From Tachypleus tridentatus (lineage: Eukaryota > Arthropoda > Merostomata > Xiphosura > Limulidae), in the NCBI RefSeq assembly GCF_004210375.1, contig NC_134827.1, positions 101,789,285 to 101,853,284 of the forward strand: a DNA stretch of 64,000 nt. Reading direction: 5' to 3'. Positions 1 through 64,000 of the stretch are shown piece after piece. The notes under the pieces are model-generated. The model was not told where the DNA came from. It saw nothing but the letters and a program-made list of their open reading frames with translations, and searched no databases. The position numbers were made by a program, and so were the translations under genes. The number at the start of each line of letters is the position of its first letter. Position 1 is the stretch's first letter.

Positions 1-83
1 CTTATACCTCGGTGGGTTGCTTTTATATATTCTCAAGAAGGCCGGTATGGCTATTAAAACTTTAATTAGAATAAAGTATAGAA

Positions 84-361
84 TTGTTTGTTTGTTTTGG
101 AATTTCGCACAAAGCTACTCGAGGGCTATCTGTGCTAGCCGTACCTAATTTAGCAGTGTAAGATTAGAGGGAAGGCAGCTAGTCATCACTACCCACCGCC
201 AACTCTTGGGCTACTCTTTTACCAACGAAAAGTGGGATTGACCGCACATTATAACGCCCCCACGGCTGGGAGGGCGACCATGTTTGGCGCGATTCGGGCG
301 CGAACCCGCGACCCTCAGATTATGAAGCGCACGCCTTAACGCGCTAGGCCATGCCAGGCCT
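84..361 (-). mobile_element. tRNA-Thr-type SINE, full length with target duplication
   Basis: The tRNA-like head is at the right (reads GGCCTGGCATGGCC on the minus strand; the anticodon loop region is altered here) and the tail AATTCCAAAACAAACAAAC is at the left. Flanked by a perfect 13-bp duplication ATAAAGTATAGAA at 71-83 and 362-374, so it is a genuine retroposition. Confidence 0.93.
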
Positions 362-363
362 AT

Positions 364-430
364 AAAGTATAGAACACTTTGACCTTCTTACGTCATCTTC
401 AGCTTAATAAAGGGTTGTTTTTTCGTCCTG
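364..430 (-). repeat. short dispersed repeat with GAAGATGAC...GTC-AAA hairpin motif
   Basis: In reverse reads CTGAAGATGACGTAAGAAGG then TCAAAGTG. It belongs to the same dispersed family as 28040-28145. Confidence 0.55.
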
Positions 431-664
431 ATCAATATGCTAAACTATTTCAGGGATTTGACATCAGAAATCCCCTACTTTAAGGACACACTACGGTAAA
501 AATGATCTTGACTTGACTTTATATTCTTGTTTCAGGTAAGGCTTTGGGAAAAATATTTCATTTATTCGAATAAAAACACACAGACACATTTGCACTTCTT
601 TTTGCGGCGTACTACTACATTTCTAGTGCGTCGAAAAGCATTAGTTACGTGAGACTACTTACGA

Positions 665-926
665 TTGTTTGTTTCTGAATTTCGCGCAAAGATACACGTG
701 GGTTATCTGCGCTAGCCGTCCCTAATTTTGCAGTGTAAGACTAGAGGGAAGGCAGCTAGTTATCACCACCCACCGCCAGCTCTTGGGCTACTCTTTTACC
801 AAGGAATAGTGGGATTGACCGTCACATATAACCCTCCCATTGCTGAAAGGGCAAGCATGTTTGGAAAGACGGGGATTCAAACCCTTAGATTATGAATCGA
901 ATGCCTTATTCACGTGGCCATGCCAC
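665..926 (-). mobile_element. tRNA-Thr-type SINE
   Basis: Full-length family copy with head at right, somewhat diverged in the head (the anticodon arm is partly lost). Confidence 0.88.
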
Positions 927-1164
927 TCACTACTTACGATAGGATCAGTTTAATCATTTCAAGACAATGTACACATATCTGTTAGGAAAACAGGGTCGTA
1001 TTTTTAGAAAACTTGTATCATCTAATTAAAATATTCATGACATTGTATTAATTCGAAATAACTGGTTTTAAGCCTCGTCTGTTTACAATATGTACCTTCT
1101 CACCTAGCGAGCTTTGTGATAACTTCATTTTACTGTTATTTTGTTTTCATCACATGTTTAAATT

Positions 1165-1290
1165 TTGTTTGTCTGTAGTTAAACACAAAACTATAAAATG
1201 AGCTGTCTGTGGTGTACCTACCACGGGTATCGAAACCAAGTGTTTAGTGTTATAAGCCTTCATATTTACGGCTGAGCCACTGAAGGGCTG
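1165..1290 (-). mobile_element. second tRNA-like SINE family (short, about 120 bp)
   Basis: Tail GTTAAACACAAAACTATAAA at left, head CGGCTGAGCCACTGAAGGG at right, box-B-like GGTATCGAAACC between them. Confidence 0.75.
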
Positions 1291-2088
1291 TGTATTTAGA
1301 AGGCATGAGTTTTTTCCACATTTATAAATCACTAAGTTAGGACTTCAACTTGTAAGAATTTCGATCTTGCTGCAATGGAAGTGGATACAATATTCAGAAT
1401 ATGAATATTTAATTAACTTAGATAACAAAAACTCGCACTCAAAGCACGTATTGAAAAGTATTCGATCATTCAGTGTCGATCAATTCAATAGAGCATTAGC
1501 AAAGAAATTATTCGTTTCAAAAACTGACGAGTGGTGGCTCTGTCACGTTTATTCCTCTAACACTGGGAAGTTCAAGCATCTTATCGGAATAAAAGACACA
1601 GATTGAAAAATGAATTTCCTTAACAGAAACGTAATAATACTTATGATTAATAAACACAGTACTGTGTGTATATTACTGAATACGTTTTATACGGATGTTA
1701 TTTAAGGGCCTTGTTTGATAAAGTGAAAACGATTTCTTTAAAAGATTGAAAATGATGAAACGCAAGGTTATAACGTTCCTAATCAGGATTTACTACACAT
1801 TTTATATTGGTAGAGTATTATAAATAATAAATAGTTCTTTATGAATTGGGAATTTTTGGTGGGTTACTAACTGAAAAAGAAAAAGGCTTGTAATATGTGA
1901 TATCGTGTTGACATCTGGATCCAAGCAAATACATAAAGCATGAAATAAGAGAGTTTTAGGTTGAGCGTAGATGAAATAAGAATTGTTTAATTATTGAACA
2001 GTTAAATAACCTAGCTAAACGTATAATGTTTTAGGAAAATGAATCCCAGATATCAGGCCCGTTGTTAGTACGGTTTTTAATTTAGAAA
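1291..2088. other. no recognised feature; one 79-codon ORF
   Basis: AT-rich. The open frame 1367-1606 (plus) has no family resemblance that I can name and no clear splice context. It could be chance. Confidence 0.4.
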
Positions 2089-2366
2089 GGCCCGCCATGG
2101 CCAGGTGGTTAAGGCACTCGACTCGTACGTAACCTGAGGGTCGCGAGTTCGAATCCCCGTCTCACCAAAATTCTTGCCCTTTCAGTCATGGGTGCGTTAT
2201 AATGTTCGGACAATCCCACTATTCGTTGGTAAAAGAGTGGCCCAAGAGTTGGCAGTGGATGATGATGACTAGCTCCCTTCCTTCTAGTCTTACACAGTAA
2301 AATTAGGGACGGATAGCGCAGATAGCCCTCGTGTAGCTTTGCGCGAAATAAAAAACAAACAAACCA
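2089..2366 (+). mobile_element. tRNA-Thr-type SINE
   Basis: Full-length plus copy: GGCCAGGTGGTTAAGGC (box A), GGTCGCGAGTTCGAATCCCC (box B), body and AAACAAACAAAC tail. Confidence 0.92.
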
Positions 2367-3861
2367 CAAACACTCCATTCCTATTGGATAGAGAACTTGG
2401 CCTCCATATTGTTTTGATTTAAAACAAAGTTTGCTTTAGCGTTTATCCCAGTGGAAAAGCAAAAACTCTAGGGACTTACAACTCTGAAATGCAGTGTTCG
2501 ATTATTTACGGTAAACACAGCAGAGAGTTCACTCTGGCAATGCTATGAAAACAACAAACCGTTATTTCAATTTCGTAATCGCAAATACATTATTTCGACT
2601 GCATTATTAAATAAAAGATTCTAACTGATTTTGATAATCGAACACTGGTCAATTATTTATTTAAACTTTCTATTTACTAAATTTTATTATAATAAATAAC
2701 ACACGAAGCCATAAAACATTGCTTCTCGTTAAGATTATCTTTAAGAGTCTTATATTTTTTAATGGTAAGTTACTATGCATTAATAGCTAACATTATCCAG
2801 TAATCTGTTCCATTGAAAATAAACAAAGAAAAATATAGCTGAAAGTTTCGAAGCTAACCATAGGTACTTGCACAGAATATATGCTTCATACCAATAGACA
2901 TTTTTACCATATACAAAACCTTATCGTTTCACTGTCAGTACTGGTTTCCCATTTTCCCCCGTAATTCAATAAACCTTGATTCAAAACTTGGGAGGGGCTA
3001 CATTACAATCACAGGAATCTAAACCATTGAAATAAGAGTGCTGTACTTTCTTTCACTCGAAGATAATGAAATAAGAGAGCTGTACTTTCTTTCACTCGAA
3101 GATAATCAGTCTCTTGTCTAAACCAATAGGATAGCTAGCAATCACCCCTGGTAGCAGATGGTGACGTTCCCATCTCTCGTGAGGGACAATCCATTTAGTT
3201 CTGTTACGCTGTTACCACTACCATTATTACAAACACCTTTCACTCGATAAGTACCTCTGTCATATATTGTTCTCCTTTAAAGTTGATAATATTTGTGCAT
3301 ATAGAATACTTTTGCTGGCAGTAAATAAGCTATTGTTTCATACTGTAATGACATGTTGGTCCTCGTATTATTGTCTCGCGGACAACAATCACATTATGGA
3401 CTTAACATTAGAATATAGTTAGTTTGAAAATCTCGTCACTTAAAGATAAGTTACTTATGTCGTGTATCTTTTATAAGTGTATATATATCGCTTAAATCAA
3501 ACAAACGGAAAGGTTGAAACGCCGCAACTACAAATATTGGGGTGTAAAACCAGAAACAATTGGAGTGTAAAACCAGAACCAATTTTTGGATAATGAGGAA
3601 AACATTGGATTTCACAGAAAAGGCAAACACTGATGTAGAGTCCACGCAAAAAGAGTCCTAACCAAACAAAGAAACTTGTTTCCTCTTACTTTTATTAATG
3701 GACAGACCAATGAGTGTGTGTGTGATAAGAGTTACCATGATCATCCAAATTAGCATAGTTCGACAACGTCAGGGGTCAAAGTTTAAATTAACAACACAAT
3801 GTGATATCAGGTAACAAAAACATGTTTATTGTTCAACAACTTTGTTGTTTATGTTCTGCTT
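2367..3861. other. no gene recognised
   Basis: AT-rich spacer containing only the small 39-bp duplication at 3029-3107. Confidence 0.5.
3029..3107. repeat. 39-bp tandem duplication
   Basis: TGAAATAAGAG followed by GCTGTACTTTCTTTCACTCG occurs twice in a row, almost identical. Confidence 0.85.
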
Positions 3862-3872
3862 CTGTTAATCTG

Positions 3873-4005
3873 AAGAGTAGCCCAAGAGTTGGCGGTGGGT
3901 GGTGATGACTAGCTGCCTTCCCTCTAGTCTTACACTGCTAAATTAGGGACGGCTAGCACAGATAGCCCTCGAGTAGCTTTGTGCGAAATTCCCAAACAAA
4001 CAAAA
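3873..4005 (+). mobile_element. 5'-truncated tRNA-Thr-type SINE with target duplication
   Basis: Only the 3' half (from AAGAGTAGCCCAAGAGTTGG) is present, flanked by a perfect 11-bp duplication CTGTTAATCTG at 3862-3872 and 4006-4016. The truncation therefore happened during reverse transcription. Confidence 0.93.
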
Positions 4006-4324
4006 CTGTTAATCTGTTTAATGTCTGTGTGAAGCTATTTTAAGGCCATCTGTCGAACTGAAATGAATTTAACGAAAGTGTGAAAGTGTCGTTATTTCAC
4101 TCCTTTTGGTTCAAATGAATTTAATAACTATGTGAAAACGTCGTGTTTTTATTCCTTTCGTTGATTGAAATGAAGTTGACGACGGTGTGAAAATGTCGTT
4201 GTTTCTTGATATGAAAATCGACAAATCTGTTTTAACAACAAGTAAATTTAAAACAGCTGTCTTCATTATCATGAGTGCAGGGGAGAGGGGGAAGTGCGAT
4301 CACATCCCCTAAATTGTACCCACA

Positions 4325-4590
4325 TGAGTGTGTATATGTGTGTGTGCGTGTATGATAAACGCAACAACTGTGAAAGGTGTAAATTCGCAACGTTCATCGA
4401 GGGGACATGCTTCCCTTTCCCCCAGTATGTCTTCGCCATTCACTTCCGTTCTCCCCCAAAGTGTGTGTGTGTGTATGATAAACACAACAAATGTGAAATG
4501 TGTAACTTCGCAACGTTCATCATGGGGACATGCTCCTCTATCCCCCAGTATGTCTTCGCCATTCAGTTCCATTCTCCTCCAAAGTAGCAT
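4325..4590. repeat. tandem duplication of about 130 bp with GT runs
   Basis: Two copies (about 4330-4462 and 4463-4588) of a segment running GTGTGTGTATGATAAAC ... TGGGGACATGCT ... CCCCCAGTATGTCTTCGCC ... CTCCAAAGT. Open frames on both strands (93 to 115 codons) are products of the duplication; none resembles a known protein. Confidence 0.85.
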
Positions 4591-4811
4591 CTATTTTCTA
4601 AGATTTCTGCTCACGTCATACACACATACACATAAAGAAGGCTTAACTGTCACATTCCATTTCAGGGGGTTGTGAGTTATCCCTGGCCAAGCTCACGATA
4701 TCTTATCAGAATGATACTTCTTTCAAAAACATTCCACATTTGAAACATGGCTGAGTGATGAACTTTTAATAACAGGATTAGGTGATGAAAACAAGAGACT
4801 GGATTGTGGGG

Positions 4812-7800
4812 TTCTAAAAACAAGATTCGATTATGGATGGATAATAAAGTTACTAAAACAAGGATGGATAATAAGGTTACTAAAACAAGGATGGATAATA
4901 AGGTTATTAAAACAAGGATGGATAAGGTTATTAAAACAAGTATGGATAATAAGGTTACCAAAACAAGGATGGATGAGGTTATTAAAACAAGGATGGATAA
5001 TAAGGTTACTAAAACATGGATGGATAATAAGGTTCTAAAACAAGGATGGATAATAAGGTTACCAAAACAAGGATGGATAATACGGTTATTAAAACTAGGA
5101 TGGATAATAAGGTTACTAAAACAAGGATGGATAATAAGGTTACTAAAACATGGATGGATGATAAGGTTCTAAAACAAGGATGGATAATAAGGTTACTAAA
5201 ACAAGGATGGATAATAAGGTTATTAAAAGAAGGATGGATAATAAGGTTACTAAAACAAGGATGGAAAATAAGGTTACTAAAACAAGGATGGATAATACGG
5301 TTATTAAAACAAGGATGGATAATAAGGTTACTAAAACAAGGATGGATAATTAGGTTATGAAAACAACGATGGATAATAAGGTTATTAAAACAAGGATGGA
5401 TAATAAGGTTATTAAAAGAAGGATGGATAATAAGGTTACTAAAACAAGGATGGAAAATAAGGTTACTAAAACAAGGATGGATAATACGGTTATTAAAACA
5501 AGGATGGATAATAAGGTTATTAAAACAAGGATGGATAATAAGGTTACTAAAACAAGGATGGATAATAAGGTTACTAAAAAAGGATGGATAATCAGGTTAC
5601 TAAAACAAGAATGGTTAATAAGGTTATTAAAACAAGGATGGATAATAAGGTTACTAAAACAAGGATGGAAAATAAGGTTACTAAAACAAGGATGGATAAT
5701 ACGGTTATTAAAACAAGGATGGATAATAAGGTTACTAAAACAAGAACGGATAATAAGGTTACTAAAACAAGGATGGATAACAAGGTTATTAAAACAAGAA
5801 TGGATAATAAGGTTATTAAAACAAGGATGGATAATGAGGTTATGAAAACAAGAATGTATAATAAGGTTACTAAAACATGGATGGATAATAAGGTTACTAA
5901 AACAAGGATGGAAAATAAGGTTATGAAAACAAGGATGGATAATAAGGTTATTAAAACAAGGATGGATAATAAGGTTACTAAAACAAAACGGATGATAAGG
6001 TTACTAAAACAAGGATGGATAATAAGGTTACTAAAACAAGGATGGATAATTAGGTTATGAAAACAAGGATGGATAATAAGGTTACTAAAACAAGGATGGA
6101 AAATAAGGTTACTAAAACAAGGATGGATAATACGGTTATTAAAACAAGGATGGATAATAAGGTTACTAAAACAAGGATGGATAATTAGGTTATGAAAACA
6201 ACGATGGATAATAAGGTTATTAAAACAAGGATGGATAATAAGGTTATTAAAAGAAGGATGGATAATAAGGTTACTAAAACAAGGATGGATAATTAGGTTA
6301 TGAAAACAACGATGGATAATAAGGTTATTAAAACAAGGATGGATAATAAGGTTACTAAAACAAGGATGGATAATAAGGTTACTAAAAAAGGATGGATAAT
6401 CAGGTTACTAAAACAAGAAGGGTTAATAAGGTTATTAAAACAAGGATGGATAATAAGGTTATTAAAACAAGGATGGATAATAAGGTTATTAAAACAAGGA
6501 TGGATAATAAGGTTATTAAAACAAGGGTGGATAATGAGGTTATGAAAACAAGAATGTATAATAAGGTTACTAAAACATGGATGGATAATAAGGTTACTAA
6601 AACAAGGATGGAAAATAAGGTTATGAAAACAAGGATGGATAATAAGGTTATTAAAACAAGGATGGATAATAAGGTTACTAAAACAAAACGGATGATAAGG
6701 TTACTAAAACAAGGATGGATAATAAGGTTACTAAAACAAGGATGGATAATTAGGTTATGAAAACAAGGATGGATAATAAGGTTACTAAAACAAGGATGGA
6801 TAATAAGGTTATTAAAACAAGGATGGATAATAAGGTTACTAGAACAAGGATGGATAATGAGGTTATGAAAACAAGGATGGATAATAAGGTTATTAAAACA
6901 AGGATGGATAATAAGGTTACTAAAACAAGGATGGATAATGAGGTTATGAAAACAAGGATGGATAATAAGGTTACTAAAACAAGGATGGATAATAAGGTTA
7001 CTAAAACAAGGATGGATAATAAGGTTATTAAAACAAGGATGGATAATAAGGTTACTAAAACAAGGATGGATAATAAGGTTACTAAAACAAGGATGGATAA
7101 TCAGGTTACTAAAACAAGAATGGATAATAAGGTTATTAAAACAAGGATGGATAATAAGGGTACTAAATCAAGGATGGATAATAAGGTTATTAAAACAAGG
7201 ATGGATAATGAAGTTATGAAAACAAGGATGGATAATCAGGTTACTAAAACAAGAATGGATAATAAGGTTATTAAAACAAGGATGGATAATAAGGTTACTA
7301 AATCAAGGATGGATAATAAGGTTACTAAAACAAGGATGGATAAGGTTATTAAAACAAGGATGGATAATAAGGTTACCAAAACAAGGATGGATGAGGTTAT
7401 TAAAACAAGGATGGATAATAAGGTTACTAAAACATGGATGGATAATAAGGTTCTAAAACAAGGATGGATAATAAGGTTACCAAAACAAGGATGGGTAATA
7501 CGGTTATTAAAACTAGGATGGATAATAAGGTTACTAAAACAAGGATGGATAATAAGGTTACTAAAACATGGATGGATGATAAGGTTCTAAAACAAGGATG
7601 GATAATAAGGTTACTAAAACAAGGATGGATAATAAGGTTATTAAAAGAAGGATGGATAATAAGGTTACTAAAACAAGGATGGAAAATAAGGTTACTAAAA
7701 CAAGGATGGATAATACGGTTATTAAAACAAGGATGGATAATAAGGTTACTAAAACAAGGATGGATAATTAGGTTATGAAAACAACGATGGATAATAAGGT

Positions 7801-9853
7801 TATTAAAACAAGGATGGATAATAAGTTTATTAAAAGAAGGATGGATAATAAGGTTACTAAAACAAGGATGGAAAATAAGGTTACTAAAACAAGGATGGAT
7901 AATAAGGTTATTAAAACAAGGATGGATAATAAGGTTACTAAAACAAGGATGGATAATTAGGTTATGAAAACAACGATGGATAATAAGGTTATTAAAACAA
8001 GGATGAATAATAAGGTTACTAAAACAAGGATGGATAATAAGGTTACTAAAACAAGGATGGATAATAAGGTTACTAAAAAGGATGGATAATCAGGTTACTA
8101 AAACAAGAATGGTTAATAAGGTTATTAAAACAAGGATGGATAATAAGGTTATTAAAACAAGGATGGATAATAAGGTTATTAAAACAAGGATGGATAATAA
8201 GGTTATTAAAACAAGGATGGATAATGAGGTTATGAAAACAAGGATGGATAATAAGGTTACTAAAACAAGGATGGATAATAAGGTTACTAAAACAAGAACG
8301 GATAATGAGGTTACTAAAACAAGGATGGATAATAAGGTTATTAAAACAAGAATGGATAATAAGGTTATTAAAACAAGGATGGATAATGAGGTTATGAAAA
8401 CAAGAATGTATAATAAGGTTACTAAAACATGGATGGATAATAAGGTTACTAAAACAAGGATGGAAAATAAGGTTATGAAAACAAGGATGGATAATAAGGT
8501 TATTAAAACAAGGATGGATAATAAGGTTACTAAAACAAGGATGGATAATAAGGTTATTAAAACAAGGATGGATAATAAGGTTACTAAAACAAGGATGGAT
8601 AATACGGTTATTAAAACAAGGATGGATAATAAGGTTACTAAAACAAGGATGGATAATAAGGTTATTAAAACAAGGATGGATAATAAGGTTACTAAAACAA
8701 GGATGGATAATGAGGTTATGAAAACAAGGATGGATAATAAGGTTATTAAAACAAGGATGGATAATAAGGTTACTAAAACAAGGATGGATAATGAGGTTAT
8801 GAAAACAAGGATGGATAATAAGGTTACTAAAACAAGGATGGATAATAAGGTTACTAAAACAAGGATGGATAATAAGGTTATTAAAACAAGGATGGATAAT
8901 AAGGTTACTAAAACAAGGATGGATAATAAGGTTACTAAAACAAGGATGGATAATCAGGTTACTAAAACAAGAATGGATAATAAGGTTATTAAAACAAGGA
9001 TGGATAATAAGGGTACTAAATCAAGGATGGATAATAAGGTTATTAAAACAAGGATGGATAATGAAGTTATGAAAACAAGGATGGATAATAAGGTTATTAA
9101 AACAAGGATGGATAATAAGGTTACTAAAACAAGGATGGATAATAAGGTTATTAAAACAAGGATGGATAATGAGGTTATGAAAACAAGGATGGATAATAAT
9201 GTTATTAAAACAAGGATGGATAATAAGGTTATTAAAACAAGGATGGATAATGAGGTTATGAAAACAAGGATGGATAGTCAGGTTACTAAAACAAGAATGG
9301 ATAATAAGGTTATTAAAACAAGGATGGATAATAGGGTTACTAAATCAAGGATGGATAATAAGATTATTAAAACAAGGATGGATAATAAGGTTACTAAAAC
9401 ATGGATGGATAATAAGGTTACTAAAACAAGGATGGATAATAAGGTTATTAAAACAAGGATGGATAATAAGGTTATTAAAACAAGGATGGATAATAAGGTT
9501 ACTAAAACAAAACGGATGATAAGGTTACTAAAACAAGGATGGATAATAAGGTTACTAAAACATGGATGGATAATAAGGTTACTAAAACATGGATGGATAA
9601 TAAGGTTATTAATACAAGGATGGATAATGAGGTTATGAAAACAAAGATGGATAATAAGATTATTAAAACAAGGATGGATAATAAGGTTACTAAAACATGG
9701 ATGGATAATAAGGTTACTAAAACAAGGATGGATAATAAGGTTATTAAAACAAGGATGGATAATAAGGTTACTAAAACAAGGATGGATAATAAGGTTACTA
9801 AAACATGGATGGATAATAAGGTTATTAATACAAGAGTAGATGATGTCGTTATT
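4812..9853. repeat. 27-bp minisatellite, about 185 copies (5.0 kb)
   Basis: Unit AAGGTTACTAAAACAAGG plus ATGGATAAT. Being 27 bp, it leaves two plus-strand frames open (KVTKTRMDN and RLLKQGWII) and at least one minus-strand frame (LSILVLVTL). The longest uninterrupted run is 518 codons (8082-9638). Variants include ATTAAA for ACTAAA, ACATGG for ACAAGG, GAAAAT, TACGGT, GAGGTTATG, and short units of 24 to 26 bp that shift the frame. Large blocks are duplicated (about 4.9-5.6 kb and 7.3-8.0 kb; about 6.8-7.2 kb and 8.65-9.1 kb). I regard it as non-coding satellite DNA. Confidence 0.97.
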
Positions 9854-10050
9854 TAAAAAATATTAGGCAATAATAAGATAGTAAAAACAAAATTGTATGA
9901 TAAGATAATTAATACAAGAATAGATGATAATAGAGTAAAACAAGACCGGATGATAAGATAGTAAAACAAGACGGGATGATAAGATAGTAAAACAAGACCT
10001 GATGATAAGATAGTAAAATAAGACCGGATGATAAGATACTGAAACAAGAC
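9854..10050. repeat. diverged 25-26 bp extension of the 27-bp array
   Basis: Units of the form GATAAGATAGTAAAACAAGA plus CCGGAT, clearly related to the array to the left but with the GTTACT core changed to ATAGT. It looks like an older, degenerate edge of the satellite. Confidence 0.8.
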
Positions 10051-10526
10051 TGTATTCAAAATTTATTCAAATTTTTATTTTAAACGATTTAGATGCTGTG
10101 TTATCTACATAAATCTGCTGAAAGAACATAACTTGTTGTATCTAATATTTTTCGTCTTCTGATCTAGTCGTAGGATCCCAACTATCAGTCGACATCAAAA
10201 CTCTTATGATAAAAATAAAACTCGATTTTAATAGTTCTAAATCTAGTTTTCACTGGACATTAGTTTTAATAGAAAATACCTAAATTACTAAAAGCCTCAA
10301 CTGTTTCAGCGAGCTTTTAAAATATATTTGAAATTACTTTATACCAGCAGTACAATGATATTTTAAGATAAACTAACAATATGCCGATGTCACTTTGGTT
10401 TAAGTACAAATAACTTTTTAAACACGTTGTTTGTTTAATTTCGGTTTAAAAAATATGCCTTTTTCTTCGTTTTCTGAGTTTATTATTTGGTGTCAGATAT
10501 TCACGCATGACACACAAGGATTGTTT

Positions 10527-10622
10527 ATACTGGCTGTCTCTAATTTTGAACTGATAGACTAGAAGAAAGGCAGATACTTAACAGCACTGACCGCTGAATG
10601 TTGGGCTACTCCAATCTATAAC
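10527..10622 (-). mobile_element. degenerate tRNA-Thr-type SINE fragment
   Basis: Recognisable middle part only (GACTAGAAGAAAGGCAG, TTGGGCTACTC). Confidence 0.6.
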
Positions 10623-10625
10623 ACA

Positions 10626-10712
10626 AAAAAGTGGGTTTCGACTCTCGTGGTAGGTATAGCACAGACTGCCTATTGGTTATATTTGTGCTGAACAACAAAT
10701 AAACAATAATCA
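10626..10712 (+). mobile_element. second-family SINE, 5'-truncated
   Basis: GTGGGTTTCGACTCTCGTGG, AGCACAGACTGCC and an AACAACAAATAAACAA tail. Confidence 0.65.
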
Positions 10713-11368
10713 TAGATCTGGTTGGTCTACTTCAGTAAAAAAACCTTATAAAAAGAACACACGACTCAGAAACGTATACTTGATATTGAAAGAGCTTTTG
10801 AAACGAAGTGATCAGTTGAAAGGTTTTTTAAGTAATATATTTTCTTTACGAGCTCTTTAGTTACTCTGTGCTTCCCAACGACTGAAATAATTCTTAAACG
10901 CATCATGAGATGGTTCTCTTTACAAGAGCTCTTCGTTAAATATTGGCCAGTGTGTAATTGCGTCACAGAAGAGAACTGATCGACACACGTCACGGTTAGA
11001 TGAACGATACCACAAATGAATCCAGATAGGCCTAATGAAGATCCATTCACATCTTCTGATTGTTGCTTCAATAAGTCTAATTAAACCCCACCAGTACCAT
11101 ACCCATGAAGGGATGGACTTCGCTATAAAACGTCGAATATATTTTGAAGCTGGTAATGAGACTAAGTTTGAAATGAGTTAAAAAACGTTCTGTCAACAAT
11201 GGGAGACATTGTTCCATTACGTGAGACAAGGTGAGGGACTCGTTGGATTGGAAAGTGAAATGTGCTCTTGTTTCTGATATTACGCATCTGTCGGTTCTAC
11301 CATGAGCAACAACATTGTTCCAATAACCTGTAGTCCTAAACAGGATAGGAAATGCCCAACAAGAGGTC
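10713..11368. other. flank of the Tc1 remnant, no recognised gene
   Basis: Two minus-strand frames of about 100 codons lie here (10766-11071, 11077-11409). Neither shows domain-like motifs, and the second overlaps the transposase C-terminus in another frame. Confidence 0.45.
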
Positions 11369-12353
11369 TCAGCAATGAGTTGCACAGTCGTCATTGCGAA
11401 TAACTTCAAACATTCGCTTTGGCATGGTCGATATAAGCGTTTGAAGAAGGCTGGCTAGAATGTTATTCCAAGTGGTAAAGATGGCTTCGCGAAGATGATG
11501 CACTGTTTGACGTCCATTTCTAAAGACTTTCCTTGCCATCCACCCTCAAACATTTTCAATGGGATTCGACTTGGGCGAACACGCTGGAAGATCCAAAAGA
11601 ATCACGTTAATCGCCATGAAAAAGTCCTTTTGCCTGCGGGCATTGTGGATTGCAGCGTTGTCCTGCTGAAAGATCCAGTCATTTCCACACAAGCGAGGGC
11701 CTTCAGTCAATAAGGATGCTCTCTTCAATATGCCAATGTAGCCAGCTGTTGTTTGACGCCCCTATATAACCTGAAACTCCATTGTTCCATGGAAGGAGAA
11801 AGCACTCCAGATCATGATGGAACCTCCTCCACTGTGTCGTGTACAAAATGTCTCCGGTGGGATATCCTTATCGTCTCATTAACGTTGGAAGCCATCTGGA
11901 CCATCCAGGTTAACTTTTTCTCGTCAGACAACAAAACCTTCTTCCACTTTTCTACGTCCCATGTTTGGTGCTTCTCAGCAAAGTTTAACCAGGCTGTTTC
12001 GTGATGTGAAAAGAGATGTGGCTTTTGAAAACGTTTACGGTTTTCAAAGCCTTTCTCTCGTAGATGCCGTCTCACTGTTCTTGACCTGCATTCTGCGTCC
12101 GTAAGGGCCTTAATCTGGTTCGACGATCGGCTCTTGTTTTGCCGAACAACCCATCGAATCCTCCTGCTCAACGCCGGCGAAAGTTTCTTGGGCCGACCAC
12201 TTGAAATTCTCGTTCCGTGTCTTTTAAGAAATTTGCAATAGCAGTTTTACTTCGCCCAATCTCACCAGTGATGGCACGTTGAGAGTGACTTTTCTTTTGC
12301 AGCTCAAAAATTCTGCCACGTTCAAACTCTGTCAACCTTTTAACCTTTGCCAT
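11369..12353 (-). pseudogene. decayed Tc1-like (DD34E) transposase
   Basis: Minus strand from ATG at 12353: MAKVKRLTEFERGRIFELQ and SQRAITGEIGRSKTAI (N-terminal paired-type HTH), GRPKKLSPALSRRIRWVV in a shifted frame (near 12190), WLNFAEKHQTWDVEKWKKVL, LSDEKKLTW (first Asp), FQQDNAAIHNA (second Asp), LDLPACSPKSNPIENV (Glu), then the C-terminal REAIFTTWNNI and a stop at 11369-11371. There are 34 residues between the second Asp and the Glu. At least two frame breaks and one stop (after IENV) make it inactive. The implied length of about 328 residues is normal for Tc1. Confidence 0.88.
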
Positions 12354-12688
12354 ATTTTTACCCAATGTAACACAGGAGATATCAGTGGGAGATGTTGACA
12401 ATGCTAGTGCTTGAACACAAATGACTAAATTTCGTTACGTGTTTACCGATTAACACTTCGTTTCAGTATGGTTTTAAACTTTTGACCAGCTAGTATTTAG
12501 GCTAATTTCATAGTGTTCACATTTTCCTTATTAAATTCTATAAAAAGTTTTTTATTTTTATTTTCCCTTTTCTTATTTTCATTTTTCGAAGCTCTACTCA
12601 AATAAGTGGTTGAGTCTAACAAAGCAAAATGCATATTTTTTCTTTATGTTCATTGGCCTTAAGAGTTTGGCCAGCAGTGTATATTATG
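11369..12688 (-). mobile_element. Tc1 element body with one recognisable terminus
   Basis: Upstream of the transposase (plus coordinates 12560-12688) is a terminal segment ending GGCCTTAAGAGTTTGG and CCAGCAGTGTATA next to TA-rich flank. The same terminal segment occurs again alone at 15347-15466. I found no matching terminus on the other side (10.7-11.4 kb), so that end is probably truncated or replaced. Confidence 0.65.
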
Positions 12689-13291
12689 TATATATTTTTT
12701 GTAAAGTTTGTACTAATTATTTCATTGTTAATCAACATAAATCACAATTTTCATAAATATACAGATCAGACGGCAGCCTTTTCCATATTGGGGAAGGGTG
12801 AAGGACTATGGTAAGCCAGACAGAATAATGGAGAGAAACTTTGTTCTCAAGATATGTATATAACCAATGCTTTGGTTACGCTGGCTGGAGCGGCAGTAGC
12901 CACTCAAATCCCGTTTAGCGCCGCCGTTGTTTATAAACTGAACAATAAACAATCATTTCTTTACTAGCGCCAACCTTTTAGTGGCTACAACGACAAGCGT
13001 GTCTCAGGTTAGAGCCAGAGGGACAAAATCCACAAGTGCATTTGTCTCGCTTTGTCAACGGAGAAGCGAATACGTTTCTTGTTCGATCGTAAAAGATCAA
13101 ATTAGTTGAAAGGTTTCTTGTCCGCAGGCGAAATGCGTATGTGTCTGTGTTTGTTTTTTTCTTATAGTAAAGCCACAACTGGCTAATCGGTTGAGCCCAG
13201 CGAAATGTGTACAGAGGATGATAGGGAATATATTTTGTTTTTATGCTGTGGTTTCGAAAGCCGTTATCCAGTATTAAGTTGATTGAGTGAT
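12689..13291. other. no gene recognised
   Basis: A 110-codon minus frame (12978-13310) runs into the neighbouring SINE and resembles nothing I know. Confidence 0.4.
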
Positions 13292-13556
13292 TACTTGGAA
13301 TTAAGCACAAAGTTACATGAAGGTTACCTGCTCTAGCCGTCCCTAATTTAGCAGTGTAAGACTAGAGGGAAGGCAGCTAGTCATCACCACCCATCGCCAA
13401 CTTTTTGGCTACTCTTTTACCAATGCGTAGTGGGATTGACAGCCACATTATAACGCCGCCACGGTTGAAATGACAAGCAAGTTTGGTGTGACGAGGATTC
13501 GAACCCTCGACCATAGGATTACGAGTCGAACGCCACAACCACCTGGCCATGCTGGA
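13292..13556 (-). mobile_element. tRNA-Thr-type SINE
   Basis: Full-length minus copy; head GGCCAGGTGGTTGTGGC when read in reverse, box B GGTTCGAATCC intact. Confidence 0.9.
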
Positions 13557-13683
13557 GATCGCGATGGTTAAACTGCACTGTATTGAAAACCTTTAAGAGG
13601 ACATCGATGAAATTCTGGAATCATAGAGACGAATAATTAGAATATTCTTCAGTTCTATAAACGTACAATTCTGATCTTTTTCT

Positions 13684-14495
13684 CATAATACAGGTCAGTT
13701 TTGTCTTGTTTTTCATAATACAGGTTAGTTTTGTCTTGTTGTTTCATAATACAGGTTAGTTTTGTCTTGTTGTTTCATAATACAGGGTTAGTTTTGTCTT
13801 GTTGTTTCATAATACAGGTTAGTTTTGTCTTTTTGTTTCATAATACAGGTTAGTTTTGTCTTGTTGTTTCATAATACAGGTGAGTTTTGTTTTGTTGTTT
13901 CATAATACAGTTTAGTTTTGTCTTGTGTTTTCATAATACAGGTTAGTTTTGTCTTGTGTTTTCATAATACAGGTTAGTTTTGTCTTGTGTTTTCATAATA
14001 CAGGTTAGTTTTGTCTTGTTGTTTCATAATACAGGTTAGTTTTGTCTTGTTGTTTCATAATACAGGGTTAGTTTTGTCTTGTTTTTTCATAATATAGGTT
14101 AGTTTTGTCTTGTTGTTTCATAATACAGGTTAGTTTTGTCTTGTGTTTTCATAATACAGGTTAGTTTTGTCTTGTGTTTTCATAATACAGGTTAGTTTTG
14201 TCTTGTGTTTTCATAATACAGGTTAGTTTTCTCTTGTTGTTTCATAATACAGGTTAGTTTTGTCTTGTTTCGTAATACAGGGTTAGTTTTATCTTGTGTT
14301 TTCATAATACAGGGTTAGTTTTGTTTTGTTGTTTCATAATACAGGTTAGTTTTGTCTTGTTGTTTCATAATACAGGTTAGTTTTGTCTTGTTTTTTCATA
14401 ATATAGGTTAGTTTTGTCTTGTTTTTTCATAATACAGGTTAGTTTTGTCTTGTGTTTTCATAATACAGGTTAGTTTTGTCTTGTTTTTTTTTCTT
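13684..14495. repeat. 30/31-bp minisatellite, about 27 copies
   Basis: Unit GGTTAGTTTTGTCTTGTTGT plus TTCATAATACA. Variants TTGTTGTTTC, TTGTGTTTTC and TTGTTTTTTC occur in short runs, and ACAGGGTT appears in some copies. No ORF. Each unit contains a T/G-rich tract ending in ACAG|GTTAGT. Confidence 0.95.
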
Positions 14496-15030
14496 CTAGT
14501 TCTTCATAAAGTAAAAAAAAAGTCATCTTTTCAGATGTTCTACCAATAATATCATTTTGTTTTCAAAATTCCTGTGTCAGTTTTCAACATAAATGTATAT
14601 ATAACATATAACATTCTTCACGATTATTTATACTAAATATTGCAAGTTTGGGTGAGATGCATCAGTTACAAGACAGGATTAATAAAGATTGTTTTTAATA
14701 ACCTGTCTTTCCTATCAGTCTTGGAAGCCGGATTTTAAATAGATGGCAATGCATATAACTTACAAACGCTTGTAGTTGGTTGTTAAATACTAAGTTTTAG
14801 GAGTTGATTGTGAAAATGATAAGATCTCGAGTGGTTTTGAAACTTTGTAATCAGAGTAACATAAAAAATGTCAAAATACGTTAGCAAAAAGAAAATATCC
14901 AAAGTTGACCAAGAAAGGTTAATAGAAATAAACATCTAAAAGAAACCCAACAAAGATTACCTGAAATAAACAGGTGAGGAAAATTAATGAACAACTGACA
15001 AATAAATAATTAAACAGAAGAAAATAATTA

Positions 15031-15131
15031 TTGTTTGTTCAGCACAAAACCATACAATGGGCTATCTGTGCTGTGCCTAAGACGGGTAGCGAAGCCCATT
15101 TTTATATTCACCATTGAGCCACTGAGGGATT
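15031..15131 (-). mobile_element. second-family SINE
   Basis: ATTGTTTGTTCAGCACAAAA (tail) to TTGAGCCACTGAGGG (head), with GGCTATCTGTGCTGTGCC inside. Confidence 0.75.
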
Positions 15132-15346
15132 GAAAATACTTAGGAAGAGAAGTGATCAATAAAATTAGCTTAGAAACAGGATACATGTGGAACAGGATAC
15201 ATGTGAATCAAATCATTAAAAATAAAGACAGGAGATTCACTGTTTTAAACCAACAAACGCTAGGAATGCAAATTGAAACAATAAATATACATAACTAAAG
15301 TTATGTTGAGGTCATTACAAAACTGAGTTTTCGAAATTTCACCCTT

Positions 15347-15466
15347 TTCTTATTGTCATTTTTCGAAGCTCTACTCAAATAAGTGGTTGAGTCCAACAAC
15401 GCAAAATGCATGTTTTTTCTTTGTGTTCGTTGGCCTTAAGATTTTGGCCAGCAGTGTATATATATT
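15347..15466 (-). mobile_element. solo terminal fragment of the same Tc1 family
   Basis: About 120 bp, roughly 90% identical by eye to 12560-12688 in the same orientation (CGAAGCTCTACTCAAATAAG ... TTTTGGCCAGCAGTGTATA). Only the terminus is present, with no transposase next to it. Confidence 0.75.
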
Positions 15467-15654
15467 TAATATACACGTTGTTTCCTTATTATCAGTTGGT
15501 TAATATCTGTGACAGAACATTTAACAAATTACAAAGCAACTGTTAAATTAAAAAAACAACAACAAGTAGAATTGTTATAAGTGTACGCAGATTGAAATGT
15601 ACATTTTAAAGGAAAAAAGCTGTTGATAAAACCATGTTTATTCATAAAGAATTG

Positions 15655-15775
15655 TGTTTGTTTGTTGTTTAGCGCAAAAATACACCTTGGGCTAATTGTT
15701 CTGCGCCCACACGAGTATTGAAACCCGTATTTTAGCGGCTTTAGCCATCAAACGTGCCGATGAGCCACTAGGGAG
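15655..15775 (-). mobile_element. second-family SINE
   Basis: TTTAGCGCAAAAATACACC tail and GATGAGCCACTAGGG head; contains GGGCTAATTGTTCTGCGCCC. Confidence 0.75.
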
Positions 15776-16746
15776 TAAATACCAGTGGAACTGTGATCTT
15801 ACACTACTGGTGTTCGTTGTTATAATGTTGTATACGAATAACCAGTTCATCCCGTCGCAAATCTACGTTTTTCTGCCTTTGAATTCTACAAAATTAATAT
15901 GAATATATTATCTTTCAAATGATTTTAAAGACGTAAATCAGTAAAACACGGGATAACCACAGTTGATATAAATTTCTGGTGGAAAAGAATTTTAAAAATT
16001 TCATCTCAGCATTGTTTGACGTTTAGTGTCCATCATTTCAGCATTGTTTGACGTTTAGTGTCCAGTGCCATGTCACCGACAATTGACTGCTTAAACAAAA
16101 GTAACATTTTTATCATGCACTCAGATCATAACGATGTGTTCAGATGGTGGATTTAGAACTTCCAAACGAGGATCTTTCTTATACTTAATGCCACTGAAAC
16201 ACAGAAGAATAAGGATCAATTTGGGGCACCAAGACCATCTAAAAAGAGACATGTAAGAGTGCAAAACAAATAGTGGCGTCGTTTAACAGATAAGAATCTA
16301 CAAACACAAAGGTCAGTGACAAAAGCCTCCCAATATAACCAAGAAGGATATTTGTATGAAAAAAACGACACAAGTCACGTGCATACATACCTACTTTCAA
16401 CCATCATACACTTCAAGTAGCTATTTCAGTCACGAAAAACCAGTCAAGTCATCGAATGCAGCACCTATGAATTTCTGTGCGATTTAACTATAGAAACCGT
16501 TGTGCTCGTACACTAGGTGGATTATGGAAAGTATTCAAAGAACTGTAGTGTGCTTTGTACATTACCTCTTTACGACGAAGCGTTGCTCGAAGATACAACA
16601 TAATACGATTTTTTACGATTGTGAAGTTCATCCTACTTACTTTACACAGCCTTGTAATTATTAATTACACTTCATGCAACTTGTTCACAGAAGTAGGAAA
16701 CTCTCTCATTTACCTTCGCGATCTATACTGTTAATCCTAAAAATTA
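15776..16746. other. no gene recognised
   Basis: AT-rich. It holds a 32-bp direct duplication near 15995-16060 (CATTTCAGCATTGTTTGACG twice) and nothing else that I can see. Confidence 0.45.
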
Positions 16747-17226
16747 CACTATATAACAAAATTTTTACTTTTTCTTGTTCCTGGACAGACAGTGTTATTC
16801 TCCAATTGCTTTAGCCTAAAGTAAATGGAAAATACCTGTTTTTCTCTTCAAACTTTGATTTTGTGACTTGGAAGCGTATAACTAAAACATGATGTGAGAC
16901 TATATTTGGAGGTTGATAAGTGAAAGTGATTTACCTTACAGTCGCAAATCTCGAGAAACTACTCACTTCTAAACATTTTCGTATAACTTTAGTATAAATT
17001 CGTGTAAATCTTGATTCATATGTTGTTTTGTTCAGACCTTATGTAAATGAAAATGTGCAAATTTGCCTGTTTTTACATATAAAATAGGTTAATTTCTAAA
17101 TTTCATTATCCAGGTCACAAAATCAAATTTTGAAGGGAATAATGGCCATTTTCTGTACTTTTACAACACAAGCAGTTAAGAAATAACACATATTATCCAG
17201 GAACAAAATTTGTGTTACATAGTGTT
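16747..17226 (+). mobile_element. fold-back / MITE-like element, copy A
   Basis: About 480 bp whose two ends (about 125 bp each) are imperfect inverted repeats of each other: TTTTTCTTGTTCCTGG and TTTGATTTTGTGACTTGG on the left, CCAGGTCACAAAATCAAA and CCAGGAACAAAATTTG on the right, with a central loop of about 200 bp. No coding capacity. A second copy in the opposite orientation is at 45041-45515. Confidence 0.75.
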
Positions 17227-17429
17227 ATCAGAATTTCGTCTGTTTGCTCTTCAACATAAAACACGAAACGTCGTCCATCAACAGAAATCGAAGAAGAGAC
17301 AAGTGCTCATAAAAACAAAACAAAACCAGTGATTATCAAACTGTGGAGCATGACGTATCTCAGAAGTTTGTATCTGTTTCGAGATTAAAAAGAAGCGCGG
17401 GATTTTTCGCAGTGAAATTTGTTCAATAT

Positions 17430-17555
17430 TTGTTTGTGGTTATGCATAAGGCTTAAGGACACCATTAGCTATCTGTGTCCTGCTTACCACTGGTATCGAA
17501 ATCCGCTTTTTTAACGTTAATAAGTTGTTAGACTTTCCGCTGTACCACTCGGTGT
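17430..17555 (-). mobile_element. second-family SINE, diverged
   Basis: CTATCTGTGTCCTGCTTACC, GGTATCGAAATCC and GCTGTACCACTCGG follow the family order. Confidence 0.6.
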
Positions 17556-17609
17556 ACACTTCATTAATAGTGACATGAAAGTATAAAAGTAGATGCACAC
17601 TAAAATATT

Positions 17610-17877
17610 GGTTTGGTTTGAATTTCGCGCAAAGCTACCCGAAGACTATCTGCGCTAGCCGTCCCTAATTTAGCAGTGTAAGACTAGAGGGAAGGCAGCT
17701 AGTCATTACCACCAACCGCTAACTATTAGGCTACTCTTTTACCAATGAATAGTGGGATTGACCGTCAATTTACAATGCCCTTTCAACCGTGGGGGCATGT
17801 TTGGTGTGACGGGGATTCAAACCCGCGACCCTCAGATTACGAGTCGGGTGCCTTAACCACCTGGCCGTGCCGGGGCC
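17610..17877 (-). mobile_element. tRNA-Thr-type SINE with target duplication
   Basis: Full-length, with a 12-bp duplication CACTAAAATATT at 17598-17609 and 17878-17889. Confidence 0.93.
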
Positions 17878-17889
17878 CACTAAAATATT

Positions 17890-18683
17890 ATTACTATTGT
17901 TTTTTTTAATTTAAAACAAACAAACAAACCAAGAGGCTTCCAAACTTTGTACGTTTGTTAATTGATAGAAATTCATTAACGTTGTTATTCTATCGTCTAA
18001 AACTGTTCATATTTTAATCCAATTATACGGGAGTATTTCCAGACCTTTAGTTCTCTCATATAAGTTCATTGTTAAGCCTATATGCCATCTACATGTTTTC
18101 TCTGGATCGTTTGGTCATAGTATCTTAGAAACCATCATTCTTTAAGTTAATAGTTGGCTTGAGTTTTCCCATGAGTGATTAATGGATGTTAACGAGATGT
18201 TTGTACTTGTTTTGTTTATCAGTGTTTCGAATGATCATGTTCCAGTTTATGTTCAGCACAATAACGATTACTTCACCTGTGTTCACTGCAACAACAGTGC
18301 GAATCTAGTGTCACCATCTCAAGCCATCTTCGTCTTCACTGACTTTTGTTTAACCATTAGTTTTCCTTGCCAAACTACTCAATTGTCTATAACGTGCTAT
18401 CAGTTTGTATTTTTGTCAACATAAATATCGTTACGTTTCTTTTGAACCGAATCTATGTTTACGTCATCACAACTGTTACGTCATCACAACTTGGAACTCC
18501 AAGTGCATTCCTCTCTTTTGAAATCAATTCTTCTTTTGTCGACATGTTCTTACATTCTTATTACAGAACGTAACATTGGAAAATAAGACCATAGATGCTG
18601 TTTTCAATTAAAGTATTACTTTATTACACTGTTTCGTAGGATATTTTCATTAATTCACAACACACGTAGTAAACGTACCTTCT
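17890..18683. other. no gene recognised
   Basis: Two overlapping short plus frames (18182-18424, 18367-18573) without recognisable motifs. A 12-bp ACGTCATCACAACT duplication near 18461-18490. Confidence 0.4.
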
Positions 18684-18934
18684 ACAGGGTGTTCGGAAAG
18701 TTACTGTGCAGTTTTGAAAGCAGTGATAACAGCATTCATTCAGTCTATTTCAAGCCAGCAACTGATAGCGGTGTTTAGAAACAAAATAAGAAGGATCCAG
18801 GCCTGTATTGATGCCAACGGGGGTTGCTTTCAACATTGTTTATAATTGTCATTCATATTTACCTCCTGTATTCTAGATTGAAACATGTCTGTCAATAAAT
18901 ATATAAGTGTACAGTGACTTTCCAAACACCCTGT
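18684..18934 (+). mobile_element. internally deleted mariner-type element
   Basis: Terminal inverted repeats CAGGGTGTTCGGAAAGT (left) and ACTTTCCAAACACCCTG (right) about 250 bp apart, preceded by TA. Inside, the plus strand reads IAVFRNKIRRIQACIDANGG and FQHCL, which resembles the C-terminal tail of mariner transposases. Most of the transposase is gone, so it is a non-autonomous remnant. Confidence 0.72.
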
Positions 18935-18978
18935 GTAACATATGCAGACTTTCCGCATATTTCTGTAACTTTCTAGTC

Positions 18979-19075
18979 GCGGCATGGCTGAGTGGTCAGA
19001 GCGATCGACTCGCAATTCGAAGGTCGCAGCTTCAAATCCTCGTCACACCTAACATGCTTGCTCATTCAGCCGGTT
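18979..19075 (+). mobile_element. SINE head fragment with different tRNA-like 5' end
   Basis: GCATGGCTGAGTGGTCAGAG and CAGCTTCAAATCC resemble boxes A and B. The following ACATGCTTGCTCATTCAGCC matches the SINE body, which then stops. The head differs from the other copies (TGAGTGGTCAGAGCG), so it may be a sub-family. Confidence 0.65.
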
Positions 19076-19219
19076 TATTTTTCTATATTATAGCTAAACA
19101 CAAACTAAAACTCAATAAACTTAACTTATTTAATGAAATACTTTTAATATTTATTTAGTTTGTTTTACTCTACTGTATAGTCAAGTGTTTCCCAAACGTT
19201 TGACATCCGTGTCTAATAA

Positions 19220-19320
19220 GCGTCCCCAGTGACGCAGTGGTGCGTCTACGGACTTATACCACTAGAAAGTGGGTTTCGATAGCCGTGATGAGCAAAGCAC
19301 AGATAGCCCTTTGTATTAAA
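19220..19320 (+). mobile_element. second-family SINE
   Basis: GCGTCCCCAGTGACGCAGTG (head), GTGGGTTTCGATAGCCGTG (box B), AGCACAGATAGCCC; the tail is shortened. Confidence 0.75.
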
Positions 19321-19719
19321 CGAACCTTTAATAAGAATGCTTTCTTGCCTGCCTTCTATTTTCTAAATGAGTGATAAGAGTACGTTAAGCGACAATATGT
19401 AACACACGGATACGCATCAAAATGTCTATGTGTTTTAATAATTGCTTATTATTAATGAAATATATATATATATATTCATACCATTAATTTGACATTTTGG
19501 CACTATTGGATCTACTCGCGCCCCTAAGAGACTATTTGCACCTACATAGAGGGCGCTCCCCCATACTTTGTGAAACGTTGGCGAAGTCTATTATTAGTAA
19601 TATCTAAACAATTCATTGCTTATTAGAAAAGAATGTTTGTCATTTTGGGTCGAACATGGTCTGGTTGTTAACCCGTCGGAATAATCGCATCTTACGCCTA
19701 AGTGATGGTGAAATCCACT

Positions 19720-19835
19720 ATTCTGTCAGAGATGTGCAATCCAAGAGTTGACGGCGTGTGCTGTTATTTGGTTGTGTGCTCTCTAATTTTTCAGCTCAAA
19801 ATGAGGGACAGCTAGTGCAGGTGTTGATACGTACG
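19720..19835 (+). mobile_element. old tRNA-Thr-type SINE remnant
   Basis: CCACTATTCTGTCAG, CAATCCAAGAGTTGACGG and GAGGGACAGCTAGTGCAGG follow the SINE body order with many changes. Confidence 0.55.
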
Positions 19836-20023
19836 TTGATTCTGCATGACTACCAGAATAATAAAAGTTTATTATCTTAAACAGACTTCAAGTGTTTTGC
19901 CATCTTCTTTTTAACTTGTCTGAATAAACATTACAAGTCTGCTCAGTCTCCGGATGAGAAAATATTACAGGAAACGACGGAAACCTGCGCACGTTTTGAA
20001 GGCGAAAATATATCGACGGAGTC

Positions 20024-20303
20024 TTGTTTTTGTTTTTGAATTTCGCACAAAGCTACGCGAAGGCTATCTATGGTAGCCGTCCCTAATTTATCAGTGAAAG
20101 ACTAGAGGGAAGGCAACTAGTCATCAACACCCACCGCCAACTCTTGGGCTACTCTTTTACTAACGAATAGTGGGATTGACCGTAACATTATAACGCCCCC
20201 ACGGCTGAAAGGGCGAGCATGTTTTGGTGCGACCGGGATTCGAACCTGCGACCCTCAGATTATGAGTCGAGTCCCTTAACCACCTAGACAGCTATGATGG
20301 GCC
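20024..20303 (-). mobile_element. tRNA-Thr-type SINE
   Basis: Full-length minus copy with good body identity; box B GGTTCGAATCCCGG in reverse. Confidence 0.92.
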
Positions 20304-20331
20304 ACCACTGGTACGTATATTTAAGTTTAAT

Positions 20332-20450
20332 GCCCTCCCCCAGTGGTACAGTGGTATGTCGGCCGACATATATCGCTATAAACTGGATTTCGATACCCGT
20401 GGTGAGAACAGCATAGATAGCCGTTTGCGTAGCTTTCTGCTTAATGACAA
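20332..20450 (+). mobile_element. second-family SINE
   Basis: CCTCCCCCAGTGGTACAGTG, GATTTCGATACCCGTGGTG, ATAGCCGTTTGCGTAGC and TTAATGACAAAACAA. Confidence 0.8.
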
Positions 20451-20577
20451 AACAATGAGTTTTATATAATTATTTTGTGAGTGAGCATTTGGTGAGTAAA
20501 TAAAACACAATCTAGTTTTACGTCTACTCTACGTATGTATTTGTTTGTTGTTAAACCCAATAACAACACGCTTTTAA

Positions 20578-22175
20578 GTTGTTAGTCCCAACCTAGCGAC
20601 TAACAAGGGGAAGTATTAGCGCCCATCTAGCGACTAACAATGGGAAGTATTAGCGCCCATCTAGCGACTAACAATAGGGAAGTATTAGCGCCCATCTAGC
20701 GACTAACAATGGGGAGTATTAGCGCCCATCTAGCGACTAACAATAAGAAGTATTAGCGCCCATCTAACGACTAACAAGGGGAAGTATTAGCGCCCATCTA
20801 GCGACTAACAAGGGGAAGTATTAACGCCAACCTAGCGACTAACAAGGGGAAGTATTAGCGCCCATCTAGCGACTAACAATGGGAAGTATTAGCGCCCATC
20901 TAGCGACTAACAATGGGGAAGCATTAGCGCCCATCTAGCGACTAACAAGGGGAAGTATTAGCGCCCATCTAGCGACTAACAATGGGGAGTATTAGCGCCC
21001 ATCTAGCGACTAACAATGGGGAGTATTAGCGCCCATCTAGCGACTAACAATGAGGAAGTATTAGCACCAGTCTAGCGACTAACAATAAGAAGTATTAGCG
21101 CCCATCTAACGACTAACAAGGGGAAGTATTAGCGCCCATCTAGCGACTAACAATGGGGAGTATTAGCGCCCATCTAGCGACTAACAATGAGGAAGTATTA
21201 GCACCAGTCTAGCGACTAACAATAAGAAGTATTAGCGCCCATCTAACGACTAACAAGGGGAAGTATTAGCGCCCATCTAGCGACTAACAAGGGGAAGTAT
21301 TAGCGCCCATCTAACGACTAACCATGAGGAAGTATTAGCGTTCATCTAACGACTAACAAGGGGAAGTATTAGCGCCCATCTAGCGACTAACAAGGGGAAG
21401 TATTAGCGCCCATCTAACGACTAACAATGAGGAAGTATTAGCGCCCATCTAACGACTAACAAGGGGAAGTATTAGCGCCCATCTAACGACTAACAATGAG
21501 GAAGTATTAGCGCCCATCTAGCGACTAACAAGGGGAAGTATTAGCGCCCATCTAACGACTAACAATGAGGAAGTATTAGCGCCCATCTAGCGACTAACAA
21601 GGGGAAGTATTAGCGCCCATCTAACGACTAACAATGAGGAAGTATTAGCGCCCATCTAGCGACTAACAAGGGGAAGTATTAACGCCAACCTAGCGACTAA
21701 AAAGGGGAAGTATTAGCGCCCATCTAGCGACTAACAATGGGAAGTATTAGCGCCCATCTAGCGACTAACAATGGGGAAGCATTAGCGCCCATCTAGTGAC
21801 TAACAAGGAGAAGTATTAGCGCCCATCTAGCGACTAACAATAGGAAGTATTAGCGCCCATCTAGCGACTAACAAGGGGAAGTATTAGCACCCATCTAGCG
21901 ACTAACAAGGGGAAGTATTAGCACCAGTCTAGCGACTAACAATGGGAAGTGTTAGCACCAGTCTAGCGACTAACAATAAGAAGTATTAGCGCCCATCTAG
22001 CGACTAACAATGGGGAGTATTAGCGCCCATCTAGCGACTAACAATGGGGAGTATTAGCGCCCATCTAACGACTAACAATGAGGAAGTATTAGCGCCCATC
22101 TAACGACTAACAATGAGGAAGTATTAGCGCCCATCTAGCGACTAACAATGGGAAGTGTTAGCACTAGTCTAGCAT
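20578..22175. repeat. 34-bp minisatellite, about 47 copies
   Basis: Unit AGCGACTAACAAGGGGAAGT plus ATTAGCGCCCATCT, 33-35 bp. Variants AACGAC, AATGAGGAAG, AATAAGAAG and CACCAGTCT mark subfamilies. Between about 21290 and 21660 two variants alternate as a 68-bp dimer. Unlike its AT-rich surroundings the unit is near 50% GC with several CpG (AGCG). Confidence 0.95.
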
Positions 22176-22359
22176 TTTCGCTAATGTGTAATCGATATTC
22201 GTACTTTTTGTTTTTTACTATCATGAACAAAACACTAAAAAGAGAAAGTATTTTCGATGTTTGCGCTATTACACGAACCCGTCACATTTTGAGTGAGATC
22301 ACTTTGTTTCAGTGCCCTAGCGGTTAAAATAAAAATAAAAGACACTGAGGCTTATTTAT

Positions 22360-22632
22360 TGTTTGTTTTTGAATTTCGCGCAAAGTTACACGAGGGCTAT
22401 CTGCGCAACCGTCCCTAATTTAGCAGTGTAAGGTTAGATCGAAGGCAACTAGTCGTCAACACCCATCGTCGACCTTTGGACTTCTCTTTTACCAAGGAAT
22501 AGTAGGATTGATTCTCACATTATAACGCTCCCACGGCTGAAAGGTCGAGCATGTTTGGTGTGACGGAGATTCGAACCCCTAACCCTCAGATTACGAGTCG
22601 AGTGCCTTAACCACCTAGCCATGCCGGACCCA
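22360..22632 (-). mobile_element. tRNA-Thr-type SINE
   Basis: Full-length minus copy starting about 185 bp after the 34-bp minisatellite; moderately diverged body. Confidence 0.9.
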
Positions 22633-23426
22633 GCCCAACTGAAAAAGTGGTACATCACATCAGGTTTAGCTCTGTTACGCAATAATTCGCGAGGTCTCGT
22701 GGTTTTCAAACTAGCATGCGTGGTGCCAAATTAAACGAACAATTTTGGCTTCGCGTCCTCAGCCTGAAACACATACAAGAGGAAAATGTATTAATAAACT
22801 TTTGTCAGTTGAGGAATTCCACGCATGTTGATGGCCGAGAGGGAAAACTCTAATAATTTCATTTCCGTTGCTTTCATTATCTGCACGTGACGTCAACACA
22901 AAAGGACCTAATCAAAGAGTGAATTCATTATACAGCTCATTATCGTCTGCTTGGTGCTTCTAGTCTTAGACACATCAAGTTTTAATTAAATTCTCACTCT
23001 AAGGCACGAAATAATTACACAGATATCCGTACGTTGTTGCGGTAGCAACGAGAAACGTAAAAGAAAGGTGAAAATTTACCAAACTTTACTTTCGAGGCAG
23101 AAGACATGGCCACAGACGGCTAGCCTAATGTGATAATTTTTGAGGTTTCACGAAATAAGTTTATATTCACGTTTCTCAAAAAAGGTGATCAAATTAAGTT
23201 TACAGTGGTAGTAACTGAAAGTTGACCAGGCGTGAGAAAATTATATTACGCTTTGTTTCATAGATTCAATTAAAATTAGATTACTTGAAATAACTTTTGG
23301 ACAATAGTTACTAATTACTGTAAACTAGGATGATTGGAGGGCTTGATTATTAAATATACCATCTTCAGAACTTCTGGTGAGTCTTGGTGTTGAGGGAATG
23401 GTCTCGCCAGCATTGTACACGGCTGG
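22633..23426. other. no gene recognised; isolated X-box-like palindrome
   Basis: GTTGCGGTAGCAAC near 23036-23049 has 5-bp palindromic arms and a partial match to RFX sites. Nothing else supports a regulatory region. Confidence 0.3.
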
Positions 23427-23683
23427 TTGGTTTGTTTTGAATTTCGCCAAAGCTACACGAGGGCTATCTGCGCTAGCCGTCCCTAATTTAGCAGTGTAAG
23501 GCTAGAGGGAAGGCAGCTAGTCATCACCATCCACCGCCAACTCTTGGGCTACTTTTTTACAAACAAATAGTGGGATTGATAGTTACATTATAACGCCCTC
23601 ACGGCTAAGAAGACGAGCATGTTTGGTGTGACGGGGATTCGAACCCACGACCCTCATACCCTCATACATGGCCATGCTGGGGC
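23427..23683 (-). mobile_element. tRNA-Thr-type SINE with damaged head
   Basis: Body well conserved. The anticodon arm is replaced by a short CCCTCATA duplication, giving a shortened head. Confidence 0.88.
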
Positions 23684-24879
23684 CTTATATGGCTTGTCTA
23701 GTTGACGTGTTATAAAACTTTTTCATGAAGTTTTTTGTCATATTTCTTAGAGTTCTTATAACTATTTAACAGCAAGAATAATCGTTCACTGCGAGAGGTG
23801 ACGGAATCCACAGTCTTGAAAGCTACTAGTAGCAATATGATCTTTAATATCTTTCAAACAGACAGACGTTTATCATAATAACTGTACGTCTGACAATCAT
23901 ACGGTAGATTAAGATATAATTAGATTTGTACTTAGCTCACGTGTAACATAGCTAGGGCTCCAATTCAGTTTATAAAACTGTAGCAAACCCATTTAAGAGG
24001 TTTGGTATGCATTAAACGTCTTCTGGTATCATACTAACGGGTATTTCACTACGACGATGGCGGTATGGTTTCGCCATTCACGTTTTTTTCAGATCGTGAG
24101 CACGTGAAAAGCCGTCAAAACTTGCCTTAAAAATACCGGCAAAATTTAGGATTATTGTTGAACCTTAAACGGGTTGTACGTGTAACACAATCAAGGTTAG
24201 TTTTCATTTCAACATGGGTATATTGTACTGCCAGTGGTTTGTTAGGTTGCATATAGCCTGACAGTTTACGTAGGAGCGATATGCTGCACCTTACGCGAAT
24301 AAGCGGTTTTGTCTATTACAGAAACTTAAAAAGTGTCTTAAATTACGTCATATTTTTGCTATAGGCGATATTTATATCAAAAATCTTCTTAAAATCAAAT
24401 ATCATGGTGTGAGTTAAATTAAATAGGTAAAATTTAGTTATTTTCAATTTTATTTAAGTCATTTACAAATAAAATATTTAGGGTAAAAAATATGAAATAA
24501 TATTATTTATTTATTTTTCATGTTAACGCCAATAAAGATAATTTATTTTCGAAGTGTCTAGTACTGACAGGAAGCATTGAAAACGAAATTTTTTTGTAGT
24601 TATGATATTAGAGTAAATATATTGCATTAGGAAAAAAAGCACATTTAAAGAAAACGAAAACTTTAGAGACGATAATGAACTTTAGTTTGAGTTTGAGATT
24701 TTGACAAACCACTGAGAGCCTATAACAGTACACTGACTGCGCTTCGTTCTTCATGTTATATAATAACCACTCTCTTTACGTGTGTTTGGATATAAAAATG
24801 TTTCACACGGTGAGAGACGATTCACCGATAAGTTCACAGATTTACAACGTTAAAATCCGGAATTTAATTCTCTACAGCA
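23684..24879. other. no gene recognised
   Basis: AT-rich intergenic sequence with only short chance frames. Confidence 0.5.
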
Positions 24880-24940
24880 AACGAATAGCCCATAGCATAG
24901 TTTTGCGCTGAAAAAGCAAAACAAAACAAAAAAACAAACC
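24880..24940 (+). mobile_element. second-family SINE tail fragment
   Basis: GCCCATAGCATAGTTTTGCG then CTGAAAAAGCAAAAC; only the 3' end. Confidence 0.45.
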
Positions 24941-25392
24941 TATAACAACATCACAAATGAAATTGGTAAAACCAACAGGATAAACAGAAAAGGTGAAATT
25001 TTGAAAGTAAAACTGAATTTAATAGATGGCGTTTCACGCCACCACCGTTCTTCAAACCTGAGAGCAGGATAATAAATGCAATGCTTTTACTAATATTATT
25101 CCATCTTTCCAATTTTAATACAAAATAAGAAAACGGGTTTATGTAAATATTTGCGTCACCATTTTCTGACAACAGGCAAGCAAGCAGAATAATACATAAA
25201 TATCGATTTCTAACTATTTATTATCATATTGTTGCCCTTCCATTTATATGAAAGCTTCTTTTTTTTATTTGTTAGGTCGTAAATGCGGTCATTCGAATTG
25301 CTATTTCTTGATTAAATAATTAATGCGCTATTGTACTACCCGCTTATTAAATGGGTTTACGAATTTAATATCTAACAGACTTTCTCAATAGC

Positions 25393-25514
25393 ACTCCCCA
25401 GTGGCTCAGCGGTAAGTCTGCGGACTTACAACGCTGAAAACCGGGTTTCGATACCCGTGGTGGGCAGAGCACAGATAGCCCATTGTGTAGCTTTGTGTTT
25501 ATTCAAAACAACAA
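25393..25514 (+). mobile_element. second-family SINE with target duplication
   Basis: Best-preserved copy: CAGTGGCTCAGCGGTAAGTC (box A), GGGTTTCGATACCCGTGGTG (box B), GCACAGATAGCCCATTGTG tail. Perfect 9-bp duplication CTCAATAGC at 25384-25392 and 25515-25523. Confidence 0.9.
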
Positions 25515-25664
25515 CTCAATAGCGTTTCTAGTCGAGGTAGTATGCTTGAAGTAATACAGTTAATACAGTCGCCATCTGGTGAATGTATACATAATTATAA
25601 TATAATTTTTAAAATAAAAAAACATCCAGTGATTTCTCTTTATCCTTATATTCGGTATGTATAA

Positions 25665-25723
25665 GAAATCGAAACCTATTTCCAGCGTTGTAGGTCTGCA
25701 AACATACCGCTATGTCTCTGGGG
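25665..25723 (-). mobile_element. second-family SINE head fragment
   Basis: AGCGTTGTAGGTCTGCAAAC and ACCGCTATGTCTCTGGGG, the reverse of the head and anticodon arm. Confidence 0.6.
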
Positions 25724-26064
25724 AGGAACTTTGAAAGAAATTACATATTTTATATTAAACTGAAAGTAGGTATGGATTTGTAGTTTTGCCACCCAGCTTT
25801 ATGTGTTGTACTTATTTTTATCGAAGACAAGCAAGTCATTTTGTGGTGAACTTTACTTCACCAAGTATTCCTCAACGTCATTCTATAGCACCATACTGGA
25901 TCGTAAAACCAACGCTAACTTTCGAAATTTGACAAACATTAAAATCTGAATGAAAACCCATTGTTTATGCACTATTACTAATAATATTCTAACAGCCAAT
26001 AAATCAGTTATGTGTTATGTTTTTTGCACTTTACACGTTTTTAAAAGATTGATTATTATTTAAA

Positions 26065-26300
26065 CAATTTTTGCGCATGCTCAATAACATAGCCAATTTT
26101 AAAAGTAGGATTACAAGGATTTGAGATATATTAGCGTAATTTTTCAATGAGACAAAAAAAAAACGTAAAGCTTCACTTTTGTTTTTAAAAACGAAATTTT
26201 GCGCATGCTGAATAACATATGCCAATTTTAAAAGTAGGATTACAAGGATTTATTAGCGTAATTTTTCAATGAGACAAAAAAACCCGTAAGGTTTCACTTT
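26065..26300. repeat. tandem duplication of about 125 bp
   Basis: Two copies of a segment with TTTTGCGCATGCT, AAAGTAGGATTACAAGGATT and TTTTTCAATGAGACAAAAAA. The second copy lacks a few bases in the middle. Confidence 0.85.
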
Positions 26301-26363
26301 TGGTTTGACAAACCGGAATTAAATTATAGCCCTAAATTTCCTTGAAAACTGAGATTACAAAAA

Positions 26364-26491
26364 TGAGCGCCTCCAGTGGCACAGCGGTATCTCTGCAGGC
26401 TAATAACACTAGATACCGAATTTCGGTACCCGTGGTGGACAGAGCATAAATAGCCCATTGTTCAACTTTGTACTTTATTACAAGCAAATAA
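26364..26491 (+). mobile_element. second-family SINE
   Basis: CGCCTCCAGTGGCACAGCGG, TTTCGGTACCCGTGGTGGAC, AAATAGCCCATTGTTCAAC; tail AAGCAAATAAACAA. Confidence 0.8.
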
Positions 26492-26725
26492 ACAAGGAAC
26501 TGCTTTAATGTGGTTGAAAGATGGCGACAATATATAAATGTGCTTGTGCTTTCTGTCCCTAAAAAAAGGCTGTGTTTGTATCACTGCTGGCCAAAGGAAT
26601 ACTTCGAGATAGGATTCATTTCCCAGTGGATTTCCGACTAGAAAATTTAGACCCATTTCAAATATAAACTTGGCAATTTTACTAGTATATATATGTGTGT
26701 GTGTGTGTGTGTGTAGATCCTTAGC

Positions 26726-27002
26726 GGACCCGGTATGGCCAAGCGTGTTAAGGCGTGTGACTCGTAATCTGAGGGTCGTGGTTTGGCATCCCCGTCGCGC
26801 CAAACATGCTCGCCCTTTCAGCCGTGGGAGCGTTATAATGTTACGGTCAATCAATCCCACTATTCGTTGGTAAAAGAGGAGCCCAAGAGTTGGCGGTGGG
26901 TGGTGATGACTAGCTGCCTTCCCTCTAGTTTTACACTGCTAAATTAGGGACGGCTAGCACAGATAGCCCTCGAGTAGCTTTATGCGAAATTCAAAAACAA
27001 AC
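26726..27002 (+). mobile_element. tRNA-Thr-type SINE with target duplication
   Basis: Full-length; perfect 11-bp duplication AGATCCTTAGC at 26715-26725 and 27003-27013. It is inserted just after a (GT)n run. Confidence 0.93.
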
Positions 27003-27284
27003 AGATCCTTAGCTTACCACATTATAAAGAGTATATGGTTGATATCAAAATAATACGCATATTTTAAATTGATCATAATGTATTTTGAATAATAAATACT
27101 CTTCATTGGTGACTGAATAATTTAATATTCGTCAGTATAATGCACACATTAAAATGTCAGTCATATAAACAAATGAATAATTTTTTTAGAAGAAAAACGA
27201 ATATTTAACGATCATCCTATTTTTTTTATACTTTTAAAAAACAGTTTCTTTATGGGCACGATATACGAGTGTTAGTGGTAAGGT

Positions 27285-27350
27285 GCTACTGACCGGTCAA
27301 CAGCTCAAAATTAGGGTCGGCGGAAGATTGCCTCAATAGCTTTTACCGCG
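27285..27350 (+). mobile_element. possible old SINE tail
   Basis: CTCAAAATTAGGGTCGGC and CCTCAATAGCTTTTA suggest the 3' part of the SINE; weak. Confidence 0.3.
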
Positions 27351-27587
27351 AGTATGATACAAATACCGCAGCAATTTGTTTACGAAATTTCAAATAAACA
27401 ATTCGTTTGTATTAATTATTGAGATATAAATTTGGAAAGCCTCAACAACCAGGGACAGATACTTTGTTGTGAGAGTCACTGTCTGTCTGGACCAATCACA
27501 CACAGTCTGCTGCTTGCATCATCCAGTATTTTCCTTATTTCTTTTCAAATATGTGTATCAGCTTCGAAATGCATCTTCTCTCTCGTT

Positions 27588-27690
27588 TGTTATTATGCAA
27601 AAAAACTACACAATGAATTATATGTGCTCTGTCCACCAAGGGTATCCAAACCCGGTTTCTAGGAATATAAGTTCAACGATATCCTACTGT
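27588..27690 (-). mobile_element. second-family SINE, diverged
   Basis: GCTCTGTCCACCAAGGGTAT and CCAAACCCGGTTTCTAG match the reverse of the body and box B; the head is weak. Confidence 0.6.
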
Positions 27691-27984
27691 GCTATTGGAT
27701 ATCCCACCTTTGAAAGAATAGGGTTTCCCTCGTCGTAACAAATATACAACTTTATTATAGGTAACTTCTTGATTATTACAGTGTATTTCAGCTAACTCTG
27801 TCTTATTCTTATTTTAAGTAATACTGCCCAGGAATCAATATTATAATTATTTAGGGTATTTAATAATAACTCGTGTTACATAGGCTTCCAATTTATTATG
27901 TTACGTATTGCGATTTCAAATAGTCTGAAACTGGATTAAATTGTAATTTGGATTTAGAAGTTAATTAAATGTAGGGATGCAATT

Positions 27985-28145
27985 CTTGATGACGAGAAAC
28001 CCACTTGAAATAAAAATGTATCTCAGAAGGATTAACCTTTGCTTTTATGTTAAACTGAAGATGACCTAGGAAGGTCGAAACGTTGTTCTCTGCTTATAAA
28101 TAAAAGTGTAAATACCCATTCTAGCCGTTCTGAGATACATTTGAA
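27985..28145. repeat. dispersed repeat with inverted ends and CTGAAGATGACC...GGTCGAAAC motif
   Basis: Left part (GATGACGAGAAACCCACTTG, AAATGTATCTCAG) and right end (CGTTCTGAGATACATTT) are inverted copies. Between them CTGAAGATGACCTAGGAAGG then TCGAAACGTTG. The family recurs at 364-430, 38935-38990, 40222-40400 and 47784-47905. Confidence 0.7.
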
Positions 28146-28635
28146 TGTAGAGATGTATCAAATTTATGATATTTGCCAACAGCATTGATACATATAGTTG
28201 TTGTGTTTTTTCACTTAATACAAATATATTTTAATATACAAACAACCATACAGTTTTAATAAAGGTTATCATATATAAGTATTACAACTAACGATTTATA
28301 TGCAAAAATTTTACAAACCTACAAACAATATCGAATCTCATATCTGGTCTGGAACTAGATATCTCATCGAGGGTTCACGATGAGCGAATTAATTTCGAGC
28401 TGATATAGATACAATTCATTTAACCGTGAGCTATCTATCTCTTCGCTGATCACACCTGATTTTTTTACCACTAAAGTTATATTATGTCATTGTAAAAATA
28501 CTACTGTCCAATATTAACCAGCTCAAGTTAAATAATCTATAATGTTCGAAATCTATAAACGTTCCTGGTCAGATATCTGTAGTTTCCCGATTAATAAACT
28601 TTAACCACAGTTATAGCTTCCGAGGTGTATAGTAT

Positions 28636-28874
28636 GTTTGATTTTGAATTTCGCGCAAGGCTACACGAAGTATATCCTAGATAGAAGGTAGCTACTTATC
28701 ACTTCCCACAGCCACCTATTGAGATACTATTTTATCAACGAAAAGAGGGATTGACTGTAACATTATAAAGCTCCCCGACTGAAAGAGCAGACATTTTTGG
28801 TGTGACTGAGATTTGAATTCTGCGTCCCTTATTTTACGAGTTAAGCGCCTTAAACACCTGTTCATGGCGGACCA
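28636..28874 (-). mobile_element. degenerate tRNA-Thr-type SINE
   Basis: Tail TTTGAATTTCGCGCAAGGCT and head CACCTGTTCATGGCGGACC recognisable; part of the body is deleted. Confidence 0.75.
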
Positions 28875-28991
28875 GGGTATATAGTATACCAACCATAGTA
28901 AATCGATAATATATACGCTCTCTTTTTCTTTTATGCACCTGGCGTTGGTTACATTTTATGAGCGTTAGGCGAATTTCTAGATACTTAGTTG

Positions 28992-29113
28992 GTGTGTGTG
29001 TGTGTTTTCTTATAGCAAAGCCATATCGGGACACCTGCTGTGTCCACCGAGGGGAATCGGACCCCTGAATTTAGCGTTGTAAGTTAGTAGACTTATCGCT
29101 GTTCCAGCGGGGA
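28992..29113 (-). mobile_element. third tRNA-like SINE family
   Basis: GTGTGTTTTCTTATAGCAAA tail, ACCGAGGGGAATCGGACCCC (box-B-like) and ATCGCTGTTCCAGCGGGG head. The head and tail differ from the two other families. Confidence 0.7.
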
Positions 29114-30677
29114 ACATTTCAGTTGGCCCAACAATACTAACGATACGCAAGTGATTTTGTAAAACATATATTATTGATTCTCACCCTCAAGAATCTTCTA
29201 CAAATATAATGAATAAATAACGATATTAAAATAAATAAATAATGGTAAGTCCATCACACTCCTAAATAAGCGTAAATTAGTTTTGCTTATCAGTAACTTG
29301 TGTATCGATCAGTAACAGTAATCCGCATACAACATTGTAGATACTACAGATATAAAATAATAGTAAATAATAATAAACTATCTACGTTTCAGTGATTCAC
29401 TCTACAAACTTGCTCAACATATTGACAAATAGATACGTATTTGTATCTAATCCTTGTTCTGGATATTTCACAAATTCACTATGTTTTCATGACTTCATAT
29501 TAGAATATTCTGGGCCTACTCCCACAAACGTATTGACCTTAACATCGTGCGCCTTCTAGCTAACAAACAAGTTACAACGTTAAAAAATATAGCTTATAAC
29601 AATCTCGCAAGGTTCCACTAGGTAAAGAGGCCCACTTTAGTCTCAAGTCAATACACCAAATTAATAATGAAAGGTAATCTTCACGATGTAAAAATCTGGT
29701 TAAAAATTATTCCAAATAATAAAACCAATAACATTTAATTAAGCTAGTCATAAACAGGAAAGGAATAAGACATTACTTACAAACAAACAAATACTAACAA
29801 CAGATCCATATTAACAATGTACGAAATGTAGATCACCTATAAATGTTTATGTATTATGTTTTAAATGCATCAAACTGGTTTATTTTAATTTGTAATGAAT
29901 TACAATGCATATGTTCCGAATAAACATCCTTAATTATAATAAATAATTATGGTAAAATAACTAAGATTCGACTGCTTTATGATTGGAAAATCAAGTTTGA
30001 ATATTTGAGACTCACAAAATTATTTTATTATTTATTTTTATATTTTGCAAACAAAAACATCTATCAAATTATTTCCTGGAATAGTATCCAAGATTTTTAA
30101 TGACAAATATTGTTTTTGTTTTACATCGAACGATTTTGTGTACTTGCGAGAAATATCAGAGATTCTAGTTATAGACTGTTACAGTTTTATAATATGTAAA
30201 AAAAAAAAAAAAGAATTACTTGAAAAACATTAGAGTAAAACAGTTATATAATATTTGGCAAGTTAAAGATGATTGAAATATTATCAAAATCGTTAAGATA
30301 TTTTGCGTGGGATAAGCCTAATAAGAATAACTGTTAATTGCTGACGGCACTTCATAAACGACGTACGTGGTACTAGGCCTAAGTATGGTCATGATTGTAA
30401 TACAAGTAAGATTAGAACTTGTACGAGTAATAAGGTTAGAACTTTAGAAATAAATCTGTTAGCTTAACCAGAAATTGAATCCGTTAGTCAGCTAAGTACG
30501 TTCAATCAAATAATAAGACAGTTTCAACTTTATCAACCGTTTTCTCTTTTTCTTTTATTTGTAAGTTTCATAATAAATATTAATATTAGTTTGATTGAAT
30601 CTGAAATTCAGGGAATAGAACTCAGGTAACTAACTATATTATGTTTCACACCATAAAAACACATTCGTTTCAATGCT
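29114..30677. other. no gene recognised
   Basis: Very AT-rich; a poly-A run near 30198 and no repeat copies that I can identify. Confidence 0.5.
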
Positions 30678-30755
30678 GTGTAAGACTCGCCATGGGGAAT
30701 CACGCCCTGGATTTTATCGTTATAAGCGCGTAAGTTTACTATCGCTCCATAAGAG
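30678..30755 (-). mobile_element. third-family SINE, diverged fragment
   Basis: CGCCATGGGGAATCACGCCC and TATCGTTATAAGCGCGTAAG match parts of the third family. Confidence 0.5.
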
Positions 30756-31329
30756 GTACTCCAATTATAAAAGTCGTGACTTTTTTAGAGATAATTTTGA
30801 TTTTGTTTATGACTTCTAGAGAACTGCTCTTTCAAAATGCATAGTTTTAATCAAGAAGTGACTTCATTTTGTTCCAAGCAGGCTGGAAATTTCAACGAGG
30901 AATATGTGAAATTGTAATCACCAATAGACAAATAAAATAAGTTTTTCAGAAAGACAAGAAGATTGAACTTTCAAATTAAGAAGAAACAAACTTGGATAAG
31001 TTACTGAAACCAGAAACTTGATTTTTAATGATAACCAGTAATCATGTATTACGTCCAGTAGTAAAAAAAAACAAATAAAAAAACGGTTTGCGGAATTCCT
31101 GTTCGTTTTATCTACTCTAAATGAAATTCCTTACTGTCGATAGAAACTGAAATTACTTTAGGGTAGATCCAGTGTCAATTTGTTCCCAAGATTTCTCTGT
31201 TCATTAAGGACTTGTAGGTAGTGCAGTGGATGCTCTCTGTCTTCCATCTCATTTCCCAAACTCTTCAATAGAGTCAATCAACTCCACAAGGCTTTCCTTA
31301 ATCAATGTAATCCAAATGAGCAAAAATAA

Positions 31330-31400
31330 CGGACGGTCTCTGCACGTGCGCGCTTCATTATTGCGCGCGCAATAGGTGGGAACGCCCCTTACACGGGAGC
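31330..31400. promoter_or_regulatory. isolated CpG-rich patch with NRF1-like and palindromic motifs
   Basis: GCACGTGCGCGC at 31342-31353 and a perfect 14-bp palindrome ATTGCGCGCGCAAT at 31360-31373 in AT-rich surroundings. It could be an unannotated promoter; there is no adjacent coding exon that I recognise. Confidence 0.25.
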
Positions 31401-32843
31401 TCATCAAGATAATTGAGAGAAGACTGTGTGGAACATGTTCCTTCATCAGAAAAGAAAAGTAAACTGTACTAAGCTCTTTGGCGAATTAATGTAAAATCGT
31501 TGAATTCAACTATTCTAATTTTCTTTCAAGCCATAATGTGACATAACTGAGAATATCCAATAATGTTTTATTCGGTCACGTCAGCCACGGAGGCAATCTG
31601 TTGCATTTCCGTTATTCGTGGTGTATAAAATAGAACGGGTATTTTGAATAAATAATAGCAAAACCATGCACAAACACACACGTTAATGTCACGAATGTTT
31701 AAATGAAACTGCTAATGAAAAATATATGCACATACACTTCTATTATAAAGATTTTTTTACACTTAGTGTCATTAACTTAAACGTCTGACCAAAGCGAGTA
31801 CCTGCGTAAATCATAACTAAGACTTACCTCACAAATGAATATGGCTATCTAAATCCAATGTTCGTACTTATAAAGATTATAATGCGTTGTTCCATTCGTC
31901 GCGCACCCTCGCTGTTAGCTGTACTTTCGGCCATAATCCCATTTCACTTCAAGGCTTTCATGCTAAGACTTCCTTCAGAGTAGAGTTTATAGCATTATTT
32001 TCGCAGTTTCCATTCTAACTAAATTCTGTGAAGAAAATCTAGATCAATGTTAGATCACAGATCTTTAAACATTTTTTTTTTGACAGGTTCTTCATTTTGC
32101 GTGGTGGAGTTAACTTCCAAGATCACTAAATGCACTAACATTTATTAGAGCTACGTTAGGGGACTTGATATGCGTATTGTCTAATGGGATTGACGTGCTT
32201 CCAATTTCTTCTTCGACATTTTATTATTATTATTAAACTAGTGGTTGATTCAAGATGGGTCTGAAAGTTTCTGAATTTTTTACTTCATGATGTTTGTCAA
32301 CGTCAAATTCGTGTTTACTATCTTGTTAACGATAGCAAATATGTATATATTTATATATATGTTAAGCTTTGTTGAATCCGAAGTTTTTTGTTGTTGTTTT
32401 TTTCAACCATAATATTCATGTTTTGGAAGAGGGCGTGTTCATCTGAATTGTTTTGAAGTGTATTTTTGTAGCCCATTTTTACCCTAAATGCTGTACTGTA
32501 GAAGTTGTTTTGTTTCCAGTGAGATTAATAATTGCTCCTCTGTTCGAAGTAATGTTTTCTTTTCTCTATAAATCTTTAAGCAATGTCGTCTTTAACATAA
32601 CCTACTTCGAGAATAACTGTGACTTATACCTCCTGTCGAAATGTTTTAGATATTCCTAGACGTCACTCCTAAATAAATTTAATGACTACTCTTTGATATA
32701 TCAATAATTATTACTCGATTTCAAATTACGCTTTCAATAAGCGCTCTACAAAAAATAAGAACTTCAAAATTCTTTTTTATTGGCATCCATTACCAAGACC
32801 TGCAAACAAAACTTTAGTGAAGAGCAGAAAGGTGAACTACATA

Positions 32844-33030
32844 TAACTGGGATAAGAGTAGGGATATGAAATAGGCTTAAGGAATCGTAAGTGTAATAAC
32901 TGGAATAAGAGCAGAGTTATGAACTAGGCTTAAAGAATCATTAGTGTGTTAACTGGGATAAGAACGGAGATGTGAATTAGGCTTAAGGAATCGGTGTGTT
33001 AACTGAGAAAAGAGTAGGGAGATGAACATT
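32844..33030. repeat. degenerate 50-55 bp tandem repeat, 3.5 copies
   Basis: TAACTGGGATAAGAG followed by a GGAGATATGAAxTAGGCTTA-like core, repeated about 53 bp apart with many differences. Confidence 0.7.
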
Positions 33031-34976
33031 AGATACTTGCAAAACGTTTAAATTAAATAAAGTTGTCAAACGTCTTTTAAGTACGTTTTCTTGTACACGC
33101 CTATTTCGATCTGTAGTTAGGGTCTTAGAAAAAATAAAAAAACTTGTGTACCATTTGGTACAGATCTATTTTTGTAAAGATAGGGAAGACCAACAGTAGC
33201 AAAGATAACAAAAAACGATCCTATGTTGTATATAAATTTGTCTTACGGACTTAAAGCCTCTTCGGTGTTTACTACAGGCAGATACAAGGGTCTATAGCAA
33301 TAATATATTTTTATACGTCACTTAAAACGTTACATTCTTAAACTTTTCAAGCATTTTGTAGTTTAGGAATTTGATTACTCATTCAAATGTTGAAAATATT
33401 AACAGAATATTCAATTGCATAAGAAGTGCATCATTTTACAACACGAAAAATGAAGTTTATGAGATACACATTATAATAATAATAATGGAAAAATAATACA
33501 ATTAACGGTTTTCGATAGATGGCGACACGTGTTTGCAGTTTACACCCTTCTTTTTTTTAAAGAATTAGATACCTTCAACTAAAACAATATCTAAATTCAT
33601 ATTATACAAAATAATGTAGGTAAGGCGTTTAGATGTTTTAAATGTACAAATGAAGATAACTAAATATTTTAAATTATTGGTGATTATGTAGGTTGGTCAG
33701 CAAGGAGCCAAACCGAACTATTTAGTTTACTAGGATTAATTTTATTTATACTATTGTATAAAAAGATACGTTTGCAGATTATAAAATAACAGCAGAATGT
33801 ATTGTGGAAATCTTTTACAGCGAGAAAAATATTAAAAGCTATAAATTCCTAAGAACAAAACAAAGACAATATTAATGCATTATTTTTCACTTATCAGTGT
33901 GATGGTACAGAAGCTAGTTATTAAAACATTCAACAGAATAGATTATTATAAATGACATCAAGGGTTAGCCAAGTACAAGTACTGGGCGTTAATTTAAATC
34001 TATTTTGTACCAAGTATTATAATCTTGTTTTATTTTCCATCACAAATCTAGATACGTTTAAAGTTAGAAACGTTTATAAATCTAGCTTTTAAAATATGTA
34101 GAAATAATTTGAGAGTGTATAGGTTCTTCAATACCTAAATGTGCAATTGTTTTGCAAGAAATCTGTTGTGCGTTAGTCAAATACTATGTGCTTAAAAACA
34201 TTGAATACCTGTTCTGATGTTTAAATTAAACTTATTTGGATTTTAGTTTATGCAGTAATATTGTTCGTGATAGAATGTGCAAAATAGCATATCTGAATTC
34301 ATAATCGTTTTTACTGAGAAGATTATGCTTACTTAGTTATAAGTTACAAAGATATATCATATTGAGCAGAAATTGTATGTCACGAGAAAGATGTCATAGT
34401 GTGCACAGCTTTGAAGTTATTATACCTCACACTCCATGTATTCCTGGATTGACTGTGAACATCCTGGTGAACTCTGGTTTGACATCACTGTTACAGTCCG
34501 ATTCAGGCGAGCTGCCCTCTACCTTACTTTTGATGTCTGTGAAGCCGTCCACGGAAACACACTTGGAACTGTGTTTGGTCACAAACGTTTTGATTGAGGT
34601 TCATAACCTGAAAGAGAATTATTCATAAAAAAATATGTATCACTAAAATCCACATGTACATGTACATGTTATGATGTACGGCTTGCCATACTTTTAAATA
34701 TTGAGAACATTGGGTGCGTATGAAATCATAAAGGTTCTAGAAGCAAAAAAATGATCAGTGATGGTGGCAGGTGGTGTGTGTCATTGTGTGGATTTATGTG
34801 TGTGTGTGTTCCTCGGCCCCTTTGGTGGTGGTAGTTGAAATAGTAGGCGGAAGTAGTGGGTGTCATTTTTTGTTTTGTTTTAAAATACTGGAATGATAAT
34901 TACCAATGGATGTTTCACTGTAGCGATCTGTCGGTACGAAGTGATCATTCACAACAAAACAAACTAGTACAGAATT

Positions 34977-35244
34977 GTTTGTTTCCTTTTTTAATTTCGC
35001 GCAAAGCTACACGAGAGCTATCTGCGCTAGCCGTCCCTAATTTAGCAGTGTAAAGCAGCTAGTCATCACCACCAACCGCCAACTCTTGAGCTACTCTTTT
35101 TTTTACCAACGAATAGTAGGATTGATTCTAACTTTATAACGCCCCCACGGCTGAAAGCGCGAGCATGTTTGGTGTGATGGGCACTCGAACCCGCAACCCT
35201 CGGAATATGAGTCGAGTGCCTTAACCACCTGACCATGCCGGGCG
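34977..35244 (-). mobile_element. tRNA-Thr-type SINE with target duplication
   Basis: Perfect 10-bp duplication GTACAGAATT at 34967-34976 and 35245-35254. It forms a head-to-head pair with the next copy. Confidence 0.93.
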
Positions 35245-35279
35245 GTACAGAATTAACTCAATCTTTAATTACTCATTGG

Positions 35280-35559
35280 GGCCTGGCATGACCTAGCGCA
35301 TTAAGACGTGCGCTTCGTAATCTGAGGGTCGCGGGTTCGCGCCCGAGTCGCACCAAACATACTCGCCCTCCCAGCCGTGGGGGCGTTATAATGTAACGGT
35401 CAATCCCACTATTCGTTGGTAAAAGAGTAGCCCAAGAGTTGGCGGTGAGTGGTGATGACTAGCTGCCTTCCCTCTAGTCTTACACTGCTAAATTAGGGAC
35501 AGCTAGCACAGATAGCTCTCGAGTAGCTTTGTGCGAAATTCCAAAAACCAAACAAAACC
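35280..35559 (+). mobile_element. tRNA-Thr-type SINE with target duplication
   Basis: Perfect 14-bp duplication TAATTACTCATTGG at 35266-35279 and 35560-35573. The head reads CCTGGCATGACCTAGCGC, a variant shared with the copies at 84-361 and 55855-56128 (GCGC in box A). Confidence 0.93.
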
Positions 35560-36379
35560 TAATTACTCATTGGTATTATTACCGTACCTTTATTTCTACA
35601 AACTACGCATAACGTTTTCTAAACTTTAATGAAACGTCTAGGCATGTATCTAATATATAAACATATAAATTACAACGTTAAAAATTTAGCTTCCAACATT
35701 ATTGTCATGTACCACACATTTAAATGTTTGGAGCTTGATCCCTACTTGAGAAACCTGAACATTGAAATTAAAAGGTAATGCTATGGCTTGCTACTTAATG
35801 TTACAAGAATACGTTGTTAAACAACATACATACTGCATACGTGGAAAATAGGAGTTGATGTTCTTTCGAAACATGTAGAATGTTACCTCAAAGTAAACCT
35901 TTATTATGCTTATAAATCGTTGTTTGCCAATGTGTTGTCATGCCTTGTTGTTCTGGTGTTCATTTGTTTTATAGCCCTCTATTCGTTTATTCTTAAATAT
36001 ATTTTAAATTGTTAATGCCATGACAAATTTAAAACATTAATAATTTTCAATGCAGTCATTTTTACAATCATTGATAAGATTTAATATTGTATTTTCGATT
36101 ATCAAAAAATGGTATCTGGTGGTGCAAGCAACACACAATCAGAAGAATTTCCATAGGTGGCATTGTTTATTTTGTCTGCGCTTTGTTCCAAATTTGAAAT
36201 TTGGAGGGTTTCAGTGGTGAGTTAAAAAAAAAAAAAAGTTCTTGACTCACCATTTGGATTTATTGGAAATTTATGTTATTGGTAAATTCGTTATAGTTAA
36301 TAATTTATAAAAAACATAGAAAGAGAGAAGCAACAATGTACTCATTACGTTATTGTGTCTTCGAACTTCGAAGCATATT

Positions 36380-36480
36380 CAGGATAAATTCAGTTTGTGA
36401 GACGTACTGATCGTATTGTTTTCGCGCCTTTCTATATCTGGAATATTACTATTGGTTATTAGGCTTAACGGAGAGTGAGG
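36380..36480 (+). promoter_or_regulatory. candidate NTMT1 promoter / non-coding first exon
   Basis: A stretch with TTTTCGCGCC (E2F-like) at 36418-36427 and ATTGG (inverted CCAAT) near 36451, ending in an excellent donor GTGAG|GTAAGTATT at 36480/36481. CpG-containing motifs are rare in this AT-rich neighbourhood. Together with the acceptor at 39407 this could be the 5' UTR exon of NTMT1. The splice link is inferred; no transcript evidence is available. Confidence 0.3.
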
Positions 36481-38016
36481 TAAGTATTGTTAACCGTAAA
36501 ACAATAATAAGAAATTGTTAGTTGTGGGTAGATTTTAAACCTGACAGTTAATACCGCATGTGAGGTCTACGATGTATTATAATTTGTATTGATTAGCTTT
36601 GTGTAATATAGTAGTCATTGAAAAAAAAATGATGAAATGACCCAATTTCTGTATATGTAAATTAAAAATACACAGAGGGCTTCAGTAGTTCTGATAGTAT
36701 GAGCTATAGTGATACTATGCAGTAAGTGTAATAGTAATTATTCGGTTAGTGGGACTAATTCAGTAATGTTAGTATTGATGGTACTTTAGTTTATATTTTT
36801 AATGTGTATGTATATAACTTGCATATCTATCGAAACCCAACAAAATCAGCTGAAAAAATTTGGTGCGTAAATAATTTATAAAAATGTGTTAAAAAAACGC
36901 TGGGTCTGTTTGAACTTAAACTTTAAAGATGTTAACAAAGAATATGCCATATTCTGTTTTAATATATAATAGTGTGAATTAAATTTACCTTATCATAATC
37001 TGTATGTAAATTTTTAGTTTTAGAAAGTTTTGGAAATAATATGCGTGTTCAACTGAAAACAGTTTTAAAGTAATGCCCACTGTTATTTTTGTTCAGATCT
37101 AATCTGTGTTGACATTACGTGACTGGACTATGTAAATAATAAACCACAAAAACATAATGAATATAAATAACATTTTGACATTTTCATAAAGAAATGAAAT
37201 TTGTCATTTCTTCTTTTGCAATAGTAACATGTCTTGTTATAAGATTTAACAGAAAACTTGTGTTTAAGCCTTCTTTTTAAATCCTTCACATTATGTTAAG
37301 AAATTTATTTTTTATGTTTGCTAGCAATGTAATTTTAAGCATAAAATTAGTTGTTTTGTTTCTTGATTATGTTGCTTACTATTTCCATGATAGAAAAGGT
37401 GTAAGTTTTTTTTTTGTGTGTGTACTTGCATTTTCAGTAATGTGCCATGCAGATTAGCCAAAGTGTAGACTTAGAAAGTGGGTAGGTCAATAAACACAGT
37501 TCATGTGTTGGTATTTTGCTCTTCAGATGTGGTCACTTTTACATCAGTCAAAACTTGATGGTTTGAGTGTACAGTAGCTGACTGAAAGCAAACCTTTTAT
37601 TGATAAAAATAGTTTAGTTTAATTAAACATTTTTTTTTTACTAATAGTGTGTCTGAGGGGTCAGGCCTTTGCACTTTTTTCTTTCTTTTGTATGATGATG
37701 GTGTAATTATATAATTAGCAAGGTTTGCTAATGATATTAAAATGTTGGGTGTTTTTAGCTCGATTGAGAATGTTATTGAAGTACAACAGAGTGATTTGTA
37801 GATTGATTGATTAGTTGTATAAATATTTGGCAAATTATTTTCATTATTGTAAGTGAAAATTAATGTTTTTAGGTTATCATAATTTGGTTACAAATTTAAT
37901 GTAGGTAAGTAGCTGCTCACTAACATGACTGGTGTACTTGCAGACATAACATTTCTCTATACAGTTTGTTGATTAAGACTTTCTTGTATGACTAATTTTG
38001 GTTGTGTCATCTCAAA
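36481..38016. other. no gene recognised (intron if the 36.4-kb exon is real)
   Basis: AT-rich sequence between the candidate NTMT1 first exon and the 70-80 bp minisatellite; only chance frames. Confidence 0.45.
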
Positions 38017-38760
38017 TAGGATATTGACTTGTTAGAAAGATTCCACTGTGTGTGGGGGAAGGTGGTGGAATTATTCTGAGAGTCTGAAATAGGATATTGA
38101 CTTGTTAGAAAGATTCCTCTGTGTGTGTGGGTGGGTGGGCTGTCAGAATTATTCTGAGGATGTAAGATAGGATATTGACTTGTTAGAAAGATTCCTCTGT
38201 GTGTGTGGGTGGGTGGGCTGTCAGAATTATTCTGAGGATGTAAGATAGGATATTGACTTGTTAGAAAGATTCCACTGTGTGCGTGAGGAAGGTGGTGGAA
38301 TTATTCTGAGAGTCTAAAATAGGATATTGACTTGTTAGAAAGATTCCACTGTGTGTGGGGAAGGTGGTGGGATTATTCTGAGAGTCTAAAATAGGATATT
38401 GACTTGTTAGAAAGATTCCACTGTGTGTGGGGGAAGGTGGTGGAATTATGCTGAGGGCCTAAAATAGGATATTGTCTTGTTAGAAATATTCCACTGTGTG
38501 TATGTGGATGGGAGGGTTGTCAGAATTATTCTGAGGATCTAAGATAGGATATTGACTTGTTAGAAAGATTCCTCTGTGTGTGTGGGTGGGAGGGTTGTCA
38601 GAATTATTTTGAGGACGTAAGATAGAATATTGACTTGTTAGAAAGATTCTACTCTGTGGGTGGGTTGACAGGCTGTCAGAGTTATTCTAAAATAGAATAT
38701 TGACTTGTTAGAAAGATTCCACTCTGTGTGGGGGGAGGTGGTGGAATTATTCTGAGGAAA
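38017..38760. repeat. 70-80 bp minisatellite, about 10 copies
   Basis: Repeated ATAGGATATTGACTTGTTAG plus AAAGATTCC, a variable GT-rich spacer, and GAATTATTCTGAG. Two spacer types (GGGGAAGGTGGTGG and GTGGGTGGGCTGTCA) are interspersed. It lies between the candidate NTMT1 first exon and coding exon 1. Confidence 0.93.
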
Positions 38761-38934
38761 GAGGGTTGTCTTATGTAATAAAAATATTAAAAAAATTTTT
38801 TTTAAATTATAAGAGATGATCTTCAAGTGTATAAGGTTATATTGGAGGGTAGGAATGAGTAAGGTAACTGCCATGGTTTCTTTTTTACTGCTACCTGAAG
38901 ACAGAAATAAATAAACACAAGATTAAGATATGTT

Positions 38935-38990
38935 TATGTTTAAAATACATTTTTACTTCAAGTGGATTTCTCTTCATCCACAAATGACAT
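38935..38990 (+). repeat. 3' piece of the dispersed GAAGATGACC family
   Basis: ATACATTTTTACTTCAAGTG then GATTTCTCTTCATC corresponds to the GATACATTTTTATTTCAGGT end of the 47.8-kb copy. Confidence 0.5.
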
Positions 38991-39448
38991 AGAAAAGTTG
39001 TTTCTATTAATAATAGAGGAATATAGTTCCATATGGACTTTAAAAAAAAATCAAAAGGTTAAGATTTAATTTATATTTTTCTCAGCCATAATAGATCAAA
39101 TCGTTAATTTTGTCCATATTTGATGTTTGTAGTCGCACGGTAAACACATTTTCTAACTTGTTAATAATAGCGTTATTTCTGTTATAGAAACCAGAAAAAT
39201 TGTCGTGTTATAAACTAATATTATTAATTGAATAGCATTCCTACTTCTCAGAAAAGTTTATTTCAAATAAAAAGTAGAAAATCTAGATGTCGTAATAAAA
39301 CAGCAACATGATCTATCCTTTATCAGTTACTGAGCGTTTTATGGAATTTTTGACATTTTTTAACTTAAACAAAATCATTATCTTGTTTTAAAAAAATAAT
39401 ATTTCAGAGTTTGTAAGTCACAGTGACAGTTTTGTGTTTTGTAAGGTT

Positions 39449-39601
39449 ATGGCAGATAAACAGAAAGATGAATTCTACAGTAAGGGAAAGGAGTATTGGG
39501 AAATGGTTCCTGCTACTATAGATGGAATGCTGGGAGGTTTCTCAGAAATATCCACTGTTGATATTCAGGCATCAGCTAGGTTTTTGAACATGTTTTTACA
39601 A
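39449..39601 (+). CDS. NTMT1: NTMT1 coding exon 1
   Basis: Encodes residues 1-51, ending ARFLNMFLQ, then the donor CAA|GTAAGT. A likely 3' splice site (ATTTCAG) at 39401-39407 just upstream suggests that this exon begins at 39408 with about 41 nt of 5' UTR, spliced from a non-coding first exon. The phase-0 junction matches the spacing to exon 2. Confidence 0.9.
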
Positions 39602-42600
39602 GTAAGTTGTGTATGTACTCATAATTTACATTCATATCACAAACAGTCTTTGAAGTGAGAAACTGAGAACTCTGCAATTACAGTTGAAGCTCTTTGAGAT
39701 GATTGAGGGTAATGAACGTGATTTAAGCCTAATCAGTCAAATCTTTGATAACAATTCCAATGACTAACAGAAATTATTATTAACACTGAAAATGACCAAC
39801 TAGTGTTTCTACTTGTTACAGTTTTTGTTTGTTACAACTATCTAATAGTTTAAATATTTCTAATACCTATTATGTTTTGTTTTGTTGTTAAGCCTAAATC
39901 TGAATAATTGGTTATTTGTACTCTGCCCATAATATGTATTGAAACCCAGTTTTTGGTGGTGGAATTTTCTTCTTTCTTCACATTTGTTCAACTTTGAGCC
40001 AGCACAGCCTGGTGTTTAGGGGGTACCTTATGATGTTAGAGTTGGGGGTTTAATTTCTGTTGCCACTGGCCTTGCTTGCCCTTTTAGCCTTTGTGACATC
40101 ATTTGTTTCTTTTGAAGTTGTATTTTCTCACTTGACTAGTTTTATCTCGGGGCTACTCAGACAAGAATCTATTAAACGAAAGCTCCGTAACTTGAATAAT
40201 AATTCTACTTGTGTTAAATTAAACTTGCTTTATGGGTGTTAAAACTAAAATAAAGTACAGAACATTTCAATCTTTGGACACCTTCAGGTTAACAAAGAAC
40301 TTCTCTGTACTGTATTTCAATTAAAGTTTCAATACCTGTACCATCCATCTTGAGAATACATTTTTTACTTCAAGCGGGTTTTTCATCATCATGAATAAAC
40401 TTGCTTTAATTCTTTTCAACTAGCTATATAAATACTTTTACAAACTATTGTAGGTCTATATTATATCCAAGTTTACCATCTACTTTTATTATTGCCTTCT
40501 AGTGTTAATCTAAGTTATACGTGATGGGCTTCCACTAGAAAAATAACTCTCTTAGCCACAGTGACAGTTGTTTAGTCACAATTTTAGGTTGCCAAAAACT
40601 GTGTGGTGCATGACTTTTAATATTCATCAATTGCATCCAGTAAAAAATAGTTGTAATTATGTGAAAATCTACAAGACATTAAGTTTTGTACTATTTTTTT
40701 TATTCCCCAGCAATCTTCCCCACCAAAAAAAACCCAACAAAACAAACAAAATAAATATGATAAAGAGAAAAATAAAGAAATACATTTCTCAAAATAACAC
40801 AGAAACAAAAAAGAATGACTTAAAACTAGAATACGGTAGCATGACTGGTAAGTAGATAAATCCAATGGCAGTTCGTCAGCCAAATCATTCTCAACAGAAG
40901 ATGTGATAGAAGTTGACACCTGAGGTTCCAAAGCCCATTTCTTCAACAGGGAATAGTACCCATGTCTGTCTTTGTGAGTGATCCAGTATTTGAATGCAGA
41001 GTTGAAGTCAAAATGATCTAAAGGTTTGGACTCCATGGATAAGCTCAGTAACACTTTTATATCTTGGCCACAGACAGACTACTCCTGGCATCTGTTTTGA
41101 TGCTGTTGTACCTGCCAATTCCCTGCTCACAGTCAACAGATGTAACTGGAATTATTTATCCAATTGCTGCAAGCTGAGACAGATTTGGAAAAGTTTGATG
41201 GGTCTGGTGGATGTATTCCTTGTAGAAGCTCTTCATGTTTCTCAGTGATGTCGAAAGGAGAGAAGTGCTGGATGAGTTTTTCAGATCATCCTCACCAGAT
41301 ACTGCTTTGCTGTGACATGGGCTAAATATTGAAAAAAAAATGACATGATGTTAGTGTCTGGGAATGTTACTTGTAGTCTTGTGACCATGTCTTCAACAAA
41401 TGACTCAGCAGCTGATCTGTACTTTTCACGTTGTTTATCAATATACTTGATGTCATAGCCTCTGTAAGAAGTGTAACCATTGGCATCAGCAGCTTGTGGG
41501 AGTTCCTTCAGTGCAGTCTGTGTGTAAGGACCAGGGATGTGTACCAGTGACTGAATTGACAGAATTGGCCCATCAATAATTGCTTTAGCCTGATCATAAG
41601 ATAAATCAACTCTCTGTAGAGATCTTGATAAAAGTCCAAGAATGGCAACAGCGTCAGCCAAAAAATGTGTCATCGTGACAAAGCTGTAACATGACATTTG
41701 CTGGACTAGACCATGTAGCAAGGCTCAGCCTGGAGTACCACGTTCCATTGCTACGACCTGCAGGCAGCTTATCACAGATGCAATACAGTTCACTAGTGCT
41801 TGGATGGAATCATTAAAAGAGAGCCATCATGTGAAGAACACTTGTTTGATTTTGTTGCTTTGCTCTCTTCCAGAACCTGACACAACTTAGGAGAATATTT
41901 CAGGCTTTTTGCAAACTGGTTCAAAAGTGAAATGTACTTCACAAGATATGGCACCTGGTTTGCTGCCTTTTCAATTGCCAACTGTAATCTGTGTGCCAAA
42001 CAATGACTTGTTATTATCCAGGGACTTTCCTCCTTAACAAACAACGACTTGTTATTATCCAGGGGCTTTCCTCCTTAACAAACAATGACTTGTTATTATC
42101 CAGGGACTTTCCTCCTTAACAAACAATGACTTGTTATTATCCAGGGGCATTCCTCCTTAACAAAGAACGACTTGTTATTATCCAGGGGCTTTCCTCCTTA
42201 ACAAACAATGACTTGTTATTATACAGGGGCTTTCCTCCTTAACAAACAACGACTTGTTATTATCCAGGGACTTTCCTCCTTAACAAACAATGACTTGTTA
42301 TCCAGGGGCTTTCCTCCTTAACAAACAATGACTTGTTATTATCCAGGGGCATTCCTCCTTAACAAACAATAACTTGTTATTATCCAGGGGCATTCCTCCT
42401 TAACAAACAATGACTTGTTATTATCCAGGGGCATTCCTCCTTAACAAACAATGACTTATTATTATCCAGGGGCATTCCTCCTTAACAAACAACGACTTGT
42501 TATTATCCAGGGGCATTCCTCCTTAACAAACAACGACTTGTTATTATCCAGGGACTTTCCTCCTTAACAAACAACGACTTGTTATTATCCAGGAATTTTC

Positions 42601-45600
42601 CTCCTTAACAAACAACGACTTGTTATTATCCAGGGACTTTCCTCCTTAAATTTTAAAGCAACACCTGTTTTTTTATTCCCACCATGACATTTGCACCATC
42701 AGTTGTAAGTCCAACCAAGTCAACATCAAACAGTCCTCAATGTGCCATGACTGAGTGCATTGTGTTGTAGATAGAATCAGCCCCACTCTTGGTCAGCTCA
42801 TGCACAGCAAGGAATCGACTTGTAACCTCACCTAATGATGAAAGATATGTGATATAAATTATCAGTATAGAGGTGTTTCCTGCATCAGTTGCTTCATCTG
42901 CTTCAAGAGCAAAAAATGGGAAAGGTGATGCCCGAAAGTCTGTCTGCATTTCATCCTGAACTACATGATTTAGGGCACTGTCCCTATCATCCAGAAACTG
43001 GCTATGGGTGTATATGAAGCTCTTTGTTCCACTTTGTGACTGAGTCTGTAGTTTCTTTAAAGAGGTCACTCCATGTTTAATAATATATATAAGAATTTGT
43101 GTTTTGAAATAAGATCACCAATTTAAATAATAAACAAAGATATTTGGAAAAGTTGGCTAGCTACTTAATTTTTGATAGATATTTTCAAAATGTTTCACTT
43201 TTAGAAAATTGTCAAATTGCCTTTTGTTTTAAGAAAATACTGTAGAAAACAGAAAGTATCTTATTAATACTAGAATGAAGAATATTCTTACATTGAATAC
43301 TTGTAGTGGAAGGAGGGAATGAAACTTTACAGTTGGGATGGCTTCCTTTGTTTGTACAAGTAATGTGGCCATCTGTGCCTGAATGCCACCTTTACACCCC
43401 ACATTCACAGCAGCAGTTGACATGTCCTTCTTCAAAACTTGTGATGCTACTGCACTGCGATGATCTTCTGACCGTGCATGCTTCACCAAGTCGTCTTTTT
43501 TAGGCTTAGTAGCAGTTTTTTCAGTGGTAGCATAAATATTTGTCTTCTTGTTGTCCCTGCATAATTTGCAATGAAATGTATTTTGTTGGGAAACATGTTC
43601 CAGCCAAGGAAACTGTGAAAACCAAGTTTCTTTAACAACTCTGTGAAAATCATGGGTAAATTTTTTTTCACACTGACAGTCTGATCACTGCTGGAAGCTT
43701 CAGTTTCTTCAGAGCTGTCTTTTCTTTTGGAAGTGGATTTCTCACCATAAGTTGATGTTGTTGCTTCGACCTTCTTTTGAAAAAAATTTATGTATCTAAC
43801 TGTTTAGACGTCTTTTTATCTGATCTAGGAGTTGTCATGATCTAAATTCAAACACATGTCAAACGAAACTTGGGATTTCCACTTTGATACAGACCATATG
43901 TTGGTTTGATGAAATTCAGGTTTCCTCTGATTACTGTATGTGTACCACGGGCAGAATCAAACATGTAGCATAAGAAATGAAAATAAAAGAAATTATTAGC
44001 ACAGCTGAGTAATATTTTTTTTATTTAATTTGTTAGTTGTCATATCAGTGAAATCATAAAAATACATATATAAAGAAAATATAGGTTACAGTCAGTGGTA
44101 GTTTTTAAAGACGTTTCTTCAGCTCGCTGGGGGTCATCTCTGGTCATTTGTCATCATTAATGGCATGGATGGTGATAAAAACCACGAAAGTTAAGACCAA
44201 AACTTGAGTAGAATAAATAAAGGAAAACCATCCAAGACCAAAAAATTAACTTTTGCCACTGTGGCAAAACCAACACTAGATATTTTAGCCACAGACTGTT
44301 CCTTTTTGGCAATGGCGATGTGGCTAATGGCCAGCAGAAGTTTAGTACATGTAAAGGAAATGTAAATAAACCCAGTTCTCATTTTTTTTACATGAGATTC
44401 TAAGCCTCAAATTACTGGTTTGTTTTTATGTTGTTTTCTAATTTAGTGGTCCACATTTTGTATCATATTTACCTTGGATATGTTTTTGTCTGTCACAATG
44501 TAAAGAACAGTGAAATTATTCATTTTCTGTGTAAAATACATAGGGGACTCCAGTGGTAATAGGTGGGTTTCATTTTAATGTTGATGGTACTCCTATTTTT
44601 GTTTGTGCATAACTTGTACTTGTGACCCCATAACAAACAAAGAAGCTGACATGGTTGTTTTGAATTCCTCAATGGAAATAACAAATGCTATGGCAAAACT
44701 TATTGGCTGTGTCATTTTATTTTATTCAGTATAAATACAGTACCACTGTTTTTTGTGATTAGATTAGGTGTCAGCAACCCAAGTAATAAGAAAAACCTCT
44801 TTTTTTTATTTTGGTAAAACTGCAAAGTGCTGAGAGCTGCAAAGCACACAACCCCTATTTCAATAATTGGACAAAGAGAGGGCTAAATAATTACAGACTG
44901 CTGACCTATGGATTAGATAGTGCTTGTGAACATACAGAATTCATCTAAGGCTGTTTCAGAAAAATATATAAATAATGTTAGATTAGTTGTAAATTTGTAC
45001 AGAAACATAGATTGGTTGCCATCTTTGCAAACCAATAGTGCTATGTAACACAAATTTTGTTCCTGGATAGTATGTGTTATTTCTTAACTGCTTATGTTAT
45101 AAAAGTACAGAAAATGGCCATTATTCCCTTCAAACTTTGCTTTTTGTGACCTGGATAATAAAAATTAGAAATTAACCTATTTTCTATGTTAAAATGAATA
45201 AATTTGCACATTTTCATTTACATAAGGTCTGAATAAACAACATATGAATCAAGATTTACATGTATTTATACTAAGTTATACAAAAATGTTTAGAAGTGAG
45301 TAGTTTTTTGAGATTTGCAACTGCAATGTAACTCACTTTCATGTATCAGCCCCCAAATATAGTCTCCCATCGTGTTTTAGTTATACAGTCCAAGGTCACA
45401 AAAGCAAAGTTTGAAGAGAAAAATAGGTCTTTTCCATTTACTTTAGACACAAACAATTGGGAAATAACACTTTCTGTCCAGGAACAAGAAAAAGTAAAAA
45501 TTCTGTTACATAATGTTGTTATTATTAAGAAAGAACTGAATATAAATTGTGTTAATGAGTGAAATTCTTACAGAATAAAGACAAGTAAACTTTAATCTCC

Positions 45601-48600
45601 GAGGATATTGAAATGTTAAAGGTTGTTTTATTTTTTTATGTCTTGTACTTTTTACATTTTTTACTTTCTCTGTACAGAATAAAGAAAACCCTGTGGGACA
45701 TAAAAAAGCTCTAGATTGTGGAGCAGGGATTGGCAGAGTTACTAAACATCTACTACTGAGATACTTTGACAAAGTAGACATTGTGGAACAGAATCAGAAC
45801 TTTATAGATCAGGCCAGGAAGTACATTGGTGAGCCTGCTGACAGAGTTGAAAACTTCTACTGTTGTGGTAGGTGTTTGGGTATGTTTGTACACTGGATTT
45901 GTGTGAGGATTTATTGTGCGGGTCTTAAAACTAACCATTTTGGCCACGCTGGTGAAGAAAAATCAAACGATCCACAAGTTTCATGTTCTTAGCAGATATA
46001 ACTAGATAGTTGTCACAAACTTTCAGGAAGCATTGCATTTTCGGTCTTGTATCTTTCTAAATACTACAAATATCTCTAGTTTTAAATAATGTTTCTTTAG
46101 TATACAGATAATTTTTTGAAATAACAGTGTCAAATGTCCAATTATTAGATAAGTGTTTCATTATAAATTAATTTATTCTCAGAAAATTAATCAAAATATT
46201 ATCAAAATTCATATAAATAACCTTTTGATGAACTTTCAAAGTGAAACGGACCAATATTATTTAATACACAAGGAAAGACATGCATATAAAAATGAGATAA
46301 TTAATCAGAAGGGGTAATATCACGTCACGATATTACAATAGACAGTATTATCAGTGTAAGAAATATTCAGAAAACACCAGTGTTATGTACAATACCCCAC
46401 AAGTGATCATTTAAATTCATCTTGGAATCAGAAGGGGTAATATCACGTCACGATATTACAATAGACAGTATTATCAGTGTAAGAAATATTCAGAAAACAC
46501 CAGTGTTATGTACAATACCCCACAAGTGATCATTTAAATTCATCTTGGAATCAGAAGGGGTAATATCACGTCACGATATTACAATAGACAGTATTATCAG
46601 TGTAAGAAATATTCAGAAAACACCAGTGTTATGTACAATACCCCACAAGTGATCATTTAAATTCATCTTGGAATCAGAAGGGGTGATATCGCGTCCGCGA
46701 TATTACAATAGACAGTATTATCAGTGTAAGAAATATTCAGAAAACACCAGTGTTATGTACAATACCCCACAAGTGATCATTTAAATTCATCTTGGAATCA
46801 GAAGGGGTAATATCGCGTCCGCGATATTACAATAGACAGTATTATCAGTGTAAGAAATATTCAGAAAACACCAGTGTTATGTACAATACCCCACAAGTGA
46901 TCATTTAAATTCATCTTGGAATCAGAAGGGGTAATATCACGTCACGATATTACAATAGACAGTATTATCAGTGTAAGAAATATTCAGAAAACACCAGTGT
47001 TATGTACAATACCCCACAAGTGATCATTTAAATTCATCTTGGAATCAGAAGGGGTAATATCACGTCACGATATTACAATAGACAGTATTATCAGTGTAAG
47101 AAATATTCAGAAAACACCAGTGTTATGTACAATACCCCACAAGTGATAATTTAAATTCATCTTGGAATCAGAAGGGGTGATATCACGTCACGATATTACA
47201 ATAGACAGTATTATCAGTGTAAGAAATATTCAGAAAACACCAGTGTTATGTACAATACCCCACAAGTGATCATTTAAATTCATCTTGGAATCAGAAGGGT
47301 GATATCACGTCACGATATTACAATAGACAGTATTATCAGTGTAAGAAATATTCAGAAAACACCAGTGTTATGTACAATACCCCACAAGTGATCATTTAAA
47401 TTCATCTTGGAATCAGAAGGGGTGATATCACGTCACGATATTACAATAGACAGTATTATCAGTGTAAGAAATATTCAGAAAACACCAGTGTTATGTACAA
47501 TACCCCACAAGTGATCATTTAAATTCATCTTGGAATCAGAAGGGTGATATCACGTCCACGATATTACAATAGACAGTATTATCAGTGTAAGAAATATTCA
47601 GAAAACACCAGTGTTATGTACAATACCCCACAAGTGATCATTTAAATTCATCTTGGAATCAGAAGGGGTGATATCACGTCACGATATTACAATAGACAGT
47701 ATTATCAGTGTAAGAAATATTCAGAAAACACCAGTGTTATGTACAATACCCCACAAGTGATCATTTAAATTCATCTTGGAAAGGTTGGTATGACCTAGGA
47801 AGGTCAAAACATTGTTCTCTGTTTAACAATAAAAGTGTTAATACCCATACAACCTGTTCTGAGATACATTTTTATTTCAGGTGGGTTTCTCGTCATTAAG
47901 AATCATTTGTATTATATATTATTATTTATATTAATAGCTCATAAGCTGCTACAGTTTTCTTTCTGAAGGCCTCAGACAGCTCTTTTGCTCTCACCATGGT
48001 GCTCACTCTCACTTCAATAGTCAGGAGCACACCAAACTAAATGTCTGAGGTTTAAATAGAGCAAGCCTCATTCAAAATGCTGAATAATCATGTGCACCTG
48101 GTGTGATACACCTGTGTGCAAGTTGAGCCATTTTAAGTAAGAATAAATGTGGGGCTGTCCTAACAATTTCACATGACTGTAAGCATTGTACTTGTTCTAA
48201 CACCAGCAACAGCAAATTGATTGGATGTTTTAAGAAAATGATCAACCCCAACTCTAATAACCTTTTCTTCAGAGCACTGTTAAGGTTATTCTCATTAAAA
48301 TTATGCTTATAATACAAGTTATGATATCTCGCATTACCTTCCTTTTATTGTATACCTAAAATCCATTGTCATTTATTTGTGCAATTTGCCAGAAAATCTA
48401 AATCCTTTTGTAAACCATCAGCAGCATCCTCACTGAGGACAACAACAAAGACTTTAATATCATCAGAATTCTACCATCTCTCATTGATGCAAATCAGAAA
48501 GAACAAAGGCTTTGTTGTAAGCTTTGTGTTAAGTGACAAATAAATGGTAATCTCATGTGTGCTTTGATAAACAATTCATAAACGTTTCTGTGGAATGAAA

Positions 48601-50433
48601 GTACTCAGACTAAATCCCTGAAGTTGGAAATTGGTGTATGAGTGTGAAGCACTATATAAAATAGTCTGTGATCTCTGCTGTGTTTTATTCTTTATATTGT
48701 GCTTTGTACTCAAGTTTTTGTATCGTAGCTAAAGGTTTCATTGGTTATAACTATGTGATACATTTGAAAAGAATTAATATTGATTGTATGTAATCTTTCT
48801 TCATATTTAATGATGAGAATGGTATGGCTAAGGGACACAGCTATAATTTTGACAGGGTAGGAATCATCTTCAGTTAAGACAGCTGTATTTTACTAAGGGA
48901 CACAACTATAATTTTGACAGGGTAGGAATCATCTTCAGTTAAGACAGCTGTATTTTACTAAGGGACACGACTATAATTTTGACAGGGTAGGAATCATCTT
49001 CAGTTAAGACAGCTGTATTTTACTAAGGGACACAACTATAATTTTGACAGGGTAGGAATCATCTTCAGTTAAGACAGCTGTATTTTACTAAGGGACACAA
49101 CTATAATTTTGACAGGGTAGGAATCATCTTCAGTTAAGACAGCTGTATTTTACTAAGGGACACAACTATAATTTTGACAGGGTGGGAATCATCTTCAGTT
49201 AAGACAGCTGTATTTTACTAAGGGACACGACTATAATTTTGACAGGTTAGGAATCGTCTTTAGTTAAGACAGCTGTATTTTACTAAGGGACACGACTATA
49301 ATTTTGACAGGGTAGGAATCGTCTTCAGTTAAGACAGCTGTATTTTACTAAGGGACACGACTATAATTTTGACAGGGTAGGAATCGTCTTCAGTTAAGAC
49401 AGCTGTATTTTACTAAGGGACACGACTATAATTTTGACAGGGTAGGAATCGTCTTCAGTTAAGACAGCTGTATTTTACTAAGGAACACGACTATAATTTT
49501 GACAGGGTAGGAATCGTCTTCAGTTAAGACAGCTGTATTTTACTAAGGGACACGACTATAATTTTGACAGGGTAGGAATCGTCTTTACTTAAGACAGCTG
49601 TATTTTACTAAGGAACACGACTATAATTTTGACAGGGTAGGAATCGTCTTCAGTTAAGACAGCTGTATTTTACTAAGGGACACGACTATAATTTTGACAG
49701 GGTAGGAATCGTCTTTACTTAAGACAGCTGTATTTTACTGAAGGAAACGACTATAATTTTGACAGGGTAGGAATCGTCTTCAGTTAAGACAGCTGTATTT
49801 TACTAAGGGACACGACTATAATTTTGACAGGGTAGGAATCGTCTTTACTTAAGACAGCTGTATTTTACTAAGAGGGTGGTTGGCTTTTAGGATGGGTTGC
49901 CTTCAGATGTGGCAGACATAATTAATTTAGTCATTTAAAGATCTAACAGGTATGGATAAACATTTTTGAAAAAATGAATTAATTGTAATATTAAATGTTT
50001 ATGTACCTATATCAGCATATAGATTTAGTTTTCACAGAAGTGACAGTGTGTGTGTCATTGCTCATTTAACACGCATGCTTTGTGGTCTTTTTTCTTGTTT
50101 TTTTTGTAAGGTTTGCAGGATTTTACTCCAGTGGTCAGAAAATATGATGTCATTTGGTGCCAGTGGGTAACTGGTCATTTAACTGATACAGACTTTGTCA
50201 GCTTTTTGTCAAGATGTAAGAAGGGACTGAAGAAGAATGGTTTGATGATAATTAAAGACAATCTGACTTCATCAAAAGAAGTTGACGATGACAACCAAGA
50301 CAGCAGTGTGACACGACCTAGGGAATTGATGGTGAAACTTTTTGAAGAGGCTGGTTGTAGTCTTATAGCAGAAAGAAAACAGTACAAACTTCCCAGAGGT
50401 TTGTATGAAGTGAAAATGTTTGCTCTGAGGTGA
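39449..50433 (+). CDS. NTMT1: N-terminal Xaa-Pro-Lys N-methyltransferase 1 (whole gene, three coding exons)
   Basis: SAM-dependent methyltransferase that methylates the alpha-amino group of proteins starting Xaa-Pro-Lys/Arg after Met removal (RCC1 and CENP-A are known targets of the family); nuclear and cytosolic. Coding exons 39449-39601, 45678-45867 and 50111-50433 join in frame to 221 residues (human protein 223). Visible: the N-terminal YW with substrate Trp at residue 17, the DGMLGG block (25-30), SAM motif I DCGAGIGR (64-71), WCQWVTGHL (130-138) with the substrate Trp133 and His137, IIKDN (161-165) and the acidic DDD/DSS loop (173-180). These match the catalytic and substrate residues I remember for human NTMT1, so the enzyme should be active. 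The ATG at 39449 is the first in-frame ATG after a stop and gives a standard N-terminus. Introns are GT-AG, phase 0 and phase 1. They are swollen by a hAT remnant and minisatellites. Confidence 0.93.
39878..39960 (-). mobile_element. second-family SINE fragment in NTMT1 intron 1
   Basis: TTGTTGTTAAGCCTAAATC, GTACTCTGCCCATAATATG and ATTGAAACCCAGTTTTTGG fit tail to box B; no head. Confidence 0.55.
40222..40400. repeat. dispersed repeat related to the GAAGATGACC family
   Basis: AAAGTACAGAACATTTCAAT, CTTTGGACACCTTCAGGTTA and, at the right, GAGAATACATTTTTTACTTC with AAGCGGGTTTTTCATCATC. Order and motifs parallel 27985-28145. Confidence 0.55.
40850..43840 (-). pseudogene. decayed hAT-family transposase (ZNF862/KIAA1586-like), antisense in NTMT1 intron
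   Basis: Reading the minus strand, pieces in shifting frames give, in order: a BED/TTF-type zinc-finger region with FPWLEHV, FHCKLCRDN and KHARSEDHRS (about 43620-43440); FFALEADEATDAGNT with the first acidic residue (about 42900); VGLTTDGANVMVG (about 42700); ITSHCLAHRLQLA (about 42000); YKHxxxK-type middle parts (41281-41721); the hAT dimerisation motif IPVTSVDCEQG followed by RYNSIKTDARSSLSV (about 41080-41155); and FDFNSAFKYW (about 41000). Stops and frameshifts interrupt it throughout and a 41-bp tandem array splits it at 42004-42650. The order and motifs match hAT transposases of the DUF4371 group. I could not identify terminal inverted repeats or target duplications. Confidence 0.75.
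42004..42650. repeat. 41-bp minisatellite derived from hAT transposase codons (about 16 copies)
   Basis: Head-to-tail units of 41 bp (one about 35 bp) with the core GACTTGTTATTATCCAGGG. On the minus strand the unit reads VKEESPWIITSRCL, which is the transposase segment directly before LAHRLQ at the array's left edge, so the array is an amplification of host-element coding sequence. 41 is not a multiple of 3, so the frame rotates with each copy. Variants GGGACTTT / GGGGCTTT / GGGGCATT are interspersed. Confidence 0.92.
43841..45040. other. NTMT1 intron 1, between hAT remnant and fold-back element
   Basis: AT-rich intronic sequence; a 63-codon minus frame at 44191-44382 is not convincing. Confidence 0.5.
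45041..45515 (-). mobile_element. fold-back / MITE-like element, copy B
   Basis: Reverse complement of the 16747-17226 element along its entire length, roughly 85-90% identical by eye. It lies in NTMT1 intron 1 only about 160 bp before coding exon 2. Confidence 0.75.
45678..45867 (+). CDS. NTMT1: NTMT1 coding exon 2 (SAM-binding motif I)
   Basis: Acceptor TGTACAG at 45671-45677. The exon codes for residues 52-114 plus one base, including ALDCGAGIGRVTK and FDKVDIVEQ (motifs I and post-I of class I methyltransferases), and ends TGTTGTG|GTAGGT. The phase-1 end needs GT at the start of the next exon, which is what exon 3 supplies. Confidence 0.93.
46313..47783. repeat. 123-bp minisatellite, 12 copies
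   Basis: Nearly identical 122-124 bp units starting AATCAGAAGGGGT. Each has an inverted repeat at its start (TAATATC ... GATATTA around ACGTCAC). In copies 4 and 5 the centre is changed to a longer GC-rich palindrome. It occupies about a third of NTMT1 intron 2. The high identity suggests recent expansion or homogenisation. Confidence 0.95.
47784..47905 (+). repeat. dispersed GAAGATGACC-family repeat adjoining the 123-bp array
   Basis: TATGACCTAGGAAGGTCAAA, AATAAAAGTGTTAATACCCA, GTTCTGAGATACATTTTTAT and GGTGGGTTTCTCGTCATTAA. It starts right at the end of the 123-bp array and ends at the Tc1 fragment. Confidence 0.7.
47935..48330 (-). mobile_element. 5' fragment of a second Tc1-like element
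   Basis: Minus strand, ATG at 47997 gives MVRAKELSEAFRKKTVAAYE, the N-terminus of a Tc1 transposase, and then the sequence is lost. The 5' untranslated part (48000-48330) is retained. From memory, this N-terminus and leader resemble Tc1 elements described in teleosts and lampreys more than the DD34E copy at 11.4 kb. It lies in NTMT1 intron 2, abutting another repeat. Confidence 0.6.
48350..48505 (-). mobile_element. LINE reverse-transcriptase scrap
   Basis: The minus strand reads SDDIKVFVVVLSEDAADGLQ followed by KDLDFLANCTNK with flanking stops. This corresponds to the (F)ADDTKV...LQKDL region of non-LTR reverse transcriptases. About 150 bp only; the clade cannot be assigned. Confidence 0.5.
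48832..49870. repeat. 65-bp minisatellite, 16 copies
   Basis: Unit AAGGGACACGACTATAATTT plus TGACAGGGTAGGAATCGTCT and TCAGTTAAGACAGC and TGTATTTTACT. The first six copies carry GAATCATC and the later ones GAATCGTC, and near the right end TCTTTACTT alternates with TCTTCAGTT. It is located in NTMT1 intron 2, ending 240 bp before exon 3. Confidence 0.95.
50111..50433 (+). CDS. NTMT1: NTMT1 coding exon 3 (C-terminal half)
   Basis: Acceptor TTTTTTGTAAG ends at 50110, and the first two bases GT complete a Gly codon. It then reads LQDFTP, VIWCQWVTGHL, GLMIIKDN and ends YEVKMFALR-stop at 50431-50433. The terminal FALR matches the end of the human protein as I remember it. The alternative acceptor a few bases on (GTTTGCAG) would break the frame and the family alignment. 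Confidence 0.92.
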
Positions 50434-50487
50434 TAACTGACCGGTGCTTCTTGTGTGATAAAACACCGTGTGTTCCAACAAACTTGA

Positions 50488-50493
50488 AATAAA
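50488..50493 (+). promoter_or_regulatory. NTMT1: NTMT1 polyadenylation signal
   Basis: AATAAA 55 bp after the stop codon, followed by a T/G-rich stretch (TTTTTGTTTTGG) that fits a downstream element. This implies a very short 3' UTR of about 75 nt. Confidence 0.6.
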
Positions 50494-52534
50494 TATGATT
50501 TTTGTTTTGGATGCCTTGTATAATGTTTTGTGTCTTGTAACCTTTTTCATCTTAGGAGTAAAAAAAAAAGCTTAATATTTAATGTTCTCCTTTGTGCTTT
50601 GGTTTTTTTTTCCTCAACAGTGAATATGTTTATTGTTGGTAGCTGCAAACATTTCATTGTTAGTATTTAATGAAATGTAATTTTCTATTTCTGTTCTAAC
50701 ATGTGTTCATAAAGTGGATAAGTGTTGTGTATTTGAAGATGGATCAGTTCAATAACCAGTAATTTCATGAGCTGAGGAGAAGTAATGTTTTATGTAAATC
50801 TAATTTCAGTATTATGTAATATGAAAACAAAAGTAAAAGATTGACTGCTTATTACTACAGATAGAAATTACACATTTTATGGTTGTTGTTTTAGTTTCAC
50901 GAAACTTGGTAACATATCCAGACTGATTGGGATTTTTTTTAATGTAGACTCAGTCCTTTATTTGAATAGTGTTTCAAGTGAGAACACTTACAAGCATTTT
51001 TCTTTCTTTCTCACCCTCTCTCTCTCTCTCTCTCTTTCTGAGGTCCAAAAACAAAGCTGGCAGGTTTCATCCTTGGCCCTCAGAATCTTACACAAAAATA
51101 ACCAAAGTAGGTTTTTTAAGAACATTCAGTCCAGTTACTGGGATGAAACTATAGAGCTAAAACATTTGTATGGATTAGTAATGTGATTGTTTATAAATTT
51201 TTACTTGCTGAAAGAAAAGTTTCGTAGAAAATTCACATGGTGTATAACACCTATGGCAGTGAAGTGTTATCCATAAACTACTGGTATAAATTCCATTATA
51301 TGTGAGACCTAGCATAATATATACCCAATCAACTTTGGTATTGATTGAAAGTACCTATCACCAGTGGTGTTTCAACACACAAGATGTGTTGTTTAAATAC
51401 TGTTATACTTACTGGAAACCCATATGAGGATAATAAAGAGAGATTTGTTAAATATTATTATCTGTTGCTATGATGATTACATTTTTTATAGTATATTAAT
51501 ACTATAAACCATTGTTTTGGAATAGATGGACCCATTTCTTTTTTCATTAGAGAACTCAGTGTGACTGGAGATGAAACAATCATAAAAGATAGCATACATA
51601 TTCATTGCAATATACATTGCTTGCACCGAGATGATTCAAAATGTAAATCTTATGCGTAACAATAGGAAATTGGTAATAAAAAAGGTAAGGTTAGGTTAGA
51701 TTAAAACTGGATAGACTTGTTTATTCACATTAAAATTGATAATCAAATTTGATGCTTGTATTTCAAGTTGTGATTTTCTAAGCAAATGAATGAATAAACT
51801 TCTGGTTTCTTAACATAAATATATTAAGAGCTGATTTTATTATTTTTTATTATTTAAATCTTGTTTTCTTAAGGTCAAGAAAACATGTGGGTTTGAGAAG
51901 TCTTAACACAAAATGATAGAAACCTTTTAATCCAAACACTTGAAAGGCAAACCTATCTCGAGACTTCAGGGGCAAACTGGGAAAGCTTGTTTATGTTGTC
52001 TTGATCACTGATTTTACAGCTATTTCAGTCAAATTTTTGTCTACTATCAGTAATACGTTCAGCAACAGCAGAAGTGTTTATTTGTGTTGATAAGATGCCC
52101 TGTGTTTTTGTGTTGTTTAAACCATTATACTAAATGTCTTGCAGTTTGTTCAGTATGAATTTTTTTATTGCTGTGTAAGGTTTTCTACACAACTCCTTTG
52201 GTTGTCAGAAAATCCACTAGTTGTATGGGAAAATATGTTAAAAAGGGTTGAACCAAATTTAAAGCAAGCTTGTACTTCAGATGTTTTACAGACTTCTTGT
52301 ATATTGTGACTGAGTTTGGGATGAAAATAATAGTTATAGTTATGTATGACTAGTTCTGTTTTTGGAAGTCTGCACACTTATTTAATAATACTGTTAGTGA
52401 TCCATTGAATGACTGTCTTGATGTATTTCTATTTAACTTAACAAGAGACAATACCTTATTTCATGACTCGGAGATGATTAAACTTGTAGTTAAAATTCCT
52501 ATCCGTGTGTATGTGTTGGTTTCTTGTAAATATA
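50494..52534. other. intergenic sequence downstream of NTMT1
   Basis: Includes a (TC)n run near 51016-51040; no recognisable exon. Confidence 0.5.
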
Positions 52535-52730
52535 GGCCCAGCATGGCAAGATGGTTAAGGTGCTTGACTCCCCATCTGAGAGTCATGGATTCAAATCCCT
52601 GTCACATCCCCAAGAGTTGACAGTGGATGGTGATGACTAGCTGGTTTCCATCTAGTCTTACACTACTGAATTACGGACAGCTAGCACAGATAGCCTTCGT
52701 GTATCTTTACACAAAATTCAGAAACAAATA
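52535..52730 (+). mobile_element. tRNA-Thr-type SINE, internally deleted
   Basis: Head GGCCCAGCATGGCAAGATGG and tail present; about 90 bp of the body (the GTTATAATG to TTGGTAAAAG part) is missing. Confidence 0.85.
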
Positions 52731-52789
52731 TACATTCTTGTAAACATAAGTGAAAGGTCAGTCCTCTATGTGAAAGAGGGCATTTCCAA

Positions 52790-53300
52790 AAAGGGTTGAG
52801 TTTTGTTTTCATCCATTTGAACCATGAGCGTGATGTTATGTATTAAGTTGAGGTGAGATAGAAAATCTGCAACTTCTGTATCTCCATGTTTCCAGATTGC
52901 ACTGTCAAAATAGCACTCTCAGAATTTTATAGTCAGAGATAATGAAGTGAGGACCATAAGTTTGAATTTGTCCATGAGAAGCCTTGACAGCAGAATCCAT
53001 TCCTAAAACGACAGTCTCTTCAAAGGAAGAATCCTGAAACTGAAAATATGAATTGTTACTGCAGATGGTTGTGAATTCCTGATGGGTTAGATAGTGTTTT
53101 ATTAGATTCTAGTTTTTGTACACTGATGATAAATACTTCTGAAACTGAAATATTAGAAAACACATTATTTACAGTAAAACTGAGAAGCAGATCACCTGGA
53201 GATTTTATCAACATTATTATGTATGCATCTTCCATAAACCCAAGTATGTGCTTCCATTGTCCAGCCAAATATCCCAATTTACCTATTGGATGGTGATAGC
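52790..53300 (-). other. possible old coding remnant, unidentified
   Basis: The minus strand has longer, less AT-rich frames (for example QWKHILGFMEDAYIIMLIK at 53170-53280 and VLGMDSAVKASHGQIQTYGP near 52960-53020) broken by stops. I do not recognise the family. It may be a degraded transposon or gene, or chance. Confidence 0.2.
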
Positions 53301-53709
53301 ATTTATATATCTGGCTGAAAACTGATCCAAACCACTTTCCACAATTAGACTAGACATTTTATAAGGTATGGTGATAATTATTAGAATATTGTGACAATAA
53401 TTCTGGCAGAATGACCAAAAAATTGTATATTAGTAAAGTTAATAAATTCTTCCCTAGTGGTGACACTAATGTTGGCTCGCTTTAGTTACGTATACAAGAA
53501 ACCTGACAGGTTGGTGGCAGAGAGACCATATTTGACTTACAACACTGATGGAAGCTTGCTTTCTTTCTTTTCTGTTTTATAATAATTTGAGTTAGGTGAT
53601 ATATCTGAGGAAAATGGGAGTCTGGTTCTTTGAGCATACGATGATTGTTTAGGGAGGTCTTTGTAAAAGTTATTTTAAAATATATATATATATAAATTTT
53701 TAAAGATAC

Positions 53710-53933
53710 TGGCCCGCCATGGCAAGGTGGTTACGGCGCTTAACTCATAATCAGAAGGTCACAGCAAATATGTTCATCCTTTCAGCCGTGGGGACGTTAT
53801 AATATCACTCAATCCCACTATTCGTTGGTAAAAGAGTAACCCAGGAGTTGGTGGTGGGTGGTGATGACTAGCTTCTAAATTAGGGACAGAATACCCTCGT
53901 GTAGCTTGACGCGATATTCAAGAAAACAAATAT
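53710..53933 (+). mobile_element. tRNA-Thr-type SINE, first of a cluster of three
   Basis: Full order of blocks but with small deletions in the head (box B lost) and in the TAGTCTTACACT part. Confidence 0.85.
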
Positions 53934-54028
53934 AGATAATACCACTGATTTTAATAAAAAAAAACAATAAAATATCAGTTGTTTTTTACATAAAAATTAT
54001 GAACCATTCTAAAAAAAAGTCATTTTCG

Positions 54029-54226
54029 TGGGTTCGAATCCCCGTCACACTAAACATGCTCGCACCTTCAGTCGTGGGGCGTTATAAAGTTTCGGTCAAT
54101 CCTGGTAAGAGTTGGCAGTGTGTGGTGATGAAAAGCTGCCCTTTCTCTAGGCTTAAAGTTCTAAATTAGGGACGGCTAGCACAGATAGCCCTCGTGTATT
54201 TTTGCGCGAAATTGAAAACAAACCAT
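54029..54226 (+). mobile_element. tRNA-Thr-type SINE lacking most of the head
   Basis: Starts at GTGGGTTCGAATCCCCG (box B) and runs to GCGCGAAATTGAAAACAAAC. Confidence 0.85.
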
Positions 54227-54245
54227 TTGGTCATTTAAAAAAAAA

Positions 54246-54523
54246 TGGCCTGGCATGGCCAAGCGCGTAAGGCGTGCGACTCGTAATCCGAGGGTCGCGG
54301 GTTCGCGCCCGCATCGCGCTAAACATGCTCGCTCTCCCAGCCGTGGGGGCGTATAATGTGACGGTCAATCCCACTATTCGTTGGTAAAAGAGTAGCACAA
54401 CAGTTGGCGGTGGGTGGTGATGACTAGCTGCCTTCCCTCTAGTCTTACACTGCTAAATTAGGGACGGCTAGCACAGATAGCCCTCGAGTAGCTTTGTGCG
54501 AAATTCCAAAACAAACAAACAAA
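54246..54523 (+). mobile_element. tRNA-Thr-type SINE with target duplication
   Basis: Full-length, third of the cluster; duplication GTCATTTAAAAAAA at about 54230-54243 and 54524-54537. Confidence 0.93.
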
Positions 54524-54537
54524 GTCATTTAAAAAAA

Positions 54538-55336
54538 CTGGTTTACTTTATTAACTAAAGTTCTTCATTCAGAGTGGTTTAGCTTTGTTTTCAGATATTT
54601 TAAATGTTTTGTATTACATTTCAATACAATTATGCCTTTTTTGTTTTAACACAGTGGGCTGTTTGATATAAGGATTTAGCGCTGAATCTTAGAATAATAT
54701 AAACATGAGCCTATCATTGAAATCCATAAGATCTCGTATTTTAGTTTTTCTTTTTGCGTATTTAGGACAAATGTTTAAAAAAAAAAAGAGAGTGAGAAAA
54801 AAAACCTACATCCAAATTTTAAAAGAAAACTAGCGCGCAATTTTTATTTTTTAATATTTTGTTCCATAATTATCAAGTTCATATTCGTGGAAGTAAAAGA
54901 CTGGCAGCATTCTTTAAGATGATCTCGTGGACACGAGACCAAAGAGATAGAAACTTCTACTCTTATCATGTGTAACCTTTCCGTCAATAAATATATTAGT
55001 GCATGTTTACAGCTTTTCGACATTAGTGAATGAAAAGTAACTTAATTATACGGATGAAAATGTTGACAGATCAAGTAACTATATTTCAAGAAAGACATGT
55101 TTTCTACTCTTCGTAGGTTGGTGAAATTTGTAGTTATTTCAATTACATCAAGAAAGGGTGTATACTTGTTTTTTCAATATGAAGATTTCTGATCATTAAT
55201 TAATTCGCTTTTATCAATGGAGGTATTTTTTAAGAATTATGGACTATTGCGCCTTCTTTAAGAGGTTTGGGGGGGGGGATAATAAAGCCGGAGGCATTAA
55301 TTGTTAACCTGGTTGTTAAGGTGAGTAACCCACAGT
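54538..55336. other. no gene recognised
   Basis: AT-rich; a G9 run near 55269. Confidence 0.45.
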
Positions 55337-55446
55337 CGTAGGCTTCGTTACACTGAACATGCTCGCCCTATCAGTCGTATGGTTATTGTATACAATGGTA
55401 AGTCCCACTATTCGTTGATAAAAGAATTGGCGGTGAGTGATATTAC
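55337..55446 (+). mobile_element. SINE body fragment
   Basis: GAACATGCTCGCCCTATCAG and CCCACTATTCGTTGATAAAA, then TTGGCGGTGAGTGAT; both ends missing. Confidence 0.7.
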
Positions 55447-55854
55447 CTTGCTTACACACCGAATAATTACCGTATTTTACGCATTGTGAGACGCACCCTA
55501 ATTTGGGAAAAACTATTCTAAGAAAAAATATTTTGACTCGACGATCAACACCTTGATATAACCTTGACGTTTTTTCATTCTACTGAGTAAATACATCATA
55601 TTCTTGAAGACGAAACGCAGAAGACTTTCGAAACGTCGTCCTCCACACTTGTCTACTCGCAACAGGCAGTTGTCGTCCATTCTACAAAGTTTCATTGTGA
55701 ATACTCTGCCAAGAGTACATTTATACTATTATAAATGCTTATAATTGATAAGTAATGAGATTACGATCTGGATTAACCCATCACTTTTGTTTTGGAAGAA
55801 ACGTGGGGATTTTTCAATGTATTTTTTAAAGAAAAAAGTGCGTTTTACAAAATG

Positions 55855-56128
55855 TTTGTTTGTTTTGGAATTTCGCACAAAGCTACTCGAGGGCTATCTG
55901 TGCTAGCCGTCCCTAATTTAGCAGTGTAAGACTAGAGGGAAGGCAGCTAGTCATCACCACCCACCGCCAACTCTTGGGCTACTCTTTTACCAACGAATAG
56001 TGGGATTGACCGTCACATTATACACCCCCACGGCTGGGAGGGCGAGCATGTTTAGCGCGACGCGGGCGCGAACCCGCGACCCTCGGATTACGAGTCGCAC
56101 GCCTTACGCGCTCGGCCATGCCGGGCCC
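55855..56128 (-). mobile_element. tRNA-Thr-type SINE with target duplication
   Basis: Full-length and very well preserved; duplication TTACAAAATG at 55845-55854 and 56129-56138. Confidence 0.94.
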
Positions 56129-56665
56129 TTACAAAATGTAAAATACGATAAGAAGATAGAAACGTGTGGTACATTAATATACTGTACAATACAATTACAT
56201 AGTTATACAAAATCTGCTTTGTTTATTGATTTTTACACCAACCAGAATGGTAATGTTTTACACAAATCTTTAATTCTATTGATGCTTAAGGGAAATTATT
56301 CAAATGGTCTTAAAATGCCCTTACAAAACATTCAAATCTGCTTAGAATTTATGAGGTACCTAAGGCCCTTATTTGTTATAAAAATAATTTTATTGATACC
56401 TATACACGAAAATCTGGTTCTTGAAATATGAGAAAACGGGAATCGGGATGATTTGTGAAATACTTATATTTGAAGTAAGAAAAAAAAACAGCGTAACTGG
56501 TTTGTGTAAGACTTTGTGATTATGCCAACCTGAAATAGCCACTCTGAATTGTTATAGTTTATTAATTTAATAACGAGGAACCCATTTTTTAGAAAAATAA
56601 AAGTTTTGTACGGGTTGTGAAAACGTCTTACATTTATAATAAAGTGTTTTCATCACCAATCACAC

Positions 56666-56919
56666 CCGGCATGGCCAAGCGTTTTAAGGCGTGCGACTCG
56701 TAATCTAAGGTCGCGGGTTCGCATCCCCGTCGCGTCAAACATGCTCACCCTTTCAACCGTGGGGGTGTTATAATTTACGGTCAATCCCATTATTTGTTGG
56801 TAAAAGAGTTGGTGGTGGGTGGTGATAACTAGCTGCCTTCTTACACTACTAAATTAGGGACGGCTAGCACAGATAGCCCTCGAGTAGCTTTATGCGAAAT
56901 TCAAAAAGCAAGCAAACAA
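56666..56919 (+). mobile_element. tRNA-Thr-type SINE with near-perfect target duplication
   Basis: Flanks CATCACCAATCA (left) and CATTACCAATCA (right) differ by one base. The body lacks the TAGCCCAAG block. Confidence 0.9.
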
Positions 56920-57121
56920 TTCATTACCAATCAAGCCTTTGCAAAACTTTTATTGAGTAAGTTTATTTCATTGTCGCATTTTGTCACCTGTGCTTGTACC
57001 AAAAATAGAATAAAAAAGGAGTAAGATATTTGGTGTAGTTCTATACAACTGTTAAAGTACCGTAGCAGTTTCAAGTCTGCCAAAAGATAACGAGATAGTT
57101 TCGGGCTCTCCTGACAGTTCC

Positions 57122-57230
57122 ATGCTGGAACAGCTGTAAGACTTCAGCTTTACAACGTTAAAGTCAGGCGTTCGATTCCCCTCAGATAGCGCGATGTGGC
57201 TTTTCTATAAGAAAAACACACACACTCTCA
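57122..57230 (+). mobile_element. third-family SINE upstream of ARPC5
   Basis: GCTGGAACAGCTGTAAGACT head, GGCGTTCGATTCCCCTCAG box B, and ATGTGGCTTTTCTATAAGAA with a (CA)n tail. Confidence 0.7.
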
Positions 57231-57839
57231 TGAAGAAAATTTGATGACATTCGGTCCAGCATCATTTACCATGAATATCGATAATAAAGATAAACAAAAT
57301 GTTACTTTTAAAAGTATTTATCATTTTAAATATTTTTTATATTAATGGATTCATAAGATAATAATTTATTACCGAATTAATTGTTATAACATTTCAAAAA
57401 AAAAGTTTTTTTTTTATGGGCTTGTCTTTCTCTTCTGGATGATGCGTTGTCTCAAATTCTAAAGCTCCTGTATGTGAAACAAATATATAATACTTCAAAG
57501 ACGTAAGCAAAGCATTGTCGCTTAATAATTTAATTCATATAAACTTAGCTACGTGTATAAAAGTTTGTTTCTCAGCAGGTTACATTTAGGATCCATTATT
57601 TATATATTTATTTATTATATGTCTACATAAAACTGTGAGTTTTAATTCTTGAATTTTTTAATTTTCGATTTGGTCAAAACAAGTAACAAAATGGAATAAA
57701 TATGGCGCTCAATCAATAGTACTTCCAAATCAAGTTGTGTTAAATCTTACTATACCAAAGTACAGAGAATTCTAAAGTACACCACATTTAGGCTTAGCAA
57801 AGCAGTAGTTACAGTTTATTCGCTTAAGATTATTATAAA
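57231..57839 (+). promoter_or_regulatory. ARPC5: ARPC5 upstream region and 5' UTR
   Basis: The sequence before the ATG is AT-rich without CpG enrichment. No convincing TATA box position can be fixed because the transcription start is unknown. The start codon context is TAAAATGG. Confidence 0.35.
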
Positions 57840-57985
57840 ATGGCTAAAAATACAGCTGGGTTTGGGTTTCGAAAAATTGATGTGGACCAGTATAATGAAG
57901 ATTTATATAAAGATGAAGACGGAAGCGAAGCACCATCACCTCCAGCAGGACCTGACGAACACGAGATTATGTCGTATTTGAATCA
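57840..57985 (+). CDS. ARPC5: ARPC5 coding exon 1
   Basis: Encodes residues 1-48 and two bases of a Gln codon, ending EIMSYLN plus CA. No usable GT lies at the family splice point; the next bases are ATATCCTTT, the U12-type AT-AC donor. Read-through would stop at TAA 57998-58000. Confidence 0.92.
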
Positions 57986-60900
57986 ATATCCTTTGTTTTA
58001 ATTTTACTGCCTTTCAGGTTTTGTAAAAGTTTTACTTTCTGGTTATTGCTACCGATACATGCCAGCATAAATTGTATCTATCACATATGTTAAGGCCTAA
58101 CGTAGCAATAACACGTGATATTTGAAATAATGTTAACATTAAATATACGAATAATGATTTTACATTTTCGCCTTTTGTTTTCTGTTGCTACTGACAGACA
58201 TTAGCAATTTAAAGTCGGTGTGGTTAACTCATCATTATATATCAATATTTTTCAACAGTTTACATGTTTAATTTGACAAATCTACAAGAACAGTAATCGT
58301 TACTGCAAGAACTTAAGTGAATAAAGGTGAAACACGCTAAGATATATTATTGTTGTTTCAAGTGAAAAAATTGCTATTTAAGTTTTATTTTCCAAAAATC
58401 AGTAATTAGTGCTGTACAGTTTTATAAGGTTCCATTTAAATGCATAAAAATATTAGAATAGATAGTAGAAAAGTGCCAGAATGGTTACTGATTTGTATGA
58501 CATTTTTTTTTGAATAAAGCTTTAAAATAATGGGTTTTAAACGTTTATCAGAGCTTATAAATACTAGGTCATAGCCCTTGCACTGTCTGCTTTCATTTAG
58601 AGAAAATCTGGATGTGTTGAAAAAAGTGACCAATTGTCTTTTAGAAATGTTCAAGCTTGATTAATATTGCTAATTGGTAGCATAAAAGTCAGAACTAGTG
58701 TTTTTTTTTGCATTTGCATCTGCCTTTAAGTTTACAAATGTATGTAGGGAACAAAAAATTAATAACTTCTGTTTTTTCCTGATGCAAAATAACATAAAAT
58801 TTGCTTTAGAGATCTTTTTGATTGAATATGATACTTGAAATTGTTTTAGTGTTTGTTTTTTGAATTTTATGCAAAGCTACATGAAGGCTATCTGCATTAG
58901 CCATCCCTAATTTAGCAATGTAAGACTAGAGGGAAGACAGCTTGTTGTTAACACCCACAGCCAGCTTTTGGGTTACTCTTTTACCAATAAATAGTGGGAT
59001 TGGCTGCCACATTATAACACCTCTATGGCTGAAAGAGTGGTCATGTTTGGTGTGACTGGGATTCGAACCTGCAACCCTCAGATTATAAGTCGAGCACCCT
59101 AACCACCTGGCCATGCCAGGCCAGGTTGCATTATATATGACAGTGTAAACTCAGTAGATACGTACTGCATTAGTATTTATTTTATAATAAAAACTACATT
59201 ATAAGTTACCACAATTTTAGTCTTGACAGTTTTTTCATTAGAAATAAAAGGTAAGTAATCTTTAAATAGAGTTGGTGTTTTTAATCGCTAACCCTAATAT
59301 GCCAGGCCTCAGTTTTTATGTAATTTCTTATAAAGATTTTATATAAATGGACCACAAAGACTGTAGCAATGTATGTGAACTAGGCTTAGCTTGTTTTTCT
59401 TTCTTCCTTTATATGCCCACACAAATGCATGTATGTACAGTAATAATGTACATGTTAGTTTTTATACTATATTGCATTACACTTAATACACAATAAATAG
59501 ATATCCAAAAGATAATTTTAATGTGATTGAAAATAATCGTACAATAAAACTATTTAATGGATTATAAAGATACATTGAAGCATTCTATGTTTACGTGTTC
59601 AGAGTTCATGTTCAACTTTAACTGTTTGTACAGGCAAAAACATTGATGCTTTGAAAACTGTCTTGCGAACAGCTCCCATTGGGTCAAAAAATCCTAGTGT
59701 GAAGGTAAGAATTTAAAGATATGTATTGTGTGTAAACATACACAATCTACTGTTTATATATCAAAAGCCTTTTACTCACCACAAGTAGTTTATATTCTAT
59801 CACCAGTTCCTGGATCTTCAGTTTATTAAAACTGGCTACTCTTATTTCGAGGTAATCGGAAGTGAGGCAATAGCTCCAAACAGGTACACATCTACACAAG
59901 CCCCACTGTGTCAAATGTTAAGGACAAGTGTGAAAAGCTTAACCATATTATGTGTGTGGTTAGGTATTGTTCAAAGAAATTTAGTTTGGTTGGTAATTGT
60001 AAATAAAATCTTTTACTGAAAATGACTCTTATAGACTACTTTGAGCATTGCTTTTATTTCCTTCAATCAACCACATGGGATTAATGAATTGAATACCATG
60101 CTTTCAGTGTATGAGATACTACAAGGGTGGATGACCATCGTTTGTATTCATGATATATGAATCAGCTGCAGGTAGTGATCAGCTTCAAATGCTCACTGAG
60201 AATAACAGCATATTGAACACAGTTTGTAACAGTTTTTGAAGTACGTTATCCATGCTATCTTAAATAAAACTTGTAATTCTTAACGGATTAAAACAAACAG
60301 CTGCTACAACCAGGGTCAAACAACAACAAAAATTTATTGAACTCTGTCAACCACAGAAATCCAAAATAAAACATTTCAAACAATTGGATTATAAAAGTTT
60401 ATAACTCACCAAAACCCCAGTTATTAAATACATGCCTGCCCAGGACTTGACAATGATGCTAATGAATAATACAACATATATATATATATGTATCATTGTT
60501 AATAATTACTTCAATAAACAAAAGGATCAGGAAAGCAAACCAGAGGAGGGGACCTAATTTCAAAGTAACAGGATTCTGTATTAAAATTATTACAAGATTG
60601 ATGAAAATATTGAGAAATAATCATAAATAACATTAAAAATTTAGTTCCACTAGGACAAGTAGTAATGAAATACATGTTAACTGTATGATTTATTTATAAT
60701 AATTGTATTTTTGTAAATTTCTGGAAAGGATTCCAAATGTATTAAATACAAGTACAATCACTAAAGTACTATCCATATATATATATATCTGTACTTTCTT
60801 TTCTTTAGAAACTCCCATACAAATTTTTATATATGTGGATAGTACTTTAGTGATTCATAACAAATAATGTAGTGGTTAACATTAATTTGTGTGGAAGTTT

Positions 60901-62519
60901 TGACTCTAAACAAATGTGTTTCATATAACATTACAAACTGTCATGCTGTGCCACTGAATTATGTTCTTTTCATAAAATAACTAATAATTTATTCAAACTT
61001 GGGTCATGAGAACGTTATTAACATAACAGAACGGCACTTAGGTCATGTTTATCGCAATGGAGACTCGTGTATAATTATCATCATTGGTGCTAACAGAACG
61101 GCTTTATCCATTCCAATTCAAATATGTTCCATCACTTGTGCAGTGATGTAATTACAGTGAGCTTAAAATTGTTCTGCTTGTTTTTTCACATCTGTTTTTA
61201 ATACAAAGTATTTATATATTACTTTTAGTCATGGTGAACATGCCTGTAACTTTTGTTATCCTTTTAACAGGATGCTGCATTTGCCCTAGTCATGAAAGTC
61301 CTTCTGGCTGTCAAAACTAGTGAGATGGAAAAAGCTGTGAACTGCTTAGATAGGGAACTGGTAGATATATTAATGAAGTACATATACCGAGGGTTTGAGT
61401 GTCCATCAGAAGGCAGTAGTGCACATCTTCTAGCTTGGCATGAGAAGGTAAGAAAGTAAATTGCATTGAAAAGGAGTTAAAGGTGAACTGTGATGAACTG
61501 GGAACATCAAATTCCTGCTCTTGTCAGAGAAGAAAAACTAATCTATAAAAAAAGAAAGAAATTACAAGTTTGTACCACATACCAATATCATCCAAACTCA
61601 GTTAAAAGTAATACTACTCATTAGTTTGCCAAACTCAGCTGTTGTATGTCTTTTAGATGGCTTAGAATGTAACACTTAGTTTCTTTAGTTTTAGAGATGA
61701 TAATTTTATGATATTATTGTGTTGTAGTACATTACATATTCCTCTATAGTTGTTTTTTTTCACAGATCTTGTTTCTAGTGCTGATAAGTTCTCTTTCTTC
61801 ATGGAGTTACAATAAGCAAGACACTGTAATCTGTCTTTTATTGTTACTTTTATTAACAGCATTTGTTGAGATGTTTAATATGTCTAGTCTTCATTATTAT
61901 TCATTATAAAGGCAGTTTTGCTTTGTTAAATTAGTATATGGATTTAGAACTAACCTAAGTCTCTTGGACTTGCCAAATCTCTTAAAATATTATTTGGTTT
62001 ATGACCAAATATATTGTTAACAGCCAGGGTATCCACTGATGAAACAATTCGTTGTGATGTTTTTAAGTGAGAATGTAAGAAAACTATACTTAGTTATTGT
62101 GAGGTTAGTTTTTTGATTTTTATATATATATGTAGCTTGTTTTTAATTGGTCAAATTTTATAAACCAGTCAGTATACCAAATGGAAGTAATAAAATATTA
62201 TTATTTTATAAGGCTCCTATTTGGATATTTAGCACCAAAAAGTATTGATTTGTGATAAATGTTTCTCTTCATTTTTGATAAATCTTTGAAATGGTAATGA
62301 AAATTTGTATACCTGTAATTAACTTTTACTGTTTTTGATTTTTTGTAAACTTAACTTTCTATATTTAATAGAAGTGCTGAACCATATAATAATATTTCTG
62401 TATCTGAATGTGTTGTATTGTTTATATGTCTCTGTTTCATTTCATTTTTTTTGTAGGCGTACGCAGCAGGTGGAGTTGGCTCGATAGTTAGAGTGCTGAC
62501 AGATAGAAAAAAAGTGTAG
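57840..62519 (+). CDS. ARPC5: Actin-related protein 2/3 complex subunit 5 (p16-Arc; whole gene, four coding exons)
   Basis: Smallest subunit of the seven-protein Arp2/3 complex, which nucleates branched actin filaments. Exons 57840-57985, 59632-59704, 61271-61447 and 62457-62519 join to 152 residues (human ARPC5 is 151). Visible: N-terminal FRKIDVDQYNED, an acidic/Pro-rich linker, AGPDEHEI, QGKNIDALK, ILMKYIYRGFECPSEGSS, AWHEKAYAAGGVGSIVRVLT and the final RKKV. All are signature blocks of the p16-Arc family. The start is the first ATG after in-frame stops and gives the family MAKNT N-terminus. No frameshift or missing block. Intron 1 is an AT-AC (U12-type) intron, phase 2; introns 2 and 3 are GT-AG, phase 0. 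A SINE-containing inverted repeat lies in intron 1. Confidence 0.95.
58848..59121 (-). mobile_element. tRNA-Thr-type SINE inside the ARPC5 AT-AC intron
   Basis: Full-length minus copy with diagnostic changes (ATAAGTCGAGCACCCTAACC in the head) shared with the copy at the right edge of the window. It is part of the inverted duplication. Confidence 0.92.
59125..59293 (-). repeat. left arm flank of a large inverted duplication
   Basis: The 170 bp right of the SINE at 58848-59121, ending CGCTAACCCTAA, is the reverse complement of 63762-63948, including AGTAGATACGTACTGCATTA and GGTAAGTAATC-like pieces, at about 80-85% by eye. Together with the SINE this makes an arm of about 445 bp. It lies inside the ARPC5 AT-AC intron. 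Confidence 0.85.
59632..59704 (+). CDS. ARPC5: ARPC5 coding exon 2
   Basis: Begins immediately after ...TTTGTAC. Its first base A completes the Gln codon, then GKNIDALKTVLRTAPIG and KNPSVK, and the donor AAG|GTAAGA. If the AG two bases later were used as a GT-AG type acceptor, the frame would hit TGA within five codons. Confidence 0.92.
60756..60855. repeat. 27-bp inverted repeat (hairpin) in ARPC5 intron 2
   Basis: Left arm at 60756-60782 (AATCACTAAAGTACTATCC then AT-rich) and right arm at 60829-60855 are reverse complements with one mismatch, separated by about 46 bp. Confidence 0.85.
61271..61447 (+). CDS. ARPC5: ARPC5 coding exon 3
   Basis: Acceptor CTTTTAACAG ends at 61270. The 59 codons cover the helical core (FALVMKVLLAVKTSEMEKAV, LMKYIYRGFE, SAHLLAWHEK), with donor AAG|GTAAGA. 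Phase 0 at both ends. Confidence 0.93.
62457..62519 (+). CDS. ARPC5: ARPC5 coding exon 4 with stop
   Basis: Acceptor TTTTTTTTGTAG ends at 62456. The 20 codons AYAAGGVGSIVRVLTDRKKV end with TAG at 62517-62519. The GGVGSIVRVL block is the family's most conserved C-terminal segment. Confidence 0.93.
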   Translation, partial: AYAAGGVGSIVRVLTDRKKV

Positions 62520-62569
62520 CTTTACAAACAAGATATATTAGTGTAGTTCTTAGATCTAGAACTTATAAA

Positions 62570-62877
62570 AATAAAGTGTGTTATTATGTATTATTTGGGT
62601 GAATGATTGAAAAAAAAAAACCATATTAAATATGGCTTATACTGTACTAAAAGAATCTCAGTATTTGTCTGAGCACTAAAAACATAAAATATTGATAAAT
62701 GGTATCTGTACCCAATTTGTAAATCAGAAATTGTTTTGGAAGCTAAGTTACCATTGATGTGTTTTTTTTTTTAAATAGGTTTTACAAATAAAGTCCCAGA
62801 CCATTACCATAATTGTAAGATTACACTGATCTTTAGACGATTATAATAGTTTTAAGACTTTTAAAAACACCAATAAA
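62570..62877 (+). promoter_or_regulatory. ARPC5: ARPC5 polyadenylation signals (three candidates)
   Basis: AATAAA hexamers at 62570-62575, 62787-62792 and 62872-62877. The last is followed by GTTGTGTTTTATTTTT, a plausible GU-rich downstream element. The 3' UTR would be about 70 to 380 nt depending on the site. Confidence 0.5.
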
Positions 62878-63761
62878 GTTGTGTTTTATTTTTATATTTT
62901 ACTGAAAAATGTGTTACCATTGTTTAACATAGATCCATATTTGAATTCTAATTGTAAATCTGAAAATGAACATCGCAGTTTTGTTTATGTTTTTTGTAAT
63001 ACTTTACTATTTCGAAACCAGCAGGAAGTATACTGACATATTTAATATTTGTGTTGTCTTGTTTTTTTGTAACCATATATATAAATGTGTGACATAGTGT
63101 AGCTAGTTTCTTATGCATTTTAAGCTGTATTGTAAAGAGAGAGAAAAATGTTTAGTGTTGTTCATACAGTTTGCTTGCTTAATGACATAATTGTGACAAT
63201 CAGTTGAAAGCGTAACAAAGGAAATTAATACCTTTGGTGATATAGTGATATTTTTTGAAATCGTACAAATAGTTTTTTCCTTCCTTATAATACTAGTGTA
63301 GCAGTATTATGACAATGAATTAGTCCAGCAAAATTGAGTCCACAAATCATATCTACGAAGTTTCAAAGTACTTGCTTGATATTAATTTAATGAAATTTGT
63401 CCATTTTTTTATTGATTAAAATATTTGACAGTAATATATATTCCTTCAAGTTAAACTGTTTGAAACCATCCAGCGTAGTCTTATTCAAAGCAGCTTGATT
63501 TCAAGAGAGTGTTAGGCCTAGGCCATGACGGTTGTTAGAAATGTTTTTAAGAAAATAAAAGTTTTTAATTAATTGAATGCAAGACTGAGTTTCTGTGTAA
63601 GTTTATAATAATCTTGTTTTATGTAAATGAAGATACTTTCGAATTTTGATGATAAAATAATATTGTGTAAATATCGATAAAACTTAATTATCGGTTCTAT
63701 AAAACTAAATTTCCTGACTATACTTTACAAAAAATAAAAAAAAAAAAAAAAAAAAATTTAG
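62878..63761. other. downstream of ARPC5, no gene recognised
   Basis: AT-rich; ends in a poly-A tract at about 63733-63756 immediately before the inverted-repeat arm. Confidence 0.45.
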
Positions 63762-63948
63762 GGTTAGCAATTAGAAACACCGACTCCATTTTAAGATGGC
63801 TTACCTTTTATACATATTCTAATTTTTCTAATGTAAAAACTGATAAGACTAGAATTATGGTAACGTATAACGTAGTTTTTATTAGAAAAGCGATACTAAT
63901 GCAATACGTATCTACTGAGTTTACATTGTCATATACAACGCAAACTGG
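63762..63948 (+). repeat. right arm flank of a large inverted duplication
   Basis: Starts TTAGGGTTAGC directly after a run of about 20 A, and continues into the SINE at 63949. It mirrors 59125-59293. The arm runs off the window. Confidence 0.85.
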
Positions 63949-64000
63949 CCTGGCATGGCCAGGTGGTTAGGGTGCTCGACTTATAATCTGAGGGTTGCAA
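63949..64000 (+). mobile_element. tRNA-Thr-type SINE, cut by the window end
   Basis: Head only: GGCATGGCCAGGTGGTTAGG, ACTTATAATCTGAGGG. It shares diagnostic bases with 58848-59121. Confidence 0.9.

Follow-up and report, generated by a model that had tools for sequence, protein, structure and literature searches.

The locus raises the question of whether ARPC5 has a U12-type (minor) first intron with the ends AT and AC, or whether an ordinary junction, the major spliceosome or a wrong base in the assembly accounts for what is seen. The window, i.e. the whole stretch of DNA analysed (64 kb, C3:101789285-101853284, from a genome of 2,167,478,450 bases in 205 contigs), contains a gene for the actin regulator ARPC5, with four coding exons on the + strand that encode 152 aa. 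The protein matches Pfam PF04699 (P16-Arc) with E 5.8e-48 (residues 10-152 of 152, profile positions 2-150 of 150) and, end to end, the 16 kDa subunit of Arp2/3 (1k8k_G, E 2e-46). With a probability of roughly 95%, judged from the sequence, intron 1 is a U12-type AT-AC intron that probably dates back to an ancient ARPC5 gene. The features of the gene are as follows.

57840..57985, + strand: ARPC5 coding exon 1, from ATG to the split codon CA/; translation MAKNTAGFGFRKIDVDQYNED...SYLN(Q)
57986..59631, + strand: predicted U12-type AT-AC intron 1, 1,646 bases, phase 2; termini ATATCCTTTG...TTTGTAC
57986..57994, + strand: predicted U12-type 5' splice site ATATCCTTT, able to pair with the genome's own U11 and U6atac; same in the paralogue on contig C2
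58850..59122, no strand assigned: dispersed repeat within intron 1, with blastn copies of 73-80% identity at four places of a 23-kb C2 region; presumably SINE-like
59614..59622, + strand: putative branch point sequence AACTTTAAC; the branch A is likely 59621, with a spacing of 10 bases to the intron end; predicted pairing with the genome's own U12
59630..59631, + strand: predicted 3' splice site AC; with exon 2 starting at 59632 the junction reads CAA GGC (Q G)
59632..59704, + strand: ARPC5 coding exon 2, (Q)GKNIDALKTVLRTAPIGSKNPSVK, then GTAAG
59705..61270, + strand: intron 2, ordinary GT-AG, phase 0, GTAAGAATTT...TTTTAACAG
61271..61447, + strand: ARPC5 coding exon 3, from the translation of the joined exons
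61448..62456, + strand: intron 3, ordinary GT-AG, phase 0, GTAAGAAAGT...TTTTTTTTGTAG
62457..62519, + strand: ARPC5 coding exon 4, AYAAGGVGSIVRVLTDRKKV followed by the stop codon TAG

Introns 2 and 3 both start with GTAAG, end with AG and lie in phase 0. Intron 1 starts with ATATCCTTTG and ends with CATGTTCAACTTTAACTGTTTGTAC, with CTTTAAC near its 3' end. The donor ATATCCTTT occupies 57986-57994, CTTTAACTG is found at 59616-59624, and the terminal AC at 59630-59631 is followed by AGGCAAAAAC. With AT as the first and AC as the last two bases (57986-59631) the frame is restored with LNQ-GKN. The split codon CA/A then encodes Gln and the resulting protein, SYLNQGKNIDAL, agrees with SCLRQG of mammalian ARPC5.

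All joins from GT, GC or AT starts at 57930-58059 to AG ends at 59600-59659 (AC ends too for AT starts) were enumerated. Twenty-six of them, including three GT-AG joins, leave an open frame through exon 3, and 57986/59631 alone among these 26 yields LNQ-GKN. The original prediction, according to which only AT...AC joining keeps the frame, is therefore not literally correct; what stands is that no other join produces LNQ-GKN. It had also stated that the nearby AG leads to a stop within five codons. This agrees with our reading of the sequence, in which an intron end at AG 59633 results in CAG CAA AAA CAT TGA. The nearest rival join, AT-AG at 57988/59633, gives LNQ-CKN and was rejected; its donor, ATCCTTTG, is not of the U12 type.

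A GT-AG intron might be used instead, e.g. 57995..59604, since the frame is open from 57971, 57974 and 57995, each to 59604. Such a protein, however, would carry an insertion, and the extra residues (e.g. SCSTLTVCT) have no counterpart at that place in mammalian ARPC5. By eye, their donors (e.g. GTTTTAAT) are of low quality, and the same AT donor recurs in the C2 paralogue. Hence, we consider the use of a GT-AG junction very improbable, and the GT-AG and AT-AG joins were dropped on protein fit and, by eye, site quality.

The U12-type 5' splice site is highly conserved, with the consensus RTATCCTTT. The AT-AC intron was predicted to begin with a perfect U12-type donor, and ATATCCTTT at 57986 indeed fits this consensus and offers full pairing to the U11 and U6atac of the same genome. 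AAAGG of U11 can form 5/5 pairs with CCTTT (+5 to +9), and AAAGGA of U6atac can form 6/6 pairs with TCCTTT (+4 to +9). At the other end, AACTTTAAC resembles a U12-type branch sequence, which is similar to TTCCTTRAY and lies a short way upstream of the 3' splice site; by eye, 6/9 letters coincide with the consensus TTCCTTAAC. The U12 stretch GTAAGGAA can pair with the branch sequence at 6/8 positions, including one G-U, with one A bulged; the unpaired positions are the two 5'-most. A motif about 10 bp before the terminal AC had been predicted, in agreement with a likely branch A at 59621 and AC at 59630-59631. The optimum spacing between branch A and intron end is 11–13 bases according to the accessible part of PMC3584512, so that 10 bases are just under this optimum; the spacing would be 11 if the first A was used. 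U12-type introns lack a distinct polypyrimidine tract upstream of the 3' splice site; here, CATGTTCAACTTTAACTGTTTGTAC is of mixed composition and somewhat T-rich, as judged by sight.

An intron with AT-AC ends might nevertheless be spliced by the major (U2-type) spliceosome. Such introns are known: a study in human cells covered 85 major introns of the AT-AC or related subtypes (PMC8280824, as far as excerpted). Here, however, the donor matches U6atac (+4 to +9) and U11 (+5 to +9) without a single mismatch, a U12-type branch sequence lies close to the intron end, and the C2 paralogue keeps both signals. Thus, major splicing of intron 1 is highly unlikely.

The donor motif was rejected as stand-alone evidence, because about one occurrence per window is expected by chance: ATATCCTTT has a single occurrence in the window, where a shuffled one should have 1.36, and 75 of 100 shuffles contain it at least once. 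Of the 128,000 strand positions of the window, 3 carry ATATCCTT, and 61 of 7,560 AC dinucleotides are preceded by YYTTRAC at a distance of 8-15 bases from the branch A, the site itself being counted in both cases. If independent, donor and branch signal would coincide at the junction fixed by the protein family with a probability of about 2e-7. Since the family fixes this junction beforehand, it is the position, and not the motif alone, that goes beyond chance.

A search of the genome with the ARPC5 protein resulted in eight matches, namely the four exons of the window, three belonging to a second gene and one fragment.

C2:124131155-124137371, - strand: second ARPC5 gene with four exons (loci L019, L020 and L026)

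Its identity to the window gene is 62% in exon 1, 64% in exon 3 and 51% around exon 2. Exons 1–3 match P16-Arc with E 1.6e-39, and exon 4 was located by tblastn. The fragment, a copy of about 204 bases of window 57693-57896 with 94% identity, is located on contig C8 (locus L027, 5077-5279). It comprises the ARPC5 5' region and the first 19 codons, joined to unrelated sequence with a stop soon after.

In the C2 gene, exon 1 ends with AACCA/ATATCCTTTAAG and the intron ends with TTACCTTAACAGTAACAA/AGGAAAAAAC, the slash marking the junction. Its intron 1 has the donor ATATCCTTT at the same codon and in the same phase as in the window gene. When window 57001-63500 was compared by blastn with the 23-kb C2 region, only the dispersed repeat, at four places, was shared outside the exons. 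Consequently, the common donor is not a trace of recent copying. This bears on whether a GT donor was misread as AT by a sequencing or assembly error. Assemblies do contain single-base errors, but the diverged C2 copy has ATATCCTTT at the same codon, and joining this donor to AG 59633 breaks the frame, so that one would have to assume another, independent error. The chance of such an error is negligible.

The 3' end of the C2 intron probably differs from that of the window intron. With the donor fixed, 6 of 18 end positions keep the frame, whatever the last two bases. Two upstream ends (AG and AA, 6 and 3 bases away) add residues and are nearer to the branch sequence, and three downstream ends (GG, AA and AA) lose residues. 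The chosen end AA, which would join C2:124137223 to C2:124134819, gives LNQ-GKN, an exon 2 of 73 bases as in the window gene, and a spacing of 9 bases between branch A and intron end; the genome's own U12 can pair with the C2 branch sequence at 7/8 positions. The intron ATATCCTTT...TACCTTAACAGTAACAA/AGG is compatible with AT-AA by sequence, and an AT-AA end is predicted because it is the sole fit to the ARPC5 family among the six frame-keeping ends. An AT-AC intron with an extra lysine was rejected, since the AC of the C2 intron is out of frame. Among the non-canonical minor introns of animals, AT-AA is the most frequent type (PMC10639083). We consider it likely that both ARPC5 genes have remained gated by A-type minor introns after duplication, with donor, branch signal, codon and phase kept and the 3' ends differing (AC vs AA). 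If this is true, every ARPC5 copy is tied to the minor spliceosome, and the pair is a natural experiment on the effect of the last base in AT-AN minor splicing. Genome duplications are reported for horseshoe crabs, and the two ARPC5 genes may stem from them.

The original prediction implied a working minor spliceosome in this organism and proposed a search of the genome for U11, U12, U4atac and U6atac. Rfam models gave full-length matches to all four. At least one match was found for U12 (127.7 bits) and at least one for U4atac (83.1 bits), at least two for U11 (94.4 and 84.8 bits, 11 kb apart) and at least four for U6atac (128.3, 97.6, 86.1 and 51 bits). All matches score above the Rfam cut-offs and span the whole model; the copy numbers are lower bounds, as the best candidates were scored (for U12, 44 of 166,053). 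Each of the four models had 0/14 matches in the named control genomes. By eye, the best U6atac match, on contig C6, has a T run at its end and a TATA-like stretch upstream, and the other three (L003, L004 and L005 on C4, C8 and C11) resemble degenerate versions of that gene. The 80-base stretches upstream of the two U11 matches (C12:136563198-136574477, - strand) are nearly identical, and this pair is probably a recent local duplication.

Profile searches of the genome revealed three matches to the PDCD7 family on C8, two to Ubiquitin_4 on C3 and four to CCDC84/CENATAC on C13. We take the PDCD7 matches to be U11-59K and the Ubiquitin_4 matches to be of the SNRNP25 type. The zf-U11-48K family was discarded as proof of U11-48K: it has two matches here, but it also occurs in 1 of the 14 control genomes, and the better match is, by its look, presumably a GTSF1-type protein. 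Together, the snRNA matches, the protein-family matches and the pairing potential support the presence of a working minor spliceosome. In the same searches, Pfam Coagulin had 19 matches in the genome; to our knowledge, coagulogen is confined to horseshoe crabs. Together with a resemblance of the repeats, this suggests that the genome belongs to a horseshoe crab.

The order of the steps in minor splicing is established knowledge, and applied to ARPC5 it would proceed as follows. U11 would pair with CCTTT and U12 with CTTTAAC, both as part of the U11/U12 di-snRNP. The U4atac/U6atac.U5 particle would join next, and U6atac would take the place of U11 at TCCTTT. Next, the A at 57986 would be attacked by the branch A (59621 or 59620), and ligation of exon 1 to exon 2 at 59632 would complete the Gln codon CAA. 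Splicing at intron 1, the branch A, help by CENATAC and any dosage effect are what we infer for this gene.

Minor introns in ARPC5 are known from human cells. The human gene has a minor intron that is extremely sensitive to a decrease of U6atac, although control cells show few reads from it, if any (PMC3728624, eLife 2013, in the accessible text). It is the same gene as in the window and both contain a minor intron; subtype and position may be shared as well, and common descent with the vertebrate intron is inferred. The vertebrate paralogue ARPC5L likewise has a U12-type intron, which is mis-spliced in patients with RNPC3 mutations. According to the available portion of this report, cryptic U2-type sites are activated, giving a transcript without 27 residues (PMC3958305, EMBO Mol Med 2014). 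Such an intron in a chelicerate is to be expected if it is older than the divergence from vertebrates.

In the excerpted text of a survey of minor introns, Limulus polyphemus, a horseshoe crab, and arachnids are relatively enriched in minor introns and mites except ticks are generally poor in them; ARPC5 is not named for Limulus there (PMC10639083, NAR 2023). The excerpts of the papers found to contain ARPC5 in connection with minor introns likewise name no chelicerate ARPC5; the intron may already be listed in U12DB, IAOD or MIDB. AT-AC introns had been called a small minority even of U12 introns. This is too strong, as they make up 24–26% of human minor introns in the parts of two reports at hand (PMC10639083, PMC8280824).

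In human cells, CENATAC promotes the splicing of A-type (AT-AN) minor introns (PMC8280824, EMBO J 2021, as excerpted). This class would take in the AT-AC intron of the window and the predicted AT-AA intron on C2, and the genome has a CCDC84/CENATAC match. The AT-AC and predicted AT-AA pair would allow terminal-base tolerance and CENATAC dependence to be tested on matched introns outside vertebrates. The original prediction further tied ARPC5 dosage to the minor spliceosome. By analogy this is plausible, because human ARPC5 is extremely sensitive to a U6atac decrease (PMC3728624, in the text available), and both ARPC5 genes found would fall under it if the idea holds.

The observation of an AT-AC minor intron in ARPC5 is confirmed at the level of sequence; the intron is well supported and belongs to a kind already known. 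Knowledge of minor introns in general is unchanged by this case, which provides an ARPC5, probably of a chelicerate, with an AT-AC minor intron in a genome that also contains components of minor splicing.

An Rfam scan of the whole 64-kb window yielded nothing at gathering scores, ARAGORN with the bacterial code found nothing in window 56500-63000, and in viral contigs 0 of 6 pattern-matching stretches were ARPC5 relatives at E 1e-3. Elsewhere in the window, a long repeated array extends over 4677-9862 with open frames on both strands, the + strand reading KTRMDNKV, and positions 4001-8000 show a strong GC and AT skew. A transposase fragment (Pfam HTH_Tnp_Tc3_2, E 8.1e-10) is located at 11812-12246 on the - strand. 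On the same strand, a C17orf113-type zinc finger (E 1.6e-9) is encoded at 43229-43684, and a nearby open frame at 41281-41724 has no Pfam match. These two stretches are perhaps one transposon-derived gene.
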